Assembly (NCBI GenBank): GCA_002255045.1
Contig: NJEE01000002.1
Coordinates: forward strand, 1-38,502
DNA length: 38,502 nt
Direction: 5' to 3'
Source of the DNA: Candidatus Bathyarchaeota archaeon ex4484_205
Lineage (GTDB): Archaea > Thermoproteota > EX4484-205
Below are positions 1 through 38,502 of this stretch, in pieces (within the stretch, counting starts at the first letter, position 1; every line of letters starts with the position of its first letter). Position numbers and translations under genes: made by a program. Under the pieces are notes generated by a model. It ran no database searches. It saw only the letters and a list, made by a program, of their open reading frames with translations, and was not told the origin of the DNA.

Positions 1-722
1 GAGGGAGTCATCTCCTTCCTTCTTTAGCTGATAGAAGGCTGCAGCCACCTCGTAGAGAGAGACAGAATCCTCCTCTGTCATAACACCATCTCGTGTACGC
101 CTAAGTTCAGCCATATGTGCGCCCACACCAGAGACAAGACCCCAATCATGTACTAGTTTACGTATGTAAGTACCAGATTCGCACCCCACCCTAAAAAGTA
201 AATGCCTCCCATCAAATTCTAGGAGCTGTAAATAGTAAATTATTCTTCTCCTAAGTCTCCTAGCTACAGAGGATCTTAAAGGAGGCTTTTGATAGATCTC
301 ACCTACGAACTCTCTGACAGTGTCTTCCAGCTTATCTAAGGAGAGCTCTCTATGAAACTCCGCTATACCTACATATTCTTTACCTAACATATGCAGAAAC
401 TCTATAACTTTCTTGGATTCGTAAAGACAGATGGGGAGTACACCAGTCACAGCGGGATTTCCCCAAGTACTTCTAAGGTCCCGCTGTGGCCGGCGTACTC
501 GATGCTGGCGAAACGTTTAACCCAGGATACTACATCATGACTGGTGGGTCCAGCAGGTTTATCCAGAACTATAATGCCGAAGCGGATATGCTCAGCGGGA
601 TCTCTTTCGTCGGGTTTTGAACCATATTTTGGATCAGTCTCGGCAGTTTCCCTCACTTTTACCTCCTTATGTCTTCTCCAGGGAGGAAGCATACCTGAGG
701 AGTATTTGATGTCTAACCTCAA
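1..722 (-). CDS. cbf5: Cbf5/TruB-family tRNA/rRNA pseudouridine synthase (H/ACA), 3' end outside window; two exons, 722..473 and 458..1, with a 14-nt intron at 459..472
   Basis: Exon 1 reads ...FGIIVLDKPAGPTSHDVVSWVKRFASIEYAGHSGTL; exon 2, in another frame, reads (D)PAVTGVLPICLYESKKVIEFLHMLGKEYVG...FRVGCESGTYIRKLVHDWG...VGAHMAELRRTRDG. TTG start at 722 with GGGAGGAG upstream. Follows eL14 as in many archaea. Confidence 0.9.
459..472 (-). other. Putative 14-nt BHB intron in cbf5 pre-mRNA (sense AAGUACUUGGGGAA)
   Basis: Excision gives GGC CAC AGC GGG ACC UUA G|AU CCC GCU GUG ACU = GHSGTLDPAVT. Outer 10-bp helix CACAGCGGGA:UCCCGCUGUG, 3-nt bulge AG^A, 4-bp helix CCUU:GGGG, 3-nt bulge AA^A, loop AGUACUU. 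Confidence 0.85.
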
Positions 723-723
723 T

Positions 724-996
724 TTACTCCTCCCTACTTTGCACGAACTCAAGGAGTTTGGAACGTCTGAGTGCCGCCATAACTTCTTTGTCAGAGGCAC
801 CTCTCTTTATTTTGACAGTTTTGTCTGTAGGGTGTATATGTCTCACATTGACTCGACGTCTTCGGATCCCTGTGAGTTCCTTCGGACCGGTGATTACTAC
901 ATATTTCTCATCGATCTCGTCTACAACAATACATTTCAGCCCTTTTTCTCTTCCCCGCAACTTCACACAAATTCTACCCACATTGATTGCTGCCAT
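724..996 (-). CDS. rpl14e: Ribosomal protein eL14
   Basis: VGRICVKLRGREKGLKCIVVDEIDEKYVVITGPKELTGIRRRRVNVRHIHPTDKTVKI; position before cbf5. Confidence 0.9.
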   Translation of the reverse strand: MAAINVGRICVKLRGREKGLKCIVVDEIDEKYVVITGPKELTGIRRRRVNVRHIHPTDKTVKIKRGASDKEVMAALRRSKLLEFVQSREE

Positions 997-999
997 ACT

Positions 1000-1545
1000 T
1001 TAAACACCCCTACTTCTAATATAAGCTTCTACCGCCACTTCAAGTATTTTAAGGTTTAATTCTATAGGGAAGAGAGCAGTATTAAGTATTAAGTCATATA
1101 TGGAAAGATCTGAGATGTCAAAGCCATAAAAGTCCAGAAATCTCTTTCTTTCCGATTCCTCACGGGACATTGTCTCTCTGAGGGCGACTTCATAGGACTT
1201 ATTTTCTCGATTGGCTATCCTTTCCACTCTCACTTTAAGAGGTGCAGACAAATAAATTTTGTATACATTTTCTATGTCTTTTGCTAACCAGCCTGCCAGA
1301 AGGCTGTCTAACACCACACCCCCTCGTTCCAGTAGTTCCCGAGACCTGTCATCAATCATCCTATCAATAGAAGAATTTTCTTCACAATATCTATTAAACT
1401 CCTCTACACTCATTTGATGTTCAGATGCGAGGGAACGAAAAAGAGTACCTGCAGAGACGTATTTCAGGTTAAATTTCTCAGAGAGATAGCGGGCATAGGT
1501 AGATTTTCCTACACCATGTGGACCACTTATAGTCACAGAGAACAA
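1000..1545 (-). CDS. cmk: Cytidylate kinase
   Basis: N-terminal P-loop ISGPHGVGKSTYARYLSEKFNLKYVSAGTLFRSLA; ribosomal cluster context. Confidence 0.88.
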   Translation of the reverse strand: MFSVTISGPHGVGKSTYARYLSEKFNLKYVSAGTLFRSLASEHQMSVEEFNRYCEENSSIDRMIDDRSRELLERGGVVLDSLLAGWLAKDIENVYKIYLSAPLKVRVERIANRENKSYEVALRETMSREESERKRFLDFYGFDISDLSIYDLILNTALFPIELNLKILEVAVEAYIRSRGV

Positions 1546-1551
1546 GAGGAG

Positions 1552-2010
1552 TCACCCACCATACCTGTATTTAAATACACGGTTCCAGATACTTTGAGCC
1601 CACATAAAGACTATGAAATACCACCAAATTATTGGCATGTAGCCGCTCTCAATATCCGTCAGGAGATATATGGTATATGGCGGATATCGTATTATAGGCT
1701 TAGTCGTAAATAAGGGAATCACAAACCAGAAGAATGGGAGGAGAATACCCATTGAAATAAACATCCGCTTCATATTTGCAGAGGACACCTTATTTCTCAA
1801 CTGTTGAATATACACCGCTTTCTTCTCAAGATTTCTTAAAGCTTTCTTATCTCCTGACTTTTTGGCTTCTTTCAACGCTTCCTCGAAGGCTTTCACCTCT
1901 TCGAGATACTGCTTCAAGACCTCAGGATGAAGAATCTTATTTGAAATAAAGGTAGTAGTGAAGGAGACAGCAAAAACTAATATAGTGAAGAGTAAAGCAT
2001 CTACGAACAT
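1552..2010 (-). CDS. DUF106 / EMC3-TMCO1-like membrane protein (YidC/Oxa1 superfamily)
   Basis: TM-coiled-coil-TM-TM layout; located between adkA and cmk downstream of secY. Confidence 0.8.
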   Translation of the reverse strand: MFVDALLFTILVFAVSFTTTFISNKILHPEVLKQYLEEVKAFEEALKEAKKSGDKKALRNLEKKAVYIQQLRNKVSSANMKRMFISMGILLPFFWFVIPLFTTKPIIRYPPYTIYLLTDIESGYMPIIWWYFIVFMWAQSIWNRVFKYRYGG

Positions 2011-2603
2011 TAGGAGACACCTCCAAAGATGATGTCAAACATGTATTGGGAGGCGTCCCCCAACCTTCCTTCGTGATTCTCAACGATACCTATACTTGCA
2101 CCGGTTAGTATGCCTATTGTGAAGGCTGTTGAGATTGTCATCTCAACCTCCTTACGTATTTCATCCAAGGATAGAGAGTCTCTGACGCGAGTGGTGTCAG
2201 ACATTCTTCTCCTGGCTATCTCCTCAGGCTCTGCAACCACTACCAGTATGGAGTCAGGTTTCAGAGTGTTCAGAATACTATATGGTAATCCTACTAGATA
2301 CAATCCTTTTCCAGCTCTTATTATTGCATGGGTGTCTATTATTAAGGCGTCATATTTCCCACTCATCTCCACAAGCTTCTCAGCAGCTCTCTTCTGTAGA
2401 TGTTTCTGCACACTCAATGGGAGCTTTCGGAGCATATCTCTATCTCCCTTAAATCCCTCGTTTCTTGCAATTTCGAGCATCACACTCCCATATGTAACGC
2501 TGAGAGCTTTCTTTCTCTGTTCTTCAGCCAATTGGAGAAAGCCATTAACTACGCTTGTTTTACCAACCCCTGGTATACCTACAACTATGACTCTTAAACC
2601 CAT
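2010..2603 (-). CDS. adkA: Archaeal-type adenylate kinase
   Basis: MGLRVIVVGIPGVGKTSVVNGFL P-loop; downstream of secY. Confidence 0.9.
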   Translation of the reverse strand: MGLRVIVVGIPGVGKTSVVNGFLQLAEEQRKKALSVTYGSVMLEIARNEGFKGDRDMLRKLPLSVQKHLQKRAAEKLVEMSGKYDALIIDTHAIIRAGKGLYLVGLPYSILNTLKPDSILVVVAEPEEIARRRMSDTTRVRDSLSLDEIRKEVEMTISTAFTIGILTGASIGIVENHEGRLGDASQYMFDIIFGGVS

Positions 2604-2648
2604 TAGAACTCGAAATACTACCTAGACTTTTAAAGATTGTTATGAGTA

Positions 2649-4067
2649 TTATTTCTCCCCAAGTAGACGAGAAAGCTCAGGATAGAGTTCCATGGCTTGC
2701 TCTCTCTGTAATAACTCATAGTATTGATATACTATCCCCACCGAGAGCAAGATACCTGTACCTGACCCATATACTCCTAGAAAATCACCTAACACTGATA
2801 TCAAACCAACAAGTAAACCACCTAGAATCGTTACTGCAGGTATATATCTAGAGAGAACTGTGGAGACCGGGGAGACTGCTCTTCTAAAGCCAGGTATCAT
2901 TACACCAGAATCCACAAGCTGTCTGGCTACACTATCAGGATCCATTCCGGAGATGGTGAGCCAAGTAGCCGAGAAGATAATGCAAATGGAGATTAGGATC
3001 GCCATATATATTAATGCCCTGAGAGGATCTAGGAGGACGTTTGTGACACCTCTTGGAGGGGTAATATAGTATATGAGGCCACTAATTGGTGTTCCAGTCG
3101 TTGAGTTAAATTTACCAATGAAGTCTGCCAATAAGGTCCCAGAGAGAGCAGGGTTGGATTGAACAATATTGCCCACCAGGTAAAGATCTGTGAAAAGGGT
3201 TGAAGCAAGTATTACAGGAATATTTGAAACATAGAGAAGTTTTACGGGGTATATACCACCATATCCTCGGAACTGTGAAGAAACTATTGGAATATTCACC
3301 TGAATCCCCTGAAGATATATCACGAAGATTATCATCGCAATGGTTACAACGAGGCCGAGCATAGTTGGTTGATAGGGAGACGGCCTAATGTAAAATGAGG
3401 CTATAGGATCCTCTCCTGCAAGTATGGCTTGGAAATATGCTATTATAGCACCATGTGCCTGACCGCCTTCCACAGGGAAGGGATTGAGAGCAGACCACCA
3501 GATAGCCTTCGCCACACCGGCAAGAATAAAGAGGCTTACACCACTACCAAGCCCCCAGCCCTTTTGGAGAAGCTCATCCATTAACATGAGGATTAGAGTA
3601 GCTATAAAGAGCTGAAGAATCATAATGAGCCCGGAGAAGAGAGGAAGATGCCCATACTGCCCACCTACTACATAAGCAATTGCCGAAAAGAGAGCTATGA
3701 GCAGTGAGAGAAACTTACTCGCAGTAGTGAAGAGAGCTCTATCTTCAGGGTTTGATGGATCATAAGATATTATACCGGAGCCGGCGAGAAGCTGGAGTAT
3801 AAGACCGCCAGTAACTATTGGACCTATTCCTAACTCAAGGATGCTTCCTCTGGATCCACCTACTATGACCCTAATTGGGGCAAAGGGATCTCCACCCTCG
3901 AGTGTGGCCACACCATAAAGGGGAACCTGTGACATAATGAGATATATAATAAGCACTAAGCCAGTCCAGATAAGTTTCCTACCTAGATCAACTCTCCTCT
4001 TTGGTGGTGCCACTTCAGGAAGAAACTTGGCGATTGGCTTGAATGTCAAAAAGAACCTACCTGCCAA
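2649..4067 (-). CDS. secY: Preprotein translocase subunit SecY
   Basis: 472-aa polytopic protein with QLLAGSGII and GGGLLVGLISVLGDFLGVYGSGTGILLSV-like motifs; after uL15. Confidence 0.95.
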   Translation of the reverse strand: MAGRFFLTFKPIAKFLPEVAPPKRRVDLGRKLIWTGLVLIIYLIMSQVPLYGVATLEGGDPFAPIRVIVGGSRGSILELGIGPIVTGGLILQLLAGSGIISYDPSNPEDRALFTTASKFLSLLIALFSAIAYVVGGQYGHLPLFSGLIMILQLFIATLILMLMDELLQKGWGLGSGVSLFILAGVAKAIWWSALNPFPVEGGQAHGAIIAYFQAILAGEDPIASFYIRPSPYQPTMLGLVVTIAMIIFVIYLQGIQVNIPIVSSQFRGYGGIYPVKLLYVSNIPVILASTLFTDLYLVGNIVQSNPALSGTLLADFIGKFNSTTGTPISGLIYYITPPRGVTNVLLDPLRALIYMAILISICIIFSATWLTISGMDPDSVARQLVDSGVMIPGFRRAVSPVSTVLSRYIPAVTILGGLLVGLISVLGDFLGVYGSGTGILLSVGIVYQYYELLQREQAMELYPELSRLLGEK

Positions 4068-4069
4068 AA

Positions 4070-4495
4070 TCAGGAAGCCTCCTTAACCTCCACCACTCCT
4101 CCAGCAGCTTCTATCTTTTCAGTAGCCAATTTTGTGGAGTGGAGTGTTATTATATGATATGAGTTGGAGACGAAGCCTCCTCCGAGGAGCTTAACATACC
4201 CTAATTTAGTGAGGTCAATTATAGTTCTGCCATCCTTATTCTTCTTATTATTAAGATTAGAAGCCAGTTCATCGAGTGCCCCTACATTAATAACCCGAGG
4301 TTTCTTACGGAGAGGTTTCCTCACAAACCCGTATCTTCCTTCATACTTGGGCTCTGGAGGGTTCCATTTATGTTTATGAGTACCTGCCTTTCCTTTACCT
4401 CCTTTCATACCTGACTTCCTATGTTGACCTACTTGACCATAACCGTGTGTCCGACTGCCTCTGTATTTTCTGGTCTTCCTAAGTTTATGTGGCAT
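4070..4495 (-). CDS. rpl15: Ribosomal protein uL15
   Basis: KLRKTRKYRGSRTHGYGQVGQHRKSGMKGGKGKAGTHKHKW. Confidence 0.95.
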   Translation of the reverse strand: MPHKLRKTRKYRGSRTHGYGQVGQHRKSGMKGGKGKAGTHKHKWNPPEPKYEGRYGFVRKPLRKKPRVINVGALDELASNLNNKKNKDGRTIIDLTKLGYVKLLGGGFVSNSYHIITLHSTKLATEKIEAAGGVVEVKEAS

Positions 4496-4513
4496 ATTCC
4501 TACACCCTTCAGA

Positions 4514-4990
4514 TTATATCATCCTATCTATTAATTTATTGATTTCAGGTCCCCAGTACCCTAATACACCTCCTTCTTTCACACCCTTCTTAACGGTACG
4601 TTTATATCCGCCTTTTGGAGGATGTAGCCTGAATACAGGTTTTACACCATCTAGTTTATTAAGAGAAATTGAGCCGTTGAGAAGTGCGTCTGCAAACTCC
4701 TCCAGCGAGGAGTAACCTATATCCTTAAGGAAGCCCTCAGTTAAAGGTCTATTGCCCCTCAACCTGCCTCTCTTTTTGAGAAGTTTAATTAGGATATCTC
4801 GGGAGATCTCTCCCCAGGCTATATAGTCCTTAACCTTTTGAAGCTGACCTTTTAATGACGGAGACATACGCAGAAGAACGGCATTATTCACATGATTAAG
4901 ACGGAGAGATCTTAAGGCATATGAAACATCATGACGTACATTCACGGTACCTCTAATCCGTACAAGGATTAGCAGAGAGTTTTCACTCAA
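4514..4990 (-). CDS. rpl30: Ribosomal protein uL30
   Basis: LILVRIRGTVNVRHDVSYALRSLRLNHVNNAVLL...FRLHPPKGGYKRTVKKGVKEGGVLGYWG. Confidence 0.95.
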   Translation of the reverse strand: MSENSLLILVRIRGTVNVRHDVSYALRSLRLNHVNNAVLLRMSPSLKGQLQKVKDYIAWGEISRDILIKLLKKRGRLRGNRPLTEGFLKDIGYSSLEEFADALLNGSISLNKLDGVKPVFRLHPPKGGYKRTVKKGVKEGGVLGYWGPEINKLIDRMI

Positions 4991-4993
4991 TTA

Positions 4994-5653
4994 TTACACC
5001 CCCCATAACTCAGGAGTCAATGTTGTCGCAGTCTTCTTCAACGCTTCAAATGTTGCATTGGCGAAGGAGATTGCAGTAGAGGTAGAGCCTCGGGTAAAAG
5101 ACCAACAATCCTGGATTCCAGCCATCCGGAGCACAGTCTTGGCAGTATCTCCTATAACTAGACCCAAGCCCCGTGGACCAGGCATTAGTTTAACCCTTAC
5201 ACTCCCACAGGAGCCCTCTACTATGAAAGGAAGAGAGTGAGGAGAGTTACATCGACACTCCCAGCTCCCACAACCACGCCTAACAACAATGATGTTTTTC
5301 TTGGCGTCAGCCACAGCTTTCTCAATGGCATCACGCACCTGAACTGCCTTTCCCCGCCCCAAACCTACATGACCACCCATATCACCCACTACCACCAATG
5401 CTCTGAACCTATTCCTCTCCCCAGCGTCTGTCTGCTTCTGGACGAGATCAATGGATATGACTTCTTCAGTTAATCTGGGAAGCAGTACATCCACTATTTC
5501 AGGCTCCCTGATTCGGAAGCCTCGCTGGAAAATCTCTTCTAGGGAGGAGATCTTTCCCTCCTTTACAAGACGACCTAACATTGTCTTTGGAGTCCAACTA
5601 TCCAGTATCGAATAAGAGGAAGCTTCATCAGACATTCCTATTTTCTCCTCCAA
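4994..5653 (-). CDS. rps5: Ribosomal protein uS5
   Basis: [36 protein letters not shown]...[17 protein letters not shown]. Confidence 0.95.
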
Positions 5654-6236
5654 ACCTCTTCAGGATCTCCTTTTCAATCTTCCGTATGAGAGTTGGGATT
5701 TTTTTACGTCCCAGCTTCTTCTTAACGAGACAGAACTGAACACCATCAAAATCAGGCATAGAATACAATTCATTAATATAGGAGTTGATATGCTCCCCAT
5801 AGATTCGGTTTTCATCTGGGAGAATAGCTGGGCTGTGTGGAACTTCGATGCCAGCCTTCACAACACCATATAGAGCAGCGAAGACCCTATTTCCTTTTGT
5901 TGGCCTCACCAGACCTATATCTAAAACAGCCTTTTTTATACCAACCTTCTCGGCTTTCAGACCAGCAATTAACCCCGTTAAGTAAGCGGCAGGCACACAT
6001 TTGAATGAGAGAGGCCAATTATATTTAGCAAGAATTTTCGAGAAAACAGCCATTTTAGTGTAATCTCCTTCAGGCTGGGCTTCTACAAATTGGATGTAAA
6101 TATATCTGTTTGAAGGCCTCACAACGAGGCGAGGGAGGCCGCTTTTGAGAAGGGCTGCACGCTGCCTATAGTCAGTGAGGTGAAGACGTCTCCTCTTTAG
6201 GGTAAGCCTGTATCTTGGACCCATATGTCTAGGCAC
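5628..6236 (-). CDS. rpl18: Ribosomal protein uL18
   Basis: [44 protein letters not shown]. Confidence 0.95.
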
Positions 6237-6684
6237 TTCTGACGCCCTCCTTCATCATTCTTATAAATGATCTGAGAGCTCTCAAGCTATGGAAACTGCC
6301 TCCTTTAATTCTCCGATAAAGATAGCGGTATTCTTTCCTATCTAAGTATCCCTTTTCTCTCAGAAGACGGATATATCGTCTCTGGGCTCTGACCCTCATT
6401 ATCCAAAGTCTCTTGCGTGGCATCCTTGCATCTTTGCCTCCTTTCCTTGAGCCGTGACCGCGGCGTCTCCCTTTACGTCTCTTTTTAACTCTCTCCAACC
6501 ACCTCCCACGGGAATTACCCTTCCCAGGCAGTTTACGCACTATACCTAACCCTATAAGCTTCCTAACATCACCCCTTGTAATCGCATCTTCAACCTCATC
6601 CAGCCGTTCTGGATCGATCCACACTCTAGACTCACCGACCTTGAGAATATCTGCAGCCATCCTCCGCACTGTCTTCACACCCAT
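6229..6684 (-). CDS. rpl19e: Ribosomal protein eL19
   Basis: VRRMAADILKVGESRVWIDPERLDEVEDAITRGDVRKLI. Confidence 0.95.
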   Translation of the reverse strand: MGVKTVRRMAADILKVGESRVWIDPERLDEVEDAITRGDVRKLIGLGIVRKLPGKGNSRGRWLERVKKRRKGRRRGHGSRKGGKDARMPRKRLWIMRVRAQRRYIRLLREKGYLDRKEYRYLYRRIKGGSFHSLRALRSFIRMMKEGVRSA

Positions 6685-6691
6685 CTTTGTT

Positions 6692-7120
6692 CTACCTCTC
6701 TAGACGTGGCTTCTTATAAGGATTCAAGACCTTTAGACTCATTTCCTCCGCAATTTCTGTAAGAATCCTTCTCTTTCTAGCACCCAGCTTACCTGAAAGC
6801 CGAATGGCTATATCCGTTTGACCCTTAAGCCTTCTAAGTTCTTCCTCATTTCTAACATATACTTCTCTATATCCTGAAGGATGCAACCCCCTGATGATCT
6901 TTGGGGACCTATAGCCTATTTTTACTCTTACAGGCCAGCCTTTTCTCTCCAGCCTCATCTTGTTATCGATGCCTTTTGGTTTCCGCCATCCTGTCTCTAG
7001 ACGTTTATATCTCCAGCTCTCAAAACGTATGAACTTAGGTTTTTTAAACCGTCTTTTTAGTCTAGCAAGCTTAGCTGGATCCATTACCACCAAACCCCTT
7101 TTCCACCACATATATTCCAT
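6692..7120 (-). CDS. rpl32e: Ribosomal protein eL32 (true start probably near 7084)
   Basis: KKPKFIRFESWRYKRLETGWRKPKGIDNKMRLERKGWPVRVKIGYRSPK. Confidence 0.93.
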   Translation of the reverse strand: MEYMWWKRGLVVMDPAKLARLKRRFKKPKFIRFESWRYKRLETGWRKPKGIDNKMRLERKGWPVRVKIGYRSPKIIRGLHPSGYREVYVRNEEELRRLKGQTDIAIRLSGKLGARKRRILTEIAEEMSLKVLNPYKKPRLER

Positions 7121-7655
7121 CTAGGAAGATACGGGTGTCCTTCCCTTTTATCACCGTTGCAAGCTCCAAGTTTGCCGCGGTTTGCGTTACTTTTTCAATA
7201 TCAATACCCTTAATAGTTATCTCTTCACCCTCTACCTTGACTTCGATATCAGGACTCATAATTCTCGCGACTCTCGGCGCTCTTTCCCCTATAAAGTTCT
7301 CTATGAGAATTTTATCTCTAACAACCTTTACATTCATAGGGAAGTGAGACTGAACCATTATTAGTTTACAGTAGTATCCCTCCTTCACCCCCCGTATCAT
7401 GTTCCTTATGTGCTTTACTATTGTGCCAACAATGGACTTTCCCCTCCTACCCTTTATAGTACTCACTACACTTATGACATTATTTTCTTTAATTAAGGAG
7501 ATAGGAGCATGGGAGAAATCACGCTCCAAGCTTCCTAATGGACCTTTCACTCTCACCTTTAGCCCCTCTACTTCGAGCTCAATATCATCAGGGATTTCTA
7601 CTGAACGCTTCCATCCTACTTCCTGCTCAGTAGACATATGCCAGCAACCTCCCAC
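7071..7655 (-). CDS. rpl6: Ribosomal protein uL6 (likely start at 7637)
   Basis: [30 protein letters not shown]...[15 protein letters not shown]. Confidence 0.93.
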
Positions 7656-8019
7656 CAGTATGTTTTGCTTTAGCTTCTCTATGGTCCATAACGCCCTGCG
7701 GAGTTGAAATAATTAGAACTCCAATATTACTTGCAGGAAGATATCGTCTCTCCCATTTCTCGATATCTCTAAACTTTACAGGGAATCTTGGTTTAATCAC
7801 GCCACATTTATTTATACGCCCTAGTAACTGGACCCTGAACTTCCCTGCACGGCCATCATCTATGAATTCAAATTCTCCAATATAGCCAGATTTCTGCATA
7901 ATTCTAAGAACTTGAGCAATCAGGTTTGAGGCAGGTTTTACAATACAATCTCTGTGATTTCTTGCCTCACTATTGTTTATTGCTGAGAGGGCGTCCGCAA
8001 GGGGATCGTTAAGTGCCAA
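7627..8019 (-). CDS. rps8: Ribosomal protein uS8
   Basis: [31 protein letters not shown]...[33 protein letters not shown]. Confidence 0.95.
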
Positions 8020-8039
8020 TTATTTCACCTCCATAGTCG

Positions 8040-8201
8040 TCACATATATTTCCTGAAGCCCAAGTCTTCAGCCACCTCTCTAAAACAGTGCCTACAGTAA
8101 TATAATCCATAGAGTCTAATTATCGGTCCATAGCTTCCACATCGTATGCACTGCCGAGAACCTTTTCCGAATTTTCTTATTTTCTTACCTCGTTTTCCCA
8201 T
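8040..8201 (-). CDS. rps14: Ribosomal protein uS14, zinc-binding type (missing from the ORF track because it is short)
   Basis: Reverse-strand translation [53 protein letters not shown], with CxxC...CxxC. Confidence 0.95.
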
Positions 8202-8752
8202 TATTTCTTATCCTCCACTATTTGAACATTGAAAGTGTTCCTCATAAACTCTATGGCTGCCTCCTTAGTTACCCTGTGTTTGGAGCCTATCTTGCTTCTC
8301 TTACGTTTCCGTAATGCAACTCTATATCCAGGTCTAGAAAGACGAACAATTATATCCATTCCAAAAATTCCAATTTCAGGATCATATTTCACATCAGGAA
8401 GTTGAATATGTTCCTTTATTCCAAACCCAAAGTTACCATATTCATCGAAGGAGGAAGCTCTTAATTTAAAGTCCACGGCCTCTAGAGCTTTCTTGAGGAA
8501 GCCTACTGCGGCGTCGCCTCTGAGAGTGACTCTTACAGATATTGGTTCTCTCTTTCTTATTCCAAAATCTCGTATAGTCTTCTTTGCTTTACCCTCAATG
8601 GGTTTCATGCCGGTCAGTATCTCTAAAAGGGTTCTAGCTTTCTCCAGGCGTTCTCCTGAAGTACCTACACCTATATGCACTATTACTTTGTCTATTTTTA
8701 TACTACGCATTATATTCTCTTCTGCTGTCACAAGCTGGGCAGACTGATCCAA
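8201..8752 (-). CDS. rpl5: Ribosomal protein uL5 (likely start at 8710)
   Basis: [53 protein letters not shown]. Confidence 0.94.
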
Positions 8753-9456
8753 GGCTTTTCACCTCCAATTACCATCACAAGACTCATCGGAATGAAGACG
8801 GATACATTCTCTGACTCAATTTCAAGAAGCCTACGAGAGATCGGGGTAGAGCCATCACCCAGATTCTTCACTTTTCCAAATAATCCTGCTTTCGACCCTC
8901 CAGTAATCATGACAGAGACACCGGGAGATAAAGGTAAGTGCTCCAAAACTTTAGAGTTAGGAATTTCAAGTTTCACAGAGCCATAGAGGGGAAGATTTAT
9001 CTCAGCAGGTGGACGCAGAACCCTACCGTCATGGAATGAATAAGCAAATACACCTCCCTTCAATATATTTTTCTTAACTATTTTACAGACTTTGAAGCCA
9101 GCTTCCTTTTCGGAAATGGAATATGGAAATAGACATCTCTTTCTATCTATGAATATCCTATAACAACTGGTATCTGCGAGCTCTACAACATCCATAAGTC
9201 CTACTGGAAATCTGTGATCTCTCCTGACTACACCATCAACCTTTACCCTCCCCTTTTTTATGATCTTCTTAGCCTCCATGGCAGTATCCGCAAAGCCAAG
9301 GATATCCCTTACAAGAATTAAGAGAGGAAGGGAGGAAGATATAGGATGAGGGCCCGGCGATGGTTTGACTGTAAACACGTGAGCTTTCCTCTTAATGGGC
9401 CAAGAAGGGGGAGCAGCTAACCTCTTCAGATGTTTTGTTGCACCAAGTTTAGCCAC
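8728..9456 (-). CDS. rps4e: Ribosomal protein eS4
   Basis: [50 protein letters not shown]. Confidence 0.95.
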
Positions 9457-9823
9457 CTTGGCTCACCCCCTCAATTTTATTTCTACGCCATTCGTCTTCC
9501 AAGTTGAGCTCTGTAATTAGCAGATTGGCAGGCCTAATTGGAATTAAAATTTTCCTTCCATCAACGGTCTCTCGAGTGAGACCTTCTATATATATCATCA
9601 ACTTCTTTCTATCCACCTTCTGAACCTTACCTTCTACACCTGCATAATCACCCTTTAAAACCAGAACCTTGTCCCCCACACGAATAGGAAAGCTCCTATG
9701 ACCATACTTCTCTCTCAAAGCACGAGAAAGATGAACAGACAATAATTTTCCTCTCATATGGTGAGGAGCGTTAAAGAGACGTCTACGCTGGACTCTCCGC
9801 TTCTTGCTAATCACTTTACCCAA
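9449..9823 (-). CDS. rpl24: Ribosomal protein uL24
   Basis: HMRGKLLSVHLSRALREKYGHRSFPIRVGDKVLVLKGDYAGVEGKV (KOW). Confidence 0.93.
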   Translation of the reverse strand: MGKVISKKRRVQRRRLFNAPHHMRGKLLSVHLSRALREKYGHRSFPIRVGDKVLVLKGDYAGVEGKVQKVDRKKLMIYIEGLTRETVDGRKILIPIRPANLLITELNLEDEWRRNKIEGVSQGG

Positions 9824-9836
9824 ATTTCATACCTCC

Positions 9837-10271
9837 TTAAATTATTATACTGGCCAATGCTGCTACCCGTGGCCATCGATCGGCAGCCTCTCTGGCGACA
9901 GGACCACGTATTTCCGTGCCCTTCAAGTCTCCAGTAGGAAGTACGAGAACAGCGGCATTATCCTCGAAAACTACACGCCACCCCTCGGGACGTCTTATCG
10001 GGAACCTCTGCCTCACTATTATGGCTTTAAAAACTTGTCTTCTGAGCTCGGGAATACCCTTCTTTACAGTAACACTCACAAGATCACCTACATTTGCAGA
10101 AGGTAGACGTCTTAGCCTACCCTTATATCCATGTACTTGAATTATTTCTAACTCCTTTGCACCACTGTTATCCGTACATACAAGCGTAGAACCTACAGGT
10201 AATCCTCTCGCGTGTCTAAGACGGTACTCCAGAATACCTCTTGCTGAGACAGCGCGAGACCTAACCGACAT
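9837..10271 (-). CDS. rpl14: Ribosomal protein uL14
   Basis: [49 protein letters not shown]. Confidence 0.95.
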
Positions 10272-10596
10272 CGGATCTCACCTTCCCTAGTACAACGAAG
10301 TGGACTGTTTTGGAGAGAGGTCTGCACTCACCTATTTTTACTATATCCCCTTCCTTAATATCTAAACAGGGAGGAGAGTGAGCAGGAATTCTGCTCCTAC
10401 GTCGCTCATATCGCATATATTTCCGATCATATTTGAGGTATTCCCTCAACACAATAACTGTATTAGTCATCTTGGTGCTCACTACCTTACCTATTATATA
10501 CTTACCTCTAACTGAGACGTCTCCATGATAGGGACACTTTTTATCACTGCACGCCCTTTTCGGTGGCTCCAATGAGGGATCAGGTCTCCGCGCCAT
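10261..10596 (-). CDS. rps17: Ribosomal protein uS17
   Basis: [57 protein letters not shown]. Confidence 0.94.
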
Positions 10597-10871
10597 TATT
10601 TATACAACCTCTTTACACGTTCTTCAGGCCTACATATAAGTGTAGACCCATCTACATATACGGAGGAACCATCAGGCAATATGAAACGAAACTTTGCAGC
10701 ACCCTTAAACACACTTATCTTTTTACCATTCTCCGAGAGAATTTTGAACATATTTCGACTCTCATCAACAACATATCCCTTTCTCCCCACTAGGGTTAAG
10801 TCTCTGCTTTCGACGATCTCCACTCTAAGCCCGATGAGTTCATGGGCAAGAAAATTACTCTGTGTAATCAT
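10596..10871 (-). CDS. rnp1: RNase P protein component 1 (Rpp29/Pop4)
   Basis: LIGLRVEIVESRDLTLVGRKGYVVDESRNMFKILSENGKKISVFKGAAKFRFILPDGSSVYVDGSTLICRPEERV. Confidence 0.9.
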   Translation of the reverse strand: MITQSNFLAHELIGLRVEIVESRDLTLVGRKGYVVDESRNMFKILSENGKKISVFKGAAKFRFILPDGSSVYVDGSTLICRPEERVKRLYK

Positions 10872-11089
10872 TTCTTGCTCTCCTCATTAAGGATAGTGAG
10901 TATCTTAGCAATAGTTCTTCGAACTTCTCGGATTCGTGATGAGTTTTCTAAACTTCTACTATGTCGTTGCATCTGTAGAAGACGTTGTTCATTATAGAGG
11001 TCTTTGAGAAGTTTTATTCGTTCTTCCCTAGACATCTTACGGATTTCTTCAGCTTTCAACCTCGGCAATTTCACCACCTGCCGGAGCAC
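10868..11089 (-). CDS. rpl29: Ribosomal protein uL29
   Basis: LKAEEIRKMSREERIKLLKDLYNEQRLL...RIREVRRTIAKILTILNE. Confidence 0.92.
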   Translation of the reverse strand: MLRQVVKLPRLKAEEIRKMSREERIKLLKDLYNEQRLLQMQRHSRSLENSSRIREVRRTIAKILTILNEESKK

Positions 11090-11699
11090 TCTTTAACTCC
11101 ACCACATCCGGGAATTTTGCATTGGGCGGGAGAATCTTCACTTTAATGCCAACCATTCCAGGCTTAAGAAGAACATGAACTACAGCTGTCTTAACCTGTG
11201 ATATTGCAGGCTCACCACTGTGTGGAAGATAACCGGCGGTAAGCTTCTCAAATCTGGAGCGTTCACTTCCCAATTTCCCAGTTATCATAATTTGAGCGCC
11301 GAGCGCCCCAGCTCTCATCATTCTATTTATGGCCCATCTTGCAACACGCCTATATCGTACACCTTTCACCAATGCATCTGCCACCCTGCAGGCAACTATA
11401 TAGGGTTCAAGGTCGGGGTTTTCTATAGGGACTACTGCAATCTGTGGATTACTGAGATTGAACTGCTTCTCCAAGATTTCTGTTAGCTCTCTAATGTTCC
11501 GACCACCGACACCAATAACTAACCCGGTTCTCTGAGCGTATATGGAAATTTGAGTACCTAATGGAGTGACGGACATAGACATACCAGCATAACCAGCTTC
11601 TCTAAGATAGTCCTTAAGGAAGCTATCCACTTTCAACCTCAATTTAGCCTTCTCTAAGTAATCTTTCCACTCTCTCAATCTATTCCACCTCTCTACCAA
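11049..11699 (-). CDS. rps3: Ribosomal protein uS3
   Basis: GYAGMSMSVTPLGTQISIYAQRTGLVIGVGGRNIRELTEILEKQFNLSNPQIAV (KH). Confidence 0.95.
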   Translation of the reverse strand: MVERWNRLREWKDYLEKAKLRLKVDSFLKDYLREAGYAGMSMSVTPLGTQISIYAQRTGLVIGVGGRNIRELTEILEKQFNLSNPQIAVVPIENPDLEPYIVACRVADALVKGVRYRRVARWAINRMMRAGALGAQIMITGKLGSERSRFEKLTAGYLPHSGEPAISQVKTAVVHVLLKPGMVGIKVKILPPNAKFPDVVELKSAPAGGEIAEVES

Positions 11700-12132
11700 T
11701 TAGCTCTACATGAACGAGTTCCTTGATATACGGGGAGGATCTGCCGAAGGCCCTTGGAATATATTTCCTTACCTTTCTGGCTTTATGGACAGCTGCGTGA
11801 ATGATCTTAACATTATCGGGGTTCAGACCCTTAACTTCGGCATTTGCCTCTAGAGAGTCGAGTAGTTTTAAAATCATTTTAGCAGATTTTACAGGATATC
11901 TGCCAGCAGCCATCCCCCTTCGATGAGGCACTTTTTTCTTGAACCTCTTGTAGGGGACAGCCCTTCTAAGTGCAATCACACCCTCCAAAAACTCTCTTGC
12001 ATGAGGAAGCCGCATTCCTTTTAGACTTCTTAATAGCTCTCGAGTTTTCTTCATGGAGAGATCAACCTCCCTCAGACTAGCTTTAACCACATTCTCGTCG
12101 TCCAGCTTAGCACTGTAACTCCATTCTGGCAA
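11680..12132 (-). CDS. rpl22: Ribosomal protein uL22
   Basis: ELLRSLKGMRLPHAREFLEGVIALRRAVPYKRFKKKVPHRRGMAAGRYPVKSAKMILKLLDSLEANAEVKGL. Confidence 0.95.
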   Translation of the reverse strand: MPEWSYSAKLDDENVVKASLREVDLSMKKTRELLRSLKGMRLPHAREFLEGVIALRRAVPYKRFKKKVPHRRGMAAGRYPVKSAKMILKLLDSLEANAEVKGLNPDNVKIIHAAVHKARKVRKYIPRAFGRSSPYIKELVHVELIGREVE

Positions 12133-12229
12133 ATCCTATTCCACCTCTCACTAGGACAGTATAGTTAGGAACCTTAATATTGTTTAATAAGCATTTCTAA
12201 TCTTTGGAATTTCTGTAAATGATTTATCC

Positions 12230-13195
12230 TTAAACTTCTTCCTCGTCAATTACACCTTCATTGGTTATCCTAAAGACACATTCTCCTTCAGGACGATCCA
12301 AGCTAACAACTAGTCTTGCAATTCTCAGCCCGGGTTTTCCATGAGCTTTCCTGATAAAAATTCTGGTGTGACTCCTATGCGCAATTATGTGACCACCTAC
12401 TGGATATGCACCCATTGAAAAGAAGTCATTTGGTCGAGACATGACTTGATTAGTGACTACAGCTACAGCGTTGAAGACTGTAGCAAGTCTTTCCAATCTG
12501 TGGAGATGTTTATTGAGTTTCTGCTGTCTTCTCGCCAAGAGCTCCCTTCCCAAATATTCGCTTCGAAAATGACTCATTACAGAATCAATTATTACAAGCT
12601 TGATGTTATTCTTCTTAATTATTTCATCTGCCTTCTCTAGGAGTAACATCTGGTGATCACTATTATACGCAGGAGCTACGAGTATGTTTTCCAACACTTT
12701 ATCTGGATCGAGACCTCTGTACTTGGCCATATCGACTATCCTATTAGGTCGGAAACTATTTTCAGTATCAATATAGAGAGCGCCACCCTCCAGACCACCC
12801 TCCTCATAGGAGAGCTGTACATTGACACAAAGTTGATGACATATCTGACTTTTTCCAGTACCAAACTCACCAAAGAGTTCAGTTATGGTGCTTGTCTCCA
12901 GTCCCCCACCTACAAGCTCGTCTAATGCCCTACTCCCTGTAGTGAGTTTTCGAATATTCTCCCTAAGTTTAAGAAGCTCCGAAGCCTGCAGAAATTCTAC
13001 ACGGATAACCTTTCTCGCCTCATCGATGATCATTCTCGCAGTTTTCTCTGGAATCCCTGCCTCCACTAATTCCTCAACAGTAGCCATTGCCACAGATTCC
13101 ACAGTATGAAAACCCATATTCCTCAATTTAGTAGCAGTAGAGGGACCAACTCTTGGAAGATCCTCAATGTCGCTATATTCTCTTTTCACACCCAT
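12230..13195 (-). CDS. radA: DNA repair and recombination protein RadA
   Basis: HhH N-terminus DLPRVGPSTATKLRNMGFHTVESVAMAT; Walker A GEFGTGKSQICHQLCVNVQL; no intein. Confidence 0.95.
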   Translation of the reverse strand: MGVKREYSDIEDLPRVGPSTATKLRNMGFHTVESVAMATVEELVEAGIPEKTARMIIDEARKVIRVEFLQASELLKLRENIRKLTTGSRALDELVGGGLETSTITELFGEFGTGKSQICHQLCVNVQLSYEEGGLEGGALYIDTENSFRPNRIVDMAKYRGLDPDKVLENILVAPAYNSDHQMLLLEKADEIIKKNNIKLVIIDSVMSHFRSEYLGRELLARRQQKLNKHLHRLERLATVFNAVAVVTNQVMSRPNDFFSMGAYPVGGHIIAHRSHTRIFIRKAHGKPGLRIARLVVSLDRPEGECVFRITNEGVIDEEEV

Positions 13196-13234
13196 TAAAT
13201 CACCACTTCTCCTCTATAGTTTTTACCATGAATA

Positions 13235-13246
13235 CACTATTTAAGG
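13235..13246 (-). promoter_or_regulatory. Candidate TATA box for radA (sense CCTTAAATAGTG)
   Basis: Archaeal TATA-like element about 45 bp upstream of the radA ATG, in the divergent radA/ABC intergenic region. Confidence 0.4.
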
Positions 13247-13300
13247 AAAAAGTAAGAATTAAATGTGGGAGTACAGTGAAAGAGGAAGTAGAACAATAGA

Positions 13301-14449
13301 ATGGGACTTTTGAAAATATGTGTAATGTATGCATTAAGGGATCTTAATAATCATAAGGTGAGAGCCTTTCTCACAATTTTAGGCATAATGGTGGGTATCG
13401 CAACGATGGTAGAGTTGACAATGGTAGGAAGTAGTATGGAAGCCAAAATAGAGATGGAATTGACTGAGTTAGTCGGTTCAGCAATAATTGTCCGAGATCC
13501 AAATGGAGAACCAATACCGATATATACTGCACAAGTACTCTCAGGCATACCGGGTACAACAAGCGTCATGCCTCTGGTCATAGACTATTGTACAATAAAT
13601 GGGAGGTTTGGTGTAATTTTGGGAGTGCAAGCAGATAAAGTTGAGGAATATGCCACAATAATTGAGGGACGGAATATCAAGAATGACAATGAGGGCGTGA
13701 TGGATATTGATAGTGGAAAGAGATTGGGAGTTAGTCTTGGAGACGAAGTTGAGATAACAAGTCAGACTTCACCTGTAGCTCAGAGAATAAAGATAGTTGG
13801 TTTTGTAGAGCAAGGAGCTATGACAAGAGGATTTGTAGCTGGAGGGGCACCAGTTTGCGTAGTAACCATCGCAAAGGCTCAGAACATTCTGGAGATGAGA
13901 GGGTATGTGAACACACTATTGGTAAAAGTTGGAGATGTGGAACACGTAAGGATAGTAGAAGAGTATATAAAGAGAGTCTATCCGTTTGTGGAGATCATAA
14001 CTCAGGAGGATATTCTGAAATCTGTGAACAAGATACTTGGAACAATAAGGGGAATACTTCTTGCATTGGGAGCGATAAGCCTTGTTGTAGCAGGCCTCGG
14101 GACAATGAATACAGTTATGATGGTAATAAGGGAGAAGACAAGAGAAATAGGAATAATAAAAGCCATTGGAGGAGAGAGAAGACATGTTATTGCTATTTTT
14201 CTCACAGAGACCTTGATAATAGGAATAGCAGGAGGAGGGATAGGGATAGCTGCAGGATATTGGATAGGGAGGTATCTCCTCCGGGAGTTTATACCTACGC
14301 TAATGGGCATCGAGCTCCCAATTGTATTCTCGGCAAACATAGCAATCCAAGGAATGGCTATCGCAATCGGAGTAACCATTGTAGCAAGCATAGTTCCCCT
14401 CTGGAGAGGGGCTAACATAAGGCCGATAGAGGCGTTGAGATATGAGTAA
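13301..14449 (+). CDS. MacB/FtsX-type ABC transporter permease
   Basis: N-terminal TM, ectodomain with MacB_PCD features, then three TMs; REKTREIGIIKAIGGERRHVIAIFLTE and PLWRGANIRPIEALRYE. Confidence 0.9.
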   Translation: MGLLKICVMYALRDLNNHKVRAFLTILGIMVGIATMVELTMVGSSMEAKIEMELTELVGSAIIVRDPNGEPIPIYTAQVLSGIPGTTSVMPLVIDYCTINGRFGVILGVQADKVEEYATIIEGRNIKNDNEGVMDIDSGKRLGVSLGDEVEITSQTSPVAQRIKIVGFVEQGAMTRGFVAGGAPVCVVTIAKAQNILEMRGYVNTLLVKVGDVEHVRIVEEYIKRVYPFVEIITQEDILKSVNKILGTIRGILLALGAISLVVAGLGTMNTVMMVIREKTREIGIIKAIGGERRHVIAIFLTETLIIGIAGGGIGIAAGYWIGRYLLREFIPTLMGIELPIVFSANIAIQGMAIAIGVTIVASIVPLWRGANIRPIEALRYE

Positions 14450-15329
14450 AGTAGCCTTGAAGTTGGAGAATGTGCATAAAATTTACAGAGTGACAAAGGA
14501 GATTTCTGTGCATGCCCTAAGAGGTGTGAATTTAGAAGTCAAAGAAGAGGAGATCATTGTCTTAATGGGACCTTCCGGCTCAGGTAAATCCACTCTCCTA
14601 CAAATTGTGGGTACATTAGACAAGCCAACCAAAGGCAGGGTTATAATTGGAGGCATTGATGTAACTGATTGGAATGAAAAGAGGCTAGCTTACGTGAGAA
14701 GAGAGAAAATTGGATTCGTATTTCAGTTTTTTAATCTCTTAACAAATCTAACAGCAGAAGAGAATGTTATGTTCCCACTCCTACTAAGTGGAAAATACAA
14801 TGATGAAGAGGCAAGGAAGAAAGCAAGGTTAATCCTATCAATCGTAGGATTACCTGAGGATAGGTGGAGAAATATACCAAGAAAATTAAGTGGAGGACAA
14901 CAGCAGATGGTTGCAATCGCCAGAGCTGTAGCAAATAATCCGACTTACATATTAGCTGATGAACCTACCGGAAATTTGGATGTTGACTCATCTACAAGGT
15001 TTCTAGAGGTTGTTAGTTGGCTTAACTATATAGCAGGACAGACGATGATAATTGTAACACACAACCCTGAGGTCTCACGTATTGCACATAGGGTGTTGTA
15101 CATTAGAGATGGAATACTTTATCAAAAAGCTCCTAAGAGGTTCATAAATGTAAAGGCAGTAAGAAGAACAGGAGAGGAAAAAAGAAGAAAGGAGCTATAT
15201 AAGAGGTTATTAGACGTTGAAATATCATCTCTGAGAAGAAGATATACAATAGGACTGATAGACACAGAGGAATTCCAAGAACGCAAAGAAGAAATAGAAA
15301 ATCAGATGGAAAAGGTGATGGAGAAATAG
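14442..15329 (+). CDS. MacB/LolD-type ABC transporter ATPase with C-terminal SHOCT-like extension
   Basis: GPSGSGKSTLLQIVGTLDKPTKG, LSGGQQQMVAIARAV, ILADEPTGNLD; C-terminus SSLRRRYTIGLIDTEEFQERKEEIE. Confidence 0.92.
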   Translation: MSKVALKLENVHKIYRVTKEISVHALRGVNLEVKEEEIIVLMGPSGSGKSTLLQIVGTLDKPTKGRVIIGGIDVTDWNEKRLAYVRREKIGFVFQFFNLLTNLTAEENVMFPLLLSGKYNDEEARKKARLILSIVGLPEDRWRNIPRKLSGGQQQMVAIARAVANNPTYILADEPTGNLDVDSSTRFLEVVSWLNYIAGQTMIIVTHNPEVSRIAHRVLYIRDGILYQKAPKRFINVKAVRRTGEEKRRKELYKRLLDVEISSLRRRYTIGLIDTEEFQERKEEIENQMEKVMEK

Positions 15330-17527
15330 TGAGCAGACTGACCTCATCACTTTTAATACTACTTCTACTAACAAGCGAGTTTTCCTACCTAGATAATACA
15401 ACATCTTCGACTATTATACCACAAATATCTAAGAGGGTAGTTTATGAAATAGACATTGAATTAGGAAAAGTGCAAGAAAGAGAGGTAGTTGAATTAAAGG
15501 TTGAGGGGTACATGGGGAAGGTGTATGTTTTAGATTGGAACTTAGGGAGAGGTAACCCTGTCATAAAACGAGGGAAAATGAGGTTACTGGAGAAGAAGGA
15601 GCTTTATGATACCCTTACGCTTTTCCTATGGGAACTGGAAGTTAAGGAGAGGGAGGAGGTATTCGAGTACGAGATAAGTGGGGAAACGCCTCTTATAATA
15701 AAGTATGAGGTATTATTGAATGGAAAAAAGCCTAAATTTATAGAGGTTATGGGAACAAGTTTTATAGAGGCAGAAATAAATGATACGGTACGTTGTATAC
15801 TCACTATCATAAATAATGTATTTCTAATAAAAAATGGGAATACAACGCTTACACCTCCGCTCGATATGGATATAAGGACTAAGGTATATAGAAAATATTT
15901 TTCCCAGATCTCTTCTGACCCTGAACCTAATGCAACAGACTTAATGGAGGAAGGAGAAATGTTATGGAAAATTTATCTCAAAAATAATTTTACGCTTTCT
16001 ATGACATATAGAATAAACAGGAGTACAGAATGGGGCACTATCCCGATGGAGGGAATAACGATAAGGACACAGATGAATGAGGAGCTTATCCTAAAAATGC
16101 TTGAAAATCAGATTTTGGGACTGAAAAACATGCTTTCCCTTTTTCAAGAGCTCAATTCCAGTATAACGATGTTGAGTGAAGGATTTCAACAAATAGAGGA
16201 AGCACTAGATGGGATAGCTGAGGGACAGAGAGGATTAGGCAATGCAACGAGCGCATTAGCAGATGTGTTGGAAGATTTGACCTATCTCTACAGCAGTATA
16301 TATGAACAGATGGTATACTATGAGCCTCAGGTGACAGAGGCTGCAGAGAATATTGGGAAACTGGATTTGGAGGATGTATTTAATATCCTTAACGATACAA
16401 TGACAACCGCATTGGAGGGACTTGAACAAGGAGAGGAAGTAATAGAAGAGGCAAAGAACCAAACCTTACAATTGAACCAAACACTTACAGAAGTATATGA
16501 GGAGTTACCTCCAGGTTCTCTGAAAGATAGTGTATATAATGCAATTCAAATGGTTACAGCGGCATACATTCTACTTGGATATGTCGAGAGGGAGATAAAG
16601 CCTCTTGAGAGAGAGATTAAAAACAGACAAAGTATGCTAGAGGAGTACCTCAAAATAGCTACGGAATATAAGAGGCTTTCAACGATGCTTTTAGAGAGCT
16701 TTCTTCAGATGGTGGAGCTTCTAAACGGAAGCATTCAGACATTCATTTATCTAAATAAAGCATTAGAAAATGTATCAAATGCACAGTATGAAACGGCTTC
16801 TGTGCTCCAAGAGATTTCAAACAGCATAGGCAACATGACAGAAATGATAGAAACAAACTTCAGAAAAGAGAATTTCACCAATTTATCAGATACATATGAA
16901 GAGCTGAGTGAGCTCTATTATTTAGTTGGGTGGTTCCATTCGATTCTAAATGCACCTCTCCAAGCAGTAAATGAAACAACTTTCGATGGGAACTTCATCA
17001 ATGAACTTCACTTAAGTTATATTGAGAAAAATAGAAGTTGGGAACTCAAAGAAGTGAAGACACTCGAAGAGGCATGGGTATATCTACTTAAAGTAAAAAG
17101 TCCTTCAGGAATGTGCATACTAATTAATGGCCAAAACATAACAGATAATCAATTAAATAGATATCTTATATTTAAAGAAGATGATGAAATTATAATACCA
17201 ATCTTCAGGAAGGTAAATACCGGGGAAAATCTGCTTCAAACTTGGGATAGAAAGAACATTACTTTTCTCTGCAAAGAAAAGCCTTCTGCAGAGATCTTAA
17301 CGGGAAGTGGGAGAGAAGGGAATGAGTATCTTATTTCGGGATTTATCTACCAGCCATCCCTCGCAATAGCCATAACTATTCCAGAATGGGAGGAAGAAGA
17401 AATTGAGGAAATTGAGGAAATACCTGCTTTATGGCTACTGACAATTCTAGTAATTATTATATCTACTATTTTTGTAGTTATCTTATATAAGAAAAAAAGA
17501 AAGAGGACCAAGAAAGGAAAGGTCTAA
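15329..17527 (+). CDS. Large exported, membrane-anchored coiled-coil protein of unknown function
   Basis: N-terminal hydrophobic signal, many N-x-S/T sequons, long amphipathic repeats in the centre, C-terminal TM and basic tail KKKRKRTKKGK; GTG start overlaps the ATPase stop. Confidence 0.7.
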   Translation: MSRLTSSLLILLLLTSEFSYLDNTTSSTIIPQISKRVVYEIDIELGKVQEREVVELKVEGYMGKVYVLDWNLGRGNPVIKRGKMRLLEKKELYDTLTLFLWELEVKEREEVFEYEISGETPLIIKYEVLLNGKKPKFIEVMGTSFIEAEINDTVRCILTIINNVFLIKNGNTTLTPPLDMDIRTKVYRKYFSQISSDPEPNATDLMEEGEMLWKIYLKNNFTLSMTYRINRSTEWGTIPMEGITIRTQMNEELILKMLENQILGLKNMLSLFQELNSSITMLSEGFQQIEEALDGIAEGQRGLGNATSALADVLEDLTYLYSSIYEQMVYYEPQVTEAAENIGKLDLEDVFNILNDTMTTALEGLEQGEEVIEEAKNQTLQLNQTLTEVYEELPPGSLKDSVYNAIQMVTAAYILLGYVEREIKPLEREIKNRQSMLEEYLKIATEYKRLSTMLLESFLQMVELLNGSIQTFIYLNKALENVSNAQYETASVLQEISNSIGNMTEMIETNFRKENFTNLSDTYEELSELYYLVGWFHSILNAPLQAVNETTFDGNFINELHLSYIEKNRSWELKEVKTLEEAWVYLLKVKSPSGMCILINGQNITDNQLNRYLIFKEDDEIIIPIFRKVNTGENLLQTWDRKNITFLCKEKPSAEILTGSGREGNEYLISGFIYQPSLAIAITIPEWEEEEIEEIEEIPALWLLTILVIIISTIFVVILYKKKRKRTKKGKV

Positions 17528-18199
17528 AGAATATAATTCTGCTGCTTTCATATCCAATTTAAGCCAACGGAATAAGGGACCAATGTATTCCTCTTTCAGA
17601 TTTTTATTTATTACTAACCCCCCTACAAAGGGATTGAAGGCGGGCATTACAAGGAGAGATGGGTGACCTCTCAGATAAACCCAAACGGGAAGGGATGTTT
17701 TAAAACCGAACTCATCAATAAACTCTATCAAAGGATGCAGATGAGCCATAACAATTAGTTTGGAAGATCTAGCCTCCTCCGGAGGGAGAGCATGACCATG
17801 TAAAAGCCATATCTTGTTAATTTGAAAGCCACGCACATTTTTTATTTCAACATTGGAGGGAGTTAGGTTAAGAAGATTACCGTCATGATTGCCAGGAACG
17901 ATGGTGATGGAGACATTCATATCGAGAAGGGTATTCAAGAAGGAGGGAACAATTTGCCACTCTAAATCGGAAATACCTACCACATGATGCTTGATGTCTC
18001 CTAGAATTATAATCGTGTCAAAAAGGAGTTCCGAGTGTAATTTCTGTAGTAGTGAAGTGAAGTACTTAATTCTGGGAGGGAGCTTGATTCCATGTCTCTC
18101 CAGTTCGTATTCATAGCCCAGATGTAAATCCGCAATAATGAGTTTTTTATCTATGAGAAGAGCAGGAAAACCCTTTATCGGTCTAACTAATTTATACAT
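17483..18199 (-). CDS. Calcineurin-like metallophosphoesterase, COG1407 (MJ0037-like) type
   Basis: LIIADLHLGYEYELERHGIKLP, IILGDIKHHV, VPGNHDGNL, LLHGHALP. Confidence 0.85.
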   Translation of the reverse strand: MYKLVRPIKGFPALLIDKKLIIADLHLGYEYELERHGIKLPPRIKYFTSLLQKLHSELLFDTIIILGDIKHHVVGISDLEWQIVPSFLNTLLDMNVSITIVPGNHDGNLLNLTPSNVEIKNVRGFQINKIWLLHGHALPPEEARSSKLIVMAHLHPLIEFIDEFGFKTSLPVWVYLRGHPSLLVMPAFNPFVGGLVINKNLKEEYIGPLFRWLKLDMKAAELYSLDLSFLGPLSFFLI

Positions 18200-18224
18200 C
18201 CTTCCTCTATCTTTGAGTTGCCTA

Positions 18225-18614
18225 ATGGTAGAGAGTACCCAGAAATTAGATGAGGTTGTAGAGTTAATAAAGCTTAAACAAAAGTTGGATGCTAAGGAGC
18301 TGGAGAGTTACAGAAAGATATTTGGAGAGCGATTGGACAAAGCCATAGAGAGTGTAAAGAAAAAAAGAGTGAAAAAATACGTATTTAAGCCTTCAGGAAT
18401 AGTGAGATGGATCGTGGTAGGTAAACATAAGGAGCACATAATTCTTCCAGAGATAAGATTTTGTACGTGTGAAGACAGCTTCAGGCAGATGCTGGATGGG
18501 AAAAGACCTTTATGTTATCATCTAATAGCACAGAAGATTGCAGAGGCTATAGGGAAGTATGAGGTTATAGAGGAGAAGGATGAGATGTACAGATTTCTCT
18601 CTATAGATTGGTAA
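18225..18614 (+). CDS. SWIM zinc-finger protein, possibly Shu2/SWS1-like (start chosen at ATG 18225)
   Basis: RFCTCEDSFRQMLDGKRPLCYHLIAQKIAEA matches CxC-Xn-CxHxxA. Confidence 0.7.
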   Translation: MVESTQKLDEVVELIKLKQKLDAKELESYRKIFGERLDKAIESVKKKRVKKYVFKPSGIVRWIVVGKHKEHIILPEIRFCTCEDSFRQMLDGKRPLCYHLIAQKIAEAIGKYEVIEEKDEMYRFLSIDW

Positions 18615-19290
18615 AAACCTGCTCTAGAGAAGAGATTATTCTACACGTTACCGTGGGTGCTGAAAGAACGTTAGGATATATTGAAATGATGTCATTACAG
18701 CATTTCGAAAGTGTTTCTGGCGGTGGACCTCGAGGATAAGCACCAATGAAGAGCATGAACTCTCTATACTCACTTACACTTCGGAGATAATTCATTAAAT
18801 CTACAGACCTCCCCTTAGAGGAGAATAATATTTTATAACAATCAACTTGATTTCCAATCAATTCCGGTAATTTCTTATTGATGAAACGTATGAGGGGATT
18901 TTCTGGAGGAACATGGCCTATTTTAAAGAGTTGCTCCATCAACCCTATGAACCTGTTATAGTTCAAAGGGAGACGAGTTTTCGGATTTATCTCAAAAACT
19001 CTATCATTAATTGTATGTACGTAGATTTTCATGGTATACGTACGATTGAGGGGGGAGTCCAGGAGGAGTAGAAGGCAGCGGTGTAGGATGTCAGGCCTTC
19101 CTCTCATTCCGCTCCGGGTGAGGTGTTTCATGGCTCTGTGATGGAGGGATCTATCCAGGATGAGCTCTCGAGGGGGCTTCCCCCTCCTTCTAGCTGTTGA
19201 GATTACATCAGGGAAGGACCATAATTTCCTTGGAATGGTCTCGATTGAGGATTGGAAGAAAACGAAAGTAAAGTGGGGAGGATTCATCAA
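18601..19290 (-). CDS. nep1: Nep1/Emg1 rRNA N1-pseudouridine methyltransferase (SPOUT)
   Basis: RGRPDILHRCLLLLLDSPLNR...VYVHTINDRVFEINPKTRLPLNYNRFIGLMEQLF...FIGAYPRG. Confidence 0.88.
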   Translation of the reverse strand: MMNPPHFTFVFFQSSIETIPRKLWSFPDVISTARRRGKPPRELILDRSLHHRAMKHLTRSGMRGRPDILHRCLLLLLDSPLNRTYTMKIYVHTINDRVFEINPKTRLPLNYNRFIGLMEQLFKIGHVPPENPLIRFINKKLPELIGNQVDCYKILFSSKGRSVDLMNYLRSVSEYREFMLFIGAYPRGPPPETLSKCCNDIISIYPNVLSAPTVTCRIISSLEQVFTNL

Positions 19291-19340
19291 TGGGTAATTA
19301 TGTAAGGGTGAAGAACACTTAAAATTATTGTCGGGGAAGG

Positions 19341-20579
19341 TTAGAGCTTGAAACCGGCCTCTACCATCAGTTTCTTGAACTCTTCCTCCTTAAGAGAGGA
19401 CTTTCTTTCTCCCGAGGCATATAGGGATCTCACAAGTTCGACTAGTCTCAAGATGCGTGGGTCATCTTCATCTATCTTTCTGCCGAGCACTTCCTCCGCT
19501 TTGTAACGGATAACAGCCTTACCAGACTGCTTTCCTATGGATATTCGGCGTGTGTTTCCAACTAGTTCGGGTGGGATGAACTCATAGGTTCTTGCATCCC
19601 GGAGAACACCATGTGTGTGGATGCCAGATTCATGGGCGAAAGCATAGGTACCTACAATGGCTTTGTTAGGAGGAATTACAACTCCAGTGGCAGCACTAAC
19701 GAAATCAGCTAACTCCTTCAACCTAGAAAGACCATGTTCAAATTTTCTGAACCCATGGTGGAAGTAAAGATTAACAATCACCTTCTCCGTTTCGGCATTA
19801 CCTGCACGCTCACCCATACCTAATACAGTTGTACTCACAAATATCTTGTCATATAAGCCGTTTGCGGCCCTTATCGCGGCCATTGTATTCTCCACAGCGT
19901 TGCCTAGATCGTCGTGGGCGTGAATTTCAATATTGGGTATTTTGGTCTCCCTCTTTATTGCTCGAATCTTAGCGAAGATGCCATTCGGCAGAGGAGCCTC
20001 TGGAAAGGATGTAGCAACACCAATAGTGTCACATATTCTATATACTGAGGCCCCAGCATCTGCTACAGCATTTATGAAGCTCCTCTCGAAGGACCATTTT
20101 GCTCTTGTACTGTCTTCCCCATGTACAAATACCACAAGTCCGTGATCCCTTGCATACTCAACTGCCTCCACGACCCTATTGATGAGTTCATCTTCAGATT
20201 TATCAGGCCATTTTGCCTTGAGATGGATATGAGAGACTGGGTGGGAGATTCCTATCTCACCTACATCCAGAGAGAGGGCAATATCGATATCCTTTTTGAC
20301 GGCCCTGCACCATGTGGCTATCTTAGCATTGAGCCCACGTTTCTGTATGAGTTTTATAGCTTCCTGATCAGGTTTTTGATACTGATGGAGCTCTATTCTT
20401 TCCACGCCTATTAAGTCCAAGAGGTAGGCTATATGGGCAGCATCCTCTGGAGAAACTGCCGTACCAGGCATTTGGATTCCATCACGCAAAGTGGTGTCGT
20501 CTATTATGACATCTATGTTTAGTGGAATTGTGGGTAGGTCGTTCCAGTGACTCACAATTTTAGAATCTTCCCTACACAA
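19341..20579 (-). CDS. LeuA/homocitrate synthase family (DRE-TIM metallolyase), exact substrate uncertain
   Basis: DDTTLRDGIQMPG, EIHAHDDLGNAVENTMAAIRA, TTVLGMGERAGNAETEKVI, HESGIHTHGVL; no long C-terminal LeuA regulatory domain. Confidence 0.85.
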   Translation of the reverse strand: MCREDSKIVSHWNDLPTIPLNIDVIIDDTTLRDGIQMPGTAVSPEDAAHIAYLLDLIGVERIELHQYQKPDQEAIKLIQKRGLNAKIATWCRAVKKDIDIALSLDVGEIGISHPVSHIHLKAKWPDKSEDELINRVVEAVEYARDHGLVVFVHGEDSTRAKWSFERSFINAVADAGASVYRICDTIGVATSFPEAPLPNGIFAKIRAIKRETKIPNIEIHAHDDLGNAVENTMAAIRAANGLYDKIFVSTTVLGMGERAGNAETEKVIVNLYFHHGFRKFEHGLSRLKELADFVSAATGVVIPPNKAIVGTYAFAHESGIHTHGVLRDARTYEFIPPELVGNTRRISIGKQSGKAVIRYKAEEVLGRKIDEDDPRILRLVELVRSLYASGERKSSLKEEEFKKLMVEAGFKL

Positions 20580-20583
20580 ATCT

Positions 20584-21189
20584 TTAAACTTTTCGTTTTT
20601 TATTATAATCTTTCATAAAATTTCTTGCTCTTTCATGAACAGTTGTATATAAATTTTCACCCATTGCATCTATACTCACTATGCAGGGTCCGAAATTCTT
20701 TACTTCAATATGCCAAACAGCCTCCGGGATGCCCAAATCCATCCAGTAGACATCTTTAACCTTCACTACTGAGGAGGCAGCTATGACACCGGCACCCCCT
20801 ACAAAGGAGAGGTATGTTGAGGAGTACTCCCTAAATAAGTCATCGAAGGGTGGTTCAAAACCTCCTTTGCCCACAATGAGTTTCGCTCCAGCGGAGAGTG
20901 TAGCCTCTAGCAGAGCAGACATTCTGCCACTTGTAGTGGGCCCTATGGAACATATCACCCAGCCACCTTCAACCTTCCATGCTATTGGACCTGCATGATA
21001 TATGCAGGCACCCTCTAGATCGAAGGGAGGGGCGATATTTCTCTCCTGCAAACTCCGGAGACGTCTGTGAGCCATATCTCGTAGAGTGTACATCTCACCA
21101 TTTATCCAGACAATGTCCCCGACCTTCAGATGAGAGACGTCCTTGGTGGGCACCGATATATGATATTCCAAATCGATCAACCTCCACAT
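20584..21189 (-). CDS. Class I fumarate hydratase, beta (C-terminal) subunit
   Basis: GDIVWINGEMYTLRDMAHRRL, YHAGPIA, IGPTTSGRM, IVGKGG; start re-assigned to MWRLIDLEYH. Confidence 0.88.
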   Translation of the reverse strand: MWRLIDLEYHISVPTKDVSHLKVGDIVWINGEMYTLRDMAHRRLRSLQERNIAPPFDLEGACIYHAGPIAWKVEGGWVICSIGPTTSGRMSALLEATLSAGAKLIVGKGGFEPPFDDLFREYSSTYLSFVGGAGVIAASSVVKVKDVYWMDLGIPEAVWHIEVKNFGPCIVSIDAMGENLYTTVHERARNFMKDYNKKRKV

Positions 21190-22019
21190 GATGTCTTTAT
21201 GGCATACTTTCTCAGAGCCCAACATTGAAGTGTTATAGATATAGGGAGGGAAGCAGTATGTGTACCACGCCACTCTATGTGCACATCGAGTGCAGTTGTA
21301 TCCCCGCCTAACCCCATGACCCCTATACCTAACTGATTTATCTCACTTAATAGGGAGTCCTCCAGAGAGCCATACTTATTGTCCCTTGAACCTATATCTC
21401 GCAACACCGCGAGTTCGGAGAGAAGCAGGGATTGTTCAGGAGAACCTCCTATGCCAATCCCCACAATTAAAGGGGGACAGGTATATCTGGCTCGATTAAT
21501 CACATGCTCTAACACTACTCTCTTCAGTTCATCAATCTCGTTTGGGGAGAACATTCCCAGAAAAGATGAGTTCATAGATCCAGCACCACGTGGAACTACA
21601 ACCATTTCCATTCCATCATAAGACTCATCAAAGTCTACTGATATATGGGGAAGACCCCACCCAACATTGGAATTTGAATTTACACGTGTAAAGGGTTCTA
21701 CAACATTTGGCCGTAAAGGAATTTTAGAAGATTCCTCTATTACGGCCTCCCTAAATAGCCTTTTTATGTACCCACATATCTCACAGTTCAGCCCAGCCTT
21801 AATGTATAGAGAAAGTAAACCGGTGTCTTGACATACAGGTTTCATCTCCTTTCTGGCTCTCTCAACGTTCTCCAATATCACCTCCAACTGTAGTTTTGCA
21901 TACTCTATACTCTCACGTTCCCATGCTTCTCTCAGAGCTCTCTCCACATCTGAGGGTAGAGAACACTCGGCTTCTCGAATTCCTTTTCTAAGCTGGAGGT
22001 AGAGCTTGTTCTGCTTCAT
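21177..22019 (-). CDS. Class I fumarate hydratase, alpha (N-terminal) subunit
   Basis: VCQDTGLLSLYIKAG, RPNVVEPFTRVNSNSNVG, PRGAGSMNSSFLGMF, CPPLIVGIGIGGS, IGVMGLGGDTTALDVHIEWRGTHTASLPISI. Confidence 0.92.
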   Translation of the reverse strand: MKQNKLYLQLRKGIREAECSLPSDVERALREAWERESIEYAKLQLEVILENVERARKEMKPVCQDTGLLSLYIKAGLNCEICGYIKRLFREAVIEESSKIPLRPNVVEPFTRVNSNSNVGWGLPHISVDFDESYDGMEMVVVPRGAGSMNSSFLGMFSPNEIDELKRVVLEHVINRARYTCPPLIVGIGIGGSPEQSLLLSELAVLRDIGSRDNKYGSLEDSLLSEINQLGIGVMGLGGDTTALDVHIEWRGTHTASLPISITLQCWALRKYAIKTSCGG

Positions 22020-22062
22020 TCAAGTAGTGAATATACCCAGCTGAAATAAATTTTCCCAGTTT

Positions 22063-22072
22063 CTTTAAATAG
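22063..22072 (+). promoter_or_regulatory. Candidate TATA box of the eS19 operon (CTTTAAATAG)
   Basis: About 25 bp upstream of the ATG at 22092, consistent with a leaderless transcript. Confidence 0.5.
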
Positions 22073-22091
22073 TAGTTCTGTAAATGAGATT

Positions 22092-22535
22092 ATGAAATTG
22101 CCGACAGTATACGACGCCCCACCAGAAGAAGTGATTAGAAGGATTGCCCAACACCTAAAGGAGAAGGTGAAGGAGGTGGAGCCACCCCCTTGGGCAACGT
22201 TCGTAAAAACTGGAGCACATAAGGAGAGACCTCCTGAGGAACTTGATTGGTGGTATGTGAGGGCGGCATCTATTCTCCGAAAACTTTACTTGAAGGGACC
22301 AATAGGAGTAGAGAAATTGAGAAAGGAGTATGGAGGAAGAAAGAGATTCCCAATGAGGAAGGCACATAAGTGGAAGGGTGGAGGGAGCAATATAAGGAAG
22401 ATCCTTCAACAGCTGGAAAGGGCAGGGTTAGTTCAGACTGTGGAGAGAAAGGGCAGGGTTCTTACAAATAAAGGAAAAAGTCTATTAGATAAGATAGCAT
22501 CTCAAATCTTAAAGGAGGAGATTGTAGCACAGTGA
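22092..22535 (+). CDS. rps19e: Ribosomal protein eS19
   Basis: TVYDAPPEEVIRRIAQHLKEKVKEVEPPPWATFVKTGAHKERPPEELDWWYVRAASILRKLY. Confidence 0.95.
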   Translation: MKLPTVYDAPPEEVIRRIAQHLKEKVKEVEPPPWATFVKTGAHKERPPEELDWWYVRAASILRKLYLKGPIGVEKLRKEYGGRKRFPMRKAHKWKGGGSNIRKILQQLERAGLVQTVERKGRVLTNKGKSLLDKIASQILKEEIVAQ

Positions 22536-22541
22536 GGGAAA

Positions 22542-22868
22542 ATGAGTGACGAATTAGAGGAGATAAGGAAGAGAAAGCTTGCAGAATACCAGGCAGCTTT
22601 AATGAGGCGGCTGGAAGAGGAGAAAAAAAGAAGAGAGAAGGAGGAATTGATAAGGAGACTTTCCCTTCTCACCTTCACTAAAGAGGCCAGACAGAGATTA
22701 GCCAATTTGAAACTAGTTAAACCTGAACTAGCAGAAAAGCTTGAAACGACATTAATTAGCCTTGCACAACAGGGGAGGCTGGAGACACCAATAACGGATG
22801 AGCAATTGAAAAGACTTTTATCGAGATTAAGTAGACAGAAGAAGGAGATAAGAATCAGGAGGTTATAA
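22542..22868 (+). CDS. PDCD5/TFAR19-family DNA-binding protein
   Basis: [17 protein letters not shown]...[48 protein letters not shown]; after eS19. Confidence 0.93.
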
Positions 22869-22872
22869 CCAA

Positions 22873-23028
22873 ATGACAAGCAGAAAGAGGAGTAACATGA
22901 AGCTTAAGTTGAGTAGAGAGGGTAGGAGAGCAAGAGGAATACCGGCATGGATTATCGTAAAGACTAAGGGGAAGGTACGGCTTTCAAATAGATGGAGACA
23001 CTGGAGAAGGAGCAAAATAAGACTATAA
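22873..23028 (+). CDS. rpl39e: Ribosomal protein eL39 (missing from the ORF track)
   Basis: MTSRKRSNMKLKLSREGRRARGIPAWIIVKTKGKVRLSNRWRHWRRSKIRL*. Confidence 0.95.
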   Translation: MTSRKRSNMKLKLSREGRRARGIPAWIIVKTKGKVRLSNRWRHWRRSKIRL

Positions 23029-23306
23029 ATTGGAGGAAGAGAGGAATGAGAGAGGAGAATATGATGAGAATAAAATTAGGGCGATGTGGAAGAATCTCAA
23101 AGAAGAAGAGAGCAGAGTATATAGCACGAAGATTGAGAGATAAGTGCAGGAGAATATTTAAGAAGAAAGTAAAGATAAGTCAAGAGTTGAATAAGTATAT
23201 ATGGAGCAGGGGGATGGAGAAACCACCTACATTCTTTGAAGTTGAGGTGAGCGAGGAGGAGGATTATGTTCTAATTTCACTTCCAGGTGAGAAAACCGAA
23301 GGATGA
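22992..23306 (+). CDS. rpl31e: Ribosomal protein eL31 (true start probably a downstream Met)
   Basis: KKKRAEYIARRLRDKCRRIFKKKVKISQELNKYIWSRGMEKPPTFFEVEV. Confidence 0.85.
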   Translation: METLEKEQNKTINWRKRGMREENMMRIKLGRCGRISKKKRAEYIARRLRDKCRRIFKKKVKISQELNKYIWSRGMEKPPTFFEVEVSEEEDYVLISLPGEKTEG

Positions 23307-23974
23307 GTGAGATATATAAGATAAAGATAAGAGACAGCCCAAATATTGGAGCTTATTGTGTAGTAGTTGATAGATTTTGTATAGTTCCACCTATTTCAAA
23401 TAAGAGGTTTATAAAATATATTCATAAAGTTCTCCATCTACAGCCCGTAGTGACCACTATAGCAGGTACCATGGCAGTGGGGCTTATGGCTGTGGGCAAT
23501 GGCAATGGATTGGTTGTACCTAAATTAATTCATGAATGGGAAATTCAGAAGCTTAGAGATGAAGGAATAGAAATAAATGTTCTAGACAGCCGTTTTACTG
23601 CCCTGGGAAACCTAGTGGCGGTAAACGATAGAGGCGGTATAGCATCACCCTACTTATCTAGAAAGGATCTCAAGAAGCTCAGCGAATATCTGGGTATAGA
23701 GATAGAGGCACTTAGAATTGCAGGCTATCATACAGTCGGTACAGTTTTATATGCTACAAATAAGGGGGGGATTATACACCCATCCGTGACAGAAGAAGAG
23801 AGAAGTAAGGCTATGGAGTTGATGAAAGTTAGGCTGGAGGGATGTACAATAAACGGGGGTTCAGGACTGGTTAAGATAGGAATAATAGCGAATGAGGAGG
23901 GAATATTAGTTGGTTCAGATACAACTGGCCCTGAACTTATGCTTATAAAGGAGGCCTTCGACTCTCAAATATGA
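23303..23974 (+). CDS. eif6: Translation initiation factor aIF6
   Basis: SPNIGAYCVVVDRFCIVPP...VVTTIAGTMAVGLMAVGNGNGLVVP...FTALGNLVAVNDRGGIASP. Confidence 0.95.
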   Translation: MSEIYKIKIRDSPNIGAYCVVVDRFCIVPPISNKRFIKYIHKVLHLQPVVTTIAGTMAVGLMAVGNGNGLVVPKLIHEWEIQKLRDEGIEINVLDSRFTALGNLVAVNDRGGIASPYLSRKDLKKLSEYLGIEIEALRIAGYHTVGTVLYATNKGGIIHPSVTEEERSKAMELMKVRLEGCTINGGSGLVKIGIIANEEGILVGSDTTGPELMLIKEAFDSQI

Positions 23975-23980
23975 AGATTT

Positions 23981-24409
23981 ATGTCTGGAGAAACGACGGA
24001 TAAGGAGATTCAACAGGCATATGTTGAATTGAGACTTCTGGAGAATTTGGCCGAAGATTATAAGACAAGAGTCCAGTTAGTAAACTCTACACTCAATGAA
24101 TTACAAACTACAAAATCTGCCTTAACAAATCTTTCACAAAGCGAAGAAGAAACACCCATATTAGTTAATCTAGGGGGAGGGGTATATGCATCGGCAAAGT
24201 TATCAAACAGCTCGAAGATACTGGTGGATGTGGGCACTGGTGTGATAGTGGAGAAGGATTATGAGAGTGTAATACAGCTCCTAGATAAACGCATAAAAGA
24301 ACTTGAGGATGCCAGAGAGACCTTACAAAATCAGCTTGAAACCATCCTTGCGAAGATAAGTGAGAGTAGGGTGAAGCTCTCACAGATGGCTGCTAAAGAG
24401 AGAGGGTGA
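23981..24409 (+). CDS. pfdA: Prefoldin alpha subunit
   Basis: ILVNLGGGVYASAKLSNSSKILVDVGTGVIVEKDYESVIQLLDKRIKEL. Confidence 0.9.
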   Translation: MSGETTDKEIQQAYVELRLLENLAEDYKTRVQLVNSTLNELQTTKSALTNLSQSEEETPILVNLGGGVYASAKLSNSSKILVDVGTGVIVEKDYESVIQLLDKRIKELEDARETLQNQLETILAKISESRVKLSQMAAKERG

Positions 24410-24449
24410 CTGTGAACTGCTGGGAGTCTCAAATACAATAAGGAAATTC

Positions 24450-25322
24450 GTGGAGAGTATCAAGTATAGGGAACTGAGCAAGGAGGAACTAGAGAAAGGA
24501 GCAGAGAGATTGATATTAGAACTGGTGAGGAATGATGTTGCATATGAGCTTGCAGAGGAGATAGCGGAGAGAATAAAGGAGGTTTTATTAGGCAGGAAAA
24601 TAAAAAGGATAGGAGATAATGTAGAGGAGCTAATTAAGAGTGAGATCCAAAAATTCCTCAAAGAAGAAATACCGGAAAATTCCTTTGAACTGGAAGAGGG
24701 AATAAGAGAGGCAGTAAATGAGGGGAAACTCTATAAAGTTATGTTTATAGGAGTGAATGGTTCCGGGAAAACTACAACAATAGCAAAAATTGCATATAAG
24801 ATAAGAGAGAAATATCCAGTTTTAATGGTATGTAGCGATACATATAGGGCAGGGGCAATAGAGCAGTTAATTAAATTGGCAGAGAGACTCAAGGTGAGGT
24901 ATTTGAAGAGCGAGTATGGTGCTGATCCTGCTGCCGTGGCCTATGATGCAGTTAAACATGCTGAGAGTAGGGGAATTAAAGTGGTATTGGTGGATACTGC
25001 GGGCAGGATGCAAACAGATAGAAACTTAATGGAGGAGCTTAGGAAGATAAAGAGAGTGTTAGAACCTCAATTAACAATATTTGTGTTCGATGCACTTGCT
25101 GGAAATGATGCCCTTAGACAGGCGAGAGATTTCATGGGGGAGGTGGGATTCGATGTTGCAGTTGCCACCCGTATAGATGCAGATACAAAGGGGGGAGCCC
25201 TTCTCTCAGTTCTTTACTCAGTTAAGAGGCCTGTGGTTTACCTCGGTGTAGGGACAGAAATGGGGGCATTAATTGAATTTAATAGAGACAAATATTTAGG
25301 AGAGTTGTTAGGGAGGATTTAG
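24450..25322 (+). CDS. ftsY: Signal recognition particle receptor FtsY
   Basis: MFIGVNGSGKTTTIAKIAYKI, DTYRAGAIEQL, VLVDTAGRMQTDRNLMEEL, TRIDADTKGGALLSV. Confidence 0.95.
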   Translation: MESIKYRELSKEELEKGAERLILELVRNDVAYELAEEIAERIKEVLLGRKIKRIGDNVEELIKSEIQKFLKEEIPENSFELEEGIREAVNEGKLYKVMFIGVNGSGKTTTIAKIAYKIREKYPVLMVCSDTYRAGAIEQLIKLAERLKVRYLKSEYGADPAAVAYDAVKHAESRGIKVVLVDTAGRMQTDRNLMEELRKIKRVLEPQLTIFVFDALAGNDALRQARDFMGEVGFDVAVATRIDADTKGGALLSVLYSVKRPVVYLGVGTEMGALIEFNRDKYLGELLGRI

Positions 25323-25327
25323 TAGAC

Positions 25328-25480
25328 ATGAGTCTGAAGAGACTTGTGGAGATCTCAAAGAAACCTGATAAGAAAGAAATGTGGAGGTCCTTTAAGATAT
25401 GTATGTTGGGAATAGCGGCGGTGGGCGGGATAGCATATATTATCCAGTTGATAGTTAGCCTCATTCAGCTGGCGGTTTAA
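25328..25480 (+). CDS. secE: SecE/Sec61-gamma (missing from the ORF track)
   Basis: MSLKRLVEISKKPDKKEMWRSFKICMLGIAAVGGIAYIIQLIVSLIQLAV*, a single-TM protein between ftsY and spt5. Confidence 0.9.
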   Translation: MSLKRLVEISKKPDKKEMWRSFKICMLGIAAVGGIAYIIQLIVSLIQLAV

Positions 25481-25481
25481 A

Positions 25482-25955
25482 ATGGAAGAAAAAAGGAAAA
25501 GTAAAGTTTTCTTAGTGCGAACTACCGCCGGCCAAGAGAAGAACGTAGCAGAACTCATATACGCAAAGAGCCTCGCCGAAGAGCTTAATATTCTATCTGT
25601 CGTAGCCCCAGAGGGACTTAGGGGATATGTATTTGTGGAGGCATATAGCCCCCATGATGTAGATGAGGCAATAAGAGATGTAAGACACGCACGGAAGAGA
25701 GTGCCAGGAATTGTAGACATGAAGGACGTGCTACAATATTTTGAGGAGAGAAAAATCATCGAGGAACTCGATGTAGGAGATAGAGTAGAGATAATTGCAG
25801 GCATATTCAAACACATGAAGGCAAGGGTAATAGCAATTAATAAACCAAGAAATGAAGTAACCATAGAACTTGAGGAAAGCCGAAGTCCTCTACCAATTTC
25901 CATAGATGCAGATAACTTGAAGATAGTTGAGAAGGCAAAGAAGGAAGAGGGCTAA
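25482..25955 (+). CDS. spt5: Transcription elongation factor Spt5/NusG
   Basis: VRTTAGQEKNVAELIYAKS...PEGLRGYVFVEA...DVGDRVEIIAGIFKHMKARV. Confidence 0.93.
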   Translation: MEEKRKSKVFLVRTTAGQEKNVAELIYAKSLAEELNILSVVAPEGLRGYVFVEAYSPHDVDEAIRDVRHARKRVPGIVDMKDVLQYFEERKIIEELDVGDRVEIIAGIFKHMKARVIAINKPRNEVTIELEESRSPLPISIDADNLKIVEKAKKEEG

Positions 25956-25998
25956 GATATTTTAGGAAGTGAACAGGATAAGATAGAGGCAAGAAAGG

Positions 25999-26487
25999 TT
26001 GTCAGAGGAGAAGAGGATTTCAGTACTTGTGGATGGAGGAGAGGCTTCTGCGGGACCTCCACTAGGGCCCATGCTCGGACCTATGGGGGTAAACATCGGA
26101 GCAGTCGTCAATAAAATAAATGAGCTCACAAAGGAGTATAAGGGACTCAAAATACCGGTTACAGTGATTGTCAATCCGGAAACCAAGGAGTTTAAGGTAG
26201 AAGTGGGAACACCTCCAACCTCTGCACTCCTAGTGAAAGAGGCAGATATAGAGAAGGGATCGAGTAACCCTAGAGAGGAGAAAGTTGGGAACTTGACTAT
26301 ACAGCAGGTTATAAAGATTGCAAAACTCAAGAAGGATTCGATGAATACAAAGGATTTGAAGGCTGCTGTAAAGCAAGTGCTAGGAACTTGTGTAAGTCTG
26401 GGGGTAACGGTGGAGGGGGAGGACCCCCGAAAGGTAACTGAAAGGATAAACAGAGGAGAATATGATGAAATTTTAGGAGGTGAATAG
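25999..26487 (+). CDS. rpl11: Ribosomal protein uL11 (TTG start)
   Basis: VDGGEASAGPPLGPMLGPMGVNIGAVVNKINELT. Confidence 0.95.
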   Translation: MSEEKRISVLVDGGEASAGPPLGPMLGPMGVNIGAVVNKINELTKEYKGLKIPVTVIVNPETKEFKVEVGTPPTSALLVKEADIEKGSSNPREEKVGNLTIQQVIKIAKLKKDSMNTKDLKAAVKQVLGTCVSLGVTVEGEDPRKVTERINRGEYDEILGGE

Positions 26488-26489
26488 GA

Positions 26490-27161
26490 ATGGTTTACAC
26501 TAAAGAATTTGAAAATGCAATACAGAAAGCTGTAAGTCCTGAGTATAATAAGAAAAGAAATTTTGTTCAGACTGTTGAGACCGTCATAAAACTTCGTGAG
26601 ATAGATGTGAAGAAAGAGAAGCTTAGGATTAATGAAACCATCGAATTACCGAATCCTATTGAGGGAAAAGAGCCTAAAATTTGTGTAATTACCGATAGAA
26701 GTTTTGTGATACAAGCGAGGGAATTAAAGTTGCCAATATTGACAAAGGAAGAAATACAGAGACTTGAGGGGAATAAGAAGGAGATACGTAAAATTGTCAA
26801 TAGCTATGATTTCTTTATTGCAGAGGCACCGCTTATGCCACTCATAGGTAGAATAATGGGGCAATTTTTGGGACCTAGAGATAAGATGCCAATTCCAGTA
26901 CCACCTACAGGAGATATAAAACCAGTAGTGGAGAGGCTTAAAAGAAGTGTTAAAATTCGTATGAGAAACCAACCTCTTGTGAGAGGCATTTTAGGTAATG
27001 AGAAAATGGAGCCATCCAAAATGGCTGAGAATATGGAGAAGATCTTTAATGTGGTGGTAGAGAAGCTTCCTCGACGGGAGAGGAATGTGGATTTCATAGG
27101 ATTTAAAACGACAATGGGAAAAATGGTCAAAATGGAAATAACAGGAGGAAAGAAGAGATGA
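26490..27161 (+). CDS. rpl1: Ribosomal protein uL1
   Basis: MGQFLGPRDKMPIPVPPTGDI...VVEKLPRRERNVDFIGFKTTMGK. Confidence 0.95.
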   Translation: MVYTKEFENAIQKAVSPEYNKKRNFVQTVETVIKLREIDVKKEKLRINETIELPNPIEGKEPKICVITDRSFVIQARELKLPILTKEEIQRLEGNKKEIRKIVNSYDFFIAEAPLMPLIGRIMGQFLGPRDKMPIPVPPTGDIKPVVERLKRSVKIRMRNQPLVRGILGNEKMEPSKMAENMEKIFNVVVEKLPRRERNVDFIGFKTTMGKMVKMEITGGKKR

Positions 27162-27934
27162 TGAGCAAAATGAGGCTCTCTGAGAGAAAAAAGAGGCTTT
27201 CAGAAGAAATTATTCAGAATTTAAAGAAGTATAAAACAATCGGAATAATAAGATTAGATAGGGTGAAAGCAGTACAGATAAATGACATAAGGAATAAACT
27301 GAGAGAGAAAGCATACATAAGGCAGGTCAGGAACACATTTCTAAGGAAGATATTAAAAGATATTAATGATCCTAACTTGGAGAAACTATTGAACTATCTC
27401 AATGGGCCAGGTTTACTCATCTCTACTGATATGCACCCTATAAGACTTCAACAATTCTTCTGGGAGAATAGAATGAGAATGAAGGCTAAATCCGGAGATA
27501 TAGCAACAGAGGACATAATAGTATATGCGGGGAATACAGGAATACCTCCAGGGCCTGCGATAAGTGAGCTTAATGAAGTTGGAATCCCAACGAGAATAGA
27601 AACAGGAAGCATATGGGTTACTAAGGATACTGTTGTTGCTAGGAAGGGAGATGTGATTTCTACACATCTGGCGGCAGTTCTCTCAAAACTTGGAATAAAA
27701 CCCATAGAAGATTACTTGAAATTGAGAGTAGCGTTGTATAATGGAACGATTTTCGATGAGGAGACAATAATGGAGACGATACCAGATAGAATAATTGAAA
27801 AATTAAAAGAGGCACACCAGAAGTATGTAGCACTCTCAACTCATATGTGGATCCCCACGAAAGAAAATATACACATACTTGTTTGGATGGCGCATCAACG
27901 GGCAGAAGCCCTCAAATCGGCTGTTGAGGGGTAA
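27158..27934 (+). CDS. rpl10: Ribosomal protein uL10 (P0)
   Basis: YKTIGIIRLDRVKAVQINDIRNKLREKAYIRQVRNTFLRK...GIPPGPAISELNEVGIPTRIETGSIWVTKDTVV. Confidence 0.94.
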   Translation: MMSKMRLSERKKRLSEEIIQNLKKYKTIGIIRLDRVKAVQINDIRNKLREKAYIRQVRNTFLRKILKDINDPNLEKLLNYLNGPGLLISTDMHPIRLQQFFWENRMRMKAKSGDIATEDIIVYAGNTGIPPGPAISELNEVGIPTRIETGSIWVTKDTVVARKGDVISTHLAAVLSKLGIKPIEDYLKLRVALYNGTIFDEETIMETIPDRIIEKLKEAHQKYVALSTHMWIPTKENIHILVWMAHQRAEALKSAVEG

Positions 27935-27973
27935 AAATATAAATAGTATTTAAGGGAAGAAAACAGCACAGAG

Positions 27974-28261
27974 ATGTCAGAATATATACATGCTGCGTTA
28001 CTTCTCCATAGTGCCTCTAAGGAAATTAATGAAGAGAACCTAAAAGCGATAATAAAGGCGGCAGGCATCGAGCCTGACGAAGCAAAGATAAAGGCACTAG
28101 TTGAGAGCCTGTCTTCCATAAATATAGATGAGGTATTATCGACACCAGTTGCTGTAGCTCCTATTGCAGCACAACCTACAGAGGAGACTAAGCCTAAGGA
28201 AGAGGAAAAGAAGGAGGAGGAAGAGGAAGAAATTACAGGATTGGGTGCACTCTTCGGATAA
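27974..28261 (+). CDS. rpl12: Ribosomal protein P1/L12
   Basis: [46 protein letters not shown]...[19 protein letters not shown]. Confidence 0.95.
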
Positions 28262-28273
28262 AGGATTAAAGGC

Positions 28274-28945
28274 CTATATTAGCCGGGCTCCACAATTCGT
28301 GCAATATGCGGCGGTAGGAGAGTTTTCTGCACCGCATTTGGGGCATTTTTTGGTAGAAGTTTTCTTCTTCACTGATATGGGAGGAATATTAATTGATTGT
28401 GATTGTGTGAGCTTAGTGGGTGGGGATGGAGGTGTCTTTGATGGTTGAGGTGGCGGAGTAGAAGGTTTAGGAGGTTGAGAAGTTGGAGGCGTCAATGTAG
28501 GACGCTGTGTAATGAATTGAGCCATCTTCTTGGATGCAGATTTCATTTCATTCAGAAAAGTTATTAGATTCGTCCGCATTTTTCGAAGATTGTCAAGTTG
28601 TGATTGTAAGATTGCACTCTGGTGTTCATACATTGTGCTAGAAAGTTGCCCTATCTCATGCTTCACTTTTATTATTTCAAGCTCGTGTGCTATCTGAGAC
28701 TCCTCGGTTTCCAGTTTTTTTACACGATTGTTAATAGCCACTACTACTTCTTGAAATTTTTTTTCCAAGAATTGTCTACGTCTTAGTGTCTCATCCAAAA
28801 TTTGCCGATATACTGGATCACTCACAGCATTCTTCGCCTTTAAAGCAATCAGCTTCTCTATTTGACTGGAAATAGCTTTAAATTGCTTAGACAATAACTC
28901 CACTTCATGAACTAGATCTTCATCTTCAAGATATTCGTAGCTCAT
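28274..28945 (-). CDS. Coiled-coil protein with Pro-rich linker and C-terminal zinc ribbon, unknown function
   Basis: Heptad-rich N-terminal 150 aa; PTLTPPTSQPPKPSTPPPQPSKTPPSPP; KKCPKCGAENSPTAAYCTNCGARLI. Confidence 0.8.
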   Translation of the reverse strand: MSYEYLEDEDLVHEVELLSKQFKAISSQIEKLIALKAKNAVSDPVYRQILDETLRRRQFLEKKFQEVVVAINNRVKKLETEESQIAHELEIIKVKHEIGQLSSTMYEHQSAILQSQLDNLRKMRTNLITFLNEMKSASKKMAQFITQRPTLTPPTSQPPKPSTPPPQPSKTPPSPPTKLTQSQSINIPPISVKKKTSTKKCPKCGAENSPTAAYCTNCGARLI

Positions 28946-29004
28946 ATCCTACACTACTTAATTTAACTTCAGGATGGAAATTTAACTTTTAGCTTTCAAT
29001 ATTT

Positions 29005-29095
29005 TGGTGGGCGCGGCAGGATTCGAACCTGCGACCTTCCGCGCTTCCTTTCGTTAAGTCAGGCGGACGTCCTAACCCAACTGGACGACGCGCCC
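29005..29095 (-). tRNA. tRNA-Val(GAC) with encoded CCA and a ~13-nt insertion in the anticodon loop (putative intron ~29045..29057)
   Basis: Acceptor GGGCGCG/CGCGCCC+A+CCA; D-arm GTCC-AGTTGGGTTA-GGAC; anticodon stem TCCGC/GCGGA around CTGAC[TTAACGAAAGGAA]GC; T-arm GCAGG-TTCGAAT-CCTGC. Confidence 0.85.
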
Positions 29096-29143
29096 CCATT
29101 TTGATTCATTATAAAGAGACTAATAAATCGTTTTCTTAGAAGA

Positions 29144-29221
29144 TGGTGGACCGGGTGGGACTTGAACCCACGACCTCCCCCATGCCAAGGGGGTGAACAT
29201 ACCAGTCTGTTCTACCGGCCC
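29144..29221 (-). tRNA. tRNA-Ala(GGC) with encoded CCA, no intron
   Basis: Acceptor GGGCCGG/CCGGTCC with the G3:U70 Ala identity pair; anticodon arm CCCCC-TTGGCAT-GGGGG; T-arm GTGGG-TTCAAGT-CCCAC. Confidence 0.95.
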
Positions 29222-29305
29222 ACTAAGAAAAGGAAAAAGAACCCATGATATTAACTTTATTCTCCTCAAGGTTTTTAAGTCTCTCTGTGAAAAGTAGTAA
29301 AGAAT

Positions 29306-29716
29306 ATGAGTGAAGATAGGGAACTAGAGGAGATAAAAAGAAGGAAAATGAGGGAGTTGCTATATCATCTAAAGAGAAAGGAGGAGGGAATGAAGTTACC
29401 CACTGGACCAATAGATGCAGATGCAGAGACTTTTTATAGATATATACAGAAGGAAGTACTTGTACTTGTAGACTTTTGGGCAGTATGGTGTGCTCCTTGC
29501 TTAATTATGCATCCAATCGTCGAGGAAATAGCAAAAGAGTTTAATGGAAAATTGATAGTTCTAAGGGTTAATGTCGATCTCAATAGAGATTTAGCCATGC
29601 GATATGGTGTTCAATCTATACCTACATTCATAATATTCAAGGAAGGGAAAGAAGTGAAGAGAATAATAGGTGCAGTAGGAGAATATCTCAAGGAAGTAGT
29701 AAAAGCATATTTATAG
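29306..29716 (+). CDS. Thioredoxin-fold protein (WCAPC) with a PDCD5-like N-terminal helix
   Basis: VLVDFWAVWCAPCLIMHPIVEEIAKEF...YGVQSIPTFIIFKEGKEVKRIIGA; N-terminus EDRELEEIKRRKMRELLYHL. Confidence 0.92.
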   Translation: MSEDRELEEIKRRKMRELLYHLKRKEEGMKLPTGPIDADAETFYRYIQKEVLVLVDFWAVWCAPCLIMHPIVEEIAKEFNGKLIVLRVNVDLNRDLAMRYGVQSIPTFIIFKEGKEVKRIIGAVGEYLKEVVKAYL

Positions 29717-29749
29717 GTCGGAAACGAAAGAAGAAGGGGTAATATAAAG

Positions 29750-30064
29750 ATGCCTCAGGTGGCAAGGATAAAAATTGCGAGCAAGAATCTACAGTCTCTT
29801 GAACAAGTTGTTAAGGAAATTAGAGAGGTTGCTGACAAATCAGGTGTGAAAATAGTGGGACCTATACCACTTCCAACAAAGAGACTAAAAATAGCCACCC
29901 AGAAGAACCCCAGTGGAGAAGGGACGATAACTTGGGATAAGTTTGAAGTGAGGATACATAAAAGACTTATTTACTTAGATGCGAGTAGAGGTGTTATGAA
30001 AAATCTCATGAGGATAAGGATACCTGATGATGTTTATATATCATTGGATCTCTTAAATGTCTGA
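29750..30064 (+). CDS. rps10: Ribosomal protein uS10
   Basis: ARIKIASKNLQSLEQVVKEIREVADKSGVKIVGPIPLPTKRLKIATQKNPSGEGTITWDKFEVRIHKRLI. Confidence 0.95.
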   Translation: MPQVARIKIASKNLQSLEQVVKEIREVADKSGVKIVGPIPLPTKRLKIATQKNPSGEGTITWDKFEVRIHKRLIYLDASRGVMKNLMRIRIPDDVYISLDLLNV

Positions 30065-31649
30065 CAATTTGAGGAAAGGAGATCTGTATATAATTCTACT
30101 TCCCTTAATTTTGTTATTTTTAGTAATTGAAATAACTCCATATGAGGGCACTCCTGAGGAGAGAATAATTTACTATTTTCGTTTAAACTCAGATGGCTTT
30201 GAGGAGATACAGATAATCTATGAGACGTCTAAGGAAGAGGGAATCATGTGGATTGTGGTACCAGATACAGAGAGATATACAAACTGGACAATAAAAATTT
30301 CCAACGGAAGAATATACCAAGAGGAGTTAAGGGATGCAGAGATAGAAGGAGTTAAAATGTATTTTTACGATAATTTGTCTTTCCATTTTAGAGGGCCATT
30401 AAAACTTGGTATAAATTGGACAACTAGGCTGGGAGCATTAGTCGTCGAGCCAAATGCACTTTTCATAAGTCCGGCCATAATGTTCCGTGAAACAGATACC
30501 AGTATATGTGAAATCTGGAAGCCGGAGAACTTTAAAAAATTAAAGATGATGGTAGGAAGTAGTGGAAATATCCGATATTCTGAAGGGGACGACAGAATAG
30601 TTGTGGAGCCCCTCTATGGCAATGACAGAATTTATATGTTTTATTCGGTAAAGGGGAAGGAAAACTTAACTTATCATAAGGATGGGCCGATAATTTTGAG
30701 AATACCTTACAGATATTTCAAGGAGGGAGAAAAAATCCTAGAATGTTATAAGATGGCGATACCCCAACTGGAGGAGCTGACAGATGCCGAAATTAAGGAA
30801 GTGAAAGTCAGTTTCTTCGCTCCTAAAAACTGGGATGAGCTTCCTGTAGGAGGATTTGTGCCAGTGAATCCACACCTTAAGGTTGGAGAGATAAATCTAA
30901 ATCTCTTTTACTTTAGATGGGTTAGAGGATATATAGAAAGTATAGCGATCCACGAGCTAACACACCATTATCTTGTCGAGCTTGGAATCTCTACAGAGTT
31001 ACTGTGGGCGCATGAGGGGCTTGCAAATTACCTATCTATAAATCTTGCAGAGTACTTGAACCTAAGTGAGAAGGCTGTAAATCTGGAGGAAGATTTGCTT
31101 GAGGCATCTGATTTAGTTCCTCCAGAGAGTTACAACTTTCTAATATCTTGGAGAACATACTATACGGACCCTAGATACCCAACATTCGTACACTATGGAG
31201 TTGCATACAGAATATTCTATGAAATTTGTGAAGAGAATACAGAGGAAGGAGATATGTTCCCAGGTTCCCACTATCTGCATAGGGTTTTCTCAGACATCAA
31301 GGAATTAGGGGGGGTTAAGACAACAGAGGATTTGGTAAGTATTCTTATATTGGAGTCTAATAATCGAAAAGAGATAAGGGAGAAATTTAAAGTATGGGGA
31401 TTTCCATATCAGGAGAATATCAAAATAACTATGACAGAGAGGATGAGAAAAGAGATCAGAGAGAAAACTTCCCCCCTTTGGAGGGAGATCCTCGAGAGAA
31501 GATTAATGGAGAACTCAGAACTTTGGGAGAAATATGTCTATGAGGTGAGGATACTCGTGGAGGGAATCGATCGATTAAGTTCCTTAATGGTATTAACAAC
31601 ATTATTTATTGTAGTAGCATCTATTTCTAGGAGGTTAGAGAAATGGTGA
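30057..31649 (+). CDS. Membrane-anchored zinc metallopeptidase, gluzincin-like (HExxH-18aa-E)
   Basis: AIHELTHHYLVELGISTELLWAHEGLANYLS; N-terminal signal/TM and C-terminal TM. Confidence 0.75.
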   Translation: MSDNLRKGDLYIILLPLILLFLVIEITPYEGTPEERIIYYFRLNSDGFEEIQIIYETSKEEGIMWIVVPDTERYTNWTIKISNGRIYQEELRDAEIEGVKMYFYDNLSFHFRGPLKLGINWTTRLGALVVEPNALFISPAIMFRETDTSICEIWKPENFKKLKMMVGSSGNIRYSEGDDRIVVEPLYGNDRIYMFYSVKGKENLTYHKDGPIILRIPYRYFKEGEKILECYKMAIPQLEELTDAEIKEVKVSFFAPKNWDELPVGGFVPVNPHLKVGEINLNLFYFRWVRGYIESIAIHELTHHYLVELGISTELLWAHEGLANYLSINLAEYLNLSEKAVNLEEDLLEASDLVPPESYNFLISWRTYYTDPRYPTFVHYGVAYRIFYEICEENTEEGDMFPGSHYLHRVFSDIKELGGVKTTEDLVSILILESNNRKEIREKFKVWGFPYQENIKITMTERMRKEIREKTSPLWREILERRLMENSELWEKYVYEVRILVEGIDRLSSLMVLTTLFIVVASISRRLEKW

Positions 31650-32476
31650 AGATAGGTATAATAGGTGGATCTGGGTTATATGAACTCCTAGAAAGACCGA
31701 GAAGTTTAATTGTGGAAACACCTTATGGCAAGACGCCTCGAATAGAGATAGGAGAGATCAGAGGGATAGAGGTTGCATTCTTACCTCGACATTCGAAGCC
31801 TGGAAGCATGAAAGTGAGCCATGCAGTTCCTCCTCACAAAATAAATTATAGAGCGAACATCTTCGGATTTAAAAAACTGGGTGTGGAGAGAATTATTACT
31901 ACACAGGCAGTAGGGGCAATAAACCATGCAATACCACCTGGGACCTTCGCAATACTCACGCAGTTTATAGATATGACAAAGGGGAGAAAATGTACCTTTT
32001 ATGAGGGGGAAGAGGTGGTTCTACCAGATGGGCAGAAGATCCCGGGTGTTGTCCATATTGATGTAACCCAACCTTATTGTCCAGAAATTAGAAAAGCATT
32101 AGAAGAGGCATGTAAATCTGTAGGGGTCAAGTACGTAAGTAGTGCCACCTATGTCTGTACTGAGGGCCCCCGCTTTGAGACACCTGCAGAGATAAGAGCA
32201 TATAAGTTAATGGGAGCAGATGTAGTTGGTATGACAAATGTACCTGAGGTAATTTTGGCAAGGGAGCTGGGCATCTGCTATGCGGCCATTGCTATGTCCA
32301 CAAACTTCGCTGCAGGTACAGGACCTAAGAAGATCACACATGAGGAAGTAGCGGAGATATTTAAGAGAAACGTTAACAATGTTAGAAAGATAATTGCGGA
32401 GTGTGTAACCAAAATACCGAAGATAAGAAAGTGTAACTGTGCATATGCTTTAAAAGGAGCAATAGCAGAGCAATAG
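31643..32476 (+). CDS. mtnP: S-methyl-5'-thioadenosine phosphorylase (MTAP/MTIP family)
   Basis: IGIIGGSGLYELLE, FLPRHS, HKINYRANI, GPRFETPAEIRAYKLMGADVVGMTNVPEVILARELGICYAAIAMSTNFAAG. Confidence 0.92.
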   Translation: MVKIGIIGGSGLYELLERPRSLIVETPYGKTPRIEIGEIRGIEVAFLPRHSKPGSMKVSHAVPPHKINYRANIFGFKKLGVERIITTQAVGAINHAIPPGTFAILTQFIDMTKGRKCTFYEGEEVVLPDGQKIPGVVHIDVTQPYCPEIRKALEEACKSVGVKYVSSATYVCTEGPRFETPAEIRAYKLMGADVVGMTNVPEVILARELGICYAAIAMSTNFAAGTGPKKITHEEVAEIFKRNVNNVRKIIAECVTKIPKIRKCNCAYALKGAIAEQ

Positions 32477-32561
32477 CAATACTAAACTTACTTTTAAAAT
32501 TAATTAAAAGAACAATTAAATATGGTTAAAGGAGCATCTTATGTAAAAAGGTGATAGAGGA

Positions 32562-32801
32562 GTGAGGGCATATATATTTATTGAAACTAAACCAGGGACA
32601 TCAGAGGAAGTTGTGAAGAAAATAAAAGAAAGAGTAAAGGAGGTTGTGCAAGCAGACTCAATCTATGGAAGATTTGATGCAATTATCCTAATTGAGGCAC
32701 CAGACTTAGAAAGTCTGAATGAAATTGTATATAAAGTGATAGAAAAAGATTCTAACATAATACACACTGAAACTTCTCTAGTTCTTTCTGGAAAAGATTA
32801 A
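32562..32801 (+). CDS. Stand-alone Lrp/AsnC-type RAM ligand-binding domain protein
   Basis: RAYIFIETKPGTSEEVVKKIKE...ADSIYGRFDAIILIEAPDLESLNEIVYKVI...IIHTETSLVL; no HTH. Confidence 0.85.
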   Translation: MRAYIFIETKPGTSEEVVKKIKERVKEVVQADSIYGRFDAIILIEAPDLESLNEIVYKVIEKDSNIIHTETSLVLSGKD

Positions 32802-32802
32802 G

Positions 32803-33081
32803 GTGGAAGATATGTCTAATAAGGATTTAAGAAGAAAGAGCATAAGAGCATTTGTACTAGTTAGGACTAAACCAGGAACCTCTGAGGATATTGTAAGGTC
32901 TAGGAGAATAAGAGGGGTAAAGATAGCGAACTCTGTGTTTGGTCGATATGATGCAGTGGTGGTGATAGAGGCAAAAACTTTGGATGAGTTAAAAAAAATA
33001 ATTTATGAGATGGTTGAGAAACATCAAAATGTGGTACATACAGAAACATTGATCTCGCTCTTTCAACCTCTGCTGGAATAA
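32803..33081 (+). CDS. Second stand-alone RAM-domain protein (tandem paralogue)
   Basis: RAFVLVRTKPGTSEDIVRSRRIRGVKIANSVFGRYDAVVVIEAKTLDELKKIIYEMV...VVHTETLISL. Confidence 0.85.
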   Translation: MEDMSNKDLRRKSIRAFVLVRTKPGTSEDIVRSRRIRGVKIANSVFGRYDAVVVIEAKTLDELKKIIYEMVEKHQNVVHTETLISLFQPLLE

Positions 33082-33272
33082 GGGAAATAATAAAATAAGT
33101 TTGCCTTGCCCAGTTAAAGACAAAAGTTTCGCTGTAAGATTGATCATGAAATGGAAAAGTACAGCGGATAAAGTGCTGCGGAAGTATTATATGAATAATA
33201 TAGAAATCCAATTGGGAAGAACAGAGAGAAATATGTGAAACTGGTTCAAGAAAGTTTTTACACGGTGAGCCT

Positions 33273-34733
33273 TTATCCTTTTGCCACTCCGATAGGAGTC
33301 AATCGGACGACTTTCTTGGAGAGGCCGGCATTATGTGCTGCTTCTACAACTTCATCTGCACTCTTATAAGCACCAGGAGCCTCCTCTGCTATAACTCTCA
33401 TGCTGGCAGCCATAACTAAAATACCACGTTTCTCCAGATCACTCCTCACCTGACTACCCCAATATTTCCTTGTTGCCGCTTTGCGACTCATATATCTCCC
33501 AGCACCATGAGCAGTGCTCCCAAAACTGAGCTCCATTGCCCTCTCAGTACCTACAAGTACCCAGCTTGAGGTACCCATACTTCCCGGTATTAATACTGGT
33601 TGTCCAACATCTCTATAGTCAGGAGGAATGAGAGGATGGCCGGGTGGAAACGCGCGTGTCGCACCCTTTCTATGAACTACAACAGTTTTACGACTTCCAT
33701 CAACTTTATGTTCTTCAACTTTTGCAATATTGTGACATACATCGTATAGTAGATTCAAGCCAAGTTCCTCATCACGTTTTCCGAACACTTCTCGGAAGCT
33801 TTCCCTAACCCAATGCGTAATAAGCTGTCGGTTCAAGAAGGCATAGTTTACTGCACATTTCATTGCCTTAAAATATTCCTCACCTTCTTTACTCTTGAAA
33901 GGTACGCATGCTAGCTCGCGGTCGGGTGGATGGATTCCATGTCTGTGCATTGCCTTTTCCATTATTCTCACATAATCACTTGCAATTTGATGCCCAAAAC
34001 CTCGGCTTCCAGTATGGATCAAAACAACAATTTGACCTACATGAGTGATTCCAAATTTCTTTGCTATGGATTCATCAAATATTTGATTCACAACATCAAT
34101 CTCCAAAAAGTGGTTTCCGCTTCCCAATGTACCTAGTTGAGGGGCACCTCTCTGTTTAGCTCTATCACTCACAAAAGAGGGGTCAGCATCCTCCATTCTT
34201 CCTTCTTCTTCAATATGCTTAGCATCCTCAGGACGGCCGTATCCACGATCTATTGCCCATTCAACACCTTCTACAACGGCACGCTCAAGCTCATTAATAC
34301 TCAATCTGAGTTTCCCCCTTGAACCTACTCCGCTCGGAACATTTCTAAAGAGGGATTCAAGGAGTCTAGACAGTAAAGGACGGACATCTTTCTCTTCTAG
34401 TGTCGTGGTTAGAAGACGGACTCCACAGTTTATGTCATAACCCACGCCACCGGAGGATATTATACCTCCCTCTTCAATATCGAATGCTGCAACACCACCT
34501 ATACAGAAGCCGTAACCTTCGTGAGCATCACCAAGGGCGATGCTAAATTTTCTTATGCCAGGCAAAGTGGCTACGTTAGTAATTTGTTCCAAGGTTCTAT
34601 CTGTCCTCATCTTATCAAGTAGTTTTCTGGAGGCGTAGATCCTTGTAGGGACACGCATGCCTCTTTTATAGCTTTGAGGAATTTCCCATATGTAAGGAGT
34701 TATCTGATTGATTCGACCTGTGAAAGGACTCAT
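33273..34733 (-). CDS. rtcB: tRNA-splicing ligase RtcB, intein-free
   Basis: AFDIEEGGIISSGGVGYDINCGVRLL, QLGTLGSGNHFLEID, HTGSRGFGHQIA, VVVHRKGATRAFPPGHP, PVLIPGSMGTSSWVLVGT, SFGSTAHGAGR. Confidence 0.97.
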   Translation of the reverse strand: MSPFTGRINQITPYIWEIPQSYKRGMRVPTRIYASRKLLDKMRTDRTLEQITNVATLPGIRKFSIALGDAHEGYGFCIGGVAAFDIEEGGIISSGGVGYDINCGVRLLTTTLEEKDVRPLLSRLLESLFRNVPSGVGSRGKLRLSINELERAVVEGVEWAIDRGYGRPEDAKHIEEEGRMEDADPSFVSDRAKQRGAPQLGTLGSGNHFLEIDVVNQIFDESIAKKFGITHVGQIVVLIHTGSRGFGHQIASDYVRIMEKAMHRHGIHPPDRELACVPFKSKEGEEYFKAMKCAVNYAFLNRQLITHWVRESFREVFGKRDEELGLNLLYDVCHNIAKVEEHKVDGSRKTVVVHRKGATRAFPPGHPLIPPDYRDVGQPVLIPGSMGTSSWVLVGTERAMELSFGSTAHGAGRYMSRKAATRKYWGSQVRSDLEKRGILVMAASMRVIAEEAPGAYKSADEVVEAAHNAGLSKKVVRLTPIGVAKG

Positions 34734-34810
34734 CAGTAGTTAATAATTAGCGGGAGTCCCATATATTGTTTTACAGAAAAACTCACAATTTTTAGGATTT
34801 TCCTAGAAGG

Positions 34811-35095
34811 TTAAAAGGAGAAACCAAGTTTTCTAAGTTCTTGAAGGACATTATTATCTAGCTTTAAAAACCATAAACTTTCGAGTCCCATACCTTCAGG
34901 AGTCTCTATCTCCATACGTAGCAAGTTTTCTTCCTCCTGTGATATATCTTTTATAGCGGATTTTTCTATACTTATTTTGAAACCTCTCGAACCCAGAAAA
35001 GATCTTTGTGAGATATGCAGCGAATCCCCGGATACTTTGAGATCTACATCCATCCATTGACCATTTATCCCAAGTTTTAATTTGGATCTAGTCAT
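34811..35095 (-). CDS. Hypothetical protein, 94 aa
   Basis: ORF overlaps the upstream gene by 8 nt and lies upstream of rtcB on the same strand; no recognised family. Confidence 0.6.
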   Translation of the reverse strand: MTRSKLKLGINGQWMDVDLKVSGDSLHISQRSFLGSRGFKISIEKSAIKDISQEEENLLRMEIETPEGMGLESLWFLKLDNNVLQELRKLGFSF

Positions 35096-35477
35096 GTGAC
35101 TCCCTCAATTTTTCCCCAAGCGTCTTGAGCTCACCCTTTTCATAGTACATTATCCGTGTACGCAGTTTTACAGGGATACCAAGGCCTCTGAAGAAACCAT
35201 AAAGCTCCTCTCCACTTATCTTACCCCTTATACGACCAGAAAGAATCAATTTAGCGAGTAACGACAGAGCGAGCTGCGTAGCTTCAGGATATTGCGACTC
35301 TGCTGCATTTAGTACCTCAGACCCTCTACCAACCAGCCTACTGATTACTACATCGCGGGGACTTAAGGATTGTCTCTGCTGTTCACTTATTTTTTGTTTC
35401 GCTTGAAGTCTCCGTAGGAGTTGCTTCATTTTTTTCTTTTTTATTTCCTCTAATTCTCGGCTCTCATCATCAGTCAT
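35088..35477 (-). CDS. Uncharacterised protein with PDCD5-like N-terminal ELEEIKKKK motif
   Basis: DDESRELEEIKKKKMKQLLRRLQAKQK...LALSLLAKLILSGRIRGKISGEELYGFFRGLGIPVKLRTRI. Confidence 0.75.
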   Translation of the reverse strand: MTDDESRELEEIKKKKMKQLLRRLQAKQKISEQQRQSLSPRDVVISRLVGRGSEVLNAAESQYPEATQLALSLLAKLILSGRIRGKISGEELYGFFRGLGIPVKLRTRIMYYEKGELKTLGEKLRESHD

Positions 35478-35543
35478 AAATATTCATTAGATGATGTGAA
35501 GGAGGAAGTATTAATTCTTTAAATTAGGGATTGGTAAAAATCT

Positions 35544-35650
35544 TGGCGCCGGGGGTGGGATTTGAACCCACGTGGCCACAAAGGGCCACGGGCTCTCAAG
35601 GCCCGCGCCATGGACCACAGATATGTGTATCCGGACTTGGCTACCCCGGC
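35544..35650 (-). tRNA. tRNA-Ser(UGA), class II, encoded CCA, with a ~17-nt D-loop insertion (putative intron ~35612..35628)
   Basis: Acceptor GCCGGGG/CCCCGGC+G73+CCA; anticodon arm CGGGC-CTTGAGA-GCCCG; variable arm TGGCC-CTTTGT-GGCCA; T-arm GTGGG-TTCAAAT-CCCAC; 29-nt D-loop. Confidence 0.88.
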
Positions 35651-35728
35651 TTCCTTAATGTATTGGCAGGAAATATCTCAAAAATATTTCTTAAGTTTAA
35701 ATTGAAGACTGAGGGGATTTAAATTGGG

Positions 35729-36151
35729 ATGAGATACAGATTTCTTGAGCATACATCCGATGCCTATGTAGAAGCTGAAGGAGATACTTTGGAGGAGGCT
35801 TTCGTAGAGGCAGCGAGGGGTATGTTTGATGTAATAACGGATCCTTCCACCATTGAAATATGTGTAAAAAGGGATATTACAGTAGAGGCAGAAGATCTGG
35901 AGAGCTTACTTTATTCCTGGTTGGAGGAACTGCTCTTACTATTTGATATTGAAGGCCTTGTAATAAATGATTTTAGTATAATAATTGAAAAAAGAAGTGG
36001 AGGATATATACTTCAAGGAGAAGTAAGAGGAGAACCCTTCAATCCCTCCAAACACCCTCCTGAGACTGATGTGAAAGCAGTGACATATCATGGAATGAGC
36101 ATAAAGAAAACTAACAACAAATATGTAGTTAGAGTGCTTTTTGATATCTGA
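35729..36151 (+). CDS. Archease (RtcB-activating protein)
   Basis: YRFLEHTSDAYVEAEGDTLEEAFVEAARGMFDVITD...ESLLYSWLEELLLLFD...KHPPETDVKAVTYHGMSI. Confidence 0.94.
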   Translation: MRYRFLEHTSDAYVEAEGDTLEEAFVEAARGMFDVITDPSTIEICVKRDITVEAEDLESLLYSWLEELLLLFDIEGLVINDFSIIIEKRSGGYILQGEVRGEPFNPSKHPPETDVKAVTYHGMSIKKTNNKYVVRVLFDI

Positions 36152-36158
36152 GATGTTC

Positions 36159-36380
36159 TCAGCCGAGTCTGAGGACGCTTTTTGTTGCTTTCCTGATATC
36201 TACAGCCTTTACTGTCTTTCTTCCTGCATGTGCAGCGAGATCTACTGCCTCCCTGCCAATTTTTATGCCTATTTCTTCGAGGACCATTCCAAGTTCCTCA
36301 ACAGCATCTTCGCCCACCCTTTCCGCTCCGGACTTTTTAATTATCCTATGAATTGCAGATGAGGAAATTTCTTCCGACAT
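36159..36380 (-). CDS. Archaeal histone (HMf-like)
   Basis: ISSSAIHRIIKKSGAERVGEDAVEELGMVLEEIGIKIGREAVDLAAHAGRKTVKAVDIRKAT. Confidence 0.95.
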   Translation of the reverse strand: MSEEISSSAIHRIIKKSGAERVGEDAVEELGMVLEEIGIKIGREAVDLAAHAGRKTVKAVDIRKATKSVLRLG

Positions 36381-36624
36381 TTATTTATCACCTCAACTTT
36401 TCATAATATTTTAATACTATTTAATTTTTTCTATCAAAAATGTGGAGAGGATAAGCCAAAAATTGAATATTTAAAAATTTTGTTATTCTCGCCAAGCTAA
36501 ATATAAGATCAGAATACAAGGAGGGGGAAACTCATAGCAATATACTCCTAATTGCACTTATGTAAAGTTTATTAAGAAAGTGAGAATGATATTCTTTCAT
36601 AGATACTGAAGGGTGAAAGGATAG

Positions 36625-37467
36625 GTGTCATTTGAGATACAGGAACTTCCTGACATACTCAGGGTAATTATATTGTTATCGCTAACTGAGAAGTGTGAGT
36701 GTGAGAAATCGGACCTTAAGAGGAGGGTCTCCAAATATCTGCGAGGATATGCACCCATCGATGAGGAGGAGATGAGTGAAGCACTCGAGGAGATGGTGGA
36801 GGAAGGACTCATACTAAATGAAAATGACAAGTTTAGATTATCGGAATTAGGTATAAAGATAAGAAAGGAGTGGGAGTCTCTACTCCTAAAAAAGGAACCA
36901 TTACTTGAGCTTATCGCAGGGCTTACAGACGGCACCATAACAGGTTTAGTCGTTATCCTTTCTGAATTCTTGGCAGGAGTGAAGGCGGAACTTGCGATAT
37001 TTACAGCGTTTTTGGCATTGGGTGCTGTGGCAATAACCAACTTCTCAAGTTTTATGCTGGGAGGAAGGACAGAGGATGCCGCGGATTTGCTCACATTAAA
37101 GAATTTGATTAATTTTAGTTTAGGGGATATACCAGATAAAGAAGAGAGAAATAAATCGCTTATAATCGTCAAAAATCTATTCACTATTCTTCAGAAGGAG
37201 ACTATAAAAACTAATTTGATATCCGCACTTATATGTGGGATTACGACATTCCTAGCGGGAAGCGTACCTATACTAGCATTTCTTACACTTCCAAGCCCTG
37301 AGAACCTTTTTTTATCTACTGGAATAATAGTGAGCCTGATAGGTATATTTCTCGTCTTCTACAGGTCAAAAAGATCAAAAATAAACCTCAAGGTAGCTCT
37401 ATTCGAAACACTAATAATAATTAGTATAGCTGTTTTGGCGTCTTTGGTCCTCGGACAGAGTATTTAA
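36625..37467 (+). CDS. N-terminal winged-helix-like domain fused to a VIT1/CCC1-like membrane domain
   Basis: ~90-aa helical wHTH-like segment (LRVIILLSLTEKCECEKSDLKRRVSKYLRG...EALEEMVEEGLILNENDKFRLSELG), then GLTDGTITGLVVILSEFLAG and further TMs. Confidence 0.65.
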   Translation: MSFEIQELPDILRVIILLSLTEKCECEKSDLKRRVSKYLRGYAPIDEEEMSEALEEMVEEGLILNENDKFRLSELGIKIRKEWESLLLKKEPLLELIAGLTDGTITGLVVILSEFLAGVKAELAIFTAFLALGAVAITNFSSFMLGGRTEDAADLLTLKNLINFSLGDIPDKEERNKSLIIVKNLFTILQKETIKTNLISALICGITTFLAGSVPILAFLTLPSPENLFLSTGIIVSLIGIFLVFYRSKRSKINLKVALFETLIIISIAVLASLVLGQSI

Positions 37468-37514
37468 AGAGAAAGTGTTTTGAGGCCAAAATAAAGAAAG
37501 GGGAAAGGGGAAGA

Positions 37515-38459
37515 TTACCACCTTTGAGATACTTCCTCCAATACTAATAATCGTTTCCATCTGGCATCCACCTGCTGCTGTATCTCATCGATTATATGTC
37601 GGTTTTGAGGTTCGAAGAGGTGTTTGAAACGACCTTGCAATTTGAGGTACTCCTCTATAGGTTTAAATGATTTAGGCTTCACATTTATTCTATAAACGCC
37701 GTTTATAACCTCGTATAATGGAAATATCTTCGTCTCCACAGCTAATTTACCTATTTCGACGGTCTTCGATGCATCAAATCTCCAACCTGTCTGACAGGGA
37801 GTGAGAACATGTATGAATGAGGGACCATCAGTTTCTAGAGCTCTCCTAACTTTGTTCACATAGTCTAGCCAATAACCTATCGAGGCCGTAGCCACATATG
37901 GGACTGCATGTGCCACCACAATACTTGCCAGATCTTTCTTGTATTCGAGCTTTCCTGGAATAACCTTACCAGCAAAGCTTGTAGTGGTCTCTGCACCCCT
38001 CGGTGTGGCACCACTACGCTGGATACCGGTATTCATATAGGCTTCATTATCAAGGCAGATATAGAGGAACTTATGGCCTCTTTCAAGTGCACCAGACAAA
38101 GCTTGTAATCCAATATCGAAGGTTCCTCCATCTCCACCAATGGCGATAACATCTGCATCTTCTGCCCTACCTTCTTTAACGAGTTTGTCTAAGGTCTCAA
38201 CTATCCCACTGGCAACTGCCGCAGTGTTCTCAAAGAGGACGTGGACCCAAGGTACCGCCCATGCAGTATAGGGATAGGGAGTTGAGGCAACCTCAACACA
38301 GCTTGTCGCATTGACGACTATTACAGGCTTTCTAATAGCCTTGAGAGCCAACCTTACAGCTATTGCAGGACCACATCCCGCACATAGTCTATGACCGGGG
38401 CCAAATAATTCTTCCCTCGGCAGATCAGTAGCCCGTCTGAAATATGTTTTTACTTCCAT
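37515..38459 (-). CDS. porB: Pyruvate:ferredoxin oxidoreductase beta subunit (TPP-binding)
   Basis: GHRLCAGCGPAIAVRLALKAI, IAIGGDGGTFDIGLQALSGALERGHKFLYICLDNEAYMNTGIQRSGATPRGA. Confidence 0.94.
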   Translation of the reverse strand: MEVKTYFRRATDLPREELFGPGHRLCAGCGPAIAVRLALKAIRKPVIVVNATSCVEVASTPYPYTAWAVPWVHVLFENTAAVASGIVETLDKLVKEGRAEDADVIAIGGDGGTFDIGLQALSGALERGHKFLYICLDNEAYMNTGIQRSGATPRGAETTTSFAGKVIPGKLEYKKDLASIVVAHAVPYVATASIGYWLDYVNKVRRALETDGPSFIHVLTPCQTGWRFDASKTVEIGKLAVETKIFPLYEVINGVYRINVKPKSFKPIEEYLKLQGRFKHLFEPQNRHIIDEIQQQVDARWKRLLVLEEVSQRW

Positions 38460-38462
38460 CGC

Positions 38463-38502
38463 CTATTCACCTCCCTTCACACCAATAAAGCCCATCCGTA
38501 TG
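38463..38502 (-). CDS. porA: C-terminal end of the pyruvate:ferredoxin oxidoreductase alpha subunit (partial)
   Basis: Reverse-strand IRMGFIGVKGGE* immediately upstream of porB. Confidence 0.6.
   Translation of the reverse strand, partial: IRMGFIGVKGGE

Follow-up and report, generated by a model that had tools for sequence, protein, structure and literature searches.

The cbf5 locus

The window analysed here is a 38,502-nt stretch of contig NJEE01000002.1 from Candidatus Bathyarchaeota archaeon ex4484_205 (positions 1 to 38,502). On the minus strand it carries cbf5, which codes for an essential enzyme of RNA modification in this uncultured archaeon. The reading frame of the gene is lost just after GHSGTL in the ORF translation and goes on, in the unspliced reading, as EVLGEIPL followed by a stop codon. 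Excision of positions 459-472, AAGTACTTGGGGAA, gives GHSGTL-D-PAVTGVLP, with the catalytic Asp codon divided as G|AT, and the interruption therefore lies between bases 1 and 2 of that codon. The preliminary description of this DNA, which proposed an intron of the EndA type, had located the frame break after GHSGTL and restored the Asp codon (G|AU) by removing 459..472, and both statements were confirmed by translation. The enzyme cannot be encoded by the unspliced message, which stops after EVLGEIPL.

Exon 1 (473..692, minus strand) starts at a likely ATG at 692, was delimited by ORF and translation, has DKCLD and TruB_N domains of the spliced product as evidence and ends with the G that opens the catalytic Asp codon. 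The 14-nt intron, AAGUACUUGGGGAA, occupies 459..472 (minus strand), and 68 other distinct loci are interrupted at the same site. Exon 2 (1..458, minus strand) begins with the AU of the Asp codon, leaves the contig and resumes on contig C28, which shares 63 identical nt with the cbf5 end of the window and in which the C-terminal part of the gene is intact. DKCLD, TruB_N and TruB_C domains were all recovered from the spliced product by domain search. An intact cbf5 elsewhere, which would have spoken against an intron, was looked for across the assembled genome: no second cbf5 was found in the bin (1.28 Mb, 111 contigs, about 90% complete with 6.9% contamination, cbf5 spread over two contigs), and the only cbf5 pieces belong to this locus.

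Predicted RNA structure at the intron

The exons flanking the intron form an outer helix in which the 5' strand, CACAGCGGGA (479..488, minus strand), and the 3' strand, UCCCGCUGUG (448..457, minus strand), are joined by 10/10 Watson-Crick pairs. A central helix follows, in which the exon strand CCUU (475..478, minus strand) pairs with the intron strand GGGG (461..464, minus strand) by two G-C and two U-G pairs; this helix covaries over 69 loci. The 5' splice site AG^A (472..474, minus strand) would be cut between 473 and 472, and the 3' splice site AA^A (458..460, minus strand) between 459 and 458. The 5' triplet is AG^A in 53/69 loci, and the 3' triplet is AA^A in 36/69 and AG^A in 14/69. The perfect 10-bp helix, the CCUU:GGGG core and both cut triplets had been read correctly in the preliminary description.

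The predicted folding energy of minus-strand RNA 446-491 is -23.7 kcal/mol, compared with -11.5 kcal/mol in shuffled sequences (z -4.4, reached by 0/200 shuffles). In the minimum-energy fold the 10-bp exon helix comes first, then three nt (AAA) that bulge out on the 3' side, and then a central helix lengthened to six pairs, CCUUAG:UUGGGG, and closed by a 6-nt loop, which leaves neither an inner helix nor a true 5' bulge. The earlier claim that both cuts fall in 3-nt bulges thus stands for the 3' site, whereas in the fold the 5' cut lies where the helix meets the loop. A strict bulge-helix-bulge (BHB), with two 3-nt bulges and helices on both sides, is not formed, since the inner helix is absent; the exon-intron central helix and the triplets cut after their second nucleotide are present, the 5' triplet lying outside a true bulge. 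As predicted by folding, the structure is a relaxed bulge-helix-loop form and not a strict BHB.

Motifs of this shape also arise by chance at this stringency, since shuffles of one strand yielded about 7 with 8/8 outer pairs and about 0.6 with 10/10, and significance from the motif alone was not claimed. The weight rests for this reason on the position in the catalytic codon at the frame break, on covariation and on recurrence.

The same site in other archaea

A search that covered 60 relatives and named GTDB genomes yielded 69 distinct archaeal cbf5 loci interrupted at the identical position, after the first base of the Asp codon (G|AY), with insertions of 13-76 nt that fall in all three length phases (26, 24 and 19 loci). 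The central helix, defined as four pairs, is complete in 65/69 of these loci and incomplete in four relatives. Over the 69 loci, central-helix pairing reaches 0.978 in register, and sliding the strands lowers it to 0.71 or less. When introns were shuffled among genes, 261.1 pairs were obtained (sd 0.97; maximum 265 in 5000 shuffles) against the 270 observed, and two-sided changes from C-G to U-A were seen at the second and third pairs. Two loci (L023 and L210) have 36-nt introns in a differing register, with GGUUAA ahead of the 3' cut, which suggests a shifted splice structure.

The exons differ as well between genes with and without the intron. The Thr preceding the site has the codon ACC or ACT in 69/69 intron-bearing genes but in only 17/45 intron-less ones, where ACA or ACG is used in 28/45, and Leu is encoded by CTA in 52/69 versus 3/45. 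Mean pairing over the first seven outer positions is 0.65 with the intron and 0.39 without it. An in-frame stop is present in 19/19 insertions of 3n length.

Recurrence at one site, covariation, codon bias and the stops in 3n insertions together rule out an assembly error and leave little room for recoding. For a gene that comes from a single MAG, is spread over two contigs and lies near a contig end, one might suspect that the 14 nt result from faulty assembly or sequencing or mark a decayed pseudogene; in this order, however, an insertion of 13-14 nt occupies the identical codon position in nine independent genomes, the remainder of cbf5 is intact, and covariation and codon bias extend across loci, so that we give this explanation very little credence. 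Translational recoding, in which the ribosome would bypass the 14 nt or shift frame at a strong RNA structure, would account for the strong stem at the frame break, but it fits poorly with insertions at a single point that range from 13 to 76 nt and occupy every phase, with cut sites that match the EndA consensus and with conserved pairing between intron and exon. The homologous introns of Aeropyrum and Sulfolobus are, moreover, spliced (PMC2738675), and recoding is considered highly improbable here.

Splicing enzymes and tRNA introns in the bin

The EndA alpha subunit (L108, contig C76) has the Tyr, His and Lys residues and, at the K44-R46 position, the KPK of the crenarchaea-specific loop, and the His is missing from the beta subunit (L110, contig C60) and likewise from its orthologues in 12 relatives. 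The best matches of the alpha subunit are Aeropyrum-type structures, 3p1z and 3ajv. At the gene level, the host enzyme is thus a heteromeric EndA with the loop lysine, as expected for broad specificity. A looped alpha subunit was also found in intron-less lineages, so that it permits a cbf5 intron but does not predict one. A third EndA-like gene (L109, contig C95) was set aside as probable contamination, its tetranucleotide composition being atypical and the gene being the best match of no relative's fetched EndA.

The window itself encodes an RtcB RNA ligase (33273..34733, minus strand; Pfam RtcB, E 2.2e-175), the predicted exon joiner, and the RtcB cofactor archease (35729..36151, plus strand; Pfam Archease, E 4e-48). 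It is scarcely conceivable that EndA cuts here without religation and that the site serves to down-regulate cbf5, as an expression-affecting EndA site in a 5' UTR of Haloferax (PMC7714728) might suggest, because the sole cbf5 copy is interrupted at its catalytic residue and the RtcB and archease genes lie inside the window.

According to ARAGORN the bin also has several tRNA introns, 11-16 nt in length, which is consistent with EndA acting on very short introns; tRNA introns are known down to 11 nt (PMC2738675). Within the window, a tRNA at 29005-29095 (minus strand) has an intron of about 13 nt in the anticodon arm and is Phe(GAA) according to ARAGORN with introns allowed, Val(GAC) being also possible from the acceptor arm. 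A tRNA-Ser at 35547-35650 (minus strand; anticodon UGA by reading), found by Rfam and missed by ARAGORN, has a D loop enlarged by about 16 nt, which are likely a non-canonical intron.

Distribution and age of the cbf5 intron

In the order to which the window belongs, the intron is 13-14 nt long in the genomes where the site was read, and these genomes group as a single clade in the Cbf5 tree (SH-aLRT 96), near the Caldarchaeales and Bathyarchaeota rows. The preliminary description had called the intron unusually short. At 14 nt it is indeed below the 16 nt of the shortest intron tabulated in PMC2738675, yet such a length is usual within its order. On the Cbf5 tree, introns no longer than 16 nt occur at about four places.

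By protein search in a sample of the phylum, cbf5 is interrupted in 92/196 Thermoproteota genomes with a match (75 split and 17 in frame but stop-containing), and 31/41 Thermoproteota families hold at least one such genome; these phylum counts derive from the match pattern, the exact site being confirmed for the fetched loci only. Yokobori 2009 listed cbf5 introns in Desulfurococcales and Sulfolobales only, with 16-44 nt at the same codon position, and inferred an intron gain in the ancestor of the two orders (PMC2738675). Named carriers beyond these orders include five Bathyarchaeota and two Calditenuaceae records, and the distribution is much wider than the published one. A full-text search of partial coverage returned no later publication that extends the range of cbf5 introns, and an earlier report is possible.

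Bathyarchaeota are mixed (L034, L036 and L037 versus L063-L065, L067 and L068), some having the intron and others lacking it, and offer a natural case of loss (or gain). The bin of one relative, G003, holds two cbf5 genes with different introns, of 36 nt (L009, contig C32) and 13 nt (L078, contig C10); the former groups with another family and is probably a contaminant of the bin.

At least nine changes of presence are required by the Cbf5 tree, which does not by itself separate gain from loss; the identical position and phase would favour one old origin.

Short introns and the exon helix

In introns of 16 nt or less the inner helix never exceeds 2 pairs, whereas most introns of 17 nt or more have at least 3. 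Loci without an inner helix have on average 8.4/10 outer pairs and an outer duplex of -15.2 kcal/mol, against 6.3/10 and -9.7 kcal/mol in the others. At least 8/10 outer pairs are formed in 14/15 short-intron genes but only in 16/57 long-intron ones, and Lys after Asp-Pro is found in 0/15 short-intron genes and in 33/57 of those with longer introns. These sequence comparisons suggest that the coding sequence may take over a structural role in the short-intron genes. With only 3-4 independent contrasts, the trade-off between a short intron and a strong helix is inseparable from shared ancestry, which accounts equally well for the pattern on present data.

The chances seem about even that the cbf5 intron predates the Desulfurococcales-Sulfolobales ancestor, possibly dating back to the TACK radiation, and has repeatedly been lost, and that at 13-16 nt, with the inner helix gone, the positioning of EndA would be taken over by an 8-10-bp helix in the codons around the catalytic Asp, which would limit the choice of codons and even of the amino acid that follows Asp-Pro.

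Discussion

On the evidence of independent relatives, covariation and enzyme genes, the 14 nt are almost certainly a relaxed-BHB intron of cbf5 mRNA, cut by EndA and joined by RtcB, and the proposal of an EndA-type intron finds support in all three. The transcript would fold its own exons round the catalytic Asp codon, with a 10-bp helix, a 3-nt bulge on the 3' side and then a 4-6-bp helix closed by the intron. An (alpha-beta)2 EndA, whose alpha subunit carries the crenarchaea-specific loop, would cut at AG^A and AA^A, and RtcB, probably with archease, would ligate the exons to give the GAU Asp codon and full-length Cbf5. We infer EndA cleavage, exon ligation and the need of splicing for active Cbf5 from these comparisons.

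The intron resembles the cbf5 intron of Desulfurococcales and Sulfolobales (Watanabe 2002; Yokobori 2009, PMC2738675) in the gene, the Asp position, the BHB-like structure and the crenarchaeal-type EndA, but it differs in its length (14 nt against 16-44), in having no inner helix and in a host outside both orders. Relaxed BHB forms are known substrates of EndA with the crenarchaea-specific loop (PMC6379350, PMC12397907). With the relaxed tRNA introns (hBH, HBh' and bulge-helix-loop) cut by (alpha-beta)2 EndA (PMC6379350, PMC12397907), the cbf5 structure shares one 3-nt bulge, a helix and a loop, although here the RNA is an mRNA and the flanking helix is coding sequence. In Haloferax, the 5' UTR of HVO_1309 has a BHB site (PMC7714728) that is likewise an EndA substrate in an mRNA, as is predicted for cbf5, but that site lies in an untranslated region of an unrelated gene in a euryarchaeal host.

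Cbf5 is the classic spliced archaeal mRNA, and its intron had been described from only two crenarchaeal orders. In many MAGs, automated gene calling will make cbf5 look broken. The intron in the window shows how small a cbf5 intron can get, and such introns provide natural minimal substrates of EndA. One identical position over much of Thermoproteota reopens the question of the age of the cbf5 intron.
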